Source of the DNA: Chthoniobacterales bacterium
GTDB lineage: Bacteria > Verrucomicrobiota > Verrucomicrobiia > Chthoniobacterales > JACTMZ01
Assembly: GCA_018402585.1 (NCBI GenBank)
Contig: JAGYIO010000002.1
Coordinates: forward strand, 160,406-224,405
Reading direction: 5' to 3'
Length of the DNA: 64,000 nucleotides
Under the pieces are notes generated by a model. It was not told the DNA's origin. It made no database searches and worked only from the letters and a program-made list of their open reading frames with translations. The translations under genes and the position numbers were made by a program. This document shows positions 1 to 64,000 of the stretch, in pieces (positions within the stretch are counted from its first letter, which is position 1; every line of letters begins with the position of its first letter).

Positions 1-59
1 TTCGAGAGAATAACTCTCATTGAGTTAGTGGGGAGTCGAAAAGCAAAAGGACGTTGGTC

Positions 60-1139
60 TCATTCCCCGAGAAAAATTCCCAGCGCGCGGGCGTGGCGCA
101 GGAGTTGGCTTTCTTCAGAAACGGTGCGCAGCCGGTTGACCGCATCGGCCAAGGCCACATCGGTGACTGAGCCGAAGCGGTAGCTGACCATGCGGCCGAA
201 CATGCCGTCGGCCGCGAGTTCCACCGCACGGACCCCGAATTGTTGTCCAATCACCCGATCGAAGGCGCCCGGAGCGCCGCCACGCTGGAGGTGGCCGAGC
301 AGGCAAGAACGGGTCTCGCGTCCGGTGCGCGCGGCAATCAGCGATTCGACGTAAGTGCCGATGCCGCCGAGGCGGCTGTCCCCCGTCGAGGTTTGTCGGC
401 GGATCTGCCGTCCGGCCTTGGCCCGCGCGCCTTCGGCCACCACGGCAATCAGCGAGCGTTGTCCGCGCCGCTCCGATTCCTTGATAAAGCGGGCCAAACG
501 GTCACCATCAAAGGGCAATTCGGGCAACAAGGCGATTTCCGCTCCGCCGGCCACGGCACCGTGCAAGGCCAGCCATCCGGTGTGCCGTCCCATGACCTCA
601 AGCACCATGATCCGCCGGTGACTTTCGGCCGTGGTGCGGAGGTTGGCCACCGCTTCGGCAATCCGGGTCACCGCAGTATCGAAACCGAAAGTGACATCGG
701 TCGAATCGAGGTCGTTGTCGATCGTCTTGGGCACGCCAATGACCGAAATTCCGGCCCGGGCCAGATGCAAGGCGGTGCGCAGCGAACCGTCACCACCGAG
801 GACGACCAGCGCCCCGACCCGGTTTTGCTCGAGCGCCTGGCGGGTGGCGCGGACCAGCGGTTCCGGCAAAATGGTTTGTCCAGCCGGACCCCGCCGCGTT
901 TGGAAACGTCCTTTGTTCGTTGTCCCGAGAATACTTCCGCCTGTGGCCTCGATTCCGAGGGTATTGGCCGGGGTGAGCAGGCGCGCGCCGGCGGGCTGGA
1001 GCAGGCCCTCGTAGCCTTCGGGGAAACCGACCACCTCAAGGTTCCGCGCCTGGGCCGCGCAAACGAAACCGCGGATCACGGCGTTGAGACCGGCACAATC
1101 ACCGCCGGCGGTCAGGATGCCCAGACGCGAGGCGGGCAT
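60..1139 (-). CDS. pfkA: 6-phosphofructokinase (group III, probably ATP-dependent)
   Basis: Phosphorylates fructose 6-phosphate to fructose 1,6-bisphosphate in cytoplasmic glycolysis. About 359 aa, typical for bacterial PFK. Visible motifs are the N-terminal nucleotide loop GGDCAGLNAVIRG, GGDGS, PKTIDNDLDSTDVTFGFDTA and the substrate loop VMGRHTGWLALHGA. Family knowledge: Gly in GGDG usually goes with ATP use, whereas PPi enzymes have GGDD. Lys in PKTIDND (Gly in E. coli PfkA) marks the mixed group III, so ATP is favoured but not proven. The ORF track extends upstream to 1349; I use the ATG at 1139 because the fold starts at MPASRLGILTAGGD and the extension overlaps the preceding gene. It begins 5 bp after the carboxypeptidase stop, so the two are probably co-transcribed. 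Confidence 0.93.
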   Translation of the reverse strand: MPASRLGILTAGGDCAGLNAVIRGFVCAAQARNLEVVGFPEGYEGLLQPAGARLLTPANTLGIEATGGSILGTTNKGRFQTRRGPAGQTILPEPLVRATRQALEQNRVGALVVLGGDGSLRTALHLARAGISVIGVPKTIDNDLDSTDVTFGFDTAVTRIAEAVANLRTTAESHRRIMVLEVMGRHTGWLALHGAVAGGAEIALLPELPFDGDRLARFIKESERRGQRSLIAVVAEGARAKAGRQIRRQTSTGDSRLGGIGTYVESLIAARTGRETRSCLLGHLQRGGAPGAFDRVIGQQFGVRAVELAADGMFGRMVSYRFGSVTDVALADAVNRLRTVSEESQLLRHARALGIFLGE

Positions 1140-1144
1140 GAGGG

Positions 1145-2071
1145 TCAGAGGGTGCTGCGCTTGCTCACCGGCCGGCCTTGGGCCGACCAGTTTTCGTGCA
1201 GGCTCCAGCCGCGTTGGATCAGGGTGAGGCCCTCGGAAAAACGATTGGTTGACCCGAGGAGCACGACGATGATGCGGCGCGGAATGGCCGTCTTTTGCCC
1301 GTCGCGTTCCACCGCTTCCGGTTCGCGATCGGCGGCCAGCACAATGCAATCGCCGGCCAACCGGGTGCGTCCGGTCTTCACCCCCTCGATGCCGTTGCGC
1401 CCGAGCAGTTCGTTGGTGTTGCGCAGGAGGAACCCACGGGTGGTTCCGTCGACTCCCTGGATGGAAATTTCCCGTGTGGGCTGCGAGACGTAAAAGTTGA
1501 AGCCGGCGTGGCTGTAAGCATAACGCGTGAGGCGCGCGAGATCCGCCGCGGTCGAATGCGGGGGCGGGGTCATGCTGTCCAAGCCGTGCGGGTTGAGGAA
1601 AAGCGAGCGCTTCAATCTGAGTTTGCGGGCCAGGGCGTTCAGGTGCGCAGAGAAGTTGTCCACTGGACTCAGGGCCTGCGGATTGGGCAAACCAGTGCCC
1701 ACGTTCTGAGCCAAGGTGTAGGCCGCGTGGTTGTCCGAACTCATCATCGCGGAATAAAGCAAGTCGCGCAGGGAGACTCGGTCGCCGGGTTGCAGTTGGC
1801 AGGGGTTGACCCCGCCCACTCCGCCCACTCCGGAGGGCACGCTGACCATCGTGCCCAGTGAAGTCCCCGTGGCTTCCGCCCAGTCGAGCACGACCATGGC
1901 GGTGGCAATTTTGGTCAGGCTCGCGATTTGCCGCTTCTCGTTCTGACCGGAAGCGGCCAGCACGTGCCCTGTCTCATCGTCTACGATGATCCAACTTGAA
2001 GCGGCCACTTGAACCGGCCCGGGGGCGAGGATCAGCAGGATGACGACAAGAGTGGTGGGCAGGAGGGACAT
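1145..2071 (-). CDS. D-alanyl-D-alanine carboxypeptidase (peptidase S11, PBP5/6-like)
   Basis: Trims the terminal D-Ala from peptidoglycan pentapeptides in the periplasm. 308 aa with a hydrophobic N-terminal signal ([21 protein letters not shown]). The three penicillin-binding active-site boxes are in order: SLTK near residue 52, SDN near residue 111 and KTG near residue 236. Shorter than E. coli DacA (about 400 aa). The C-terminal beta domain and amphipathic membrane anchor are not obvious, so it may be soluble in the periplasm. Lies just upstream of pfkA on the same strand. The ATG at 2071 puts the signal peptide at the very N-terminus. Confidence 0.92.
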
Positions 2072-2167
2072 GACCAGTCGAAGCTAACCTCCGGTCGCCG
2101 AAAATCAATGCCTTCCGCCCCTGGCGGACATTGCCCAACGGGTGCGCGGGTGCTTTACTATCCGGCT

Positions 2168-3370
2168 GTGAGCAAAGCCGCCTTTGATTCCATCGAGTCC
2201 GTGCTGAAGGACGTGCGCGCCGGCAAGATGGTTATTGTGACCGACGATGCCGAGCGCGAGAACGAGGGCGACTTGGTTATGGCCGCGAGCAAAGTGACGC
2301 CGGAGGCGGTCAATTTCATGGCAAAGTACGGGCGCGGCCTGATCTGCGTTCCGCTGGCCGCGACCCGGGCGCGGCAACTCGGCCTGCAGCGCATGGTGGC
2401 GCACAACCGCGAATTGCACCGCACCGACTTCACTGTTTCGGTCGATGCCGCCAAGGGGGTGACCACCGGGATCAGCGCGCGGGACCGCGCCAAGACGATC
2501 CGCACGTTGGCCGGGACGAAGAGTGGTCCAGCCGACCTGACCGAGCCCGGGCATGTCTTCCCCCTGCAGGCGCGGGAAGGCGGAGTCTTGCAACGGGCGG
2601 GGCACACCGAGGCAGCCGTCGATCTGGTGCGTCTCTCCGGGCTTGATGCTACGGGGGTGATTTGCGAGGTGCTCAACGAGAACGGTTCGATGGCGCGGCT
2701 CAACGACCTGCAGAAATTCCGCCGCAAACACAAGCTGAAGATTTGCTCGATCCGCGATCTCATCGCTTACCGCCGCCGCCGCGAGAAACTGGTCGAACGC
2801 GAGCAGTGCGTGCGCCTGCCGACCGATTACGGCGACTTTGATCTTTATCTTTACCGTTCACTGACCGATGACGCACATCATCTTGCCCTCGTCCGCGGCA
2901 AAATCGACCCGAAGCAACCTGTGCTGGTCCGCGTGCACAGCGAGTGCCTGACTGGCGACGTTTTCGCTTCGCGCCGTTGCGATTGCGGTTCACAGCTGCA
3001 CCAAGCCATGTGCCAAATTGCCCGGCAGGGCGCCGGCGTTCTGCTTTACATGCGCCAAGAAGGTCGCGGCATCGGGTTACCGGCCAAAATTCACGCTTAC
3101 AAATTGCAGGAAGAGGGCCTCGACACGGTGCAGGCCAACCGCAAGCTCGGCTTCCCCATGGACCTGCGGGAATACGGCCTGGGCGCGCAGATCCTCTCCG
3201 ACCTCGGGGTGCGTAAAATCCGTTTGATGACCAACAACCCGCGCAAAGTCGTCGGCTTGTCCGGCCACGGCCTGCAAATCACCGCCCGCGTGCCGCTCAA
3301 GTCGGTGCCCCACCCGGAGAACGAACGTTACCTCAAAACGAAAAAGCGTAAGATGGGTCATCTTCTCTGA
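2168..3370 (+). CDS. ribBA: Bifunctional DHBP synthase / GTP cyclohydrolase II
   Basis: Supplies both precursors of riboflavin: 3,4-dihydroxy-2-butanone 4-phosphate from ribulose 5-phosphate (N-terminal RibB) and the pyrimidine from GTP (C-terminal RibA). RibB, about residues 1-200, has [32 protein letters not shown] and the GHTEAAVDL segment. RibA, about 205-400, has the zinc cysteines [14 protein letters not shown], then [10 protein letters not shown] and [12 protein letters not shown]. Both active sites look intact. I prefer the GTG at 2168, which starts just before the conserved [14 protein letters not shown]; an in-frame ATG at 2108 is possible. No strong Shine-Dalgarno is visible. Followed by ribH after 35 bp, so this is a riboflavin operon continuing into nusB-ftsY. 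Confidence 0.96.
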
Positions 3371-3405
3371 TTGCGATTTGCCCCGCCTTTCTGGCAGAAA
3401 GCACC

Positions 3406-3900
3406 ATGTCGAACAAAATCCCGACCCGTCCGCCGAAACTGCTCCCTACAGCGACCCCCCGCTTTGCCATCGTGGCGAGCGAATACAACCCCGAATTTGT
3501 GCAGGGCTTGATCAACCACACCTGCAAGGAACTTTACAAGATCGACCCGAACAGCGTGGTCGACCTCTTTGGAGCACCCGGCGCGTTCGAGGTTCCTTTG
3601 GTGGTCGAAATGGCGGCCGCGCAGCACAAATGTGATGTGATCATTGCGCTCGGACTCATTCTCCAGGGGCAGACCAAACACGCCGAGTTTATCGCCGTGA
3701 GCGTGAGCCATGCTTTGCAGCAGGTCGCGCTCAAGCATGGTTTGCCCGTCATTCATGAAGTCCTGCTCGTCTCCGGCGAGGAAGAAGCGCGCGAGCGTTG
3801 CCTCGGCCTTGAACTCAACCGCGGCGTCGAGGCGGCCCGGGCCGCTTTCGCGATGCTCAAGGTTAAAGAAAAATTCAAAAGCCAATCGTCCCTGCGTTGA
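3406..3900 (+). CDS. ribH: 6,7-dimethyl-8-ribityllumazine synthase
   Basis: Condenses the two RibBA products into lumazine, the penultimate step of riboflavin synthesis. 164 aa, normal length. Recognisable landmarks are VDLFGAPGAFEVPL, GLILQGQTKHAEFI containing the catalytic-type His, and EEEARERCLG with the phosphate-binding-type Arg. The usual IRG-x-T-x-H signature reads LQGQTKH and the usual FGVLT reads HEVLL, so this is a divergent member, but order and spacing fit. ATG at 3406. Its TGA overlaps the possible TTG start of nusB, indicating translational coupling. Confidence 0.9.
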   Translation: MSNKIPTRPPKLLPTATPRFAIVASEYNPEFVQGLINHTCKELYKIDPNSVVDLFGAPGAFEVPLVVEMAAAQHKCDVIIALGLILQGQTKHAEFIAVSVSHALQQVALKHGLPVIHEVLLVSGEEEARERCLGLELNRGVEAARAAFAMLKVKEKFKSQSSLR

Positions 3901-3914
3901 CCGCTCCACGCGCT

Positions 3915-4340
3915 GTGTCCAAAGAAAACCGCCGCCAAGCCCGCATCCAAGCCGTGCAGCAACTTTATGGTTGCGAGATGCGCGGCGTGCTCGTTCCGCT
4001 CTCTGGGGATCCCGCGGTGCCCCTGGCCGCGGAGGAACTGACGCCCTTTGCCCGCGAATTGCTCGACCAAGCACTCGGACGTCTGCCCCAGATCGACGCC
4101 TTGCTGGCCGCCGCACTGCAAAACTGGGACCTGCGGCGTCTTGGGGCGGTCGACCGCGCCATCCTCCGTTTGGCCGTGGCCGAGATGCTGGCCCGTCCGG
4201 ACATTCCCCCCGCGGTGACGATCAACGAAGCGATTGAGATGGCCCGCAGCCTGGCCACCGCGGAATCGGCCCGCTTTGCCAACGGTGTGCTCGACCGGGT
4301 GCGCAAAGAAATCGGCCGCGACTCGCACCTGGTCTCCTGA
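3915..4340 (+). CDS. nusB: Transcription antitermination factor NusB
   Basis: RNA-binding protein that, with NusE (S10), recognises boxA in rRNA leaders and supports antitermination. About 141 aa. Conserved features are the N-terminal Arg-rich helix (RRQARIQAVQQLYG), the central NWDLRRLGAVDRAILRLAVAEM and the C-terminal TINEAIEMARSLATAESARFANGVLD. The start is uncertain: GTG 3915 gives the canonical SKENRRQAR beginning, while a TTG at 3897 overlaps the ribH stop. It lies between ribH and ftsY in one transcription unit. Three boxA-like sites in the rRNA operon of this same window are its likely targets. Confidence 0.94.
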   Translation: MSKENRRQARIQAVQQLYGCEMRGVLVPLSGDPAVPLAAEELTPFARELLDQALGRLPQIDALLAAALQNWDLRRLGAVDRAILRLAVAEMLARPDIPPAVTINEAIEMARSLATAESARFANGVLDRVRKEIGRDSHLVS

Positions 4341-4342
4341 TT

Positions 4343-5194
4343 ATGGCGGCAGGATTTCTGCGCGCCATGGCGGAACGTTTCCGCGGCCGACCGGTCGATT
4401 GGGAGGAACTCGAATCGTTATTTCTGCAGGCCGACCTCGGGGTGAAGACGACGATGGACTTGGTGGCATCATTGCAGGCGGTGACCGGATTCTCCGCCAC
4501 GGCCGACCAGGTCGAACGCGAGGCGCGCGCCGCATTGACCAAGCTGCTGCCCGCGCCTTCTCCGCCGCTCCTCCCGCTCCCGGGGCGTCCGCGCGTGCTG
4601 CTCATGGTCGGGGTCAATGGCACGGGCAAGACCACGTCCCTGGCCAAGTTGGGTGCCTTGCTTCGCCGGGGGGGGAGTTCGGTCGTGATGGCCGCCGCCG
4701 ATACCTTCCGTGCTGCAGCCATCGAGCAACTTGCGGCCTGGGGGGAAAAGTTGCAAATTCCGGTGGTGCGAGGCGCTTACCAAGGCGATCCCGCCGCGGT
4801 CTGCCATGAGGCCTACGAATCCGCTGCCCGGGAGAAAGCCGACTTCCTGCTCTGCGACACGGCGGGCCGTCTGCACACCAAGCACAATCTCATGCAGGAA
4901 TTATCCAAGGTGAAACGCGTCCTCGCCCGGCGTGATCCGGAGAGTCCGCACGAGGTGCTCATTGTGGTGGACGCCACGACCGGTTCCAACGCGCTGGAGC
5001 AGGCGAGGCAATTCCAAGCGGCTTGCGGATTGACCGGTGCCATTCTGACCAAACTCGACGGCAGCGGCCGCGGTGGCACGGCGGTCGCCTTGCGGCAGGA
5101 ACTCGGTGTTCCGGTGCGCTTCGTCGGCACGGGCGAGAAAGAAACCGACTTCGCCCCCTTTGACCCGAGGAAATTCGCAGCCGAGATGTTTTAG
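4343..5194 (+). CDS. ftsY: Signal recognition particle receptor FtsY
   Basis: SRP-receptor GTPase that docks ribosome-SRP complexes at the inner membrane for co-translational insertion. 283 aa, essentially the NG domain only; the acidic A domain of E. coli FtsY is absent, as in many bacteria. The N bundle is residues 1-80. G1 is GVNGTGKTT, followed by DTFRAAAIEQL, G3 DTAGR, G4 TKLDGSGRGG, and a GTGEKETDFAPFDP closing motif. ATG at 4343, two bases after the nusB stop. Last gene of the ribBA-ribH-nusB-ftsY unit; a hairpin at 5211-5239 follows. Confidence 0.95.
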   Translation: MAAGFLRAMAERFRGRPVDWEELESLFLQADLGVKTTMDLVASLQAVTGFSATADQVEREARAALTKLLPAPSPPLLPLPGRPRVLLMVGVNGTGKTTSLAKLGALLRRGGSSVVMAAADTFRAAAIEQLAAWGEKLQIPVVRGAYQGDPAAVCHEAYESAAREKADFLLCDTAGRLHTKHNLMQELSKVKRVLARRDPESPHEVLIVVDATTGSNALEQARQFQAACGLTGAILTKLDGSGRGGTAVALRQELGVPVRFVGTGEKETDFAPFDPRKFAAEMF

Positions 5195-5210
5195 TTTAGC
5201 GAGGGCGTTG

Positions 5211-5239
5211 AAAGCCGGAGCAAAGCGGATTCCGGCTTT
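5211..5239. terminator. Hairpin between convergent genes, possible terminator
   Basis: A 9-bp perfect stem (AAAGCCGGA / TCCGGCTTT) with an 11-nt loop lies between the ends of ftsY (+) and the hypothetical gene 5263-5787 (-). The A-rich and T-rich stem ends could serve both directions, but there is no long U tract on either side. Confidence 0.45.
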
Positions 5240-5262
5240 AAATTAGGAGACCGCCTCCTGCC

Positions 5263-5787
5263 TTACTCCGCACAGTAGTGCAGGCTGACCCGCCGCATGG
5301 TCTCGTTTTCTTGCCGCGCGCTGTAATGGACGAGGCGGAGCGAGACGAAATTTTGGACCCACATCCATCCCTTGAGCGTGTGGCGCAGTCCATTCTCGTT
5401 GCCGGTCTCATCCGCGTAAAGACGGCCCGGCCCGTATTTGCGGTCGGCCTCGCGCTTGATCGTCGCCACCCAGGCCTTGACCTTTTCATCACCCCAGCTG
5501 GGGCGGTCGTATTGCAATTCGACTTCGCTCAGTCCGTTGTTGTTGAAGTAGAAAAGGGTGCGCTTGAGGCCTTCCTGCACGATGCCCTCGACGACCAGCA
5601 CGTCGCGCGGGCCTTTGCTGTGCTCTGCGACCACTTTGGCTTTGGCCTTGCCCACCACATCCCTGATCCGCCCCTGCGCTTCGCCCCATTGCATGCCGAA
5701 GGGCGTTTTGATCTCCTGCTGCGCGACAACCGGCGCAGAGGGCAGGACCAGAGCCAATAATAGCAGCGGGACGGAACGGAATGACAT
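5263..5787 (-). CDS. Secreted hypothetical protein
   Basis: About 174 aa. I start at the ATG at 5787 because it gives a clear signal peptide (SVPLLLLALVLPSAPVVAQ) followed by a compact mixed alpha/beta sequence. The 331-aa ORF in the track runs antisense into the permease gene and is an artefact of high GC. The sequence includes KTPFGMQWGEAQGRIRDVV, a pattern seen in small periplasmic proteins of unknown function, then aromatic-rich strands (TLFYFNNNGLSEVELQY). I do not recognise a family. It is convergent with ftsY and divergent from the APC permease. Confidence 0.7.
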   Translation of the reverse strand: MSFRSVPLLLLALVLPSAPVVAQQEIKTPFGMQWGEAQGRIRDVVGKAKAKVVAEHSKGPRDVLVVEGIVQEGLKRTLFYFNNNGLSEVELQYDRPSWGDEKVKAWVATIKREADRKYGPGRLYADETGNENGLRHTLKGWMWVQNFVSLRLVHYSARQENETMRRVSLHYCAE

Positions 5788-5832
5788 GGCAGCGGCAGCG
5801 TTTCTAGCGTATCTCCCCCAGCGGGTATCCTG

Positions 5833-7335
5833 ATGTCGGAACAAGCCACAAGCAAACTCAGTCGTAAAGGCCTGGCCGAGGGCTCCATGGGCATGCTGGC
5901 CATCGTCACCCTCGGAGTCTCGGTCATTGCCCCGGCCTATGCCCTGACCGCCACGATGGGGCCGACCGCGGGCGTGGTGGGCAACCACATGCCGGCCGTC
6001 TTCCTTGTCGGTTTCATTCCCATGCTGCTGGTTGCCCTCGGCTACCGTGAATTGAATGCCGATGCGCCGGACAGCGGGACGTCCTTCACTTGGGCGACCA
6101 AAGCATTCGGCCCGTATGTCGGTTGGCTCGGCGGATGGGGGCTGGTCTCGGCCACGGTCATCGTGCTCTCCAACTTGGCCGGCATTGCGGTGGAGTTTTT
6201 CTATCTGCTGCTCGCGGAGGTTGTCCGTATTCCCGCCATCGCGGATTGGTCGGATCATCTCTTGGTCAACCTAGGGACCTGTTTTGTCTTCATGGGCGCG
6301 GCGGTCTGGGTTTGCTACCGCGGGGCGACGGCAACCAAGGCGGTGCAGTACTCGCTCGTCATCCTGCAGATCGTGGTCCTCGTCTGGTATTCCATCGCCG
6401 CCTGGCAGGCCGCGGGAGAGGCGCCGGTCTTGCCGTTTTCCTGGGATTGGCTCAATCCGCTCTCCGTCAGTTCCTTCGCGGCCTTCGCGGCCGGGCTTTC
6501 GCTCTCCATCTTCATTTACTGGGGCTGGGATGTCTGCCTGACCTTGAATGAGGAGGCAACCGAGGGGGCCCGCACGCCGGGCCGGGCGGCGGCCTTGGTC
6601 ATTCTCCTCATGCTCACGCTCTACCTTGCGGTTGCCATTTCGACCATGCGCTTTGCCGGTCTCGGCGACGCCGGGTTGGGGCTGGGCAACGCCGCCACCC
6701 GCGAGAACGTGCTCGCCGCGATGGCCGGTCCGGTCATGGGACCTTTCGCCATTCTCGTCGCGCTCGCGGTGCTGGCCAGTTCCATCGCCTCTCTCCAATC
6801 CACCGTGGTCAGCCCGGCGCGCACCCTGCTCGCCATGGGCCATTACCGGGCCATCGCCGAACGCTTTGCCTGGATCCATCCGAAATACCGTTCGCCCGGC
6901 TATGCCACCATTGTGGCCGGGTTGGTCGCGGCCCTTTTCTATGCCGTCATGCATGTGGTCAGCGACCATGTCCTGGCCGACACCATCCTCACTTTGGGCA
7001 TGATGATCTGTTTCTACTACGGGCTCACCGCGTTCGCTTGCGTCTACTATTTCCGCCAGACCCTCGGCCATAGCGCGCGGAATTTTTTCCTGCGCGGCGC
7101 CGCGCCCTTCACGGGTGGTCTGATCCTCGCCGCGGTCTTTCTTGAGACCGCCTATGACAGCATGAACCCGGCCTTCGGCAGCGGATCCTCCGTCTTCGGG
7201 GTGGGCCTCGTCTTTTGTCTCGGGGTGGGCATTATTTTGCTCGGTGTCGTGGTCATGCTGCTCATCGCTTGGCACCGTCCCGGATTTTTCCAAGGCGAGA
7301 CCCTGCGGCAGGACACGCCGACCTTTGAGGGTTGA
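5833..7335 (+). CDS. APC-superfamily amino acid/polyamine permease
   Basis: Inner-membrane secondary transporter, 500 aa, with about 12 hydrophobic segments. The N-terminal helix has the APC pattern LAEGSMGMLAIVTLGVSVIAPAY, followed by GYRELNADAPDSGTSFTWATKAFGPYVGWLGGWG, the classic TM2-TM3 region of amino-acid permeases. TM6 shows SIFIYWGWDVCLTLNEEATEG. The substrate cannot be set from sequence. Start ATG 5833, 45 bp from the divergent secreted protein. The rhodanese gene lies 33 bp downstream and could share the transcript. Confidence 0.9.
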   Translation: MSEQATSKLSRKGLAEGSMGMLAIVTLGVSVIAPAYALTATMGPTAGVVGNHMPAVFLVGFIPMLLVALGYRELNADAPDSGTSFTWATKAFGPYVGWLGGWGLVSATVIVLSNLAGIAVEFFYLLLAEVVRIPAIADWSDHLLVNLGTCFVFMGAAVWVCYRGATATKAVQYSLVILQIVVLVWYSIAAWQAAGEAPVLPFSWDWLNPLSVSSFAAFAAGLSLSIFIYWGWDVCLTLNEEATEGARTPGRAAALVILLMLTLYLAVAISTMRFAGLGDAGLGLGNAATRENVLAAMAGPVMGPFAILVALAVLASSIASLQSTVVSPARTLLAMGHYRAIAERFAWIHPKYRSPGYATIVAGLVAALFYAVMHVVSDHVLADTILTLGMMICFYYGLTAFACVYYFRQTLGHSARNFFLRGAAPFTGGLILAAVFLETAYDSMNPAFGSGSSVFGVGLVFCLGVGIILLGVVVMLLIAWHRPGFFQGETLRQDTPTFEG

Positions 7336-7368
7336 GCCCGGCTGTCAACGGCCCGAGCCTCGCTACCC

Positions 7369-7758
7369 ATGAAAACCCTTATCCTGCTCAGCCTGCTCGT
7401 GGTGGCCTTTGTCCTGGTCAAGCGGGCCATGGCGGGCCCGTCGATCAGCGCGGCGGAGGCCGACGAACGGGTCAAGGCCGCCACCGCGGTGCTCATCGAT
7501 CTGCGTGAGCCGGACGAATGGACCGAGGGTGTGGCGGCGCCGGCCTTGCTCTGCTCCCTGAGCGATCTGCGCGGGCCGCGGGTGCAATGGAAAGCGGTGC
7601 TCGAAGCCAACAAGGACAAGGAGCTAATTCTCTATTGCGCGAGTGGAGCGCGTTCGGGGATGGCGGCGGGGATTTTGCGCAAGGAAGGCTACAATGCGGT
7701 CAATGCCGGCGGCTTCGGCCATTGGAGCAAGGCGGGATTGCCCGTGCGGAAACCCTGA
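7369..7758 (+). CDS. Membrane-anchored rhodanese-like protein
   Basis: Single-domain rhodanese, 129 aa, with one N-terminal hydrophobic segment (LILLSLLVVAFVLV) as a signal anchor, so the domain probably faces the periplasm. The active-site loop is YCASGARSGMAA with the catalytic Cys. IDLREPDEW is the conserved CH2-type motif. Such proteins transfer sulfane sulfur; the physiological partner is unknown. A palindromic repeat begins at its stop codon. Confidence 0.88.
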   Translation: MKTLILLSLLVVAFVLVKRAMAGPSISAAEADERVKAATAVLIDLREPDEWTEGVAAPALLCSLSDLRGPRVQWKAVLEANKDKELILYCASGARSGMAAGILRKEGYNAVNAGGFGHWSKAGLPVRKP

Positions 7759-7876
7759 GCCGTAACGATGCCGTTAAAGACGCGCTCCGCATGCGGTTGG
7801 GCGCAGTTTGAACAGGGGGCACGGGCGTCTCGCCCGTGTTGCCGGGTCGTGACGGGCGAGACGCCCATGCCCCTTG
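7756..7876. repeat. Palindromic double-hairpin repeat with a conserved 5' flank (copy A)
   Basis: A GGGGGCA..TGCCCC outer pairing (7815-7873) encloses hairpin 1 CACGGGCG-TCT-CGCCCGTG and hairpin 2 GGGCG-AGA-CGCCC. The roughly 60 bp before it, starting at the rhodanese stop (TGAGCCGTAACGATGCCGTT), resemble the flank of the copy near 54.2 kb. Non-coding; see findings for the family. Confidence 0.75.
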
Positions 7877-7983
7877 GTCACGCGCGAAACTCTGCACTAA
7901 AAAGTGGGTCGCTCTAAAAGACGTTTCTCTCTGCCAAAGCATGAAAAGACCACGGCTTTGCCATCGTTCCAGCTGAGGAAAAA

Positions 7984-8015
7984 GCGACGGCTTGTCGCGG
8001 CGGTCTATGACCGCC
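7984..8015. repeat. Tandem hairpins (repeat-family relative)
   Basis: Two adjacent perfect hairpins, GCGAC-GGCTT-GTCGC and GGCGGTC-TAT-GACCGCC, sit in the gap before the C39-like gene. No clear outer arms, so this may be a decayed member of the double-hairpin family. It could also help terminate the minus-strand peptidase transcript, although no U tract follows. Confidence 0.5.
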
Positions 8016-8043
8016 GGACCAATTGCAGAGACATAGACCCCCG

Positions 8044-8703
8044 CTACAAAGAAACTTGGTTGCCGCCGGGCGGTGGCTCGAGTTGGCGGTAAAAGCGGAG
8101 CGCTTCGATCGGGCTGCCGAACTCGGAGAGGAAGTAGAGCCCGTCTTGGTAGCGGCCTCCGGGGTCGCGGATGAGGTATTGGTAGCCTTGTTTGCCCACG
8201 ATAACCACGAAGTGGGTGATGCCGTTCGGGTAACGCAGGCGCACGATCACCGGATTGCCCCGCAGGAGGTTCCAATCGATGAGGAAGTGTGAGGCGTCGT
8301 CCTCGTAAATGTGTTCGGCCACCCCGGGGGGAAACTCGGAAGCTTTTTCCCAGTAGAGCCAGCCCTGGCGGTTGAAGCCGCCGTTGCCCTGGAGGAATCG
8401 GTTCAGGGTCCCCGGGTCCACCTTCGCTCCGTAGGAGGCGAGGACCATGGCCGCCGCCGCCACGGCGCATCCTTCCGCGCCCATGGTGGTCGATCCGCCT
8501 GCCAGCTGGTTTTTGCCCCAGCGCTGATCGGCCTGCGCGAAGTGCGGCACGTCGTTCAGGACGGTGGTTGGAAAATACAACCCACCCTTTGGCGCGAGCG
8601 GGGTGGCGGTTGCGGTCCAAGCCTCCGCCCAGCGCCAGGCCATGGTGGCGCCGGCCGCGAGGAGGACCATGAAAAGGGCAACCATGGTGACGAAAACACG
8701 CAT
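8044..8703 (-). CDS. C39-like (papain-fold) peptidase domain protein
   Basis: About 219 aa with an N-terminal membrane segment (MVALFMVLLAAGATMAW), so exported or membrane-tethered. The peptidase_C39_2 pattern is visible: Gln-containing NDVPHFAQADQRWG, Cys in GAEGCAVAAAAMVLASYG, His in GITHFVVIVG and Asp in YLIRDPGG. These proteins are cysteine peptidases or peptidase-like domains; whether this one cleaves anything is unknown. I start at ATG 8703; the longer track ORF begins with TTG at 8739. Divergent from the DUF4230-like gene. Confidence 0.8.
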   Translation of the reverse strand: MRVFVTMVALFMVLLAAGATMAWRWAEAWTATATPLAPKGGLYFPTTVLNDVPHFAQADQRWGKNQLAGGSTTMGAEGCAVAAAAMVLASYGAKVDPGTLNRFLQGNGGFNRQGWLYWEKASEFPPGVAEHIYEDDASHFLIDWNLLRGNPVIVRLRYPNGITHFVVIVGKQGYQYLIRDPGGRYQDGLYFLSEFGSPIEALRFYRQLEPPPGGNQVSL

Positions 8704-8822
8704 AGCGCTGAAGAAACGCGAAATCGGGCCGGAGCCCAATCATTTTTAGGAATCTTTTCATGCAGCGGCGTAGTGGGCCAGTTCGCCTTTGGCTGGCGGA
8801 GCTGGTAAGGTACCTTCGGATC

Positions 8823-9488
8823 ATGAAACGGTTTTCGTGGGCGGTTTCGAGGGCGATCGTTCTGATCGTGCTGACGCTTTGTGCCACCTGGTTCATGCGC
8901 TCCTGCGCCCGGATGCCGGGGGAAGCGGCCGAGGCGGCGGCGGAACCGGCGGTGGAGTTGGCCAAACGGGTGGTCGACGGCATTTCGCGGCGGTTGCAGT
9001 TCCGTCCTGAGGTACGGATTGATCAGGTGACGGTATTGTCGGCGGAGATGCCGGTCTTGGAATTGGCCGCCGTGCGGCGGGAATTCGCCCACGAATATCT
9101 CTGGGAAGAGCAATGGCTGGGGAGCACGAAGCGCCTGCACCTCCGCGGCACTTTTGCGGTCAAGGCGGGGGTCGATCTCCACGAGAAATTTTACCTTGAG
9201 ATTGATTCACATGATCTACGGGTCAAAGCAGAGTTTGCCGAGCCGCGCGTGCTTGGAGTGGAGCTGCTCGCTTACCGGGTGGAGGAGGAGGAGGGGCTCT
9301 GGAACCGGTTGAGCGCGGTGGAACGTGAACAAGCGGTCAACGCGCTCCTCGTCTCGGCACGGGCGGCGGCGGCCAGGGATGGTAAGCTGACTGCGGACGC
9401 CCGGCGGATGCTCGAGGCGCAGATTTCGGCCGCGGTGATTGGAGCCGGCGGGCTCTGGCGTCCGGAGGTGGTCGAGCCGAAAAACTAG
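8823..9488 (+). CDS. DUF4230-like membrane-anchored protein
   Basis: About 221 aa. It has an N-terminal hydrophobic anchor (AIVLIVLTLCATWFM) followed by an Ala/Glu-rich linker and a domain with GTFAVKAGVDLHEKFYLEI and a C-terminal helical pair ending in AAVIGAGG. This order resembles DUF4230 proteins, which are extracytoplasmic and of unknown function; the assignment is by eye only. ATG 8823 places the anchor at the N-terminus; the track ORF has 21 extra residues. Confidence 0.65.
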   Translation: MKRFSWAVSRAIVLIVLTLCATWFMRSCARMPGEAAEAAAEPAVELAKRVVDGISRRLQFRPEVRIDQVTVLSAEMPVLELAAVRREFAHEYLWEEQWLGSTKRLHLRGTFAVKAGVDLHEKFYLEIDSHDLRVKAEFAEPRVLGVELLAYRVEEEEGLWNRLSAVEREQAVNALLVSARAAAARDGKLTADARRMLEAQISAAVIGAGGLWRPEVVEPKN

Positions 9489-9696
9489 CGATGTCGGTTG
9501 TCCGTCGGCTGACGACGGGAGGCCCGTTTCCCTGGATGGGACCGGCCGTCCTGCGGGGGCAACTTCTCGGTAAACTTCCGTTGGCCGTTATAAAAAGTTG
9601 CGGGGGGATCGTCGTCCGGTTGGGGGGGGGGTCCAAGTCATCATTCCTGCGGAGGCTATTGCCTAAAACTATGCTTTGGCCTAAAACCCGCACCCG

Positions 9697-9885
9697 ATGA
9701 GCGCAAACTCTTCCGATCACGCGGGCCTGGACACCGCACAGCGCGACCGTCTGCTACGGTGTCTGGTCGGTTGCTTCGGGGTAGTCGCCTTCCTCGCTTT
9801 CGGCATGGCCATCGCCACGTCCGTTTGGCAGCGGTCCGGCGGTGACCTCGATCCGGTATCTTTGGTCCAAGACGTGCCGCGTTAA
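9697..9885 (+). CDS. Small single-span membrane protein (hypothetical)
   Basis: 62 aa with one transmembrane helix (LVGCFGVVAFLAFGMAIATSVW) flanked by charged ends. It lies alone in the gap between the DUF4230-like gene and leuB. The composition is protein-like and it has an ATG start, but nothing identifies a family and it could be chance. Confidence 0.45.
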   Translation: MSANSSDHAGLDTAQRDRLLRCLVGCFGVVAFLAFGMAIATSVWQRSGGDLDPVSLVQDVPR

Positions 9886-10096
9886 TTTATTTTCGCACAA
9901 CTCTCGGGCCCGGTAAGCCTGGAGCGCTGCAAACAGCAGCGCCCCCATGGAGCGCATGGCGGCAAGCAAACTACGGCAGGGTCTGGAGGCCTCTTGTCTA
10001 AAAAGCGGGCGTGCAATCCGGGGGTCCAAAGGGCCGGGAAGTCCGCTGCTACCGCCCGGCCTTGCCCGTGCCCAGGGGGATCGGCTACTTTGCCCC

Positions 10097-11206
10097 ATGT
10101 CTGTGAGCAAAGAAAAGCAGTTCAAAGTGGCGGTGTTGGCCGGGGACGGGATCGGCCCGGAGGTCATGGTCGAGGCACTGCGCGTGTTGGCCGCGGTGGC
10201 GGTTAAGTTTTCCATTCCTTACCAACTTCGGGAGGAGCGGGTGGGCGGGTCGGCGATTGATGTGGACGGGGTGGCTTTGCCCGACCAGACGCTGCAAACC
10301 TGCAAAGAGTCCGATGCTATTTTGTTCGGCTCGGTCGGCGGTCCCAAATGGGAATCCCTCCCGCCCAACCAGCAGCCGGAACGGGCGGCCTTGCTCGCCC
10401 TGCGCAAGACCTTCGCCCTCTACGCCAACCTGCGGCCGGCTGTTTGCCTGCCGGAATTAACCCACGCCTCGCCGGTGCGCGAGTCGATCGTGCAGGGCGG
10501 CTTTGATGTTATTTTTGTCCGGGAGTTGACCGGCGGACTTTATTTCGGGGAACCAAAATATATGAAGCACGAGAGCGGCGAGTGGTTCGCGGTCGATACG
10601 ATGATTTATTGGGAAAGCGAGATTGAGCGCATCGCCCATGTCGCCTTCCAGACCGCGATGAAACGCAACCGGCATGTCACCTCGATCGACAAAGCCAATG
10701 TCCTGCAAAACGGCATCCTTTGGCGCCAGACGGTCGACCGCGTGGCCCACGAGTATCCGGAGGTCAAATTGCGCCACCTCTACGTGGACAATGCCGCGAT
10801 GCAACTGATCCGCAATCCGAAGGGCTTCGATGTTATTCTCGCGGAAAACCTTTTCGGCGACATCCTGAGCGACGAGTTGGCCATGATTGCCGGTTCGCTC
10901 GGCATGTTGCCCAGCGCCAGCTTGGGGATTTCCAAAGGCAACGGCCGCTACTTCGGCATGTATGAGCCGAGCGGCGGTACCGCTCCGGATATCGCCGGTT
11001 TGGGCATCGCCAACCCCATCGCGCAGGTCCTTTCCGCCGCCATGATGCTCCGTTACTCGGCCGGACGCGAGGATGCGGCCTCCGCGATCGAAGCGGCCGT
11101 GCAGCGGGTCATCCGTTCCGGCCTGCGCACCAAGGATATTCATACCGAGGGGACGCAACTGGTCGGCACCACAGAGATGGGCAAGGCGATCAGCGGCGCG
11201 CTCTGA
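10097..11206 (+). CDS. leuB: 3-isopropylmalate dehydrogenase
   Basis: NAD-dependent oxidative decarboxylation of 3-isopropylmalate in leucine biosynthesis. 369 aa from ATG 10097; the track's upstream 50 residues are not family-like. Motifs: [23 protein letters not shown], the Arg-containing [55 protein letters not shown] and [27 protein letters not shown] with the metal-binding Asp residues. The NAD loop reads [11 protein letters not shown]. No leuA/C/D nearby. I looked for a leader peptide or riboswitch in the 210 bp upstream and saw none. Confidence 0.96.
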
Positions 11207-11258
11207 AGGTCTGAAATCCTTGGCTTGGGCCGGCTTTTACCCGCATGATCCGCTCTCC

Positions 11259-11675
11259 GTGAATTTCCGCAAACAGGCCGTGCCCGAGCCCGGCGCGTTT
11301 CAGATCGCGCCGATGGTGGATATTGTCTTCCTTCTGCTCATCTTCTTTCTCGTCACCTGGAATTTCGCGCGCTACGAGACCGAGCTTGATGTCAAGGTGC
11401 CCACCGCGAAGGAAGGCAAGGAGTCGCGGCGCGCCGTGGGTGAGGTGGTGATCAATGTGAAAGCCGACGGCACGATCCTGATGAACCGCCGCGTCTTGTC
11501 GGGGGAAGAACTGACCGCCACCTTGCGCCAAATTTCCGAGCTCTATCCCGATCAAGCGGTGGTCCTGCGCGGCGACCAGTCGACCGACTACCGTCACATT
11601 GTGGCCGTGCTCGACATTTGCCGCACGGCCAACATTTGGAATGTCGCCTTTGCTACGGGGCGACCCGAATCATGA
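11259..11675 (+). CDS. ExbD/TolR-family energy-transduction protein
   Basis: About 138 aa. One transmembrane helix (VDIVFLLLIFFLVTWNF) contains the channel-lining Asp that carries protons in ExbD/TolR/MotB stators. A periplasmic domain with GEVVINVKADGTILMNRRVL and VVLRGDQSTDYRHIVAVLDICR follows, matching the family. GTG 11259 is the best start; earlier residues of the track ORF overlap leuB. It overlaps the TPR gene by ATGA, so they are coupled. No exbB/tolQ partner is next to it. Confidence 0.87.
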   Translation: MNFRKQAVPEPGAFQIAPMVDIVFLLLIFFLVTWNFARYETELDVKVPTAKEGKESRRAVGEVVINVKADGTILMNRRVLSGEELTATLRQISELYPDQAVVLRGDQSTDYRHIVAVLDICRTANIWNVAFATGRPES

Positions 11676-14098
11676 AGCGCTTTTTTCTCTTTTTCCTGCT
11701 CGTTCCCGCGCTGCTTCGCGCCGAGGAGAATATTGAGGTCCGCCTGGCCGAGCCGGTCAATGCCGGGCCCGCACCCGAAGTGCGCCGGGCGGAACCGGTG
11801 GCACCGGCCGGTGCGGCGCACGCCCTGTCCGGGGTCGATGCGACGGACGGCACCGAAGCCATCCGCGCGGCGCCCTCCAATCTGGCGGATGACCCGGCGC
11901 GCCGCGCTTTCGAGCAGGCCAACGCCTTTTATGGCCAGAAGATGCACGATCTCGCCGGGCCGAAGTATATGGAGTTCCTCAGCATGGCCCCGCGCGGCAT
12001 TGACCGGCAGGCCGCGTTGTTCCGGCTCGGCGAGTGCCAGCGCGCGGTGAAGCGCAATGCCGAGGCTGCTGCGGCCTACCGTCAGTTGCTCTCGGAATTC
12101 AACAGCGGGGAATTTCTCGGTCCGGCCGCCTACCGTTTGGGCGAAATCCAATTCGGCAGCCGTGACTTCGATGGCGCGGCTGCTTCTTTCCGCCTCGCCG
12201 CGCACCATGTGCGCGACGCGAAGTTGCGGCTGGCCGCGAAGTTTTTCGAGGGCCGCGCCCTGGGGGCGGCCAACCGCCCGGCCGAGGCGCTGGCCGCCTA
12301 CCGCGAGGTGGCCGCGCAGAAGGAGGACAACCCTTACCGTGAGCGCGCCATCTTCGACCTGGCCGAGGCCGACGCGCGCGCCGGCCTGACCGATAGCGCG
12401 CTGCGCCAACTGCGCGGTCTGGCCGAGACGGCGGAGAATCCGGTCATCCGCACCAGTGCGGCGGTCAAAGCCGGCCTGCTCGCCGTTGATCAGCGCGACT
12501 TTGAGACGGCGCGTCCCTTGCTTGAGCTGGGGGCAGCCAACCAGGAATTGGCCAACTGGCGCGCGGCGGGGCAAGCCGGTTTGGTCCGCTTGGAATACGA
12601 GTCGGAGAATTATCCCGCGGCGGCCAAGCTGGCCGAGGAAATCCTCCCCCTCCTCCCGGCCGAAGCGCAGCCCGATGTGCTCCTCCTCGCGGCCAATGCC
12701 CGCCGCCAAATGGGCGAGCAAGGCCGCGCGCTGGGACTCTACGACCGCCTGGTGGTCGATCACCCCGGATCCACCGCCGCACGCCAAGCGGGCTTTCACC
12801 GACTGGTCAGTCTCGTAGCGCAACAAGACCCGCGCTCGCTGGCCCAAATCGAAGCCTTTCTGCAATCGTCCTCCTCGCAAGACCAGCGGGACAAAGCCGA
12901 GTTGCTCAAGGCCGAGCTGCTTTTCGGTCAGGACCGCTTTGCCGAGGCGGCCGAACTTTACCGCAAGGCTTCCAGCGCAGAGGGCACGGAAGGTTACCGT
13001 GCGGATGCGCTTTACCGGCTTGCCTGGTGCCAATTGCAGGCCAAGGCCTACGACGATGCGGTCGAAGTGCTCACCCGCTTTCTTCTGCAATACCCGCGCC
13101 ACCCGTTCGCCGGTTCGGCTTACGCGCAGCGGGCGGTGGCCCAGCTTGAAACCGGCGACCAGGTTGCCGCCTTGGCCGACTTCGAGGTGGTGATCGACCG
13201 CTACCGTGACGCGAAGGAACGGGAAGATGCCATGACGCAGCGCGCCCTCCTGCTGGGCAACCTGCAGCGGCCGGCCGAAATGGCGGCGGGCTTCGAGCGG
13301 CTCCTCGCCGATTACCCCGCGAGCAAAGCAGGCGCGCAAGCCCATTTTTGGATCGGCTACGCCGCATCCGATGCCGGCCGGCCGGGTGAAGCCATTGCCT
13401 CGCTGGAGCAGGCACGTGAGCTCGGTCCCGACAAATACGGCGAGCGCGCCACACTCCGCCTCCTCCTCAGCCATTACCAATTGCAGGACCGCGCAGCGAC
13501 GGGACGCGAGGCCAAGGCCCTCGGAGCGGAAAAAGCGCCCGCCGAAGTGCGCGAGTGGTTGGGGTGGTCCGCACTTGAAGCCGCAGACTATGCCACCGCG
13601 GCGGAGTTCCTCGCTCCGCTCGCTGACTTGGAGGGTGCCACACCCGAATTGCGTCTGTCCTTGGCCCAGGCCCAACTCGGGTCAGGGCAAAACGAAGCGG
13701 CCCGCCGCACGCTGGAGCAACTCCTGCCCAAAGTCCATGAGCCCCGACTCAAGGCCCGCACCTATCTCCTCATGGCCGACGTGCTCCTCGCCCTGCGCGA
13801 CGGGGCGGGGGCCAAGACGCAGGCCGAGGAGGCGCAGCGTCTGCAACCCGAAGGCCGCCTCAATGCCGAGGCGCGCCTGGCCAACGGGCGCGCCTTGTTG
13901 GCCCAAGATAAATTCGATGACGCGGCCCGCGCCTTCATGGCTGTGGCCCTGCTTTACGACGAAAAAGACCTCACACCGCAGGCCCTCGCTCTGGCCGAGC
14001 AGGCCTACCGCCGGGCCGATAACCCGGGCGATGCCGACCGTGCGCGCGAGGAGTTGCAGCGGCGCTACCCCGACTTCAAGGTTCCGGTCCCGTCCTGA
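11672..14098 (+). CDS. Large periplasmic TPR-repeat protein
   Basis: About 808 aa: signal peptide (FFLFFLLVPALLRA), an acidic/proline-rich linker to about residue 70, then continuous tetratricopeptide-like helical repeats to the C-terminus. Examples are the AFEQANAFYGQKMHDLAGPKY and ALYRLAWCQLQAKAYDDAVEV types. Such proteins scaffold periplasmic complexes; CpoB/YbgF in the Tol system is a smaller analogue. Coupling to an ExbD-like gene suggests a role in a Tol/Ton-like machine, but that is inference. ATG 11672 overlaps the exbD stop; its own stop overlaps the HAD start. Confidence 0.82.
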   Translation: MKRFFLFFLLVPALLRAEENIEVRLAEPVNAGPAPEVRRAEPVAPAGAAHALSGVDATDGTEAIRAAPSNLADDPARRAFEQANAFYGQKMHDLAGPKYMEFLSMAPRGIDRQAALFRLGECQRAVKRNAEAAAAYRQLLSEFNSGEFLGPAAYRLGEIQFGSRDFDGAAASFRLAAHHVRDAKLRLAAKFFEGRALGAANRPAEALAAYREVAAQKEDNPYRERAIFDLAEADARAGLTDSALRQLRGLAETAENPVIRTSAAVKAGLLAVDQRDFETARPLLELGAANQELANWRAAGQAGLVRLEYESENYPAAAKLAEEILPLLPAEAQPDVLLLAANARRQMGEQGRALGLYDRLVVDHPGSTAARQAGFHRLVSLVAQQDPRSLAQIEAFLQSSSSQDQRDKAELLKAELLFGQDRFAEAAELYRKASSAEGTEGYRADALYRLAWCQLQAKAYDDAVEVLTRFLLQYPRHPFAGSAYAQRAVAQLETGDQVAALADFEVVIDRYRDAKEREDAMTQRALLLGNLQRPAEMAAGFERLLADYPASKAGAQAHFWIGYAASDAGRPGEAIASLEQARELGPDKYGERATLRLLLSHYQLQDRAATGREAKALGAEKAPAEVREWLGWSALEAADYATAAEFLAPLADLEGATPELRLSLAQAQLGSGQNEAARRTLEQLLPKVHEPRLKARTYLLMADVLLALRDGAGAKTQAEEAQRLQPEGRLNAEARLANGRALLAQDKFDDAARAFMAVALLYDEKDLTPQALALAEQAYRRADNPGDADRAREELQRRYPDFKVPVPS

Positions 14099-14673
14099 TG
14101 ATGCCGCTTGCCTTACCGGCGGGGGACTTCCGCGCTTTCATCTTCGATTGCGACGGCACGTTGGCGGACAACATGCATTTGCATTACGAAGCGTGGCGCC
14201 GGGCCATGGCAGAGGTCGGCGGGTCTTACCCGGAGGAACTTTTCTACGAATGGGGCGGGGTGACTACCGCGGAGATCGTGTGCCGGCTCAACGCCAAATT
14301 CAGCTTAAGCATGGAGGTCGAGGAAATCGTCCGGCGCAAGGAGCTTTACTACCGCGATTCCATCCCACAGGTGGAGCCGAACCACGCTGTGGTGGCCCTG
14401 GCCCGGGAATTCCACGGCAAGGTACCGCTCGCCGTGGCCTCCGGCGGCCACCGCGATCTGGTCGAACGGACCTTGCAGGCCTTGGAAATTCGCGGGCTTT
14501 TCTCGGAGGTCATTGCCGCCGAGGACTACAAAAGGGGCAAACCGGCTCCTGATCCCTTCCTCACCGCCGCGGCCCGCCTCGGGGTCACCCCGGAGGCTTG
14601 CTTGGTCTTCGAGGATACCGCCACGGGGGTCGAGGCGGCCCGTGCGGCCGGGATGGCGTGGGTGCTGGTCTAA
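14098..14673 (+). CDS. HAD-superfamily phosphatase (beta-phosphoglucomutase/YqaB-like)
   Basis: 191 aa, subfamily IA. Motif I is FDCDGTLADNMHLHYEAWR, motif II AVASGGH, motif III Lys in YKRGKPAPD and motif IV VFEDTATGVEAARAAGM. Family members hydrolyse small sugar phosphates such as fructose 1-phosphate; the substrate here is unknown. The helical cap is short. The ATG overlaps the TPR stop. An adjacent second ATG (14101) is an equally good start. Confidence 0.9.
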   Translation: MMPLALPAGDFRAFIFDCDGTLADNMHLHYEAWRRAMAEVGGSYPEELFYEWGGVTTAEIVCRLNAKFSLSMEVEEIVRRKELYYRDSIPQVEPNHAVVALAREFHGKVPLAVASGGHRDLVERTLQALEIRGLFSEVIAAEDYKRGKPAPDPFLTAAARLGVTPEACLVFEDTATGVEAARAAGMAWVLV

Positions 14674-14701
14674 CCGGCGGAGGTGGGTTAAGCTGGCTGC
14701 C

Positions 14702-15154
14702 ATGACAACCACCGCAGGAAAGACCGCACTGACCGATAGTCTCAACCAAGTGTTGGCCGACACGTACGCTCTCATGTCGCTGACCCATCTGGCCCACTGG
14801 AATGTGGAAGGGCAGGGCTTCTTTGCGCTGCACACCGCGTTCCAGACGCAATACGAGGAAATGTTCACCGCGGCGGATGACATTGCCGAGCGTATCCGCG
14901 CCCTCGAGGCTTACGCCATCGGCGGCCTCGCCGCTTTGGCGGATAAAGCGCAACTGAAGGCATTCACCGCCCCGCTTTCGCAGGAAAGCTATGTGAAGCA
15001 CCTGATCACCGGTCATGAAAAAGTGGTGGCCGATGCGGCCAAAGCCCGGGCGGTGGCCGGCGAGGTGAATGATCCGGAAAGCGAAGACCTCATGATCCAG
15101 CGCATCACGACGCACGAGAAGGCGCTTTGGATGCTGCGCAGTTTCTTGAAATAA
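14702..15154 (+). CDS. dps: Dps/ferritin-like protein
   Basis: 150 aa four-helix bundle of the Dps family, which oxidises and stores iron and protects DNA from peroxide. The diagnostic segment HLAHWNVEGQGFFALHTAFQ and downstream EMFTAADDIAERIRALEAYAIG carry the inter-subunit ferroxidase residues (His, Asp/Glu). The N-terminal tail is short and poorly charged, so direct DNA binding is uncertain. ATG 14702; the longer track ORF overlaps the HAD gene. It could also be a DNA-starvation-like ferritin without DNA binding. Confidence 0.9.
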   Translation: MTTTAGKTALTDSLNQVLADTYALMSLTHLAHWNVEGQGFFALHTAFQTQYEEMFTAADDIAERIRALEAYAIGGLAALADKAQLKAFTAPLSQESYVKHLITGHEKVVADAAKARAVAGEVNDPESEDLMIQRITTHEKALWMLRSFLK

Positions 15155-15231
15155 AACCGGCCGTCCGGCCGCGGAGGTCTGGTCAGAGCGAAATTCGCCG
15201 TACCCTCGCGGCGGGACCGGCCCGGTCGACT

Positions 15232-16128
15232 TTATGGCGCGAGCAGTGTAAGGATGGCCTTCTGGGTGTGCAGGCGGTTTTCGGCTTGGTCGAAAATGGT
15301 CCCTGCGTTGGCTTCGAAAACCTCGCTCGTGATCTCTTTGCCCCGGTAGGCGGGAAGGCAGTGCATGACCAGCGGGGTGCCGCCGGCCGCCGCGACCGCG
15401 GCTTGGTTGATTTGGTATCCGCCGAATTGCGCGAGGCGGAAAGCGGTTTCCTCCTCCTTGCCCATGCTAACCCAGACATCGGTGTAGAGGACATCGGCGC
15501 CGGCGCTGGCGCCGAGAACGTCGTCCGTCACGACAATGTCTCCGCCCGCGCGGCGCACCAGTTCGGCCGGCGGCTGGAACTTGGCCGGGGCGGCCAGGCG
15601 CAGGGCGAAGCCGAGTTTGGCGGCGGCCCAGATCCAGGAACGGGCCACGTTGCAGTCGCCATCGCCGATGAAGGTGACAGTGAGGCCGTCGAGCGAACCG
15701 CGCTTTTCGATGATGGTGAAAAGATCGCTCAAAATTTGGCAGGGGTGCTCGAGGTCGGTCAGCGCATTGATCGTGCGGATGCCGCTCAAGGATGCGAACT
15801 GCTCGACATCCCCCTGCGCGTAGGTGCGGATGACCGCGCCTTGCACCATCCGGCTCAGGACGCGTGCCGTATCGGAGATCGGTTCGCCGCGGCCGAGTTG
15901 GATCTCGTTGGCCGCGAGGAAAATCGGCTGCCCGCCAAGTTCCCGGATGCCCGCCTCAAAACTAATGCGCGTCCGGGTGGAAGATTTGGAGAAGAGGAGC
16001 GCCCAGCATTCGCCGGCCAACGGGGCCTCGGGGTGGGGTCCGCGCAGGTGCTTCATCTCCGCCGCCCGGGCCAGGATCTGCTTGATCTCTGCGGCGTCGA
16101 GTGACTCGATATTGAGCAAGTGTCTCAT
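15232..16128 (-). CDS. argF: Ornithine carbamoyltransferase
   Basis: Converts ornithine and carbamoyl phosphate to citrulline in arginine biosynthesis. About 298 aa from ATG 16128 (MRHLLNIESLDAAE); the 73 extra track residues are spurious. Motifs: carbamoyl-phosphate loop SKSSTRTRISFE, DLEHPCQILSDL, TDVWVSMGKEEE and the ornithine loop MHCLPAYRGKEI. Downstream of argD on the same strand, 169 bp apart, consistent with an argDF unit. Confidence 0.96.
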   Translation of the reverse strand: MRHLLNIESLDAAEIKQILARAAEMKHLRGPHPEAPLAGECWALLFSKSSTRTRISFEAGIRELGGQPIFLAANEIQLGRGEPISDTARVLSRMVQGAVIRTYAQGDVEQFASLSGIRTINALTDLEHPCQILSDLFTIIEKRGSLDGLTVTFIGDGDCNVARSWIWAAAKLGFALRLAAPAKFQPPAELVRRAGGDIVVTDDVLGASAGADVLYTDVWVSMGKEEETAFRLAQFGGYQINQAAVAAAGGTPLVMHCLPAYRGKEITSEVFEANAGTIFDQAENRLHTQKAILTLLAP

Positions 16129-16297
16129 GGGATGGCCGAAGATTACCCGCAAGCGTGCTTCGTGGTAAACAAAGGAGAGACGGCCTCGGGACCTGTGTGC
16201 CGGCGCGTCCCAGCTGCGGGGGAGGATGCGCGCAAACAATGACCGGAGGGCAGGGCCTCCGGACCCGCCGCGGCGACCAAACGCTGCGCCCCCTCGG

Positions 16298-17551
16298 TTA
16301 CGAGCTGCTACTTCTGCTTGCTTCCGGCTGAGGCGAGCTTTCGGCAAGCACGTTGTGCAGGATCAGCGCCGCCTCGTCGCATTCCGCCGCGGTGACATTG
16401 AGCGGTGGAAGGAGACGGATGGTCTGCTCCCCGGCCGGGACAACGAGGAGGCCGGCCTTGATCAGTCGTTTGGTCAATCGCAGGGCCACCGTGCCTTCTT
16501 CGCCCGCGAGCGGCGGCAAATCTTCCACTTCAAGGCCAAGGAGGAGTCCGGCCCCCCGCACTTCGCGGACGTGCGGCATTTGTTCGGCCGCAGCAACGAG
16601 TTGGGCCCCGCGTTCCCGTGCATTAGCCAGCAGGCTTTCTTTTTCAATCGTCTCGATGACGGCCTGGGATGCGGCGCAGGCGAGGGGAGAGCCGCCGTAG
16701 GTCGTGCCATGTGTGCCGGGCCCGAGCAGGTCGGCGAAGGGTTCGCGCACCCAGAATGCGCCGAGCGGGAAGCCACCAGCAATGCCTTTGGCCCAGCTGA
16801 CCGCATCCGGCACCGCGTCCGGCGCGCCCGTGGCCTCCCACCCGCACCAATACCCGGTGCGCCCGAAGCCGCACTGTACTTCGTCATAGAACAAGAGCAC
16901 CCGGTGTTCGTCGCAAAGCGCGCGCAAGGCACGGAGGAACCCGGCGGAAAGCGGCCGCACACCGCCTTCACCTTGGATCGGCTCGACCATGATGGCGGCT
17001 GTGCGCGCGCCGACCGCATGGGCCAGGCACTCGAGGCGCGCGGGCACGCTGAGAAAGCCGTCGAGGGGCGGGCCGAATCCGAGCTTCACCTTGAGTTGGC
17101 CGGTGGCCGCGATGCCGCCGAGGGTGCGCCCGTGGAAAGAGCCATCCAAGGTGATGATCTCGTGGCGGCCGCGCGCGGAACCGTGTTTGCGGGCCAGTTT
17201 GTAGAGCCCTTCATTGGCTTCAGCCCCGCTGTTGCAGAAAAAGATTTTTCCGGGCGTCCCGACCATCGCCCCGATCCGCGCGGCCAATTCGGCCTGCGGG
17301 CGGTGGAGGAAGAGATTTGAGATGTGAACAAGGGTGGCGGCCTGTCTGGCGAGGGCTTTCTGCAGGGCGGGATGGGAGTGACCAAGGGTGTTGACCGCGA
17401 TGCCGGAGGTGAAGTCGAGGTAGGCGCGGCCCTCCTCGTCCCAGACGCGCACTCCTGCCCCACGGACGAGGGCAAGAGGAAAGCGTGCGTAGGTGGGAAT
17501 GATGTGCCGCGCATAAAGCTCGGCCGTAGTCGGCTGCAGGCGCTCGGACAT
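16298..17551 (-). CDS. argD: Acetylornithine aminotransferase (class III PLP)
   Basis: Transaminates N-acetylglutamate semialdehyde to N-acetylornithine, one step before the argF branch. 417 aa from ATG 17551. Visible: DFTSGIAVNTLGHSHP, SGAEANEG phosphate loop, SFHGRTLG, EPIQGEGG, DEVQCGFGRTG and the PLP Lys in SWAKGIAGGFPLGAF. Very similar enzymes act on ornithine or succinyl-DAP, but the argF neighbour supports ArgD. A Ser-rich tail ends the protein. Confidence 0.94.
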   Translation of the reverse strand: MSERLQPTTAELYARHIIPTYARFPLALVRGAGVRVWDEEGRAYLDFTSGIAVNTLGHSHPALQKALARQAATLVHISNLFLHRPQAELAARIGAMVGTPGKIFFCNSGAEANEGLYKLARKHGSARGRHEIITLDGSFHGRTLGGIAATGQLKVKLGFGPPLDGFLSVPARLECLAHAVGARTAAIMVEPIQGEGGVRPLSAGFLRALRALCDEHRVLLFYDEVQCGFGRTGYWCGWEATGAPDAVPDAVSWAKGIAGGFPLGAFWVREPFADLLGPGTHGTTYGGSPLACAASQAVIETIEKESLLANARERGAQLVAAAEQMPHVREVRGAGLLLGLEVEDLPPLAGEEGTVALRLTKRLIKAGLLVVPAGEQTIRLLPPLNVTAAECDEAALILHNVLAESSPQPEASRSSSS

Positions 17552-17626
17552 GCTGCGCGATATTAGAGGGAGCGGCTGCCGTGACAAGAGGGCAAGAAGG
17601 CCGGAGGGCCGGGGCGCTTGACCGAG

Positions 17627-18544
17627 ATGCGGTCGGCGGTTTGCATGGGTGGCATGTGGATGCACGTCCTTCGCTCGGTACTTTACGGCCTGGTTGTGCT
17701 CATCCTAGCCGGGGTTGCCCTGCTGGCCGGGATCATCACGGCGAAAAAAACAGAGCAGGCTCCGCCTTTGATCACAGTCACAGCAGTGCCGCCGGAAGAG
17801 CGCGCGGCTGCGCGGGAATTGGTCGAGCAGGCACTGGCCGCGCGGCTGGCCGGCAATCACAGCGTGGCCTTGGCCAGCCTGGAGCAGGCGCGGGCCCACG
17901 ATCCGGCCATGCGCGGGTTGGATTACCAGTTCACCCTGACTTATCTGGATTTGGGTAAATTCGAGCCGGCGGACCAAGCCGCGCGGCGCTCGGTTGACCG
18001 CGGGGAAGAAAGAAGCAGTGCGCAGGCCCTGCGCGGCTCGATCCTGCTCGAAAAGTCGCGGGCGGAGGGCAAGGTGGCCACGGCGGGGACGGAAATTTTG
18101 ACGCACTTGGAGGAGTCACGGGCTACCGATCCGCTCAATCCCATGCCGCTCTACATCATGGGCGAATATTACCGGGCGGATGGTCGGCCCGGACTGGCGG
18201 TCGAGGCCTACCGGCGGGCCCTCGAGCGGGTCTCAAAGACCGATAGCTTCTTGGTCACCACGGTGAAGGCCGGGCTGGCCGGGTTGCGCTTGAACTATCA
18301 GGCGGACCATCCGCCGCTTAAGTTGCGCAAGGTCAACGGGGTGCTCCCGCCGGAGCAGCTCTTTTTTGGGGCGGCCGATGCGCTTCTGCGCGGCGATCAT
18401 GGTGCGGCGGCGGGCTTTTTGCGCGAGGCGAAAACGCGGATGCCGGAGGAAGTTTTTGCCTCCTTACTCCAGGATTCGTTCTTTCAAGATTATCTGGAGG
18501 CCAGCATATTGGAAGACCCCGCGCAGCCCGCCCCTCCCCCATGA
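17627..18544 (+). CDS. TPR-containing membrane-anchored protein
   Basis: Roughly 300 aa with one N-terminal transmembrane segment (VLYGLVVLILAGVALLAGII), then TPR-like helix pairs (AAARELVEQALAARLAGNHSVALASLEQARAHDP and GEYYRADGRPGLAVEAYRRAL). The start is ambiguous among several ATGs (17627, 17645, 17654, 17660); all keep the anchor. No enzyme motif. Overlaps the next gene by ATGA, so the two products probably work together in the envelope; function unknown. Confidence 0.75.
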   Translation: MRSAVCMGGMWMHVLRSVLYGLVVLILAGVALLAGIITAKKTEQAPPLITVTAVPPEERAAARELVEQALAARLAGNHSVALASLEQARAHDPAMRGLDYQFTLTYLDLGKFEPADQAARRSVDRGEERSSAQALRGSILLEKSRAEGKVATAGTEILTHLEESRATDPLNPMPLYIMGEYYRADGRPGLAVEAYRRALERVSKTDSFLVTTVKAGLAGLRLNYQADHPPLKLRKVNGVLPPEQLFFGAADALLRGDHGAAAGFLREAKTRMPEEVFASLLQDSFFQDYLEASILEDPAQPAPPP

Positions 18545-19665
18545 ACGCCCGTTTGCCCCGATTTTTGGCCGTTGCCCTCACGACCCTTTCTTTGACCGCC
18601 GCCGCGTGGGCTGAGGAAGGCGGGGTCTTCACGGCCGACCTTCCTTTTGATGCGGCCCAGCCTTTGCCCGCATGGATGCACGGGGCTCCCGTCTCGGCCC
18701 CGGGGCAGGGCGCCCGCATTGCCTTCCAACTTTCTCCCCCGAAAAACCAAGATTTGCTCGTCCATTTTGTCTTCGACGAGACGGAGGGCGGTGGCCTGCG
18801 CATCGAATGGTTGCGTGACGGCCAAAGCTCCCCCGAACTGCTGGCCGAAAATCTCGGCGAAAGCCTCGGGGTGCCGAACCAACGGCCGCTCCTGATCAGC
18901 GCCTCGCGCCTCGGTGGCAATGGCTCGCTCCTGCTCCAAGGCGGAGCGAATTTGAACGTCAATCGCGTGAAATTCGAGTGGGTCTCCGAGCGCACCATGC
19001 TTTCCTCAAGTGCGCGCTTTGTTCCCGTGGTGGTGACGGCGTCGCGATTGACCTTGGCCGAGGCCGAGGTGGAGGGCGGGCCGCGGCCGGCTCCGCGTGA
19101 CGAATGGCGCGACCGGGTGGTGCGCGCCGCGCTGACCGAGGGTGCGGAGTTGCTTACACCTTCGCTTGAGTTGCTCGCGGAATTGGAGCAAGCGCCGGAT
19201 CAGGCCCGCCTGGAAGCTTCGCTGGCTGGAGTGTTTTTGGATCAGGAAATCTGGCTCTTGGTCAACGGGCAGGAGGTGGGACCGATTGCGGTGGAAGTTC
19301 CGACCCTCGAAGATCCGGGTCACCTTGGCTTGCCCGGCCGGGAGGTGAATTTTGCCGGCTGGCGCCGGGGCTCGGTGCACATCCCGGCCGACCTCATGTT
19401 GCCGGGGGAAAATTCGCTGCTCCTCGAGTTGCGCTCGCCGCTCAAGACCGATTACCGCAACCGCACTTTTATCCGCGACGCGGTCCTCGAGTTGTCTTAT
19501 CCGCGGGCCGTGCGTGAACCGGATCTTTCCCTGCCCTTGCCTGACCTGCCGACCGGGGAACCACAGGACCCGGAAGAAGAGCCACTGCCGGCGGTGGAGT
19601 CCCCGGCCCCTGCGCCGGCCGAAGCTCTCTCCGATTTCTGGGGCCGGAGCGAAGGCTCACTCTAA
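18541..19665 (+). CDS. Secreted hypothetical protein with C-terminal Pro/Glu-rich tail
   Basis: 374 aa with a signal peptide (FLAVALTTLSLTAAAWA). Beta-rich body with VHFVFDETEGGGLRIEWLRDG and a later segment (WLLVNGQEVGPIAVEVP, MLPGENSLLLELRSP) resembling a carbohydrate-binding or jelly-roll strand pattern. The last 50 residues are Pro/Glu/Ala-rich. I do not recognise a family. Translationally coupled to the upstream TPR protein; the type II secretion cluster begins 120 bp downstream, so it could be a client or accessory factor, but nothing proves it. Confidence 0.7.
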   Translation: MNARLPRFLAVALTTLSLTAAAWAEEGGVFTADLPFDAAQPLPAWMHGAPVSAPGQGARIAFQLSPPKNQDLLVHFVFDETEGGGLRIEWLRDGQSSPELLAENLGESLGVPNQRPLLISASRLGGNGSLLLQGGANLNVNRVKFEWVSERTMLSSSARFVPVVVTASRLTLAEAEVEGGPRPAPRDEWRDRVVRAALTEGAELLTPSLELLAELEQAPDQARLEASLAGVFLDQEIWLLVNGQEVGPIAVEVPTLEDPGHLGLPGREVNFAGWRRGSVHIPADLMLPGENSLLLELRSPLKTDYRNRTFIRDAVLELSYPRAVREPDLSLPLPDLPTGEPQDPEEEPLPAVESPAPAPAEALSDFWGRSEGSL

Positions 19666-19785
19666 TCCGGCCTCCGCAGGCGCGTGTTAGCGGGTTGACT
19701 TCGTGCAGACCGCTTTGTTTTGCCCTGCTTGGCCGGGCCAAGGGGCTTTGACAAGGCGGTCGAGTGGAAGCATCCTTTCACGTTG

Positions 19786-20223
19786 ATGAAATCTTTTTCC
19801 AAACGGCTCCGCCGCGAGGCGGGCTACACTTTATTCGAGATCATGCTCGTGCTCGGCATCATTGCCGTGCTGGTCGGATCGGCCATTTATTTGTTGGTCG
19901 GCAATATCGACGTGGCCCGCGAGTCGCGGGTGGAAGCCGACATTCAGAGCATCAGCACCCAGATCCGGGTTTACGAAATGCAAAACTTGCGTCCGCCGAG
20001 CAGCGCGCAGGGCCTCGCCGCCTTGGTCACGCGCCCATCGGCCGAACCGGCACCACGCCGTTGGCGGCAACTGCTTGAGAGGGTGCCGCTCGACCCTTGG
20101 GGCGAGGAATATGTCTATTACTGGCCCGGGAAAAAGAACGCGTCCGGTTTCGATCTTTTTTCCAAGGGACCGGATCGCCAGGAGGGCGGGGGCGACGACA
20201 TCGGCAACGACCCCGGCGAGTAA
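19786..20223 (+). CDS. gspG: Type II secretion major pseudopilin GspG
   Basis: Major subunit of the periplasmic pseudopilus that pushes substrates through the secretin. 145 aa. Prepilin site REAG^YTLFE with Glu at +5, then the hydrophobic helix IMLVLGIIAVLVGSAIYLLVG. The C-terminal part has the GspG features LDPWGEEYVYYWPG and FDLFSKGPD, the calcium-site region of major pseudopilins. ATG 19786. First gene of the G-H-I-J-K-L-M-C-D-E-F cluster; the next gene starts 10 bp later. No prepilin peptidase gene lies in this window. Confidence 0.95.
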   Translation: MKSFSKRLRREAGYTLFEIMLVLGIIAVLVGSAIYLLVGNIDVARESRVEADIQSISTQIRVYEMQNLRPPSSAQGLAALVTRPSAEPAPRRWRQLLERVPLDPWGEEYVYYWPGKKNASGFDLFSKGPDRQEGGGDDIGNDPGE

Positions 20224-20233
20224 GGCCGAGGCG

Positions 20234-20737
20234 ATGAAAACGATCCGGGCGGTGGCGAAAAGCGGGCAGCCCGGCCGGCGCTCCGGTGGCTACACGCTGC
20301 TCGAGATCGCGCTGGTCGTGACCATCATCGTGCTCCTGGTCGGTGCAGTCGTGCCGCTCACCTCGGGCTTCGTGCGCGAACAACGTTTGCGCGACTCGGT
20401 GCGCGGACTCCTCGTCTTGGCCAAAACGGCGCGGACCGTGGCCATGACCACGGGTCGTGCGGCGGAGGTGGTCTTCGCCAAGGGTGGCTTTGCTTTGCTG
20501 CGGGCGGGCGAGGAAGAGCCTTCGGAGTTGGTGCGCTTGCCGCGCGGCACGCGCTATCAACTCCTGCCCTTCGGCGCCGACAAAGCGCTGCGTCCGGACG
20601 GTCAGCGTTGGATTTTCCAGCCGACCGGCCTGTGCGAACCGCTCACCGTGCGGATCATGGAGGACGAGGCCTGGATTGAGGTGCGCTTCGATCCGCTGAC
20701 CGCCGGAATCGAGGAGGAGAGTTACTACATCCCGTGA
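20234..20737 (+). CDS. gspH: Type II secretion minor pseudopilin GspH-like
   Basis: About 167 aa. Prepilin site GG^YTLLE followed by IALVVTIIVLLVGAVVPL. A globular C-terminal domain typical of GspH/FimT contains VRGLLVLAKTARTVAMTTGRAAEVVF. ATG 20234; the track ORF upstream belongs to another frame inside gspG. Its TGA overlaps the GTG of gspI. Confidence 0.87.
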   Translation: MKTIRAVAKSGQPGRRSGGYTLLEIALVVTIIVLLVGAVVPLTSGFVREQRLRDSVRGLLVLAKTARTVAMTTGRAAEVVFAKGGFALLRAGEEEPSELVRLPRGTRYQLLPFGADKALRPDGQRWIFQPTGLCEPLTVRIMEDEAWIEVRFDPLTAGIEEESYYIP

Positions 20738-21114
20738 AAAAGGCCGGTTTCACCCTGCTGGAAATGCTCACCGCGATGTTCATGTTTGTCCTCGCGGTGG
20801 GCGGACTGGCCATGGCGATGGACAAAATTTTCGCGGCCAATGTGCTGATGCGGCGCGACGGCGAAGTGCGTCAGCAGCTGGAGTCATTACTCGATGAATC
20901 GATGGTCATACCGATCGCCGATCTCGAGCAAGGCCGCGAGGTGGGGCCCGATGCGATGGGCGCGACATTTTTTGTCCGGGCCGAACCCGCGGAGTTTTTC
21001 AATATGAACGGGGAAGAACTCACCGGTTTGTGGTGGATCACGGTGCGCGCGGAGTGGACCGAGGGACGGGAGGATCAAGCGTGGGAGGAAAAATTCCTGC
21101 GTTACGAACCATGA
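20734..21114 (+). CDS. gspI: Type II secretion minor pseudopilin GspI-like
   Basis: 126 aa with prepilin site KKAG^FTLLE and helix MLTAMFMFVLAVGGLAMAM. GspI forms the pseudopilus tip with J and K and is thought to start its assembly; the position between H and J supports the call. GTG start overlapping the gspH stop; its own stop overlaps the gspJ ATG. Confidence 0.84.
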   Translation: MKKAGFTLLEMLTAMFMFVLAVGGLAMAMDKIFAANVLMRRDGEVRQQLESLLDESMVIPIADLEQGREVGPDAMGATFFVRAEPAEFFNMNGEELTGLWWITVRAEWTEGREDQAWEEKFLRYEP

Positions 21115-21788
21115 GAAACGCCGCCCGCGGATTCACCCTTTTCGAGATGGTGGTGGTCCTTGCCATCTTCGTCCTGCTCGCCGGCGGCATTTATGCGACG
21201 GTCAATGCGGCGGTACGCGCCACGGCGACGCTGACCGAGGAGAACCTGCAAATCCAGCGGCTCAACGCTTTTGTTTCGCTCATGCGGCGGACCTTCCACA
21301 ACCTGCCGGCCAACGCCCGGTTCGCCGGCGGGGTACGTGCGGAAGGGGGCGACGGTTTTCCCGAGATCACGCTGCGCGATGCGCCCGGCGTCTTTGCCTG
21401 GGGCCTGGGCGGCCCCTCGGCCGGGACCGCGTTGCTCACCGCGCGTCCGCGCCTCGGCGGCGGTCGTGAACTCAGCCTCATGCTCCTGCCGGGGTCACTC
21501 GGAGAAATGGAGCGGCGCGACGGGTTGGAGCGTGGGGCCTGGATGCGCTTGCTGCCCGACCTGCGCGAGGTCAAGTGGCGCTTCTACAACTTGGAGCAGC
21601 AGGAATGGGTGGAGCAATGGCTTGAAGGGGAGCGACCGCCGCTGGTCGAGCTCAACTTGCAGTTGCTCGGCGAGGAAGTGCCCCGTCAGTTTATTTTCTG
21701 GCTGCCGCCGGTCAAGGAAGTGGCCCTCAACGAGGCCGGCTTGGAAGCGCAAGGCCCCCCGCCGGAATTGGAGGTCGAGCTGCCGTGA
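21111..21788 (+). CDS. gspJ: Type II secretion minor pseudopilin GspJ-like
   Basis: 225 aa from ATG 21111. Prepilin site AARG^FTLFE and helix MVVVLAIFVLLAGGIYATV, then a larger beta-rich domain with LQIQRLNAFVSLMRRTF and LPDLREVKWRFYN, in keeping with GspJ size. Forms part of the pseudopilus tip. Overlaps both neighbours by 4 bp. Confidence 0.85.
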   Translation: MRNAARGFTLFEMVVVLAIFVLLAGGIYATVNAAVRATATLTEENLQIQRLNAFVSLMRRTFHNLPANARFAGGVRAEGGDGFPEITLRDAPGVFAWGLGGPSAGTALLTARPRLGGGRELSLMLLPGSLGEMERRDGLERGAWMRLLPDLREVKWRFYNLEQQEWVEQWLEGERPPLVELNLQLLGEEVPRQFIFWLPPVKEVALNEAGLEAQGPPPELEVELP

Positions 21789-22711
21789 GCGCACAGTTCC
21801 GTCCCTCGGGTGCCGCCCTGCTCCTCGTGCTCTGGGCCATCACCGTGATTTCCTTCGCCGTGCTTTGGATGGCCGGCGTGGTCAATCTCGAACTCGAGAC
21901 GACCGTGTCCGATTCGGCCGGTTTGCGCGCGCGTCAGATTGCGGTGAGCGGAGTGGCCCTCGGCCTGCATCCGCAGGTGAAGCGCGAGGAAACCGGGTTG
22001 CTCAACCGCGACTTCGGGGCCGGCGAGCGCATGGAGGTGCGCATCCGCGGCGAGGGTGCGCGTTTCAACATCAATCAATTACTTCAGGACCAGGACCGCA
22101 TCACCTTGCTGAATCTTTTCACCTTGTGGGGGCTCACGGCGGACGAGGGGAATGCGCTGATCGACAAGCTCGCCGATTGGGCCGACGAGGACGAGTTCCG
22201 CACCGGATTCGGCGGGGCGGAGCGTACGGAATACGAGGCGGCCGGCATTACCGACGCACCGGCTAACCGTCCGTTCCGCAGCGTCGCGGAAATGGGCCGC
22301 GTCCTTGAGATGGAAAAGCTCGCGGCGCTCAAGCCCGATTGGGCCGAGAGTTTCACCATTTTCGGTGACGGCCTGATCGACGTGAATGAGGCAGAGGCCG
22401 ACGTGCTCCAAGCCGCCACGGGCATCACCCCGGAAATGGTGCAGGGCATCTTGCAGCAGCGCCGCGGCGCCGACGGGGTCGAGCCTTCGGAAGATGATCT
22501 GCGTTTCGATGATGTCAGCCAGGTGGCCGGCTGGTTGGCCGGTTCGACCTTGCCGGCGGAACAGATCATGGGGCGCCTTACCACGGAGAGCTCGGTCAAA
22601 AGAATTGATAGCCGGGGCATCGTGGGCGAGCGTTCCCGTCTGATCTCCGTGGTCGCCCAGGCGGGCGAAGGCGGGGAAGCTGCCACTTACCTGCTATGGG
22701 AGGAAAAATGA
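21785..22711 (+). CDS. gspK: Type II secretion minor pseudopilin GspK
   Basis: 308 aa, the large minor pseudopilin that caps the tip. N-terminus RPSGAALLLVLWAITVISFAVLW has no Glu at +5, a known trait of GspK. The GspK alpha-domain signature is present: ARFNINQLL, LIDKLADWADEDEFRTGFGG, FRSVAEMGRVLEM, FTIFGDGLIDVNEAEADVL. GTG 21785. Stop overlaps the gspL ATG. Confidence 0.92.
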   Translation: MSAQFRPSGAALLLVLWAITVISFAVLWMAGVVNLELETTVSDSAGLRARQIAVSGVALGLHPQVKREETGLLNRDFGAGERMEVRIRGEGARFNINQLLQDQDRITLLNLFTLWGLTADEGNALIDKLADWADEDEFRTGFGGAERTEYEAAGITDAPANRPFRSVAEMGRVLEMEKLAALKPDWAESFTIFGDGLIDVNEAEADVLQAATGITPEMVQGILQQRRGADGVEPSEDDLRFDDVSQVAGWLAGSTLPAEQIMGRLTTESSVKRIDSRGIVGERSRLISVVAQAGEGGEAATYLLWEEK

Positions 22712-23976
22712 AAAGCCCGCGCCAGATACGCCGCGCCCTCTTCCGTCCGGCCTCCGCCGGGTGGCAGAAATGGGAGCAGGACGAGGCCAGGCTTTGGCGC
22801 GAAACGGGTGGAGCGGCCGATTTGTCCGAATTGAAACCGGAGGCCGGCGCCTTGGTGGCCGTGCCGGTGCGTCGCGCCTTTTCGCTCGCCGTCTGGGTGC
22901 CAGCCGAAGATCCGTCTTTGTTCGGAGACCTCATCTTCACCCAGCTTGAATTACGGGGACTGGCCGGCCGCACGCGGGAAACGACCTCCTTTTCCTGGCA
23001 AGAGGTGGCTCGCGAGGGCGGCGAGGCTTTGCTCCATGCGGTGGTTCTACCTTCAAATCTTGCGCCGCGCTACTGGCATGGTGCGGTAACCGAATACGCC
23101 GTTTCGCCTTCCTGCCTGCCGCTCGCCCCGGATGCGGTGACGGTCTGGGAGGAGGAAGGCGGATGGGTGGCCGGAGTCACGCGCGGGGACCGGTTGCTCC
23201 ACTTCCAACCGCTGGCCGAGAAAACACCCTCGGCCCCAATGGCCATGGAAATTTGGCTGATGCAGGCGCCGCTCGAGGCGGGGCGTATGCTGAGCGCCAA
23301 CGCACGCGTCACGCTTTACTACCAAGGCACTGCTGCCCCTGACTTGTCGGATTGGCGCAGCGCCGGCGAGCTCGAAGTCGCGGCGGAGAAATTTCCCCCG
23401 CCGGTGCTGCCGGCCGCACCGCTTGATTGCCTGCCTCTGCCGGTGCGCGATTTGCAGCGCACCAAAGAGACGGGGGCCCGGCGCCAGAAAATCGCCCTCT
23501 TGGCCGCGGCCGTTTATTTTGTTCTCGTTCTGGCCCTTGCGGCCAACACGCTCTGGCTTTGGTGGCGGGCGGATTCTCTGCAGGCCACGATGGCGGGTGA
23601 GGCGGGCGAAGTGGATGCGGTGCGCGCGGCCATGCAGCGCTGGAACGCGATCGAACCGGCCCTCGATCCGGTTGGTTATCCGCTCGAAGTGCTCTATCAA
23701 GCTGCGCGCTTGCTCCCAAAGGACGGGGTGCGTTTGACCCTCTTCCAGATGAATGTGCAGCGCGTGATCCTCGCCGGGGAGGCTTCGACCCTGCAGGCGG
23801 CGCAGCGTTTCCAGGAGGATGTACGCAAAAATCCGGATCTGACCGCTTACGATTGGACGATGGAAAGCCCGCGCCCGCTCCCCACCGGTAGTGCGCGTTT
23901 CCAGATCGACGGCGTGCGCCACGGCGCGGTCGCCGCGGATGGAGAGGAGGCAAGCAATGAGAGCACTGACGGCTAA
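22708..23976 (+). CDS. gspL: GspL/PilN-like inner-membrane protein of the T2SS
   Basis: About 422 aa. The N-terminal half is a divergent cytoplasmic domain in the GspL/PilM position. One transmembrane helix (IALLAAAVYFVLVLALAANTLWLWW, near residue 270) is followed by a coiled/ferredoxin-like periplasmic domain (YPLEVLYQAARLLPKDGVRLTLFQM). In other systems GspL ties the ATPase GspE to the pseudopilus through GspM. The N-terminal actin-like motifs are not evident to me, so the assignment rests on topology and gene order. ATG 22708 makes the usual ATGA overlap; an upstream ATG is at 22696. Confidence 0.75.
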   Translation: MKSPRQIRRALFRPASAGWQKWEQDEARLWRETGGAADLSELKPEAGALVAVPVRRAFSLAVWVPAEDPSLFGDLIFTQLELRGLAGRTRETTSFSWQEVAREGGEALLHAVVLPSNLAPRYWHGAVTEYAVSPSCLPLAPDAVTVWEEEGGWVAGVTRGDRLLHFQPLAEKTPSAPMAMEIWLMQAPLEAGRMLSANARVTLYYQGTAAPDLSDWRSAGELEVAAEKFPPPVLPAAPLDCLPLPVRDLQRTKETGARRQKIALLAAAVYFVLVLALAANTLWLWWRADSLQATMAGEAGEVDAVRAAMQRWNAIEPALDPVGYPLEVLYQAARLLPKDGVRLTLFQMNVQRVILAGEASTLQAAQRFQEDVRKNPDLTAYDWTMESPRPLPTGSARFQIDGVRHGAVAADGEEASNESTDG

Positions 23977-24496
23977 GGAAAAAAAATTACTCCTCGCCTT
24001 GGTCGGCGCACTTTTCGTGCTGCTCAATGTTGTCGGCTTGCAGGTTTTCCTCAACCGCCAGCGGGCGCTGCAAAGCAGTATCGTGCAGCTCCAGAGTCAA
24101 CTGACCGAAGGCCGCGCCATTCTCGAGGAGAAGACGATCTGGCAGGAACGTGCGGCCTGGCTCGACCAGCATCAACCCGGGGACGACGTGACCACGACAG
24201 ATGACGACGCGAAGTTTTATGAATTTGTCGAGAGCAGTGCCCGGAACGCCGGGCTCACTTACACGCGGCGCGATGCGGGAACCCAGCCGGTTGGTGGAAC
24301 CTATGCCGAGGTCTTCGATTCATCGCAGGTCAAAGGCAAGATGGAGTCGCTGGTCAAATGGCTCAGCGAGTTGCAGCAACCCAAGGCCTTTCGCGCCGTC
24401 AAACAGATCTCGATCAAAAGCGGCGAACCGCCCGAGGTCATGGCCGAAGTCGAGGTGGCGCGTTGGTATCGTCCGGTGCAAGGAGGAGAGCGATGA
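23957..24496 (+). CDS. gspM: GspM-like inner-membrane protein
   Basis: 179 aa: short cytoplasmic start (RALTAKEKKLLLAL), one transmembrane helix, a coiled-coil stretch (LQSSIVQLQSQLTEGRAILEEKTIWQ) and a ferredoxin-like domain. This is the GspM/PilO architecture. ATG 23957 lies inside the end of gspL (20-bp overlap), implying tight coupling. Confidence 0.78.
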   Translation: MRALTAKEKKLLLALVGALFVLLNVVGLQVFLNRQRALQSSIVQLQSQLTEGRAILEEKTIWQERAAWLDQHQPGDDVTTTDDDAKFYEFVESSARNAGLTYTRRDAGTQPVGGTYAEVFDSSQVKGKMESLVKWLSELQQPKAFRAVKQISIKSGEPPEVMAEVEVARWYRPVQGGER

Positions 24497-25344
24497 GAGG
24501 GGTGCTTCTTTTCCTCCTTGCCGCCCTGCTTCTCCTCGGCATCCCCACATTCGCCCGCGGCGATGAAGACCAGCCGGATGCGTCTGCCCTGCTCAAGGTT
24601 CCTTTAGTCGAGGCGCGCCCGAGCGGCGTCGAGGGCGAAGAAAATGTGGCCCCGCCCGACCCTTCCCCCACGCCCTCGCTGCTCGCCGAGACAGACCCGC
24701 CGGTGGCCGGGGAACCTGCTCCACCCGCGGACGATGGCATCACCCGGCCAGCCTTCCCTCTCTCGCGTTATCAACCCTTGTGGCAACGCTCGCCCTTCCA
24801 ACTGGAATCCGTTGCTCCGCCGGTTGAGTCGGCCGGCTTGGCCCAACGCTTCGCACTGACTGGCATCGCAGAGATCAATGGCGAGCCCATGGCCTTTGTC
24901 ATGGAGCGCGCCACGCAAAACCGCTTGATGGTCAAAGCGAACAGCACGGAAGGCGGTGTTTCTTTGGTGCAAGTCGATGTGCAGCAGAAATATACGGACT
25001 CCTCGGCCACGCTGCGCCAGGGGGCGGAGGTCGGGGTGGTCCGCTTTGAGGCCGCAGCCGCCATGGCTCCCGGGATGCCTCAGCCTGGCATGCAGGTGCC
25101 CCGGCCGATCCCGCAAGCGATACCCCAACCTGGGGTGCCTCCTTCAGCCGCCGCTTTCCCCGGGGTCCCCCCGGCCGCACCGATCCCCGGCCAGCCCGCA
25201 CCAGGCATACCTCAAGCTCCCGGCGCAGTGCCCCAAGTGTCCAGTTCGGGCAACCCGGCGAACGGGCAAGTCGAGGGCGGCCAAGGGCAGATGCCCCCGC
25301 CTCGCATCATCCGGCGCCGGGCTCTCATCCCCGCCGCGCCTTGA
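24493..25344 (+). CDS. GspC/PilP-like periplasmic protein with Pro-rich tail
   Basis: 283 aa: signal peptide (GVLLFLLAALLLLGIPTFARG), an acidic/Pro linker, then a small domain (AQRFALTGIAEINGEPMAFVMER.., VSLVQVDVQ) resembling the HR domain of GspC or PilP that contacts the secretin. The last 80 residues are a Pro/Gly/Gln repeat (PQPGMQVP, IPQPGVPP, AAPIPGQPAPGIPQ) ending in a basic RRRAL tail. There is no PDZ domain. Position between gspM and gspD supports a secretin-coupling role. ATG overlaps the gspM stop. Confidence 0.65.
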   Translation: MRGVLLFLLAALLLLGIPTFARGDEDQPDASALLKVPLVEARPSGVEGEENVAPPDPSPTPSLLAETDPPVAGEPAPPADDGITRPAFPLSRYQPLWQRSPFQLESVAPPVESAGLAQRFALTGIAEINGEPMAFVMERATQNRLMVKANSTEGGVSLVQVDVQQKYTDSSATLRQGAEVGVVRFEAAAAMAPGMPQPGMQVPRPIPQAIPQPGVPPSAAAFPGVPPAAPIPGQPAPGIPQAPGAVPQVSSSGNPANGQVEGGQGQMPPPRIIRRRALIPAAP

Positions 25345-25375
25345 GAAACTTGCTAAGCATGCTTTAATTCCATCC

Positions 25376-27898
25376 ATGGCCCGCTTTTGTTCCCCGATTC
25401 TCGCCTCTGCTTGGCTCGTCGCGGCCTTTTTCGCCCTGACCCCTGCCGGCGCGCAGGATGCGGCACCTTCACCGGCCATGGTGCCGCCCGATGCCGCCGC
25501 GCCGGCAGGCCAACCGCTCGCCCCGTCCCCGGTACTCGAACTTGAACAACCTGCGCCGCTGCCGCCCGCTGTGGTCGATCCGGGCTTACCTGCCCCGCCG
25601 GCTCCTTCCCCGCCCGCGCCCCGCCCGGTCCAAACCGAGCCGACCGTGCGCCTCACTTTCCCCAACACTTCGGTCAACGAGATCCTCAGTCTCTACGAGG
25701 TGCTGACCGACAAGCGTCTCGTGCGGGACTCCATGCTCGCCCAAGGACAACCGCTCACCATTATCGTGCCCGGAGAAGTTCCCCGCAGCGAGGCCATCCG
25801 CCTGATCGAGGCCTCCCTCTTGCTCAACGGCTATTCGTTCGTCCCGGTCGACGACCAGACGGTGAAAATCCTCGGTCCCTCGAAATTTCCCCGAGCTGAA
25901 GGCATCCCGATCTTTTCCACTCCCTACCTGCTGCCGGCCACCGACCAAGTGGTCAGCTTTTTCATGAAATTAAGCTACCTCGCGCCCCAGGAGGCTGCGC
26001 AACTTTTCCAGACCTTCGTCAGTCCGCCCAAGTCCTACACTTCCTTCACCCCGGTGCCCAATGTGCAGGCCGTGCTCATCACGGAAAACGTCCCGATCAT
26101 CCAGCAACTCATCGCCCTGCAGGCCATGGTCGATGTGCCGCCTGCACAGGTCATGACCGAGTTCGTCGACCTCAAACGCGCCGATGCCGAAAAGGTGGTC
26201 GAACTTTTGCAAACCTTGCTCGAGGAGCGGAAAGAGGGTGCCGGAACCCCGGGCCAGCCCGGCTCGCCGGGCGGCGCCCCGCAGGTCGATGCCCAGGGCC
26301 AAGTCATCCAAGCTTCCCTTGGCGCGGTGGGCGGCGGGCAGTTCGAATCCAATCTCGTCATCGGCGAAACGCAAATCGTGGCCGATCCTCGCACCAATCG
26401 CATTCTGGTCGTGACCCGTCCGATCAACTTCCCCTACATCAAGCAACTCATCGAGCAACTTGATGCGCCCGTGCCGCTCGATTCCGTGCTTGAGCGTCCG
26501 CTCCAATTTGTCGCCGCCGGCGATGTGCTCCCCGTCCTGCAAGATTTGCTTTCGGAAGGCGAGGAAGGCGGAGCCGGCGGCGGGACGGCGCGCGCAGGGG
26601 CAGGTGGCGCCTCCGTGGAGAGCGGTTCGAGCTTCGGCCAAGGTATAGATTCCGATTCCGGCGCTGGCGCGGGCGGCGGCACCAGCCGGCCCGACCGGAT
26701 CAAGGAACCCACCGCCGATGTCGCCCCCGAATCGGTCATCGTCGGCAACACCAAAATCATCGCCGACAAGAGTGCCAACTCGATCATTGCCATCGGTCCG
26801 CCGGACAGCCGCCAGAAAGTCGCCCAACTCCTCGACATGCTCGATGTGCGGCCGCGCCAAGTATACATCGCGGCCGTGATTGGGGAACTCAGCTTGACCG
26901 ACAAGATGGAATTCGGTTTCAACTATTTCTTGCGCAACCAGAGCAGGGACGGCAGCAGCGTGGGCGGTGCGCTGCTCAATCCGGGCGTTGGCTCCGGCAC
27001 CAACCTTTTTATCCCGCCGGACCTCCTCACCCCCGCTGCTCTGGCCGCCAGCGCCTTCACCGGTTTGACCCTCTACGGAACCATCGCCAACACACTCGAC
27101 TATTACGTGCGGGCGATCGAGACAACGGGCAAGTTCAAGATCCTCTCCCGCCCGGTTGTTTACACCACGAACAACAAAAAAGCGGTGATCAGCTCCGGAC
27201 AGCGCGTGCCCTACACGAGCAGTACCTTGACCTCCACTTCCATCAGCGGAGTCGGTCCGAACCAGAACGCCGGTGTCACCGCCAACATCACCTATCTCGA
27301 CGTTCTACTTAAGCTCGAAGTGCTCCCGCTGATCAATGCGAACCGAGACGTTACCCTGGTCATCGTGCAGACGAACAACAATGTCCTCCGCGAGGAGAAC
27401 TTTGGTAATGATAACAAGGCCCCGGTCGTCGGCGCTCAAGAACTCACCACCACAGTAACCGTGCCGAGCGGCGGCACGGTGGTGCTGGGAGGTCTGATCA
27501 TCGAAAACACCAGAGCGGACGATGGCGGCTTGCCCTTCCTCATGCGGCTTCCCGTGCTCGGCTACATTTTCAAGCAGACCACGCGTTCGGTTGAGCGGCG
27601 CGAACTGCTCGTTCTCCTCCAGCCCACCGTGGTGGAAGATGATGCCGAAACCGCGGTGGCCAGCGCCGAGGAGCGCTACCGCACGAAGCTGGGGGACGAG
27701 GTCTACGACGAGGCGGACGCCTGGCAATTGGGCCGCACCCCGGTGGTCAACGACTCGCCCATGCTCACCCCCGACGCACGGGTGCGCAAACCGCGCGATC
27801 CGCTCCGGCCAGCCGGGATCGACTACCAAGAGTATGCGCCCGACCCTAAGCCGAGGCCGACGCCCACTCCCGGGAAAAAGAAAAGATCGGAACCCTAG
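25376..27898 (+). CDS. gspD: Type II secretion secretin GspD
   Basis: Outer-membrane channel of the T2SS, 840 aa. Signal peptide, then a long Pro-rich linker (about residues 25-85), N-domains with VRLTFPNTSVNEILSLYEVLTDKRLV and VVELLQTLLEER, two Gly/Ser-rich disordered inserts, and the secretin core from about residue 480. The core has SRPVVYTTNNKKAVISSGQRVPY and the signature VPSGGTVVLGGLIIENTR followed by LPVLGYIFKQTT. ATG 25376, 31 bp after the GspC-like gene. The tail after the core is basic and Pro-rich. No pilotin is visible nearby. Confidence 0.95.
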   Translation: MARFCSPILASAWLVAAFFALTPAGAQDAAPSPAMVPPDAAAPAGQPLAPSPVLELEQPAPLPPAVVDPGLPAPPAPSPPAPRPVQTEPTVRLTFPNTSVNEILSLYEVLTDKRLVRDSMLAQGQPLTIIVPGEVPRSEAIRLIEASLLLNGYSFVPVDDQTVKILGPSKFPRAEGIPIFSTPYLLPATDQVVSFFMKLSYLAPQEAAQLFQTFVSPPKSYTSFTPVPNVQAVLITENVPIIQQLIALQAMVDVPPAQVMTEFVDLKRADAEKVVELLQTLLEERKEGAGTPGQPGSPGGAPQVDAQGQVIQASLGAVGGGQFESNLVIGETQIVADPRTNRILVVTRPINFPYIKQLIEQLDAPVPLDSVLERPLQFVAAGDVLPVLQDLLSEGEEGGAGGGTARAGAGGASVESGSSFGQGIDSDSGAGAGGGTSRPDRIKEPTADVAPESVIVGNTKIIADKSANSIIAIGPPDSRQKVAQLLDMLDVRPRQVYIAAVIGELSLTDKMEFGFNYFLRNQSRDGSSVGGALLNPGVGSGTNLFIPPDLLTPAALAASAFTGLTLYGTIANTLDYYVRAIETTGKFKILSRPVVYTTNNKKAVISSGQRVPYTSSTLTSTSISGVGPNQNAGVTANITYLDVLLKLEVLPLINANRDVTLVIVQTNNNVLREENFGNDNKAPVVGAQELTTTVTVPSGGTVVLGGLIIENTRADDGGLPFLMRLPVLGYIFKQTTRSVERRELLVLLQPTVVEDDAETAVASAEERYRTKLGDEVYDEADAWQLGRTPVVNDSPMLTPDARVRKPRDPLRPAGIDYQEYAPDPKPRPTPTPGKKKRSEP

Positions 27899-27913
27899 CG
27901 GGAGAGGCATCCT

Positions 27914-29632
27914 ATGGCCTTGATCCCCGAACTGGTCGAACTCGCAGCGCGCCATGGCGCTGCTGACCGGGAAAAAATGACGGCGTCGCTGCAGGAAGCG
28001 GCGCGGACCCAGTCGTCGCTCCTGCGGGCTTTGCTCGACAGCACGGAGCTGGACGAAAACGGGTTCTACCGCGACCTGGCCGACAAATTTCACCTCCGCT
28101 GGGGCGGGAGCGAGGTGGCCAAGGCCACCCCGGAAATGCGGGCCAAGCTGCCGGCCCGCATCGCCCTGCGTTACCAGTTGCTCCCGATCGAGACGAACGA
28201 CGAATCGATCACTTTGCTGACCTACGATCCTTTCGACCTGCTCGCCCGCCAAGCCGTGGCCGAAGCCGTGCCGCAGCAAGTGCGTTATGAAATCTACACC
28301 CGGAAAGGAATTCTGCCTGCCTTGCGCCAAGTCTACGGTATCGGGGCCGAAACCTTCGAGGAGCTGCTCGAGGGACGCGGCATGGAGGAGGACATCGACC
28401 TCGGCCGGGGCGAGCAGGTCAACGTGCTCGACGAAGACGAATCGGAAGAGGCTTCGGTCAAAAAATTCATTTACCAAGTCATGCGCGAGGCCCTGCGCGA
28501 GCGCGCCACCGACATCCACGTCGAACCGCTCTCCAATGACCTCCGTGTCCGCTACCGCATCGACGGCGTCCTGCAGGAAGTTCCGGTCCCGGCCCAGATG
28601 CGCAAACTCCAGCGTTCGGTGATCAACATCCTCAAACTTACCGCCGGCCTCGATCTTGGCGAGGATCGGCGTCCGCAGGACGGACGAATCAGCCTCGAGT
28701 TGGGCGGGCAACCGATCGACGTCCGGGTGGCTTCAATTCCGACCATCAATGGCGAAAGCATCAGCCTGCGCCTCCTCGGCAAGGAGGTCTTCAGTCTCGA
28801 GCGGCTCGGGCTGGACGAGGACTACGTTAAAAAAGTCCGGGATCTCCTCGCCTTGCCCAATGGCATCATCCTGGTCACCGGCCCGACCGGCTGCGGCAAA
28901 TCGACCACGCTTTACACCTTCCTTTCCGGGCTCAACACGAAGGAGCGCCGCATCCTCACGATCGAGGACCCGGTCGAGCACAAGCTGGCCGGGGTGAACC
29001 AGAGCGCGGTCCAGCCCGAGATCGGCAACACCTTTGCCAATCTCCTGCGCAGCTTCCTCCGGGGCGACCCGAACGTCATTATGGTCGGCGAAATGCGCGA
29101 CTACGAAACGGCCGAAATTGCCATTCGCGCCGCCCTCACCGGCCACTTGGTCTTCAGCACCCTGCACACCAACGACGCGGTCGGCGGGATCACCCGCCTG
29201 CTCGACATGAACGTCGAACCCTTCCTCGTGGCCAGTGCGGTGCGCGCCTTCATCGCCCAGCGTCTGGTCCGCAAGCTCTGCCCGTCTTGCAAAGCGCCCG
29301 CCCAGCCGGGTGATTACTCGCCGGCCTACCTGCGCAGCATCGGCTTGCCGCCCGAATACGAGAGCAAGATCATGCGCGCGGTCGGCTGCGAAAACTGCCG
29401 CCAGTCGGGATACGAGGGGCGTCTCGCCATCATGGAACTCTGCCTGGTCACGCCGAAGCTGCAGGAAATGATCACCCAGCGCAAAACAGCGGCCGAACTT
29501 CGTCCCGCGGCGGAAAAAGAGGGCATGCGTCCCTTGCGCAAATACGGTTTTGACAAAGTTGCGGCCGGCCTCACCACGATTGAAGAAGTGATGCGCGTCA
29601 CGACCTCCGACCTCAGCGCCCAGGACGAATAA
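27914..29632 (+). CDS. gspE: Type II secretion ATPase GspE
   Basis: Cytoplasmic hexameric ATPase powering pseudopilus assembly, 572 aa. N-terminal GspE/PilB domain, Walker A GPTGCGKSTT near residue 322, ILTIEDPVEH (Asp box), Walker B-type NVIMVGEMRDYETAEIAIRAALTGH, HLVFSTLHTNDA, and a C-terminal tetracysteine zinc motif (CPSC..CENC) typical of GspE/PilB. ATG 27914. Overlaps the gspF start by one base. Confidence 0.95.
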   Translation: MALIPELVELAARHGAADREKMTASLQEAARTQSSLLRALLDSTELDENGFYRDLADKFHLRWGGSEVAKATPEMRAKLPARIALRYQLLPIETNDESITLLTYDPFDLLARQAVAEAVPQQVRYEIYTRKGILPALRQVYGIGAETFEELLEGRGMEEDIDLGRGEQVNVLDEDESEEASVKKFIYQVMREALRERATDIHVEPLSNDLRVRYRIDGVLQEVPVPAQMRKLQRSVINILKLTAGLDLGEDRRPQDGRISLELGGQPIDVRVASIPTINGESISLRLLGKEVFSLERLGLDEDYVKKVRDLLALPNGIILVTGPTGCGKSTTLYTFLSGLNTKERRILTIEDPVEHKLAGVNQSAVQPEIGNTFANLLRSFLRGDPNVIMVGEMRDYETAEIAIRAALTGHLVFSTLHTNDAVGGITRLLDMNVEPFLVASAVRAFIAQRLVRKLCPSCKAPAQPGDYSPAYLRSIGLPPEYESKIMRAVGCENCRQSGYEGRLAIMELCLVTPKLQEMITQRKTAAELRPAAEKEGMRPLRKYGFDKVAAGLTTIEEVMRVTTSDLSAQDE

Positions 29633-30870
29633 TGCCCTTCTTTGTCTACCAAGCCCTGCAGGCCGGCGGGGGCAAGACTTCGGGGGAACTCGAGGCCCTC
29701 AGCCGTCAAGACGCCTTCAGCAAACTCCGGCAGCAAAACCTGCAGCCATTTTCCCTCGCCGCCAAAGGGGCCGAAGCGGCCGAAGCGGCCGCCGCGGCCG
29801 CCGCCGGCGGCCCCGCCTCGGGTGAGAACACCCTCAACCGCGCGCAAGTCCTTCTCTTCACCGAGGAATTGTGCGAACTGCTCGAGGCCGGGCTGAAACT
29901 CGACCGCGCCCTCCAGGTCATCGAACAGCGCCAGGACAAATCCTCGCTCAGCGGTGTGGCGGCCAGCGCGCGGCAATCGCTGCGCGAAGGCGCCACTTTT
30001 TCCGCCGCCTTGAAAAAGGCCAGCCCGAGTTTTTCCGATCTTTATTGCAACATGGTCAAAGCGGGCGAGGCGAGCGGCACGGTCTCGAAAATCCTCAAGC
30101 GCCAAGTCGAGTTCCTCACCATGATGGGCGACCTGCAGCGCCGCGTGACCAGCGCGTTGATCTACCCCTCGGTCATTTTCTCGGCCGGTATCGCCCTTCT
30201 CATCATTTTCATGACCTTCCTGCTCCCGCAGTTGACTGCCCTGCTGGGCAAGACCGGGCAATCCCTGCCCTTTGCCACGCGGATGCTTATCGGCACGAGC
30301 GAATTTTTCGGATCCTACTGGTGGGCCGTCCTTATTCTCCTCGCGGCCGGCATCCTTGGCTTCCGCCATTTGACCAGCAAAGGCGACGGGCGGATATGGT
30401 GGGACCGGACCAAGCTGCAGCTCCCCATCTTCGGGCCTTTGCTCCGCATGCGCTTTTACGCGCAGTTCACCCAGACGCTCTCCACCCTGCTCAACAATGA
30501 CGTCTCGCTCATGCAGTCGATGCAACTTATCCGCAACGCGACACCCAACGTCTATCTCCAAAGCCAGCTCGAGCGTATTTCTGAAAACGTGCAGGACGGG
30601 GCCCAACTTTCGCGCGCCATCCAGCGGGTACAATTTTTCCCGCCGACCATGATCGATATCATCCAAGTCGGTGAAACGACCGGTGACCTCGGAACCGCGC
30701 TCGAGCGCAGCGCAAAGAGCTACGACAAACAACTTTCTGTCGTGATCGAACGGGTCACCGCCCTGATCCAACCCATGGTCATCCTCATGGTTGCCCTCTT
30801 TGTCGGCTTGGTCGCTTACTCCATGATCACCGGCATTCTCACCACGGTCTCCGGTTTGCCCAAACGATAA
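29632..30870 (+). CDS. gspF: Type II secretion inner-membrane platform protein GspF
   Basis: 412 aa polytopic protein forming the core of the inner-membrane assembly platform. Two repeated GspF domains: first around residues 75-195 with LFTEELCELLEAGLKLDRALQVI, second around 275-400 with FTQTLSTLLNNDVSLMQSMQLI. Three to four transmembrane helices, e.g. VIFSAGIALLIIFMTFLLPQL. An Ala/Glu-rich stretch (about 40-65) separates the N-terminus. Last gene of the cluster. Confidence 0.94.
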   Translation: MPFFVYQALQAGGGKTSGELEALSRQDAFSKLRQQNLQPFSLAAKGAEAAEAAAAAAAGGPASGENTLNRAQVLLFTEELCELLEAGLKLDRALQVIEQRQDKSSLSGVAASARQSLREGATFSAALKKASPSFSDLYCNMVKAGEASGTVSKILKRQVEFLTMMGDLQRRVTSALIYPSVIFSAGIALLIIFMTFLLPQLTALLGKTGQSLPFATRMLIGTSEFFGSYWWAVLILLAAGILGFRHLTSKGDGRIWWDRTKLQLPIFGPLLRMRFYAQFTQTLSTLLNNDVSLMQSMQLIRNATPNVYLQSQLERISENVQDGAQLSRAIQRVQFFPPTMIDIIQVGETTGDLGTALERSAKSYDKQLSVVIERVTALIQPMVILMVALFVGLVAYSMITGILTTVSGLPKR

Positions 30871-31305
30871 GGGCTCCGGACTTTTCCGGGCTGCCCTGCT
30901 CCGCCGTGGTCGCCTTGACCGGCTGTGCGGCTTGGGGAAAGCCGCGGGCCCGGCTGGTGGCCAGGCACCGCGGACTGCACGACGCCTTCCGCGCCCCAGA
31001 GGGGTGCCGCCAGCTGACCGACCGGAACACCGATTTGCTCCCCAGGGCGAAGGCGCAAAACTCGGTGGTCGAGATTGCCGCCCAAGAGCAACGGGGTCTC
31101 CTCGTGGTTGCTGGCCCCTGGATGCGCCTGAGCCCAATTGCGATCGGGAGTCATCTCGGCGAGGTTTCCGGCCGCCCCGCCTCCCACGGTTCCGGCTGAA
31201 AAAGGACGTCGCGATCGGACTTTTTGGCCTCTTGCCGTTGGGTTCGCCCGTCACGGTCGAAGCGGCTGAAGTGGAAACAGCGGCCTCCGGTCAATCGGTT
31301 TCCGG
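30871..31305. other. Intergenic region between gspF and nnr
   Basis: 435 bp between converging genes. The ORFs the track shows here (for example 30932-31309) are Arg/Pro/Gly-rich and look like GC artefacts. Short repeats of TTCCGGCTRAAAA occur near 31190 and 31300, but I see no clear terminator or RNA. Confidence 0.4.
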
Positions 31306-32796
31306 CTAAAAATCCCCCGCGCGCAGCGACCGGAAGGCGGCCCCAAGGTGGTCGAGCAGGTCGGTCGGGGTGAGCGATTCCGGGGAGGCACCCTGCGTCA
31401 GGGCGATTTCCGCGGCCCGCCCGCAGACCCAAGCCCCGATGGACGCAGCCTGATAAGGGTCGCTGCCTTGGGCCAGCAAGGCGGTACAGACCCCGGTGAG
31501 AACGTCACCCATCCCCCCGGTCGCCATACCGGGATGTCCCGTGGTGTTATACCGGAGCGGCAGACCGCGCTGGGCGATGACCGTGCGCGCGCCTTTGAGC
31601 AAAAGAGTGACCGCATGCTGGTCGCTAAAATCACGAGCCACTTTGCTGCGGTCCTTGATCTTCCGGCCGGCGAGGAGACGTTGCATTTCACCGGGGTGGG
31701 GGGTGAGCAAGCGTGGTCCCTTGGCCTGGTCGATGTGCTGCAGTCCGGCGTGGGCGACAATGGTCAAGGCATCGGCATCGACCACCACCGGACAAAGCGC
31801 CTCGCGCAGGACGCGCAGGGTGCGCACTTCTTGTCCGCTGCCGAGCCCCGGCCCGATGCCGATTGCGTCGACCGGAAAGTTGAAAATATCGGTCAGCTTT
31901 TCGAGCGGACGCACCATGACCTCGGGAATCATCGTGGCGGCCAGCAGGTCATAGGCCTCGGGCAAAGCGCCGAGCGAAACCAAGCCGGCCCCGCCCCGCA
32001 CGGCGCCCGCCGTGCAGAGGTATGCCGCGCCCAGCGTGCCGCGCGAACCGGCGAGAAGAACGGCGCGCCCGCACATTCCCTTGTTCGTCTCGAACGCACG
32101 CGGCGGCCAGTCGCGGCGCAGGAGGGGAGCGGTGAGCAATTGGTCGGCCCGGCCGGCGGCCTCCGGCCGGCGAAAGTCGGGTGAATCAAGCAGGCCGAGC
32201 CGGCCGACGTGATTGACCGCCGCATCGGCAATCAGGCCGGTCTTGGCAAAACCGACCGTCGCGGTGAAGTCGGCCTCGACGCAGGGGTCACCGGGAAGGC
32301 CGGTGTCCGGGTCGAGGCCCGAGGGTACGTCGACGGCCACCGTTCTCGCGTTGGCGGTGCGGCGCAATTCATTCATCTCGAGCGCGAGCGAAGCGAGTGG
32401 CTCGCGCAAGGTTCCTTGCGAGCCGAGACCAAGCAACGCGTCGAGTTGCACCAGCGGGCCGTCCTGCGGGGTGGAAGGACGGAAAGGGCCGGACAACAGC
32501 GAAGAAGGCAAGGCGTCGAACTTGTCGCGGGTCAGCGCGGCCAACTCGTTGCGTGAAAACGGGGTGCGGACCAAGACGCGCCACCCGAGCACGGCAAGGT
32601 GCCGCGCGGCGACCAAGGCATCGCCGGCATTGTGACCTTTGCCTGCATAGCAGACAACCAATCCGGGCCGCGGGAAAAATTGGCTGACGAAGCGGGCCAG
32701 CTTCGCCCCGATGGTTTCCATGAGGACATCAGCGGGGATGCCGCGGGAAAATATTTCCTGCTCGAGTTGGAGCATGCGGGCGCGGGTCAGAAGCAT
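31306..32796 (-). CDS. nnr: Bifunctional NAD(P)HX epimerase/dehydratase
   Basis: Metabolite-repair enzyme that rescues hydrated NADH/NADPH. About 496 aa. The N-terminal YjeF_N epimerase (about 1-210) has YAGKGHNAGDALVAARHL and VDVPSGLDPDTGLPG. The C-terminal ADP-dependent dehydratase (about 220-496) has KGMCGRAVLLAGSRGTLGAA, IGIGPGLGSG, LTPHPGEMQRLL and the GGMGDVLTG loop with the catalytic Asp. ATG 32796; the track's extra 82 residues overlap non-coding sequence. pgsA lies upstream on the same strand, 119 bp away. Confidence 0.94.
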   Translation of the reverse strand: MLLTRARMLQLEQEIFSRGIPADVLMETIGAKLARFVSQFFPRPGLVVCYAGKGHNAGDALVAARHLAVLGWRVLVRTPFSRNELAALTRDKFDALPSSLLSGPFRPSTPQDGPLVQLDALLGLGSQGTLREPLASLALEMNELRRTANARTVAVDVPSGLDPDTGLPGDPCVEADFTATVGFAKTGLIADAAVNHVGRLGLLDSPDFRRPEAAGRADQLLTAPLLRRDWPPRAFETNKGMCGRAVLLAGSRGTLGAAYLCTAGAVRGGAGLVSLGALPEAYDLLAATMIPEVMVRPLEKLTDIFNFPVDAIGIGPGLGSGQEVRTLRVLREALCPVVVDADALTIVAHAGLQHIDQAKGPRLLTPHPGEMQRLLAGRKIKDRSKVARDFSDQHAVTLLLKGARTVIAQRGLPLRYNTTGHPGMATGGMGDVLTGVCTALLAQGSDPYQAASIGAWVCGRAAEIALTQGASPESLTPTDLLDHLGAAFRSLRAGDF

Positions 32797-32915
32797 GCTC
32801 TTGGTTCTACGCGGGCCGCGGCGGGATGAGAAGAAAGGTTGTCCGGCCGCGAGACCAGACCTGGGCCGGCTGATCCCGGAGGCCCGGCCCGACCTGACGC
32901 GGGCCTGGCCGCCGA

Positions 32916-33488
32916 TCAAGAACGACCGCTGCGCACGACAACGCTCCAGTGTGCTCGCGCATAACGCCAGCCGGAATAAATGGAGAGAAGCACGCTCGCC
33001 GCGACGAGGATCTGGCCGATGCTCAGCACCCAGAGCGGCCACAAGCCAATCCCGGAAAAGTCGCCCGCCGCATCACGGAGGAGGAAAAAGCCGATCATGA
33101 TCATCTGGGAGGCCGTCTTGGTCTTGCCGGCGGGGTCGGCGGCCAGGACGGTGCCGTGGCTAAGGGCGAGTTGCCGCAGGCCGGTGATAAGAAAATCGCG
33201 CGAAATCAAGATGATCGCGGCCCACGCAGGGATGTCGTGCGACCAGGTCAAGCAGACGAGGGCGGCGGCGATGAGGACTTTGTCGGCCAGGGGGTCCATG
33301 AGGCGGCCGAAGTCGGTCTCGGTGCCGGTGCGACGGGCGATGACGCCGTCGAGGTAATCGGTGATGATCGCGGTGGCAAAGGCGGCGGCGGCCACGGTGG
33401 CGCCCCACGTCAGGCTGCTCTCGCGGGCCATGACAAAGATCGCCGTGAGGAAAAGGCGCAGGATGGTGAGTTGGTTGGGGAGAGTCAC
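32916..33488 (-). CDS. pgsA: CDP-alcohol phosphatidyltransferase, PgsA-like
   Basis: Inner-membrane enzyme that most likely makes phosphatidylglycerol phosphate from CDP-diacylglycerol and glycerol 3-phosphate. About 190 aa. The complete family motif D-x2-DG-x2-AR-x8-G-x3-D-x3-D is present (DYLDGVIARR..DFGRLMDPLADK). The N-terminus TLPNQLTILRLFL is the PgsA hallmark and supports GTG 33488 as start; the track ORF starts at an unlikely TTG. Several hydrophobic helices. PG-phosphate versus another CDP-alcohol product is inferred from this N-terminus. Confidence 0.92.
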   Translation of the reverse strand: MTLPNQLTILRLFLTAIFVMARESSLTWGATVAAAAFATAIITDYLDGVIARRTGTETDFGRLMDPLADKVLIAAALVCLTWSHDIPAWAAIILISRDFLITGLRQLALSHGTVLAADPAGKTKTASQMIMIGFFLLRDAAGDFSGIGLWPLWVLSIGQILVAASVLLSIYSGWRYARAHWSVVVRSGRS

Positions 33489-33750
33489 GGCCGTGGTGCA
33501 CGATGGCAAACCGGGACGTTGGAGACAAGACGGCGCGGCGCAGGCTGAGCGGCTTTGCCTGGCGCTGGTCGGCGGCAATGAGCAGGCAGAGACGGCGTCC
33601 CGCGGCCGGTCGGAGTGGTCGGGCGGTGGGGAGTCTGCTTGCCCTTTTCGGACCGGGGCAAAGATTTTTTTTGAACGTTCGTTTGACCGTGCGGTCTATA
33701 GCTCCACGAACTTGGAGATCCGGCCCGCAGGGGAGCCTCGAAAAAACTTG

Positions 33751-33800
33751 AAGATTTTTTCAAAAAGGCGATTGACTCTGCGCTGCTTTCTGGCAATCTC
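33751..33800 (+). promoter_or_regulatory. Putative rRNA promoter with A/T-rich UP-like segment
   Basis: TTGACT (33772-33777) is followed after about 16-17 bp by CAATCT/AATCTC as a weak -10. It is preceded by an A/T-rich block (AAGATTTTTTCAAAAA) that stands out in this GC-rich genome. About 310 bp upstream of 16S. The -10 match is poor, so this is tentative. The 283 bp between pgsA and here show nothing else clear. Confidence 0.35.
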
Positions 33801-33914
33801 TCCATCCCCGCAAACGGGGTCCGAATCAATCGGTTCGTGTTCTTCTCATTGATGGCAATGAGCAGCAAGGCCAAAACCTTCCTGCCTGTTGTTTGTCCGG
33901 GGGGGAACACATAA

Positions 33915-33927
33915 TGTTTTTTGAAAT
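33915..33927 (+). promoter_or_regulatory. boxA-like antitermination site in the rrn leader
   Basis: TGTTTTTTGAAAT matches the Bacillus-type boxA TGTTCTTTGAAAA closely. Related sequences occur before 23S and before 5S, one per rRNA. Likely binding site for NusB-NusE on the nascent RNA. Confidence 0.55.
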
Positions 33928-33957
33928 CCTGACTCTGAAAGTAAATTCAGAGGGTAA

Positions 33958-33986
33958 CCACAAAGATTGAATTGTGGGTTATCGTC
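33958..33986 (+). other. 5' arm of the 16S RNase III processing stem
   Basis: The segment TTGTGGGTTAT-CGTC here is complementary, with one bulge, to GACG-A-ATAACCCACAA at 35779-35795 just downstream of 16S. Weaker pairing continues outward (CCACAAAG with TTTTTGTG). It would bring the two ends of the 16S precursor together for RNase III cleavage. Confidence 0.75.
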
Positions 33987-34109
33987 AGCAGTTTTTTTAT
34001 GCGACATAAATTGGACCGCAAGGTCCGTCGCCCGTCGGTCTTAGCAACCGGCGGGAGATACTATGTCAGGATTTGGTACTCAACCCGCAAGGGTGGTACC
34101 AGCTAACTT

Positions 34110-35679
<1,570 letters not shown>

Positions 35680-35778
35680 CAAGACTGTCCGGTTTACCGG
35701 ACATTCAGGTCGACGATTAACTCGGAATGCAGTTTATTCCGATATTTCGTGGTCACGTGAAAACGTGGACCACCTGGT

Positions 35779-35807
35779 GACGAATAACCCACAACTCAGT
35801 TTTTGTG
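35779..35807 (+). other. 3' arm of the 16S RNase III processing stem
   Basis: GACGAATAACCCACAA pairs with the leader arm at 33958-33986 (one bulged A). It lies about 110 nt after the 16S 3' end and 45 nt before tRNA-Ala. Confidence 0.72.
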
Positions 35808-35851
35808 CCCTGCCCTCTAAAAAAGCCCGATCCGGGCAAATTATTTTTCCC

Positions 35852-35924
35852 GGGGGCATAGCTCAGTTGGTAGAGCGCCAGCTTTGCAAGCTGGATGTCA
35901 GGGGTTCGAATCCCCTTGCCTCCA
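35852..35924 (+). tRNA. tRNA-Ala (TGC)
   Basis: 73-nt cloverleaf: acceptor GGGGGCA/TGCCTCC (one G-U), D-arm AGCTCAGTTGGTAGAGC, anticodon loop CTTTGCAAG with anticodon TGC, T-arm GGGGTTCGAATCCCC, discriminator A, CCA not encoded beyond it. First tRNA of the rRNA spacer. Its last 16 nt are repeated 79 bp downstream. Confidence 0.97.
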
Positions 35925-36003
35925 AGCGAAGCGAGGAGGCCTCGTATCTAATGCGAAGCCTAACCAGGAAAGATCGCCATGGCGATCAATCCCCTTGCCT
36001 CCA
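35909..36003. repeat. 79-bp insertion flanked by a 16-bp repeat of the tRNA-Ala 3' end
   Basis: AATCCCCTTGCCTCCA occurs at 35909-35924 (inside tRNA-Ala) and again at 35988-36003. Between them lie a small hairpin CGAGG-AGG-CCTCG and a perfect 16-bp palindrome GATCGCCATGGCGATC (35972-35987) that abuts the second repeat. The second copy is only a tail, not a tRNA gene. This looks like the footprint of an insertion at the tRNA 3' end. Confidence 0.8.
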
Positions 36004-36009
36004 TGTGGA

Positions 36010-36099
36010 GTTTTAAGTTTGTAAGAATTAAGTTTTAAGGGAAAGCGGCACTTCTCGTGCGGTGTCTCTTAAAACTTACAAACTTAAGCTCTTAAAACT
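36010..36099. repeat. A/T-rich long inverted repeat between the spacer tRNAs
   Basis: AAGTTTGTAAG (36015-36025) pairs perfectly with CTTACAAACTT (36075-36085). GTTTTAAG/CTTAAAAC pairs exist both inside and outside it, and a GCAC-TTCTC-GTGC hairpin sits at the top (36048-36060). It would fold into one long stem in the precursor RNA between tRNA-Ala and tRNA-Ile. Confidence 0.7.
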
Positions 36100-36105
36100 T
36101 TTCTT

Positions 36106-36179
36106 GGGCCTGTAGCTCAGTTGGTTAGAGCATGCGCTTGATAAGCGCAGGGTCACTGGTTCGAGCCCAGTCAGGCCCA
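36106..36179 (+). tRNA. tRNA-Ile (GAT)
   Basis: 74-nt cloverleaf: acceptor GGGCCTG/CAGGCCC, D-arm AGCTCAGTTGGTTAGAGC, anticodon loop CTTGATAAG with anticodon GAT, T-arm CTGGTTCGAGCCCAG, discriminator A. Second spacer tRNA, so the order is Ala then Ile, the reverse of E. coli. Confidence 0.97.
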
Positions 36180-36243
36180 CGCCTGGCCGGCCGGAGCATG
36201 GACAGCACGAAACAACACTTTCAGACGTCGGGATGGACGTCGA

Positions 36244-36256
36244 CGTTCTTTGACAT
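36244..36256 (+). promoter_or_regulatory. boxA-like site before 23S
   Basis: CGTTCTTTGACAT matches the core of the Bacillus spacer boxA (TTCTTTGAAA) with one difference. It directly precedes the 23S processing stem. Confidence 0.5.
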
Positions 36257-36267
36257 CTGCATAGAGG
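36253..36267 (+). other. 5' arm of the 23S RNase III processing stem
   Basis: ACATCTGCATAGAGG is perfectly complementary over 15 bp to CCTCTATGCAGATGT at 39291-39305. After a 5-nt bulge the stem continues with CACAAC/GTTGTG. The arms bracket the 23S gene. Confidence 0.85.
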
Positions 36268-36355
36268 GTAAACACAACTTCAAAGAGAGTTAGAGAATCT
36301 ATAGAAATAAAGATTCAATTCATTTACGCGCGTCGCAAGACGCGGTAAGAAGATT

Positions 36356-39218
<2,863 letters not shown>

Positions 39219-39290
39219 ATTTTTTTCCTCTGAGGACCCTTCGGGGCCGCTCATGAAATTTATGACTTTACTAACCTGTTGGTAGTTGTG

Positions 39291-39305
39291 CCTCTATGCA
39301 GATGT
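39291..39305 (+). other. 3' arm of the 23S RNase III processing stem
   Basis: CCTCTATGCAGATGT, perfect 15-bp complement of 36253-36267; GTTGTG just before it extends the stem. Confidence 0.85.
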
Positions 39306-39332
39306 GAAGGAACACGACGTTTGTCGCGGTTC

Positions 39333-39343
39333 TTCTTTGAAAT
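39333..39343 (+). promoter_or_regulatory. boxA-like site before 5S
   Basis: TTCTTTGAAAT, third boxA-like copy, 80 bp upstream of 5S. Confidence 0.45.
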
Positions 39344-39423
39344 TTTGGTAACGATTGGATCGTTAGAACTTGATTCGTTTGGAGGGCGGCCATCCCTGGC
39401 CGTCGCTTCCCGAGCGGCTCAAA

Positions 39424-39540
39424 TTCTGGTGATCATAGCGCAGTGGACCCACCCGTTCCCATCCCGAACACGGAAGTGAAACGCTGCAGCCCCGATGGTA
39501 GTGCTCCTCTAGGTTGCGCGAGAGTAGGACGTTGCCAGAA
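39424..39540 (+). rRNA. rrf: 5S ribosomal RNA
   Basis: About 117 nt. Terminal stem TTCTGG/CCAGAA, with the conserved CACCCGTTCCCATCCCGAAC and GAGAGTAGG segments. Last gene of the rRNA operon, followed immediately by the terminator. Confidence 0.96.
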
Positions 39541-39544
39541 TCCA

Positions 39545-39578
39545 CCCTCCCCATGGTTTTCCATGGGGAGGGTTTTTT
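39545..39578 (+). terminator. Intrinsic terminator of the rRNA operon
   Basis: Perfect 12-bp stem CCCTCCCCATGG / CCATGGGGAGGG with a TTTT loop followed by six T residues. Four bases after 5S. Confidence 0.95.
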
Positions 39579-39582
39579 ATTT

Positions 39583-39640
39583 GTGGCACGGGCATCCTGC
39601 CCGCGATGTTCTGAGTCCATGGGCCAGATGCCCAGACCAC
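39583..39640. repeat. Double-hairpin palindromic repeat (copy C)
   Basis: Outer GTGG/CCAC, hairpin 1 CGGGCA-TCC-TGCCCG, hairpin 2 TGGGC-CAGAT-GCCCA. Starts four bases after the rRNA terminator T tract. The adjoining sequence to about 39740 holds another partial hairpin (GGCGACA-GCC-TGTCCGCC, one bulge) next to the IS110 element. Confidence 0.75.
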
Positions 39641-39759
39641 ATGCTTTCACCGTAGATGACGCAGAGATCGCCGAGAACCTGTAGCGGCGACAGCCTGTCC
39701 GCCCGTGTGCGGATCCTCATCGCCGGTCGTTTTCCGAAAAAGTAGAAGCAACTGTGTTG

Positions 39760-40920
<1,161 letters not shown>

Positions 40921-41060
40921 GAACAGACAAGCGGCATCCTTGCCGCGCAACCCCAACGATAAGCGCCAGGGCCGGATTCTCACCAGGCATGCAAGTTGGA
41001 CGCCCACGTCGGACTGCTTTTGCCGTGCTCAGTCGCCCCATATCGGCGACGGTTCACCTC

Positions 41061-41615
41061 ATGAAATTCCCGCTCCACACCAAAGATTCCGCCCCGGAAG
41101 AATCCAAACCCTTGCTCGCGCAGGTCGAGGCCGCTTTTGGCTTTGTGCCCAACCTTACGGCCACGCTGGCCGAATCCCCCGCGGCCTTGTCCGGATACCT
41201 GCAGCTCAGCAGCGCGATTGAGCAGCATGCCGCGTTGAGTCCGCAGCAACAACAGATTGTCATGCTCGCGATCAGTGAGGCGAACGGTTGCGATTACTGC
41301 ATGGCCGCACACAGCCTCATCGCCGGTATGGCTCAGGTGCCGGCGGAAACGGTGGCTACCCTTCGCCAGTGCGGGGATTTGACCGATCCCACAGAAGCGG
41401 CCCTGGGCAAGTTTGCCCGCGGCGTCATCGAACACCGCGGGTGGGTTCCGGAAGGCGATCAAGAGGCGTTCCTCGCCGCCGGCTTCACGCGGCGCCAATT
41501 ACTCGATGTCATCGCGCTCGCGGCTCTCAAAACGTTGAGCAACTACGCCAATCATCTGGCCCACACGCCGCTCGACCCCGCCTTCGAGGGGCATCGTTGG
41601 ACCAAATCACGCTGA
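41061..41615 (+). CDS. Carboxymuconolactone decarboxylase / AhpD-like protein
   Basis: 184 aa from ATG 41061. The AhpD-type signature is present: ISEANGCDYCMAAHSLIAG, with the CxxC redox pair and the following His. The N-terminal half has the helical FGFVPNLTATLAESPAALSGYL of peroxidase-related CMD proteins. Probably an alkylhydroperoxidase-like reductase; true decarboxylase function is unlikely given the CxxC. The next gene (DoxX-like) follows after 17 bp. Confidence 0.9.
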   Translation: MKFPLHTKDSAPEESKPLLAQVEAAFGFVPNLTATLAESPAALSGYLQLSSAIEQHAALSPQQQQIVMLAISEANGCDYCMAAHSLIAGMAQVPAETVATLRQCGDLTDPTEAALGKFARGVIEHRGWVPEGDQEAFLAAGFTRRQLLDVIALAALKTLSNYANHLAHTPLDPAFEGHRWTKSR

Positions 41616-41632
41616 CCCCCCGCCCGGGAAGC

Positions 41633-42109
41633 ATGCTCGCCAAATTCACCGCCACCACGGCCCCCGCCACCGTGGTGCTCATCCGCCTCATGGTTGGCGG
41701 CATTTTCTTGTCCGAAGGAATCCAGAAATTCCTCTATCCCGTCGAGTTGGCCGCCGGTCGCTTTGCCAAGATTGGCCTTCCTTGGCCCGAGGTGATGGGG
41801 CCCTTTGTCGGTGGCGTCGAAGTTGTCTGCGGCTTGCTCGTCTTGTTCGGCTTCCTGACCCGCCTGGCCGTTGTGCCGCTCATCATCACGATGTGTGTCG
41901 CCTTGATTTCCATCAAAGTTCCAATCCTGCTCGGCCAAGAGTTCCTCGGCTTTACGCTCCGTCCGCTCCCGCGTTACGGCTTCTGGAGCATGATGCACGA
42001 ATCGCGTAACGACCTCTGCATGCTGCTCGGTTCGATTTTCCTACTGGTTGTGGGAGCAGGAAGGTTGTCGCTCGATCACGTGCTCTCCCGGCCGGATCGC
42101 CAACACTGA
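41633..42109 (+). CDS. DoxX-family membrane protein
   Basis: 158 aa with four hydrophobic segments: VVLIRLMVGGIFLSEGIQKFLYP, GPFVGGVEVVCGLLVLFGFLTRLAVVPLIITMCVALI and DLCMLLGSIFLLVVGAG. DoxX/DoxD-like small inner-membrane proteins are often linked to thiol redox or oxidative stress, matching the AhpD-like neighbour. Start ATG 41633. Confidence 0.86.
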   Translation: MLAKFTATTAPATVVLIRLMVGGIFLSEGIQKFLYPVELAAGRFAKIGLPWPEVMGPFVGGVEVVCGLLVLFGFLTRLAVVPLIITMCVALISIKVPILLGQEFLGFTLRPLPRYGFWSMMHESRNDLCMLLGSIFLLVVGAGRLSLDHVLSRPDRQH

Positions 42110-42279
42110 CTTTTCTGCTGGACGTCCTGCGCAGATAGCGGCAAGCCTCACATTTGTTATGCCTGGGGTGGACCCCGTTTTCGAACCAGCAGGAGCGTAA
42201 AATAAGCTCTGGAATGCGGGAGTGATTGGGACTTTATGGGTGGGTTTTTGAGGGATCAACCTCCGATTGGAAAGGGGTT

Positions 42280-42372
42280 CCGATTTTTTTGCTCTGGAGC
42301 GCATGGCTCGGTCGGCCTCGGAGCGTAGCGCAGAGGCCGGCCGGGCCGGGAGCGGAAGAGCAAAAAAATCGG
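42280..42372. repeat. Long hairpin inside the IS3 element
   Basis: A perfect 16-bp inverted repeat CCGATTTTTTTGCTCT (42280-42295) / AGAGCAAAAAAATCGG (42357-42372) encloses a second GC-rich stem (GGTCGGCCTC / GAGGCCGGCC). Located downstream of orfB; it could act as a terminator in either direction because each arm has seven T or A. Confidence 0.75.
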
Positions 42373-42406
42373 GCGGCGGAGGGAGGGAGGTTTGCCGCGA
42401 TAGGTT

Positions 42407-43282
42407 TCATGCGGCGTCTTTCATCCCAGTTCCCGGGGTGGTCGGCTTTCGCTTCCTCTCGTACACCTCGGCCGGAGTTTTGTTGCCGAGATTTTGATGC
42501 GGTCTCCAAGTATTGTAGCGCTCGAACCATGGCCCGACGCCCTGCTCCAACTCTCCGAGCGTGGCGTAGTCCTTGAGGTAAATGTCCTCGTATTTGAGGC
42601 TTCGCCAAAGCCGCTCAATGAACACGTTGTCCATCCAACGCCCCTTGCCGTCCATGCTCACGGCGATCCCCAACCCTTCGAGCCTTCCCGTCCATTCCGG
42701 CGAGGTGAACTGGCTGCCTTGGTCGGTGTTGAAGATTTGCGGAAGGCCTCCGCATTGCGCCACCGCGGCCGCCAGGGCTTTTGCCGTCAGCGCCGAGTCC
42801 ATCGTATTGCTCACCGCCCACCCAAGCACCTTGCGGCTGTGCCAGTCCATCACCGCACACAGGTAGGCGTGCCCCTGCGGCATCGGGATATACGTGATGT
42901 CCGAGCACCACACCTCGTCGGCGAACTCCACCAACCGATCCCGCAGCAGATACGGATACTTCCGGTGCCCGCTGTCGGCCAAGCTCGTGCGCCGTGGCCG
43001 GCACCAGATCGTTTCGATCCCCATCTTTCGCCTCAGCCTCTGGATCCGTTTCCGGTTGGCTTTGATCCCGTAATCCCGCTCCAGCAACTCTCCCAAGCGT
43101 CGGCTGCCGATGCACGGATCCTTCAGGTAGATCTCGTCTAAAACCCGCAGAAGGCGCCTCCCCTCCGCGGGCTCCTCCACCCGGCGGTAATGCAGACTCG
43201 AGCGCGAGACCCCCAGCAGCTCGCACTGCTCCCGAACACTCAATTGTGGATGATTTTTTTCGACCAGCTCGGCACGGTTCAC
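42407..43282 (-). CDS. IS3-family transposase OrfB (DDE integrase domain)
   Basis: 291 aa. An HTH_21-type start (LSVREQCELLGVSRSSLHYRR) is followed by the rve/DDE core: WCSDITYIP (first Asp), NTDQGSQFTS (second Asp), NVFIERLWRSLKYEDIY (Glu) and the closing YNTWRPHQNLGNKTPAEVY. All three catalytic residues present. Starts at GTG 43282, overlapping the orfA TGA by 4 bp. In IS3 elements an OrfAB fusion is often made by -1 frameshifting; an A8 run near the orfA end could serve. Confidence 0.95.
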   Translation of the reverse strand: MNRAELVEKNHPQLSVREQCELLGVSRSSLHYRRVEEPAEGRRLLRVLDEIYLKDPCIGSRRLGELLERDYGIKANRKRIQRLRRKMGIETIWCRPRRTSLADSGHRKYPYLLRDRLVEFADEVWCSDITYIPMPQGHAYLCAVMDWHSRKVLGWAVSNTMDSALTAKALAAAVAQCGGLPQIFNTDQGSQFTSPEWTGRLEGLGIAVSMDGKGRWMDNVFIERLWRSLKYEDIYLKDYATLGELEQGVGPWFERYNTWRPHQNLGNKTPAEVYERKRKPTTPGTGMKDAA

Positions 43283-43572
43283 AGGCCGAGCTGTCTGGAT
43301 TTTTTTTCCAGAAAATCCAGCTTCACCGTCAACTCCCCGATCTTGGAATGCAGCCTCTCCCGCTCCCGCTCAAACTCCTCGCCCACCTCCCCCCTACCTC
43401 TCTGAAAGGCCGCCGGGAGCCCTTCCGAGAGTGTCCGTTTCCATTCCGAGACCTGCGTGGGATGAACCTCGTATTCCCCCGCAATCTGTTGGGTGGTCTT
43501 CTGTCCTTTGAGCGCTTCGAGCCCCACCCGGGCTTTGAAGGCTGTGTCGTGTCTTCTGCGTTTGGCTTTCAT
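43279..43572 (-). CDS. IS3-family OrfA (HTH protein)
   Basis: 97 aa from ATG 43572; the track ORF has 15 extra residues. Helix-turn-helix of the transposase_8/IS3 type: RHDTAFKARVGLEALKGQ, IAGEYEVHPTQVSEWKR. A leucine-zipper-like coiled coil (EEFERERERLHSKIGELTVKLDFLEKK) follows. It ends in GAA AAA AAA TCC, an A-rich slippery stretch just before its stop, suitable for programmed -1 frameshifting into orfB. Confidence 0.93.
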   Translation of the reverse strand: MKAKRRRHDTAFKARVGLEALKGQKTTQQIAGEYEVHPTQVSEWKRTLSEGLPAAFQRGRGEVGEEFERERERLHSKIGELTVKLDFLEKKSRQLGL

Positions 43573-43664
43573 TGGCAATGGTCTTTCAGGTTGTGGTTTT
43601 CCACTCCCCCAAGCCATCGCTTTTTACAGCTTACCAACTGGTCCTAATTTCGGGGTCCACCTCA

Positions 43665-44232
43665 GCCCAACCAATCCAACCCTGTCCGCAACACCCTGCT
43701 TATCGTGGGTGGAGTCCTCGGTATGCTCCTTATTTTCAGTGTTGTCCTCCGTGCTGCGCTCGCACCCCTGTATCAGGAGATGGCCCATATGCAGTCTGGT
43801 GGCGGCTCATCTGGCGGTGGGGATTCCTATTCCGGCGGCGGTGGCGGCAACAGCGGCGGTGGATCTGACGTGAACCTCGGTGGAGTCGGTGGACTGCTCA
43901 ACTGGGCCTTCGGATGGGCGTGGGGTGGCGCTGGTTGGTACAATGCCGGCCCCGGCGGTGGCTGGTGGGGTGGCAACTGGTGGCATAATTGGAACGGTTC
44001 CTGGGATCGCAACGGCAACTGGTATGATGGCAATGGCAACCGCGTTTACAGCAACGACACCTTCAACCGCACTGTGAATCGTAACTACGATAACACGCGC
44101 GTGAATCACGACGACTTCGATGGAGCCCGCGGGGATCTCCGTGGCGATCGCGATGCTTCGCGCGGAGGAGGTGGCGAGCCTTTCGGTGGAGGCGAACACT
44201 TCCACGGAGGGGGTGGCGGCGGGCGGCGCTAG
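43665..44232 (+). pseudogene. Gly/Trp/Asn-rich membrane protein gene split by IS3
   Basis: The body of the gene lies right of the IS; the ATG and first bases of codon 2 (ATGCC, 42159-42163) lie left of it. Joining them across one GCC target copy gives MPNQSNPVRNTLLIVGGVLGM.. and an uninterrupted 189-aa frame. The product has one transmembrane helix (TLLIVGGVLGMLLIFSVVLRAAL), a Gly/Ser-rich stretch, a Trp/Gly/Asn-rich segment (GGGWWGGNWWHNWNGSW) and a His/Gly tail. Family unknown. A shorter product could still start at GTG 43705, so full inactivation is not certain. Confidence 0.85.
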
Positions 44233-44339
44233 CGGTTAGCCGATGTCCATCTCAAGAGAGGCAGGGCTGGGCCCAGCCGTATGCTTCCTCAAAATTTCCC
44301 AGCCAGCGGCAAACCGACGGCCCGGGCTTGCGCAGGATG

Positions 44340-44489
44340 TTACCTCGCGAAGATCGCGCGAACGTAGTCCTTCTGCCCGATCAGCGTGCGGCTGAGATTG
44401 ACGTAACATCCGGAGAGCCGGAGCTCGGCAGAGACCAGCTCAAAGAACTTAACCACGCGAAGAAACTTGGTGGCAAAGCTCGCACCCAT
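44340..44489 (-). CDS. Possible small ORF downstream of the SDR gene
   Basis: 49 codons, too short for the track. It begins at ATG 44489, 13 bp after the SDR stop, and reads MGASFATKFLRVVKFFELV and on to ..GQKDYVRAIFAR. Protein-like composition, no low-complexity bias, but no family recognised; may be a decayed gene end. The rest of 44233-44502 contains a GGCTGGGCCCAGCC palindrome (44265-44278) and nothing else I can name. Confidence 0.3.
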   Translation of the reverse strand: MGASFATKFLRVVKFFELVSAELRLSGCYVNLSRTLIGQKDYVRAIFAR

Positions 44490-44502
44490 GAAGTCAGGCT
44501 AA

Positions 44503-45207
44503 TCAGACCAACTGGTGGCTTTCCGGTTGCAGGACGACTTCGGCCAGCACAAGGTGCGGCGGAGCGTCGATGGCCTGGAGAATAAGGTCGGCCGCGGTGG
44601 AGACCGGGATCATTTTGTCGCGTTGCACCGCCATGTTGATTTCGTCCCAGAACGGGGAGTCGACGCCGCCGAGGAAAAAGAGACAGAACCGGACGCCGCT
44701 GCGCTGGTATTCTTGGGCCAAGGTCTTGATCAGCCCGGTCACCCCAAACTTGCTTGCGATGTACGCCGCGGCGTTTTTCATCACCGCTTTACCGAGGATG
44801 CCGGGGAGGGTGATGAAGAGTCCGTGCTTCTGCGCGGCCATCACCTTGCAGGCGGCCTGCGCGACGAGAAAGGTGCCACGCAGGTTGGTGTTAATCACCT
44901 TGCTAAATTCGGCGTCGGTGGTGTCGGCCGCCGGTTTGATCAGTCCGATGCCGGCGCAGTGGATGAGGCAATCGATCCCGCCCATGGATTCGTTCGCCTT
45001 GACGACGAGTGATTCTGCGGCGTGGGGCGCGGTGAGGTCGGAGGCGACGCTTTCGATCGAGGCGGCGCCGGTGCAAGCAGTGGCGACTTCGGCCAGTTTG
45101 GCCTCGGAGCGACCGTTGAGGGTGAGTTTGGCTCCGCGGGCGGCAAGGCGGATGGCAAGTTCGCGGCCGATGCCGCTCGATGCGCCGGTGATGAGGAATT
45201 TATCCAT
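44503..45207 (-). CDS. Short-chain dehydrogenase/reductase
   Basis: 234 aa classical SDR fold. Nucleotide loop TGASSGIGRELA, cofactor-acid region NGRSEAKL (Arg suggests NADP), NAG-equivalent HCAGIGL and the catalytic YIASK. The Ser normally 13 residues before that Tyr appears to be Gly (the segment reads TLPGILGK), so catalysis may differ or be weak. Substrate unknown. Separated from acs by 202 bp filled with a long palindromic element. Confidence 0.88.
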   Translation of the reverse strand: MDKFLITGASSGIGRELAIRLAARGAKLTLNGRSEAKLAEVATACTGAASIESVASDLTAPHAAESLVVKANESMGGIDCLIHCAGIGLIKPAADTTDAEFSKVINTNLRGTFLVAQAACKVMAAQKHGLFITLPGILGKAVMKNAAAYIASKFGVTGLIKTLAQEYQRSGVRFCLFFLGGVDSPFWDEINMAVQRDKMIPVSTAADLILQAIDAPPHLVLAEVVLQPESHQLV

Positions 45208-45249
45208 GCGTAAAGACTAACGTTTGTTCCGGGAAATTGGAGACAGGAA

Positions 45250-45410
45250 AAGGCAGGCCACGGATTGAAGAAGATGAACGGCTAGGATAAGACCTGATCG
45301 CCTTGACACGCGGTCAGGTCAATTCGTTCCGGAAGACTCTGTTTTGTGCCGGTGTCAGCCGGCACAAAACTTATCCTCTTTCATCTTCTTCTATCCGTGG
45401 CTTGTTTTTC
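45250..45410. repeat. Long inverted-repeat element with two inner hairpins
   Basis: Outer arms GCCACGGATTGAAGAAGATG.. (from 45257) and ..CATCTTCTTCTATCCGTGGC (to 45401) are near-perfect inverted copies of about 32 bp. Inside are GACCTGA..TCAGGTC and a strong 12-bp hairpin GTTTTGTGCCGG-TGTCAG-CCGGCACAAAAC. Same plan as the shorter double-hairpin repeats but with different sequence. Abuts the acs stop codon and may act as its terminator. Confidence 0.8.
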
Positions 45411-47356
45411 TATGAATCCTGCAGTTTGAGTTTCGAGAGGATGCTGAAGTCTTCGAGGGTGGTGGTGTCGCCTTTGACCTCTTGGCCGCTGGCGATTTCT
45501 TTGAGAATGCGGCGCATGATTTTGCCGCTGCGGGTCTTGGGCAGGGCTTCGGCGAAATGGACGTCGTCCGGTTTGGCGATCGCGCCGATGGCGTTCCCGA
45601 CGTGTTTGCGGAGTTTTTCGCGCAACTCGGGAGTGGGCTTTTCGCCTCCCTTCAGCGTGACGAAGGCGACGACCGCCTGACCTTTGATTTCATGGGGGCG
45701 TCCGACCACCGCGGCTTCGGCCACGGAGTGATGGCTGACCAGCGCGCTCTCGATTTCGGAGGTGCCGAGGCGGTGGCCGGCCACGTTAAGCACGTCATCG
45801 ATCCGGCCGACGATCCAGAAATAGCCGTCCTTGTCGCGGCGCGCGCCGTCACCGGTGAAATAGAACCCGGGAATTTCGCTCCAGTAAGTTTTCTTATACC
45901 GCGCGCGGTCGCCGTAAATGGTGCGAAGCATGGAGGGCCAGGGTTTGCGGATGACGAGTTTGCCCCCCACGTTGGGTCCGACTTCCTTGCCGTGGTCGTC
46001 GACGATGGCGGCGTCGATGCCGAAGAACGGTAGGGTCGCGGTGCCGGGTTTGAGCGGAGTGGCACCGGGGAGCGGGGAAATCATGATCGCGCCGGTTTCG
46101 GTTTGCCACCAGGTGTCGACGATGGGACAGCGTCCGGCACCGATTTTCTGGTGATACCACATCCACGCTTCGGGATTGATCGGTTCGCCGACCGTGCCGA
46201 GGAGGCGGAGCGAGGAGAGATCGTGTTTGTCGACCCACTCGTCGCCCCATTTGATGAAGGCACGGATGGCAGTCGGTGCGGTGTAGAAAACGGTCACGCC
46301 GTAATTCTCGATGATCCGCCAGAAACGGTCCGGGTCGGGCCAGTTCGGCGCTCCTTCATACATCAGGCAGGTCACGCCATTGGCCAGCGGACCGTAGACC
46401 AGGTAGCTGTGGCCGGTGATCCAGCCGACGTCGGCACTGCACCAGTAGATGTCGTCCTCGCGGAGATCGAAAACGTATTTCGTCGTGGCGTAGGCCTGGG
46501 TGAGATAGCCGGCCGTGGTGTGCAGGATGCCTTTGGGTTTTCCGGTCGAGCCGCTGGTGTAGAGAATGAAGAGCGGGTGCTCGCTGTCGTGGTGGACAAC
46601 CGGGCAGTCGGCCTTGACGTATTCCAATTCGCGATGCCACCAGACGTCGCGTCCTTCCTGGATGTGGATCTCATTGTGGGCGCGGCGGAAGACGATGACC
46701 TTTTTGATCGTCGTTTTACCGGACAGCGCGGCGTCGACATTGTGCTTGAGCGGCACGATGGCGCCGCGGCGGTAGCCGCCGTCGGCCGTGATCACGCAGG
46801 TCGCCCCGCAGTCGGCGATGCGGTCGCGGATGCTCTCCGCACTGAACCCGCCGAAGATGACCGAGTGGACCGCACCGATCCGCGCGCAGGCCAGCATGGC
46901 GATGGCGGCTTCGGGGATGAGCGGCAGGTAGATGATGACCCGGTCGCCTTTTTTCACCCCGTTGCGCTTGAGCACATTGGCGAAGAGACAGACCTCGCGC
47001 TGGAGTTGTCCGTAAGTGAGGGTGCGTTTTTCGCCGGGTTCGCCTTCCCAAATGATGGCGGCTTTGTTTTTCCGGTCGCTCGTGGCGTGGCGGTCGACGC
47101 AATTTTCCGCGATATTGATCGTGCCGCCGTCAAACCAGCGGGCGAAAGGGGCTTTCCATTGCAGGACGGATTTCCATTTGCGGCCCCACTGGAGTTCGGC
47201 GGCTTCTCGGGCCCAGAATTTCTGCGGGTTTTTCATCGAGGCGGCGTGAAGGCGTTTGTAGTCCGCCATGCTTTTGACGCGGGCTTTTTTCCTGAATTCG
47301 CGGGACGGTTTGACCACGCGGTTTTCGACGAGGTGGGATTCGATGTTCTGGCTCAT
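45410..47356 (-). CDS. acsA: Acetyl-CoA synthetase
   Basis: AMP-forming activation of acetate to acetyl-CoA. 648 aa from ATG 47356, normal for AcsA. Motifs: AMP-binding loop [54 protein letters not shown], and the C-terminal catalytic Lys in [11 protein letters not shown], which is the usual regulatory acetylation site. The N-terminal ACS domain is present ([15 protein letters not shown]). Supports growth on acetate or its salvage. Confidence 0.97.
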
Positions 47357-47399
47357 AGGGAAATCCGGGAATGGGATTGTGCGCCCCCGGCTCGGCGGG

Positions 47400-47987
47400 T
47401 CACAGCCGAAAAAGCTCGGGTTGCCCCAGGCTGTGCTCAAGAGGCGGCACTTTGCCGGGGAGAAAGCGGAAGCGCCGATCATAGCTGCCGCGGGCGTGTG
47501 TCCGGCAACAGATCAAGCAGGCCTCGCTGCGGCGGAAGGGGCGCACGCGCGCGACTTCGCGGCGGCAGGATGGACAATGGTAAAGATAATTGCGGGCCAC
47601 CCGGCGGGGCGCGGCAAGCGGGAGGGTGTGGCAGCGTTTTTCGTCCGCGAGACCGAGGTGGCGGCAGGCCTCTTTCCACTCGGGGCCGTGCGGTTCGATC
47701 AGGCGGCGCGGATTGCGGGCCTGCGCCACGAGATGCGCCAATTCGTGGAGGAAGGTGCGGGCCAGTTCATCCGGAAAGGCCAGCAGGCGTGGATTGAGCA
47801 GAATGACCGCGCAGTCAAGCCGCGCCACCCCGGCGGTGGTGCGCAGGCGGGCGTGCCAATGCAAAGTGACGCGGGCGGCCAAGCGCGGAAGTTCGAGGCG
47901 CAAGGCCCAGGTGCGTGCTTCGTTGGCCAGCTGCCGCAGCGTCTCCGCCGGATGAATCGGGCCGGACTGGAGGGCGCGGGCGGGCAT
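47400..47987 (-). CDS. SprT-like zinc metalloprotease
   Basis: 195 aa. Zinc-protease motif [10 protein letters not shown] with a downstream His ([14 protein letters not shown]), and a C-terminal zinc ribbon from HCPSCRRE and CLICC. This is the SprT domain layout (Spartan-related proteases cleave DNA-protein crosslinks in eukaryotes; the bacterial role is unclear). Six bases downstream of the cysE stop, so probably co-transcribed with it. Confidence 0.87.
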
Positions 47988-47993
47988 GGGGCG

Positions 47994-48893
47994 TCAGATC
48001 GAGTAATCGACGCTCTCGCCCTTTGCGGCCTTGTTGACCACGCGCACTTGGGCCTCCTCGTTGTAGACCAGGGAATTTGGCGGCACGCTGTGCATGAGGA
48101 AGACGTTGCCGCCGATCGTGCTGTTGCGGCCGATCACGGTTTCGCCGCCGAGCACGGTGGCGTTCGGGTAAATGGTCACGCCGTCCTCGACGTCGGGGTG
48201 GCGTTTGCCGCCCTTCCTGATGCGTCCGCTTTCATCCTTGGCAAAGCTGCGCGCCCCGAGGGTCACCCCATGGTAAAGTTTTACCCGCGCGCCGATGCGG
48301 CAGGTTTCACCGATGACCACACCGGTGCCGTGGTCGACGAAGAAATGACTGCCGATGCTTGCCCCGGGATGGATGTCGATGCCGGTCTGGGTGTGCGCCC
48401 ATTCGGTCATCATGCGTGGTACGAGCGGGACTTCGTGACGGTAAAGAAAATGGGCCACGCGTTGGATCGTGATGGCCTCGAGGAACGGGTAGGAGAGTAT
48501 GATCTCGTCGCGGGTGCGGGCGGCCGGGTCGCCTTCGTAGGCCGCTTCGACGTCGGTTTGCAACATGGTGCGGATGGCGGGCATTTCTTGGAAAAGTTTG
48601 CTCACTGTCGCGCTGGCCGCCGCGTCATCTTTACCCGAGAGGACGGCTTGGAAGGCGCGCTGCAGATCTTCGGCCAGGGCCTTGACGCGGTCCAAGGTGA
48701 GGGTGGCCATCTCCGGCTTCCCGATCGGGCCGACATCGTGGTAGCCGGGAAAGAGCAACTGCATGAGTTGCAGGCTGAGCGAGGCGATCTCCGGTTTGGA
48801 AGGCAGACCAGGTTCGTCGCCGGCGTTCACGCCGCCTTCGTCGCGGTAGGATTCGATCAGTTTTTGGGCCCAACGGGCGGGTGCGTCATCCAT
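47994..48893 (-). CDS. cysE: Serine O-acetyltransferase
   Basis: Acetylates serine, the first step of cysteine synthesis. 299 aa. N-terminal helical domain, then a left-handed beta-helix of hexapeptide repeats: IHPGASIGSHFFVDHGTGVVIGETCRIG with the catalytic His, then VTLGARSF and KRHPDVEDGVTIYPNATVLGG. Slightly longer than E. coli CysE and resembles the EpsC/SAT type with an extended N-terminus. The C-terminal tail ends in DYSI. Confidence 0.94.
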   Translation of the reverse strand: MDDAPARWAQKLIESYRDEGGVNAGDEPGLPSKPEIASLSLQLMQLLFPGYHDVGPIGKPEMATLTLDRVKALAEDLQRAFQAVLSGKDDAAASATVSKLFQEMPAIRTMLQTDVEAAYEGDPAARTRDEIILSYPFLEAITIQRVAHFLYRHEVPLVPRMMTEWAHTQTGIDIHPGASIGSHFFVDHGTGVVIGETCRIGARVKLYHGVTLGARSFAKDESGRIRKGGKRHPDVEDGVTIYPNATVLGGETVIGRNSTIGGNVFLMHSVPPNSLVYNEEAQVRVVNKAAKGESVDYSI

Positions 48894-48959
48894 CGCACGG
48901 AAGCATGAACTTTTTATTTCCCTCTGTCCAGAACGCAGCTCCGCCCCGTGCCTCCGAAT

Positions 48960-48985
48960 TATATTGCCGAAATGCCGGCAATATA
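48960..48985. promoter_or_regulatory. Inverted repeat upstream of the H1-like gene, possible operator
   Basis: Perfect 10-bp arms TATATTGCCG / CGGCAATATA with a 6-nt centre, 16 bp before the ATG at 49002. A/T-rich and isolated in a GC-rich context. A site for autoregulation or an mRNA 5' hairpin that hides the ribosome-binding region are both possible. Confidence 0.5.
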
Positions 48986-49001
48986 GAAAATACTTTCTGT
49001 T

Positions 49002-49499
49002 ATGTTAACTCTTACTACCTCTACACTACGTCGAGCGCTCGATTTGCAAGAGCGCATTGAAAGCCTGCAAGGCGAATTGACCCGCCTGCTCGGCAAGAAT
49101 GTTTCGCTCACCGGTTTGGTCCGCGAAACCGTGAGCGTCGCCGGTCCGCGTCGCCGCGGCCGCAAGCCGGGTCGCAAAGCGGACCGGGCCGCGAAGAAAG
49201 CGGCCAAACCCGGCCGTCCGGCCAAGAAAGTCGCCCGGCGCGGAGGCCGCAAAAAGCGCACTTCGCCCTTCAAAGGCCAGAAGCGGCCGGCCTCGCCGAG
49301 TGGCCCGTTGGCTCCGGCCGTGCACAAGGTGATGAAGCGCGCGGGTGGCCCGCTCAACGTGGATGCCGTGCTCCAGGGCCTCAAGCAGGACAAATACGTC
49401 TGGAAGGTTTCCGAGCCGAAGAAAAATCTCGCCGCGCGTATTTATACCATGCCAGGCGTGAAGAAAGTCGGTCCGGGGATGTTCGCGCTGAAAAAGTAA
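49002..49499 (+). CDS. Histone-H1-like, Lys/Arg-rich DNA-binding protein
   Basis: 165 aa in three parts: an N-terminal helix resembling a coiled coil (LDLQERIESLQGELTRLLG), a highly basic linker (about 50-100) with AT-hook-like RRGRKPGRK and repeated KKAAKPGRPAKK motifs, and a C-terminal winged-helix-like domain (VHKVMKRAGGPLNVDAVLQ..MFALKK). Probably a nucleoid-associated protein. It has its own upstream inverted repeat and a strong terminator, so it is a single-gene unit. Confidence 0.8.
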   Translation: MLTLTTSTLRRALDLQERIESLQGELTRLLGKNVSLTGLVRETVSVAGPRRRGRKPGRKADRAAKKAAKPGRPAKKVARRGGRKKRTSPFKGQKRPASPSGPLAPAVHKVMKRAGGPLNVDAVLQGLKQDKYVWKVSEPKKNLAARIYTMPGVKKVGPGMFALKK

Positions 49500-49522
49500 C
49501 GGGCCGACCGAAGCAAATCACG

Positions 49523-49556
49523 AAGGGCGGGGAGGTTTTTCTCCCCGCCCTTTTTT
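49523..49556 (+). terminator. Intrinsic terminator of the H1-like gene
   Basis: 12-bp stem AAGGGCGGGGAG / CTCCCCGCCCTT, loop GTTTTT, followed by a T run. Twenty-three bp after the stop. Confidence 0.93.
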
Positions 49557-49562
49557 GTTGGG

Positions 49563-49630
49563 ATGTAGCGGCGCCGTCCCCGGCGCCGAATCGAAAGAAA
49601 CGACCGACGGCGGGGACGCCGCCGCTACAT
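49563..49630. repeat. Double-hairpin palindromic repeat (copy D)
   Basis: Outer 11-bp arms ATGTAGCGGCG / CGCCGCTACAT. Hairpin 1 CGGCGCCG-TCCC-CGGCGCCG overlaps the outer arm; hairpin 2 CGGCG-GGGA-CGCCG. Compared with other copies the arms are different but equally complementary. Confidence 0.8.
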
Positions 49631-49634
49631 TTGG

Positions 49635-49702
49635 GTGGATCGCGCCTTCCGGGCGCGCTGTCTTGGAACGATTATCGCGCTCGGAGCGCGCGATCCGCCT
49701 CG
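49635..49702. repeat. Double-hairpin palindromic repeat (copy E), overlapping a gene end
   Basis: Outer GTGGATCG / CGATCCGC (one mismatch), hairpin 1 GCGCC-TTCCG-GGCGC, hairpin 2 CGCGC-TCGGA-GCGCG. Its right half covers the last codons and stop of the PLP gene 49672-51129, so the repeat supplies the protein's C-terminus. Confidence 0.72.
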
Positions 49703-51129
49703 AGGGCTGAGATGAAGCGCGCCTTGAGATCGTCCCACGTTTCCGTTCCGACGGCGACACGGAGGAGGTGGGGGTCGATGCCGCATTGCCTGGCCCACCC
49801 GAGTTCGTGGTAGTGGGCGAGTTGCACGTAAGGGCAGACGAGGGAGTATTTGGTGCCGATGCTGATGCCGTGGTTGATTTGGAGATTTTCGAAAATGCGG
49901 GGCGTATTTTCTCCGGCTTGGTGCGGGAGGAAGGAGAGCACAGCGCCGTAGCCGCCGTCCGGTTTGCGCAGTTTTTCGTAGACGGGCGACGGGTCGAGTC
50001 CGGGGTACCAGACTTGCTCGATCGCGGGATGGGCCTGGAGGAAGCGGGCGAGTTCGCGCGCGGTGGTGTTGGCCAGTCCCATCCGTTGGGGAAAATCACG
50101 CGAGTTGCGTTCGAGCACCGCGAGATCGCGGGCGTAGATCCCGCCGGGGGAGGTCGCGGGGAGTTGGTGGGCAAAGAGACCCTCCGGATTGACGGTGAGC
50201 GCGCCGGCCATGACATCGCCTTCGCCGGAGATCGCTTTGGTCAGGCTGCTGGCCACGAAGTCGACCTGCGGGAGGACGTCGACATTGAAGAAGGTGCCGA
50301 TCGTGTCATCGACGATGACGGGCACGCCGTGTTGTCTGGCCAGATTGTGCAGGGCAGGCAGATCCGGGGTGCGGAGGAGTGGGTTGCTCGGGAATTCGCA
50401 GAAGAGGCCGGCGATTTCTTCCTGCTCGAGCAGGGTGGCGAGGCGGGCTAAGTCCGCGGCGTCGCCGCGGGGGAAAAATTCCACTCCGGCGCCGAACCTC
50501 GAGAGAATTTTCAGCGTGTCCGTGTAGGGAAAGCCAAACATGACGGTGCGTCGTCCTGGTCGGCGTGCCGTCACCGCGGCGAAGGCGGTGAAGATGGCGG
50601 CCATGCCGCTCGGGTGGAGGCTGATGTTCGTCGCGGGGGCGCCGCTCCAGGAGGCGAGGCGGTCGCGCAGCGTTTGTTCGAGCGCGGGGTCCGGCGCGGC
50701 GAGGCGGCGGGAGGCGAGCCAATCTTCGGCGGCTCGCGAGGAGAGGATGCGGCCGGCGTGTTGCCAGAACGCGCGGGCCACGGGCAGATTTTCCGGCGGG
50801 AAGTAAGCCGCCCAGAGGCCGTCGACACAGGCGGCTTGGCCGGAGGCGAGTGCGGCGCATTGGGTGGCGGCCGCCTCGTTGGCAAAGGGGAGCACGTCGC
50901 GTTCGGGCTGCGCCGCGAGGGCGCTGCGGACCTCATTGATCAGCGGGTGGAAAAAAAAGCGCGGGTAGCCGGTGCGCAATGTCGCGAGGACGCGCGGGTC
51001 TTTTTCTTCGTAGCCGATGATGTCGTTCCAGGTGGGGAGGCAGACGGAGACGGCGTGGGGGGAAGCGGGGATGGGGCGGCCGAGGTTTTCGGGGCGGCAA
51101 AGGGGATCGCGGTGGAGCGGGTGGGTCAT
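49672..51129 (-). CDS. Cys/Met-metabolism PLP enzyme (cystathionine gamma-synthase-like)
   Basis: 485 aa from ATG 51129. The C-terminal 380 residues carry the Cys_Met_Meta_PP fold: SLHPSGMAAIFTAF, CEFPSNPLLRTPDL, VDDTIGTFFN and the PLP-binding Lys in SSLTKAISGEGDVMAG, then the substrate loop region QVWYPGLDPSP. The roughly 100-residue N-terminal extension is unusual for MetB (about 380 aa) and resembles fungal-type or 2-domain gamma-synthases. Likely works in trans-sulfuration or methionine synthesis next to the MalY-like lyase. The last residues (ALRAR) lie inside a palindromic repeat. Confidence 0.85.
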   Translation of the reverse strand: MTHPLHRDPLCRPENLGRPIPASPHAVSVCLPTWNDIIGYEEKDPRVLATLRTGYPRFFFHPLINEVRSALAAQPERDVLPFANEAAATQCAALASGQAACVDGLWAAYFPPENLPVARAFWQHAGRILSSRAAEDWLASRRLAAPDPALEQTLRDRLASWSGAPATNISLHPSGMAAIFTAFAAVTARRPGRRTVMFGFPYTDTLKILSRFGAGVEFFPRGDAADLARLATLLEQEEIAGLFCEFPSNPLLRTPDLPALHNLARQHGVPVIVDDTIGTFFNVDVLPQVDFVASSLTKAISGEGDVMAGALTVNPEGLFAHQLPATSPGGIYARDLAVLERNSRDFPQRMGLANTTARELARFLQAHPAIEQVWYPGLDPSPVYEKLRKPDGGYGAVLSFLPHQAGENTPRIFENLQINHGISIGTKYSLVCPYVQLAHYHELGWARQCGIDPHLLRVAVGTETWDDLKARFISALEADRALRAR

Positions 51130-51220
51130 CGCGGCGGGAAAGGTGGGGGCACGCGGTTCGCGGGCCGGCATGGAATCGAGCGGACGAGCGGGCCGCTCGT
51201 CCCTTCCTGAAAGGCGGAAG

Positions 51221-52366
51221 TCATCGTGAGTGCAGGGCCTGGGCCATGCGGGCGAGGGCTTCGTCGAGTTGCGCGCGCGGACAGCCGAAGTTGAGCCGGA
51301 GGAAACCGGCGGGGGCCCCGAAGGGGACACCGTCGGAGAGACCGACGCCGTGGTCTTCGAAGAACTTGGCCGGGTGGGCCAGGTGGAGTTCACGGGCGTC
51401 GAGCCAGGCGAGGTAAGTGGCTTCGACGTGAGAGGTGTGCAGGCCGGGGAGGGAGGTGGCGAGGAAGCTGGCCATGTGGTCGCGGTTGGCGCGGAGGACA
51501 TCGAGGAGTTGGTCGCGCCACGGCCAACCATGGCGCAGGGCCACCTCGCAACCGGTGTAGCCGAAGGCATTGACCTCGGTGATGAGGCCGCGCGCGGCGT
51601 GCTCGAAGGTGCGGCGGGTCGCCGCGTCGGGAATGACGAGAAACGCGCAGGCCAGGCCGGCCAGATTGAAAGTTTTGCTCGGTGCGAACATGGCGACGAC
51701 CGGCGGTCCGTCGGGGCCGGCGAATTTCAGTCCGCTGACGTGCGGGAGATCGTCGAGTATGAGGTCGCCATGGATTTCGTCCGAAATAAAAACAAGGTTG
51801 TGCTTTTGGCAGAAGTCGGCAAGCCGCGCGACGGTAGCCTCGGGAAAAACGCGTCCGACCGGATTGTGCGGGTTGCAGAGGATGAAAAGTTTTGTCCGCG
51901 GGGTGACGGTGCGCTCAAGGGCCTCGAAGTCGATATCCCACCTGCCGTCTTTTTCCAGGAGATCGACGGTGCGGAGTGCGACGCCGGCCTGTTTCGGGGC
52001 GGAAAGAAATGGCGGATAAACGGGGGTGCAGGTCAGGACTTCTTCGCCGGGTCGCACGAAGGCGCGGCAGGCGACATTGAGCGCGGGGACGAGGCCGGGG
52101 AACCAGACGATTTGTTCGGCGGTGGCGGTCACGCCGTGGCGGGTTTGCAAATATTCGAGAGCGGCTTCGACCGTCGACTTCGGCGGGATGGTGTAACCGA
52201 AGACGCCGTGGGCGGCGCGTTCTTGCAAGGCGGCGCTGATTTCCGGCGCGGAGACGAAATCCAAATCTGCGACCCACATGGGCAGCACGTCGCGTCCGGC
52301 GTAGCGCTCCCATTTGAGCGAGCCGGTGCCGTGGCGGTCGGGGCAGGTGGTGAAATCGTAGGTCAC
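51221..52366 (-). CDS. Cystathionine beta-lyase, MalY/PatB type
   Basis: 381 aa fold-type I aminotransferase-like PLP enzyme. Motifs: RDVLPMWVADLDF near the N-terminus (MalY/PatB signature), NPHNPVGRVF, SDEIHGDLIL and PLP Lys in APSKTFNLAGL. Converts cystathionine to homocysteine, pyruvate and ammonia in PatB-like enzymes. Starts at GTG 52366. Upstream of the gamma-synthase-like gene on the same strand, together a methionine branch. Confidence 0.9.
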   Translation of the reverse strand: MTYDFTTCPDRHGTGSLKWERYAGRDVLPMWVADLDFVSAPEISAALQERAAHGVFGYTIPPKSTVEAALEYLQTRHGVTATAEQIVWFPGLVPALNVACRAFVRPGEEVLTCTPVYPPFLSAPKQAGVALRTVDLLEKDGRWDIDFEALERTVTPRTKLFILCNPHNPVGRVFPEATVARLADFCQKHNLVFISDEIHGDLILDDLPHVSGLKFAGPDGPPVVAMFAPSKTFNLAGLACAFLVIPDAATRRTFEHAARGLITEVNAFGYTGCEVALRHGWPWRDQLLDVLRANRDHMASFLATSLPGLHTSHVEATYLAWLDARELHLAHPAKFFEDHGVGLSDGVPFGAPAGFLRLNFGCPRAQLDEALARMAQALHSR

Positions 52367-52416
52367 AGAACCTCAGAGCATGGCACTCCGATTAAACAGG
52401 GCAAGACGGATGCGCG

Positions 52417-53745
52417 TCAGGCGGCGGTCGGGCCGAATTTGAACCAGAGGAAGAAAAGGGCGAAAGCGGCTTGCAGGGCGATGGAGACCCAGCTGAAGGC
52501 GGTCATCCCCGCGCCTGGTTGCTGGTCCCGCGGCACCTCCGGGGCATGGACGGCGCGGTGGTTGAAAAAAGAAAGCACTGGTGCGGTGAGGAAAGACAGC
52601 GTGGTGGCCAGATCGACCAGCGCGGTGAAGCTCGACATGCCCCAGAAAAGGATGGCTAGCGCGCCGGTGCAAAGGATGGCGAAGGAAATACGGTAAACGC
52701 GGCGGTCGCCGTCGAGCGGGACGCTGGCGGCCGCGGACTGCGGGGCGAAGGCGAGGCGCAGCTGCACGACGAGGGCGGCGATGACCCGGGGAAACGCGTC
52801 GATGACTGTGACCGAGGTCGAGAGCATGACCAGAAAAGCAGCCGCACCGATGACCGGTCCGCTCCAGCCGCCGAGGGTCTCGGTGTAAAGGTCGATGACT
52901 TGGGCCGAAAATTTGGCCGGGTTGTTTTCGAAGGTCAGGCCTTGTCCATACATCATGCCGGTGCCGAGCAGGACGAAGGCGAGGGCGAGCAACGTGGTGG
53001 CCCCGTAACCGAGGTCGAAATCCATGAGCACGTCGCGCGGCGCGGGCCTCTGCGGCTGGTGCTTGGCGCGGGCCACGGCCCAGAGCGAACTCCACACCGA
53101 GATATCGACCGGGGCGGGCATCCAACCGATGAGCGCCACGCAGAACGCGATGCCGGCCAGGTCGAAGATGGTGAGGTCGGGCAGCAAGGCCCCCCAGGAC
53201 CATTCGATCCGCCCGAGGGCCATGGTCATGGCGGCCAGGGTGCAGATGGTGAGCACGGGCATGACCACTTTGATGAACCGGTCGAGCCAGGTGTAACCGC
53301 CCCCGGCGAGCAACGCGGCGACCAGAATCATGATGAGCGCGGCCACGGCCGCGGGTCCGGCAGTGGCCCCGAGGGTCGAGGCGATGAGCGGTTCGAGTCC
53401 GAAGACCGCAATGCCGACTCCGGCCGTGACCAAGGTCACCACTGCGATGACGGTGAACATGGTCCCGGCGGTCAGCAGGGTGAAAAGCACGAGGGTCCAG
53501 CGTCCTTGCCGCCGGTAGCCGTCGATCAGCGAGTGACCGGTGGCCGCGGCGTATTGCGGGCCGAAGCGGAAGGCGGGGAATTTGATCACGTTGGCGAGGA
53601 TGACGATGAGGAGCATCGAAAGTCCGAAGCTCGCGCCGGCCCGGGTGGACTGGACGAGATGCGATACACCGACGGCGGCCCCGGCGAAAAGGAGACCCGG
53701 GCCGAAGGCGGTCCAAAACGAGCGGGTTGCGGCCGGGGCCTTCAT
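52417..53745 (-). CDS. NRAMP-superfamily transporter lacking canonical metal ligands
   Basis: 442 aa, about 11 transmembrane helices. TM1 reads FGPGLLFAGAAVGVSHLVQSTRAG and TM6 GWMPAPVDISVW. The position matches NRAMP Mn/Fe transporters, but the DPGN of TM1 and the MPH of TM6 are changed: Asp/Asn absent, His replaced by Ala, Met kept. The subgroup is often annotated as NRAMP divalent-metal transporter; the true substrate is open. ATG 53745; upstream of malY on the same strand with a 50-bp gap. Confidence 0.85.
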   Translation of the reverse strand: MKAPAATRSFWTAFGPGLLFAGAAVGVSHLVQSTRAGASFGLSMLLIVILANVIKFPAFRFGPQYAAATGHSLIDGYRRQGRWTLVLFTLLTAGTMFTVIAVVTLVTAGVGIAVFGLEPLIASTLGATAGPAAVAALIMILVAALLAGGGYTWLDRFIKVVMPVLTICTLAAMTMALGRIEWSWGALLPDLTIFDLAGIAFCVALIGWMPAPVDISVWSSLWAVARAKHQPQRPAPRDVLMDFDLGYGATTLLALAFVLLGTGMMYGQGLTFENNPAKFSAQVIDLYTETLGGWSGPVIGAAAFLVMLSTSVTVIDAFPRVIAALVVQLRLAFAPQSAAASVPLDGDRRVYRISFAILCTGALAILFWGMSSFTALVDLATTLSFLTAPVLSFFNHRAVHAPEVPRDQQPGAGMTAFSWVSIALQAAFALFFLWFKFGPTAA

Positions 53746-53819
53746 GGGTGGGAAGGTTGATAAATGAAATTGCGGGTGGAGGGGAGAGAGAACCGCCGAG
53801 AGCGCGGAGGGCAAGCGGC

Positions 53820-53883
53820 GTCCCGCCTGTCAGGTCTGGTTGTGACGGGCGGGACCCGCGCACGGGCGGGTAGGCTGCCCGTG
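53820..53883. repeat. Palindromic repeat, tandem hairpins (nest copy 1)
   Basis: Hairpin GTCCCGCCTGTCA / TGACGGGCGGGAC (one G-T) followed by CACGGGC / GCCCGTG. First of five palindromic units in the 680-bp gap between the NRAMP and GNAT genes. Confidence 0.7.
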
Positions 53884-53931
53884 GCCCTTGATTAAGCCGT
53901 CACGCGTTCACCCACCGACCGCCGCAACAAG

Positions 53932-53997
53932 AGGTGGATCGCGCCCTCCGGGCGATGGGGGTGGGGATGATCGCGATGGGGACATCACGATCCACCT
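53932..53997. repeat. Double-hairpin palindromic repeat (nest copy 2)
   Basis: Outer 10-bp arms AGGTGGATCG / CGATCCACCT, hairpin 1 CGCCC-TCC-GGGCG, hairpin 2 GATG-GGGA-CATC. Shares GTGGATCGCGCC with copy E. Confidence 0.8.
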
Positions 53998-54001
53998 AGG
54001 G

Positions 54002-54050
54002 CTTTTTCGGCGAAACCCTTTAGGGGTGCGACATTGGTTTTGCCGAAAAG
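54002..54050. repeat. Inverted repeat (nest copy 3)
   Basis: CTTTTTCGGCGAAACC pairs with GGTTTTGCCGAAAAG (two small irregularities) around a short CCCTTTAGGGG stem. Confidence 0.65.
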
Positions 54051-54107
54051 TGGCACGGGCATCTTGCCCGTGATCACATGACATCATCGGCAGGATGCCG
54101 ATGCCAC
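54050..54107. repeat. Double-hairpin palindromic repeat (nest copy 4, type example)
   Basis: Outer GTGGCA / TGCCAC, hairpin 1 CACGGGCA-TCT-TGCCCGTG, hairpin 2 CATCGGCA-GGA-TGCCGATG. The cleanest copy of the family, 58 bp. Confidence 0.85.
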
Positions 54108-54168
54108 GTAGTCCAAACCCTGATGGATCAAACGAGACAGCGTAAAGACTCGTATCGAAAACGCTCTA

Positions 54169-54399
54169 AGCTAAGCCGTAACCATGCAATTGAAGACGCA
54201 ATAAAAGCGCGGCTTGGTTCGGTTTGTCCAGGGGGCACGGCCGTCCCGGCCGTGTTGTCGGGTCGTGACGGGCGGGACGCCCGTGCCCCCTTGGCGACGT
54301 GCCACCTCGCTCACCAAATAGTTAGTCAACTCTCGCCCAGACGCGACTCTGTTGCCGTGCCAGAAATGGCAGAATGTTTTGCCTGGTTACGGCTAAGCT
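54169..54399. repeat. Composite palindromic repeat (nest copy 5)
   Basis: Terminal 21-bp arms AGCTAAGCCGTAACCATGCAA and TTGCCTGGTTACGGCTAAGC(T) are inverted copies with two mismatches. Inside lies a double-hairpin unit (54231-54290) with outer GGGGGCA / TGCCCCC, CACGGCCG-TCC-CGGCCGTG and CGGGCG-GGA-CGCCCG. The left flank and core match copy A at 7756-7876. Confidence 0.78.
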
Positions 54400-54428
54400 G
54401 TGTCCAGCCGTCACTCCCAGAAGCGGCC

Positions 54429-55103
54429 TCAGGCTGTGGTGGACTCCATGAGGATGCCGTCGTCGAGGTCCTTGACGATGGTGCAGAGGTAGACGGGTTC
54501 GGCGTGGTGGGCGCGGTATTTGGTGATCTCTTTTTTTTCCACCACCCGGAAACCGAAGCGCTCGAAGACTTTGGCGCCGCGGCGTTCCTCGAAGGTGACG
54601 ACCTGGCCGAAGACGGCGGTTTCACCGTGGGCGCGGAGGTGCTGCAGAAATTGGAAGAGCAACTCGCGCGATCGGACCAGACCCTGGACCTCGGGGAGCA
54701 GGTTGAAATGGAAATGCGGCAGGCGGCGCGGCGCGGCGGGGACTTCATGCCAGGCATTGAGGATGATCCAGCGGACAAAAGCCCGGGATGATGGGTTGTA
54801 GCGGGGGTAACGGAAAACGCCGCGGGCGAAGAGTGAGAGGTTGTGGAAAAAATTATGCAACTGGTGAAGGAGCGGACGCCGGGAGCCCATGAGGTAGCCT
54901 TTCAATTCGCCATCCTGCTCGAGGACAAAAGTCGATTCGGGTTCCCAGTCGGTGTAGAAGCGGGTGAGATAATCGGCGAAAAGTTCGCGGTCTTCGAAGA
55001 CGGGATCGATCGCTTTGCCCAGGTAGCCCGTTTCGCAGCAAAGGCGGCGCACGCCCGCGCGGTCGGACGGACGGAACGGTCGGATCACGGTAGCGGCGGC
55101 CAT
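54429..55103 (-). CDS. GNAT-family N-acetyltransferase-like protein
   Basis: About 224 aa from ATG 55103. The N-terminal TVIRPFRPSDRAGVRRLCCETG is the usual GNAT opening. The mid-part FVLEQDGELKGYLMGSR corresponds to strands beta3/beta4, and VVTFEERRGAKVFERFGFRVVEKKEI to the closing GF-x-V segment. The central R/Q-x-x-G-x-G/A acetyl-CoA loop is degenerate, so activity is uncertain. Stands alone between repeat-rich gaps. Confidence 0.7.
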   Translation of the reverse strand: MAAATVIRPFRPSDRAGVRRLCCETGYLGKAIDPVFEDRELFADYLTRFYTDWEPESTFVLEQDGELKGYLMGSRRPLLHQLHNFFHNLSLFARGVFRYPRYNPSSRAFVRWIILNAWHEVPAAPRRLPHFHFNLLPEVQGLVRSRELLFQFLQHLRAHGETAVFGQVVTFEERRGAKVFERFGFRVVEKKEITKYRAHHAEPVYLCTIVKDLDDGILMESTTA

Positions 55104-55234
55104 GGCGTCGGGGAAGACTGAGCAGAGGCGGGCCAAATCGCCAGCTTTGATCGGCGGCGAGAGAAGACGATGTGGTCCCGGCGCGTCGGGGACGCCGCGC
55201 CCTGCCTTATATCGTCATGGCCTGGGGCTATTAA

Positions 55235-55293
55235 GTGGCCTCGGCATCTTGCCGATGGGTTGGGATCGTTCTGGGCCGGGAGGCCCATGCCAC
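55235..55293. repeat. Double-hairpin palindromic repeat (copy J)
   Basis: Outer GTGGC / GCCAC, hairpin 1 TCGGCA-TCT-TGCCGA, hairpin 2 TGGGCC-GGGA-GGCCCA. Lies just downstream of the glycosyltransferase gene (minus). Confidence 0.78.
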
Positions 55294-55313
55294 GGGGACG
55301 GCGGTGAGTTGGC

Positions 55314-56474
55314 TCAACGGCGCGCTACTTCGCTGTAGAGCTGGAAAAGGCGCTCGAAGACGCGGTCCCAATCGTAGAATTGGTGCACGCGGGCCGCGGC
55401 TGCTTTTCCTTCGGCCGCGAGGTCGCGTTGGGCTATGGCGCGGATGGCGGCGGCCAGGGCCGGTGCGGAATTTTCCGCGGCCCATTGCAATTGGTCGGTG
55501 AAGATGATGCGGTCCATGTAGCTGCCGCGGATGCCGACCACGGGTGTGCCGCAGGCTTGGCTTTCCAGGGCGACGAGGCCGAAGGTTTCCTCCACGCCGG
55601 GGTGGACGAAAAGATCGGCGCTGCGGTAGAGGCGGGCGAGTTGGCCTCCGTCGCCTTGGTAGGGCAGCCAATGGACGTTTTCGTTTTTTTCGCGCAGGCG
55701 GACAAGGTGGCGGCGTTCGGGGCCGTCGCCGGTCACGAGCAGGGCGAAGCGGGCATCACCAAGTTGGGTGAACGCGTCGAAGAGGGTGGTGACATTTTTT
55801 TCCGGCGAGAGGCGCCCGACGTAGAGCAAGAGGGTTTTCTCGCCGGGGATGCCGAGGGCTGCGCGCACCTCGGCATTTTCGTCCGGGTCGGCTCTGGCGT
55901 GGAAGAGTTTGGTGTCGACGCCGAGTTCGCCGAGGCGGGTGTTCTGTACGCCCCAGTCTTGCAGGAGGCGGGCGAGGGCGGGGGAGGGAACGATGGTGGC
56001 GGCGAAGCGGTTGTAGAGTTCGCGCACGTAGCGGCGAGCCACGTCGCGCGTGATGTCGACCGCGATGTGGCCGAAGAATTTGTCAATGGTGCGGAGGTAG
56101 GCCTCGGGAAAGTGCGAGTGGTAAAAGGCAACCACGGGGATGCCGAGAGCGCGGCCGGAGGCGAGGGCTTTCCAGGCCACTTGATACGGGTCGCCGGATT
56201 CGATGACATCGGGGCGCTCGCCTTCGAGGATTTCCTCGATGGCATTCAGATCGAGCAGGGCACGGTAGCGGGCGGTGCGCGAGACGAGCGGGGAACGGAT
56301 GGTGTAGGTGCGGGAGAGCCCGTCTTCGCGGCATTCGTTTTTCTCCCCGGGGATGATGAGCACGTGCTGATCGTCCGGCCGGGCGCGGCGCATCCAGGCG
56401 ACTTTTTCCGAAATGTAGCGTTTTACCCCGCCGCTGACTGGCGAGTAGAATTGGGTAAGGTCGCAGATTTTCAT
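55314..56474 (-). CDS. Glycosyltransferase family 4 protein
   Basis: 386 aa GT-B fold retaining glycosyltransferase. N-terminal domain begins MKICDLTQFYSPVSGGVKRY. Linker YVGRLSPEKNVTTLFDAF; C-terminal donor site with LFVHPGVEETFGLVALESQACGTPVV containing the E-x7-E motif. Resembles alpha-mannosyl/glucosyltransferases acting on lipids or polysaccharides; donor and acceptor cannot be set. 45 bp downstream of trxB on the same strand. Confidence 0.9.
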   Translation of the reverse strand: MKICDLTQFYSPVSGGVKRYISEKVAWMRRARPDDQHVLIIPGEKNECREDGLSRTYTIRSPLVSRTARYRALLDLNAIEEILEGERPDVIESGDPYQVAWKALASGRALGIPVVAFYHSHFPEAYLRTIDKFFGHIAVDITRDVARRYVRELYNRFAATIVPSPALARLLQDWGVQNTRLGELGVDTKLFHARADPDENAEVRAALGIPGEKTLLLYVGRLSPEKNVTTLFDAFTQLGDARFALLVTGDGPERRHLVRLREKNENVHWLPYQGDGGQLARLYRSADLFVHPGVEETFGLVALESQACGTPVVGIRGSYMDRIIFTDQLQWAAENSAPALAAAIRAIAQRDLAAEGKAAAARVHQFYDWDRVFERLFQLYSEVARR

Positions 56475-56518
56475 GGGCCGCGGCGGGCCGGCGGCGGGAC
56501 GCCGAGGTCACAAGGGGA

Positions 56519-57439
56519 TCATTCGCGCGCGGCGAGGTAACGTTCGGCCTCGATGGCCGCGGCGCAACCTTGGCCGGCGGCGGTGATGGCCTGCCGGTAG
56601 ACATGGTCGGCCACATCGCCGGCGGCAAAGACGCCGGGGATATTGGTCCGCACGGCCTCATGCTGCACGAGGTAACCGTTGTCGTCCGTTTCGAGCTTGC
56701 CCCGGAACGGCGCGGTGTTCGGCGTGTGGCCGATGGCAACGAAGACGCATTCCACCGCGATCTCCTCGCGGGAGCCGGTTCCGGTATTTTCGAGCACGAT
56801 GCCGCAGATGTGACCCTTGGGGTCGGCCAGGTATTCGACCGGCTTGCGGTTCCAGAGCGGTTTGATTTTCGGGTTGGCCAAGGTGCGGTCGGCCATGATT
56901 TTCGAGGCGCGCAGGGTGTCGCGGCGGTGGATAAGGTAGACTACGGAGGCAAAACGGGTGAGGAAATTTGCTTCTTCGCAAGCCGAGTCGCCGCCGCCGA
57001 TGACGCAGACCGGGACGTTGCGGTAAAAAGCGCCGTCGCAGGTGGCGCAGGAAGTAAGGCCGTGTCCGATGAATTTCTTTTCATCAGCCAGACCCGGCCA
57101 TCTGGCCGCGGCACCGCTGGCCACGATGAGGGTCTCCGTTTCCAACCACTGGCCGTCGACTTTGATCCGGTGATGACTGTCGCCCGGCTCGAATTCCTCG
57201 AGCGTGCCGAATTGAAAACGTGCGCCGAATTTTTCGGCCTGGGCCTGCATACTCATGATGAGGTCGGGTCCATCAACCCCTTGGGGGAAGCCTGGAAAGT
57301 TCTCCACTGCGCTGGTAGTGGTCAGCTGCCCGCCGGGCTGCAGGCCTTGCAGGACGAGCGGGGCAAGCGAGGCGCGGCCCGCGTAGATGGCTGCGGTGAG
57401 TCCGGCGCAACCGGTGCCGACAATAACAACTTTTTCCAT
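56519..57439 (-). CDS. trxB: Thioredoxin reductase
   Basis: NADPH-dependent FAD enzyme reducing thioredoxin. 306 aa. FAD loop IVGTGCAGLTAAIYAGRASL, redox-active CATC in SCATCDGAFYRN, NADPH loop VIGGGDSACEEANFL and the C-terminal FAD motif GVFAAGDVADHVYRQAITAAGQGCAAA. Length and motif order are standard. Start ATG 57439. Confidence 0.96.
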   Translation of the reverse strand: MEKVVIVGTGCAGLTAAIYAGRASLAPLVLQGLQPGGQLTTTSAVENFPGFPQGVDGPDLIMSMQAQAEKFGARFQFGTLEEFEPGDSHHRIKVDGQWLETETLIVASGAAARWPGLADEKKFIGHGLTSCATCDGAFYRNVPVCVIGGGDSACEEANFLTRFASVVYLIHRRDTLRASKIMADRTLANPKIKPLWNRKPVEYLADPKGHICGIVLENTGTGSREEIAVECVFVAIGHTPNTAPFRGKLETDDNGYLVQHEAVRTNIPGVFAAGDVADHVYRQAITAAGQGCAAAIEAERYLAARE

Positions 57440-57515
57440 GAGGAGCGAAGATTAGCCCAGAGTCGGCGCCGGGGCCAAGCTCGGGAGGATGCAAGGGCTG
57501 AGGGGGTGAGAGGGG

Positions 57516-58070
57516 TCAGTCGAGGATGGCACGTACGGCGCGCTCCAGCTCGGCGAAGCGTTCGTCGCTGAGCACCGAGACTCGGGAGCAGGACTCGAGG
57601 TCGGCGTCCATTTCGGCCCAGGAGCGGCAGCCGACGAAAGACTTTTGCCAAGGGACGCGTTGGGGCGGCTCAAGGCGGTAAACGCGAAGCAGGGCGACCT
57701 GCACGCCGGGCGCGGGCTTTTGGACGAAGCGCGTTTCGACCTCTTCGGGAGTCAAAATATGAAAGGCCTGCAAGCGACTCAAGACCGCCCGGTCGGTGAC
57801 CAATTTGTGCCAAACCAAAGTGGCGGCATGGCGGACCTCTACTAATTCGCGCTCGCCTTCCTGGCCGTCCTGCCGCGCCGCAAAGTCGGCTTCCGGCACA
57901 ACGCGCTCGGATTGCTGGTGGAAAAAAGTCGGGAGGAGGACAAACTCTTCGTGTTCGAAGCGCAGGCCGTCCTTCCCCTCGGCAATGCCGCCTTTGCGGA
58001 TCACGACCACCTGGCGCCCGGAGCCGAGCGCCTCGCAAACAACGTCCCATTCTTTCAGTGCGGGCAACAT
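57516..58070 (-). CDS. DUF1802 family protein
   Basis: About 184 aa from ATG 58070. The opening ALKEWDVVCEALGSGRQVVVIRKGGIAEG..FEHEEFVLLPTFFHQQ matches the pattern of DUF1802 proteins, which are uncharacterised and cytoplasmic. The track ORF adds 27 residues that overlap the intergenic region. Divergent from bamA; 135 bp between them. Confidence 0.83.
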   Translation of the reverse strand: MLPALKEWDVVCEALGSGRQVVVIRKGGIAEGKDGLRFEHEEFVLLPTFFHQQSERVVPEADFAARQDGQEGERELVEVRHAATLVWHKLVTDRAVLSRLQAFHILTPEEVETRFVQKPAPGVQVALLRVYRLEPPQRVPWQKSFVGCRSWAEMDADLESCSRVSVLSDERFAELERAVRAILD

Positions 58071-58205
58071 AGCTCCCTTTATAGCCTCGCTGGCACTCGC
58101 GGCCAAGCTGTGTCGCGGGTGGGTATTCCGTCTTGACCTGACCTTCCGCATCCCCCAGTAAAGGCGGTTTCGTCAGATCCTACCGGCCGACCAAACCGCA
58201 TCTTC

Positions 58206-60521
58206 ATGAGAATCCGCCTCCTTTTCGCCCTTTTGCTCTCGTTTTCATTTTTGCCCGAGGCTCCCGCCCAAATGGCACCGCCGGCCGGCCCTGTGGTCCG
58301 CTCCATTGATATTCAGTATGTCGGCCCCGAAACGATCAGCCGGCAACGGGTCATGGCTAATCTCAAAACGCAGGTCGGCGACCCTTACTCGGAGCGGGCG
58401 GCGGAAGATGACGTCAAGACCCTTTTTGCCACCGGCGATGTGGCCAATGTGCGCATTTTTGCCGAACCTCAGGGGGATGGCGTCAAAGTCATCATCTTGG
58501 TGCAAGGCCGCGCCGTGGTCTCGGAGATCCTGGTCGAGGGCGCGGTTGAGGTCGCGCCGAACCGCCTGCGCAAAGAACTCACGTTCAAAGTCGGCGACCG
58601 CCTCAGCGAGGAACAGGTCGAGAGGTCCCGTCAAGCCATGGTGGCCCTTTACCAGGACCGCAACTTCAGCGGGGTCGGGATCACCACCCGCGTCGACACC
58701 AACGACCGCAACGGCGACTCGCGCGTCACCTTCACGGTCGACGAGGGCTTCAAACAAGTCGTGCAGCGGATCGATTTCGCGGGCAACGACTCGGTGCTGG
58801 CCAAGGATCTGCGCAAGGCGATGAAAACCAAGACGAAAAACCTGCTTTCTTTCTTGAACAAAAGCGGGCGGCTGATTCCGGCGCAGTTGCAGGAGGACAA
58901 GGACGCTATCCGCCTCGTTTACCAAAACGAAGGGTTCGCCGACGTGCAGGTGACCAACCTCGAAGTCGTCCCGCTCTCTGGCAACAATATCGAACTCATC
59001 TTCAGCATCCGCGAAGGCATTCAGTATTCGGTCAACCGTCTCCGCCTCGACGGTGTGAATGTCACGACCGAGGAGGAACTCAAGAGCCGCCTCAAAATGG
59101 TAGATGGTTCCCTTTACACGCCGGAAGGCTTGAGCGGGGACCTCAAGGCCCTGCAGGAATTCTATGGATCGCGGGGCTACATCGACTCCCTCGTCGTTCC
59201 CGAGATCTCACCCTCCGGCACCGGGTTAGTCAACGTGACCTACCGCATCGACGAAGGTGCCCAGTCCTACCTCAACCTGGTCAACATTCAAGGCAACACC
59301 GGAACCAAAGACCACGTCATCCGCCGCGAGTTGGCCGTCCTCCCCGGCGACGTCTACGATACGACCCTGGTCGACGTCAGTCGTCAGCGCCTGGAAAACC
59401 TCAATTACTTCTCGCAAGTACAGGCTATCCCAACCGACACGATGGTACCTGGCCGGAAAGACCTTAACGTTATCGTCGAGGAAAAGCGCACCGGTTCCTT
59501 CAACTTCGGCGCCGGCTTCAGTACGATCGACAGCCTGGTCGGCTTTGCCGAATTGCAGCAGACGAACTTCGACATTTTCGGCTGGCCTGGTTTCACCGGC
59601 GGCGGCCAGCGTCTGCGTATCCGCGGACAATACGGTATCGAGCGCGCCGACGCGGAAATATCCTTCACCGAGCCCTACTTCCTCGGCTACCGGGTTGCCC
59701 TCGGCGCGGAGGCTTTCTACCGCAATGCCACCTTCCTCAGCCCTTACTACGACCAGTCAAACTACGGTGGTGCACTGCAACTGCGCTATCCCGTGAACGA
59801 TTTCATCGCAGCCAATATCGAGTATAAAATCGAGGGCGTGGACATCTATGACGTCACGACCAGTATCCCGGAGATTGCCGGAGGTGGCCCGAGCAACCTG
59901 CCCAACCAGCAAGGAGCCTACTTCCGCAATGCTTTGAGCGGCGGCTTCAGCTTCGACAATCGCGACAATCTCTTCCTGACCCGCAAAGGCACCTTCGTTA
60001 AACTCAATATGTTTCTCGCCAGCATCACCGGCCAGCAGGACGTCGACGATTACGGTATTTCCGTGGAAGGCTCCCAACATTTCTCCCTCCCGTGGGATCT
60101 TATCTTTGTCACCAAGGGTCAGATGGCCACGGTTGACACGGTCGGCGGCAGCGGTGATGTGCCGATCTTCGACCGCCTTTTCCTCGGCGGGGCAAACAAC
60201 TTGAGAGGTTACCAATTCCGCGAAGTGGGTCCCAACAATGGCGGCATTTATTACGGCGGCAACACCCTCGGTTACGGCACCTTGGAGTTGACCTTCCCGG
60301 TCATCACCCGCGTCCGCGGGGCCTTCTTTGTCGATGCCGGTTACGTGAACCAGAATTCATGGGACTTCGACGGCAACGACTACAATTCCAACTATGGCTT
60401 CGGCGTCCGCCTCGACCTTCCCATCGGCCCGATCCGCATCGACTACGGCATCCCCTTGGTGAGTGACGAGTACAACGGGAGCTCCGGTCAGATCCAGTTC
60501 AATATTGGATACCAATTTTGA
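58206..60521 (+). CDS. bamA: Outer membrane assembly factor BamA
   Basis: Omp85 insertase for outer-membrane beta-barrels, 771 aa. Signal peptide (LLFALLLSFSFLPEAPA), then POTRA domains over about residues 30-350 (e.g. SIDIQYVGPETISRQRV, LVNIQGNTGTKDHVIRRELAVLPGDVYD). The barrel follows from about 370, with the L6-loop motif GGANNLRGYQF (canonical VRGF) and end GPIRIDYGIPL..QFNIGYQF with terminal Phe, the usual outer-membrane C-terminal signal. Start ATG 58206. Heads a bamA-skp-lpxD cluster as in E. coli. Confidence 0.96.
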   Translation: MRIRLLFALLLSFSFLPEAPAQMAPPAGPVVRSIDIQYVGPETISRQRVMANLKTQVGDPYSERAAEDDVKTLFATGDVANVRIFAEPQGDGVKVIILVQGRAVVSEILVEGAVEVAPNRLRKELTFKVGDRLSEEQVERSRQAMVALYQDRNFSGVGITTRVDTNDRNGDSRVTFTVDEGFKQVVQRIDFAGNDSVLAKDLRKAMKTKTKNLLSFLNKSGRLIPAQLQEDKDAIRLVYQNEGFADVQVTNLEVVPLSGNNIELIFSIREGIQYSVNRLRLDGVNVTTEEELKSRLKMVDGSLYTPEGLSGDLKALQEFYGSRGYIDSLVVPEISPSGTGLVNVTYRIDEGAQSYLNLVNIQGNTGTKDHVIRRELAVLPGDVYDTTLVDVSRQRLENLNYFSQVQAIPTDTMVPGRKDLNVIVEEKRTGSFNFGAGFSTIDSLVGFAELQQTNFDIFGWPGFTGGGQRLRIRGQYGIERADAEISFTEPYFLGYRVALGAEAFYRNATFLSPYYDQSNYGGALQLRYPVNDFIAANIEYKIEGVDIYDVTTSIPEIAGGGPSNLPNQQGAYFRNALSGGFSFDNRDNLFLTRKGTFVKLNMFLASITGQQDVDDYGISVEGSQHFSLPWDLIFVTKGQMATVDTVGGSGDVPIFDRLFLGGANNLRGYQFREVGPNNGGIYYGGNTLGYGTLELTFPVITRVRGAFFVDAGYVNQNSWDFDGNDYNSNYGFGVRLDLPIGPIRIDYGIPLVSDEYNGSSGQIQFNIGYQF

Positions 60522-60595
60522 ACGTTTTTCCTGCCCTACCGTCTGATCAAAAGGCTTTACTCAGCCGTCCATCAATTCAATATTCCAACTCCATT

Positions 60596-61183
60596 ATGAA
60601 ACAACCGTTTGTCACCCTCTCCCTCGCCGCCGCCCTCTGTTCCTTTGCAGCCACGCCCGCCTTGGCCCAAATGAAAGTAGGCATCGTCGACATGAACAAA
60701 GTGTTCACTAGCTACTACAAAACAAAGGATGCCGAAGCTCGGCTCAACGACGCCCGCGCCCAAGCCAAGACCGACCTTGACGGGCGCCTTGAGAGTCTGA
60801 AGGGCGACATGGAGGAGATCAACAAGCTCGAAGCCGACGCCAAGAAGCCCGAGCTAACGGCTGATAAGCAGCAGGCTGCGGTCCGCGCTCGTGACGAGAA
60901 AATCAACGAAGTGCGCAATCTTGACCGCGAGATCGGTGAATTCCGCCAGACTCGCGAGCGCCAGCTGCAAGAGCAATTCATGCGCATGCGCGGAGACATT
61001 GTGCAGGATATCATGAAGGTGGTTGACTCTAAAGTTAAGGCCGAAGGTTTCGAGTTGGTTTTCGATAAATCGGGCCAGGGCGTCAGCCAAGTGGCCGTTG
61101 TCCTCTACTCTGCGCCTTCAATGGACTTCAGCGACACGGTCATCACCCAGCTCAACGCGAGCGCGCCGAAGAAGGCCGAGTAA
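60596..61183 (+). CDS. skp: OmpH/Skp-family periplasmic chaperone
   Basis: 195 aa from ATG 60596. Signal peptide ending AATPALAQ, then the OmpH start [30 protein letters not shown] long charged coiled coil (about 50-130) forms the tentacles, closing with [24 protein letters not shown]. Holds unfolded outer-membrane proteins for BamA. 75 bp after bamA. Confidence 0.92.
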
Positions 61184-61218
61184 CGGTTCCGCCCCGCGCC
61201 TCCGCGCCGGTCCGATCC

Positions 61219-62232
61219 ATGCCGACAGTCGCCGAATTAGCCGTTCTGGTAGACGGCGAGCATCCCTTTGGTGACGGTTCCGTGAGCATCACGGGTCCGT
61301 CGGCCTTGGCGGATGCACGGCCCGGCGAGATTTCTTTTTTTGGTCATCCCCGTTACGCCGCTGATCTCAAAACAACCCGGGCTGCTGCCGTCCTCGTTCC
61401 GCGCGACTTTTCCGGAGAAACCCCGGCCATTTGCATCCGCGTCGAGGATCCCTCGGCTGCCTTCACTATCGTCACCGGGCAATTCATCCCCGCGTCCAAC
61501 GCGCCGGCTCCCGGCATTCATCCCTCGGCGGTGGTCGATCGCTCGGCGCGGATTGCGGCGGACGCCACGGTGCAAGCGCAAGCCGTGATCGAAGCGGAGG
61601 CCGTGATCGGCGCCGGCACGGTGGTCGGCGCCGGTTGCTACGTCGGCCGCGCCGCCCGCCTCGGGGCCGCCTGCCTGCTTCATCCGCAGGTCATGGTCCG
61701 GGAGCATTGCGTCGTGGGTGACCGCGTCATTCTGCACAGCGGTGTGATCGTTGGATCCGATGGGTTCGGCTATGACACCAAAGACGGGCGCCATGACAAA
61801 ATTCCGCAGATCGGTTGCGTTATCGTCGGCCATGATGTCGAGATCGGGGCCAACACGACGATTGACCGCGCCCGCTTCGGCCGCACCTTGATCGGCGAGG
61901 GGACCAAGATCGATAACCTCGTGATGATCGCCCACAATGTGGTCATCGGCCGTCATTGCATCATTTGTGCGCAGGTCGGCATTTCCGGAAGCACCCAGAT
62001 CGGCGACTACGTGGTCATCGCCGGCCAAGCCGGTCTGGTCGGACACATCAAGGTCGGCGACCGAGCCATCATTGGGGCACAGAGCGGCCTGAGCAACGAC
62101 CTCGAACCCAAGGCTATCGTGGTGGGTAGTCCCCCGCGCCCGATCGGCGAGTGGAAGCGTGGCATTGTCCGCTTGGACCGTCTGGGTCAACTTTACGACC
62201 GGGTGAAGAAGCTCGAACAGCGGGCTGGTTGA
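61219..62232 (+). CDS. lpxD: UDP-3-O-acylglucosamine N-acyltransferase
   Basis: Third step of lipid A synthesis; adds the N-linked acyl chain. 337 aa. N-terminal uridine-binding domain (about 1-95), a left-handed beta-helix of hexapeptide repeats ([15 protein letters not shown]..), the conserved [14 protein letters not shown] and [25 protein letters not shown], and the catalytic His in [12 protein letters not shown]. The C-terminal helices end in KKLEQRAG. Shows that the organism makes lipopolysaccharide. lpxA/fabZ not in the window. Confidence 0.96.
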
Positions 62233-62235
62233 CTC

Positions 62236-62553
62236 ATGGTTCTGCTCGTTTTTTGCAGCTTCCCCGACGAGGCGACGGCCGCTGCGGCCACGACCACTCT
62301 CCTGGCAGAGAAGCTGGTGGCCTGCGGTACGATTTTGCCCGGGGCGCGCTCCATCTACTTCTGGGCGGGGAAATTGGAGGACCTGGCCGAGGTTACGGTC
62401 ATTTTCAAGACAACGGGCCCGGCCTACGCCAAACTGGAAAAGCGCCTGCACAAGCTGCATCCCCACGACAATCCGGAGATCGTGGCGATCGAAGCGGGTG
62501 CCGCCTCGCGGTCCTACGCCGCCTGGGTTGCCGCAGCCACCCGGGTCTCCTAA
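62236..62553 (+). CDS. cutA: CutA1-family protein
   Basis: 105 aa, full length. Pattern VFCSFPDEATAAAATTTLLAEKLVACGTILPGARSIYFWAGKLED then VIFKTTGPAYAKLEKRLHKLHPHDNPEIVAI, a good match to trimeric CutA1. Linked to divalent-cation tolerance, though the mechanism is unclear. ATG four bases after the lpxD stop, so likely co-transcribed. Confidence 0.95.
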   Translation: MVLLVFCSFPDEATAAAATTTLLAEKLVACGTILPGARSIYFWAGKLEDLAEVTVIFKTTGPAYAKLEKRLHKLHPHDNPEIVAIEAGAASRSYAAWVAAATRVS

Positions 62554-62562
62554 CCTGAACTT

Positions 62563-63390
62563 GTGACGATCCTCGACCGCATTCTCCCCGATGTGCGCCG
62601 CGAACTCGACGCGGCCCGCGAGGTCATGCCTCTCGATGAGCTCAAGAGGCAGACCGCCAGCGCGCCCGCCCCGCGCGATTTTGCCGGTGTGCTCACGGCG
62701 GACGGCTTCGGCTTGATTGCCGAAATCAAGGGCCGTTCCCCCAGCATGGGTGAGATGCGGGCGGAAAATGTTGCCGCCGCCGCGGCGGCCTATGAAGCGG
62801 AGCCTTTGGTGCGCGCGGTCTCCGTACTGACCAATAGAACGCACTTTGGTCTGGGCTTGGATGATTTGCGGCGGATTGCCGCTGCCTCGAGCAAACCGGT
62901 GCTGCGCAAGGATTTCATCCTCGATCCGTATCAGGTCTATGCGGCGCGTGCCGCCGGCGCCGATGCGGTGCTGCTCATGGCCAATATCCTTTCGGCCGCG
63001 CAGATGCGGGGGTTACACGAGATTGTGCTCGAACTCGGGATGGAGGCTCTTTTCGAGGTGCATGAGGCGGCCGAAATCGATGCCTTGCCCGGCAGAGCCC
63101 GGATTGTGGGGATCAACAGCCGCAAATTCAAATCTCACCGCGGATTCATCGGCGCAGGGGAAAATGCCGAAGAGGACTTCAGTCTCGATTTTGCGGCCTT
63201 CGAGTTGGCCGAAAGCCTTCCGGCCGGCTGCGTGCGGGTGGCTGAAAGCGGGGTGACTCCCGAGACGGTGGCCCCGCTAGCCCGTCATTTCAACATGGCG
63301 CTGGTCGGCACCTCTTTGCTTCGCGACCCGCGCGGGGTGGCCGCCGCCTTGGACGATTTTGCCCGCGCACTTGCCGGAAGCCCTGCCTGA
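62563..63390 (+). CDS. trpC: Indole-3-glycerol phosphate synthase
   Basis: Ring closure step of tryptophan synthesis. 275 aa TIM barrel. Motifs: LIAEIKGRSPSMG (catalytic Lys region), VLTNRTHFGLGLDDLRRI, PVLRKDFILDPYQVYAARAAGADAVLLM (catalytic Lys and Glu area), EVHEAAEIDAL, GINSRKFKSHRGF and VAESGVTPETV. Starts at GTG 62563, nine bases after cutA. Stands apart from other trp genes here. Confidence 0.93.
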   Translation: MTILDRILPDVRRELDAAREVMPLDELKRQTASAPAPRDFAGVLTADGFGLIAEIKGRSPSMGEMRAENVAAAAAAYEAEPLVRAVSVLTNRTHFGLGLDDLRRIAAASSKPVLRKDFILDPYQVYAARAAGADAVLLMANILSAAQMRGLHEIVLELGMEALFEVHEAAEIDALPGRARIVGINSRKFKSHRGFIGAGENAEEDFSLDFAAFELAESLPAGCVRVAESGVTPETVAPLARHFNMALVGTSLLRDPRGVAAALDDFARALAGSPA

Positions 63391-63408
63391 GGTTCATCCT
63401 GCGTGGCT

Positions 63409-64000
63409 ATGGAGGGCAAAGATTTTTTGCGCGAGGCGGCCGAGGCGCCCGAGACCCCGCTCGATGTGTCCTTGCGGCCGCCGATGTTTGCCGAGTTCAC
63501 CGGCCAGGCCCGCATTGTCGAACGGCTCGAGTTGATGGTCGATGCGGCCAAGGCCCGCGGTGACGCCCTCCAGCACATTTTGCTCTCCGGCCCGCCCGGA
63601 CTGGGCAAAACCACCCTCGCGCTCATTTTGGGTAACGCCATGGGTGCCGAAGTGAAGTGTACCAGTGGTCCGACCATTGAAAAAGCAGGCGACCTGGCTG
63701 GCCTGCTCACCACCCTGCCGCCGGGGGCCATTCTTTTTATCGACGAAATCCACCGCCTGCAGCCCGCCATCGAGGAATACCTTTACCCTGCAATGGAAGA
63801 CTACAAGGTCGACATCATCATCGACCAGGGGCCCAACGCGCGCAGCGTGCGGCTCAATCTGCCGAAGTTCACTCTGGTCGGGGCGACGACCCGCTCCGGC
63901 ATGATCAGCGCCCCGTTGCGCTCGCGCTTCGGCATGAGCTGCCGGCTCGACTACTACGAGGCGTCCGACTTGGTGCAAATCGTCGAGCGCAGTGCCGGTC
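63409..64000 (+). CDS. ruvB: Holliday junction helicase RuvB (partial, runs off the window)
   Basis: The first 197 codons of a gene absent from the ORF track because no stop lies in the window. Begins [20 protein letters not shown], then [20 protein letters not shown], Walker [14 protein letters not shown], ..[16 protein letters not shown], Walker [25 protein letters not shown], and sensor [19 protein letters not shown]. All are RuvB hallmarks. ATP-driven branch migration with RuvA in recombination repair. The opposite-strand ORFs listed here are shadows. Confidence 0.96.

Follow-up and report, generated by a model that had tools for sequence, protein, structure and literature searches.

An IS3-family insertion sequence splits codon 2 of an accessory Chthoniobacterales gene that encodes a small membrane protein rich in Gly and Trp

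The stretch of DNA analysed here (the window, 64,000 nucleotides) comes from a genome of the order Chthoniobacterales (Verrucomicrobiota) and carries a complete rRNA operon at 34110-39540. The interval that follows, 39583-44491, contains an IS110-like gene, a pair of genes for a carboxymuconolactone decarboxylase-like protein and a DoxX-family protein, and a gene interrupted by an insertion sequence. The IS110-like transposase gene, recognised by eye, lies on the minus strand immediately after the rRNA operon (39760-40743) and is accompanied by a perfect palindrome, CCGGGGGTCATGACCCCCGG, at 40851-40870; the carboxymuconolactone decarboxylase-like gene and then the DoxX-family gene follow at 40989-42109. 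The interrupted gene together with its insert occupies 42159-44232, and its features are listed in Table 1.

Table 1. Features of the interrupted gene and of the element inserted in it (positions in the window)
Feature	Position	Strand	Basis
ATG with bases 1 and 2 of codon 2, interrupted gene	42159..42163	+	Read directly; homologues start at the equivalent place
GCC target duplication (3 bp), left copy	42161..42163		Read directly; borders fixed by full-length relatives
IS3-family insertion sequence, complete, 1,501 bp	42164..43664	-	Terminal repeats; ends of L036 and L038; NCBIfam NF033516
Terminal inverted repeat TGGGGTGGACCCCG, 3' side of transposase	42164..42177	+	Repeat match
Conserved 94-nt hairpin between orfB and the IS end, apex GGAGCGTAGCG	42280..42373	+	Covariation; fold z-scores
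orfB, DDE integrase part, 291 aa from GTG	42407..43282	-	PF00665, PF13276, NF033516
orfA, helix-turn-helix part, 112 aa	43279..43617	-	PF01527
Terminal inverted repeat TGAGGTGGACCCCG, 5' side of transposase	43651..43664	-	Repeat match
GCC target duplication (3 bp), right copy	43665..43667		Read directly
Gene remainder, last base of codon 2 to stop	43668..44232	+	Homologues in five other genomes of the order
GTG, proposed fallback start (codon 15, inside the membrane helix)	43705..43707	+	Start in none of the homologues

At the left junction the flank ends in ..TTATGCC and the element begins with TGGGGTGGACCCCG, and at the right junction the element ends in CGGGGTCCACCTCA and the flank resumes with GCCCAACCAATCC, so that GCC stands at both borders. 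The two terminal repeats are identical at 13 of 14 positions. Full-length relatives at two loci in other genomes, L036 and L038, align over element positions 1-1501 (78% and 74%) and have identical TG...CA ends, which are common to most of the other element copies examined in other genomes of the order. Because these relatives fix the borders independently, a 3-bp duplication would arise here by accident with a probability of 1/64. The borders and the duplication are thus well supported, since the relatives align from end to end and the L036 copy is itself flanked by a 3-bp duplication, CCA.

The transposase is encoded in two frames, both intact along with the catalytic motifs. The product of orfB passes the NCBIfam model NF033516 for IS3 family transposases (4.9e-79; 266 bits, cut-off 160) and matches PF00665 (rve, 5e-26) and PF13276 (HTH_21, 5e-11), with the D, D and E motifs in the stretches SDITYIP, NTDQGSQF and ERLWRSLKYE; the product of orfA matches PF01527 (HTH_Tnp_1, 6e-7). 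The stop codon of orfA overlaps the GTG of orfB, and just upstream of the overlap lies a run of eight A residues (43300-43307) at which a predicted -1 slip would yield an OrfAB protein of 403 aa. An rve/DDE transposase, a helix-turn-helix orfA with a predicted -1 frameshift into orfB, imperfect TG...CA inverted repeats and a target duplication within 3-5 bp (GCC here, CCA at L036) place the element in the IS3 family. It is present once in its own assembly. Matching DNA was found in 37 of 213 genomes of the order, the window's own included, and none of the other genomes holds a near-identical copy, the best match being 78%.

When the flanks are joined with a single GCC they read ATGCCCAACCAATCC.., an open frame of 189 codons that ends at the stop at 44232 and encodes a protein predicted to begin MPNQSNPVRNTLLIVGGVLGMLLIFSVVLRAALAPLYQ.. 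(MPNQSNPVRN; MPNQSNPVRNTLLIVGG). The sequence-only reading had stressed that the frame is restored exactly on excision. The rejoined frame is indeed open, but this is not independent evidence, because removal of an insertion sequence and one target copy always restores the original; it is the homologues that carry the proof. The encoded protein, which is of low complexity, has one membrane helix followed by a part rich in Gly, Trp and Asn, and found no family match in Pfam or NCBIfam. The gene occurs in six of the 213 genomes, counting the window's, three in this genus and three in another family. A search for uninterrupted relatives, which had been suggested as a check, found them in the two other genomes of the genus and in all three of the other family; all five start at the predicted ATG and carry the N-terminus that the window gene has lost to the insertion. 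The intact homologues have short N-termini before the membrane helix, such as MSKKSNPVRS.., MAHSSN.., MSKSS.. and MSKKA.. (MSKKSNPVRSTLMIVGG in genome G003, MAHSSNTSSGLIKTVAA in G005, MSKSSKKSSNDLLKAVGG in G016, MSKKSSSGNSLIKNIAV in G108 and MSKKAENNLLKNIAV in G110), and LRAALAPLYQ is conserved after the helix.

The G003 protein is 71% identical to the window protein over residues 2-186. Across 185 codons the two genes differ at 36, 28 and 101 first, second and third codon positions, respectively, and dN/dS ranges from about 0.12 by the NG86 method (dN 0.21, dS 1.74) to 0.33 by the YN00 method (dN 0.24, dS 0.74). These values show that purifying selection acted on the encoded protein until the element inserted. 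The left flank of the insertion may also resemble the region upstream of the G003 gene. Compared in register, they agree at 24 of 60 positions, with 15.2 expected (shuffle p about 0.01, a weak value that is the best of several lengths tried), which is suggestive only.

The neighbourhood of the gene is variable within the genus. In genomes G001 and G006, sequence homologous to the window extends to position 39581, and the homologue of the SDR region, which starts near 44492-44502 of the window, begins about 91-100 bp later with no insert between them. In G003, G004 and G007 the rRNA-to-SDR interval holds other cargo, and in the remaining genus members it holds different cargo or the sequence ends there. 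Since the interval is empty in two genomes and filled with other cargo in three, 39583-44491 is a variable insert that follows the rRNA operon, and the interrupted gene is an accessory one. It is possible that the interval between the 5S rRNA gene and the conserved SDR gene is an insertion hot spot. In G003 the Gly/Trp-rich gene comes right after the 5S gene, and about 14 kb separate it from the SDR gene. In G007 a 98-bp piece similar to the carboxymuconolactone decarboxylase-like gene adjoins the rRNA end. Among the genus members, no uninterrupted allele was found at the same locus when sought beside the conserved SDR gene, and because the immediate neighbours of the gene differ in G003 and G005, we infer the empty site from the homologues.

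With high confidence, we propose that a complete IS3-family element transposed into codon 2 of this accessory gene, duplicating GCC, and that expression of the small single-helix Gly/Trp-rich membrane protein was most likely abolished. The ends of the element, the GCC duplication, the transposase families and the intact homologues all agree with the view, put forward from the sequence alone, that an IS3-family element interrupts codon 2 of a real gene of 189 codons. The insertion cuts the gene body off from its ATG and upstream region, and a null allele is the simplest and the likely outcome. Read backwards from the gene body into the element, the frame meets a TAA at 43645, and there is no in-frame ATG, GTG or TTG between this stop and the GTG at 43705, so the element supplies no start. 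The first available starts, GTG 43705 and ATG 43723, both fall inside the membrane helix. Transcription of the transposase runs away from the interrupted gene. A search of 42050-44300 gave no sigma-70-like outward promoter; it used the sigma-70 consensus only, from which Verrucomicrobiota promoters may differ. The suggestion that outward transcription from the element or the internal GTG might still rescue the product thus found no backing.

The same observations bear on the idea of a regulated or useful switch, in which outward transcription or precise excision keeps a truncated or a full product available. Some IS3 elements do drive neighbouring genes, and precise loss of the element with one GCC would restore the frame. 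On the other hand, precise excision of IS3-family elements is rare, the element end offers neither a promoter of the type sought nor an in-frame start, and the gene is altogether absent from most members of the genus, which makes a switch improbable.

Still less probable is that the GTG at 43705 is the natural start, the element lying merely upstream of the gene and the match to ATGCC being a coincidence. An ORF of 175 aa does begin at this GTG, and a GTG also stands at the equivalent position in G003. However, none of the five homologues starts there, each having an ATG and a short N-terminus before the helix into which a start at the GTG would fall, and G005 has GTC, not a start codon, at the aligned position. 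Relatives with a natural start at this GTG, which the sequence-only reading had named as its refutation, were thus not found. The N-terminus of the G003 protein is identical in length to MPNQSNPVRNTLLIVGG and mostly identical in residues. The G003 frame stays open farther upstream, and because this upstream part spans the 5S rRNA gene with its terminator, the ATG is the sole sensible start in G003. An annotation that calls the 175-aa ORF the native gene would therefore be mistaken, as it is a truncated remnant. That the junction is an assembly artefact joining an element to an unrelated flank is hardly credible: the genome is a draft of 35 contigs and 89.6% completeness, but the element occurs once in the assembly, its two borders are precise, and on either side of it the duplication and the homologous N-terminus fit together.

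As to the age of the insertion in codon 2, the intact duplication and the intact frames of both element and target make the recent date suggested from the sequence alone plausible; the searches gave neither an empty allele nor a near-identical copy of the element by which to date it.

The one unusual part of the element is a conserved hairpin, which may merit a separate look. It was aligned with ten related sequences (window 42280-42373 with L036, L037, L038, L040-L044, L047 and L048). Across the 11 sequences 99% of the cells pair, and 15 of the 33 pairs show changes in both partners. The covariation score of 0.340 exceeds that of shuffles (0.128) and of slid partners (no more than 0.098). The fold is also far stronger than that of shuffles, with a z-score of -8.4 as DNA and -9.2 as RNA. 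The strand opposite the transposase, on which its internal loops read G-N-A, gives the stronger fold. The conserved unpaired parts are GGA/GGA, GCA/GCA and the GC-GTA-GC apex. A search of Rfam over 42160-43670 gave no match for the hairpin at E up to 1. A canonical terminator was rejected as its main reading: on either strand the T run falls in the 5' arm, and the hairpin was absent from the output of the scan.

Within the order, strong matches to the hairpin are mostly found inside or next to IS3 elements or what remains of them. One copy in G106 (L047:303-413, G106:C45), 91% identical, lies 3' of a truncated transposase that is called IS66-like from a motif seen by eye, not from a family search; the C-terminus of this transposase departs from the usual sequence after DLRMMK, and no IS3 end was seen near the copy. 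Elsewhere in the order, the apex string GGAGCGTAGCGNA occurs with 8 or more of 12 flanking bases paired at 8 of 30 fetched places, compared with 39 of 9,000 random places. These counts are a lead only, because the 30 places were not drawn at random, count the window's own copy among them and may in part be copies of one another. The hairpins capped by GGAGCGTAGCGNA have differing, unrelated stems, occur in several Chthoniobacterales genomes (loci L079, L081, L088, L090, L098, L102, L105 and others), and some adjoin transposase-like genes. A tentative and rather doubtful reading is that the hairpin is a functional module of the element, selected as single-stranded DNA or as antisense RNA via its G-N-A loops (a GGA-GC-GTA-GC-GNA apex), and that hairpins with the same apex could be a transposition-control or insulating element of different mobile elements. 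Among the titles and abstract openings of the literature, nothing specific was found on conserved hairpins in IS3 elements or on GNA-capped bacterial hairpins.

For comparison with the hairpin, REP-like palindromes and stable GCGNAGC DNA mini-hairpins offer a lead only. They share with it a long palindrome with a GC-GTA-GC apex; unlike them, the window hairpin sits inside an insertion sequence, is conserved with it and has no match in Rfam. The element itself has in common with the IS3 family (NF033516) a pair of overlapping frames, an A-rich -1 slip site, a helix-turn-helix orfA, an rve/DDE orfB, TG...CA terminal repeats and a 3-bp target duplication. It differs in having about 240 bp of non-coding DNA 3' of orfB, which hold the conserved hairpin, and the nearest full-length relative found is 78% identical. 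Apart from the hairpin, the finding is ordinary IS biology that changes no general view, and it provides a clean case of gene inactivation by an insertion sequence in which the original start codon is confirmed through relatives. As in known cases of such inactivation, the coding sequence is split near its 5' end with a target duplication. Nothing differs in principle; the target here is an uncharacterised accessory gene, and among the copies of this Chthoniobacterales family of single-helix Gly/Trp-rich proteins only that in the window is interrupted.
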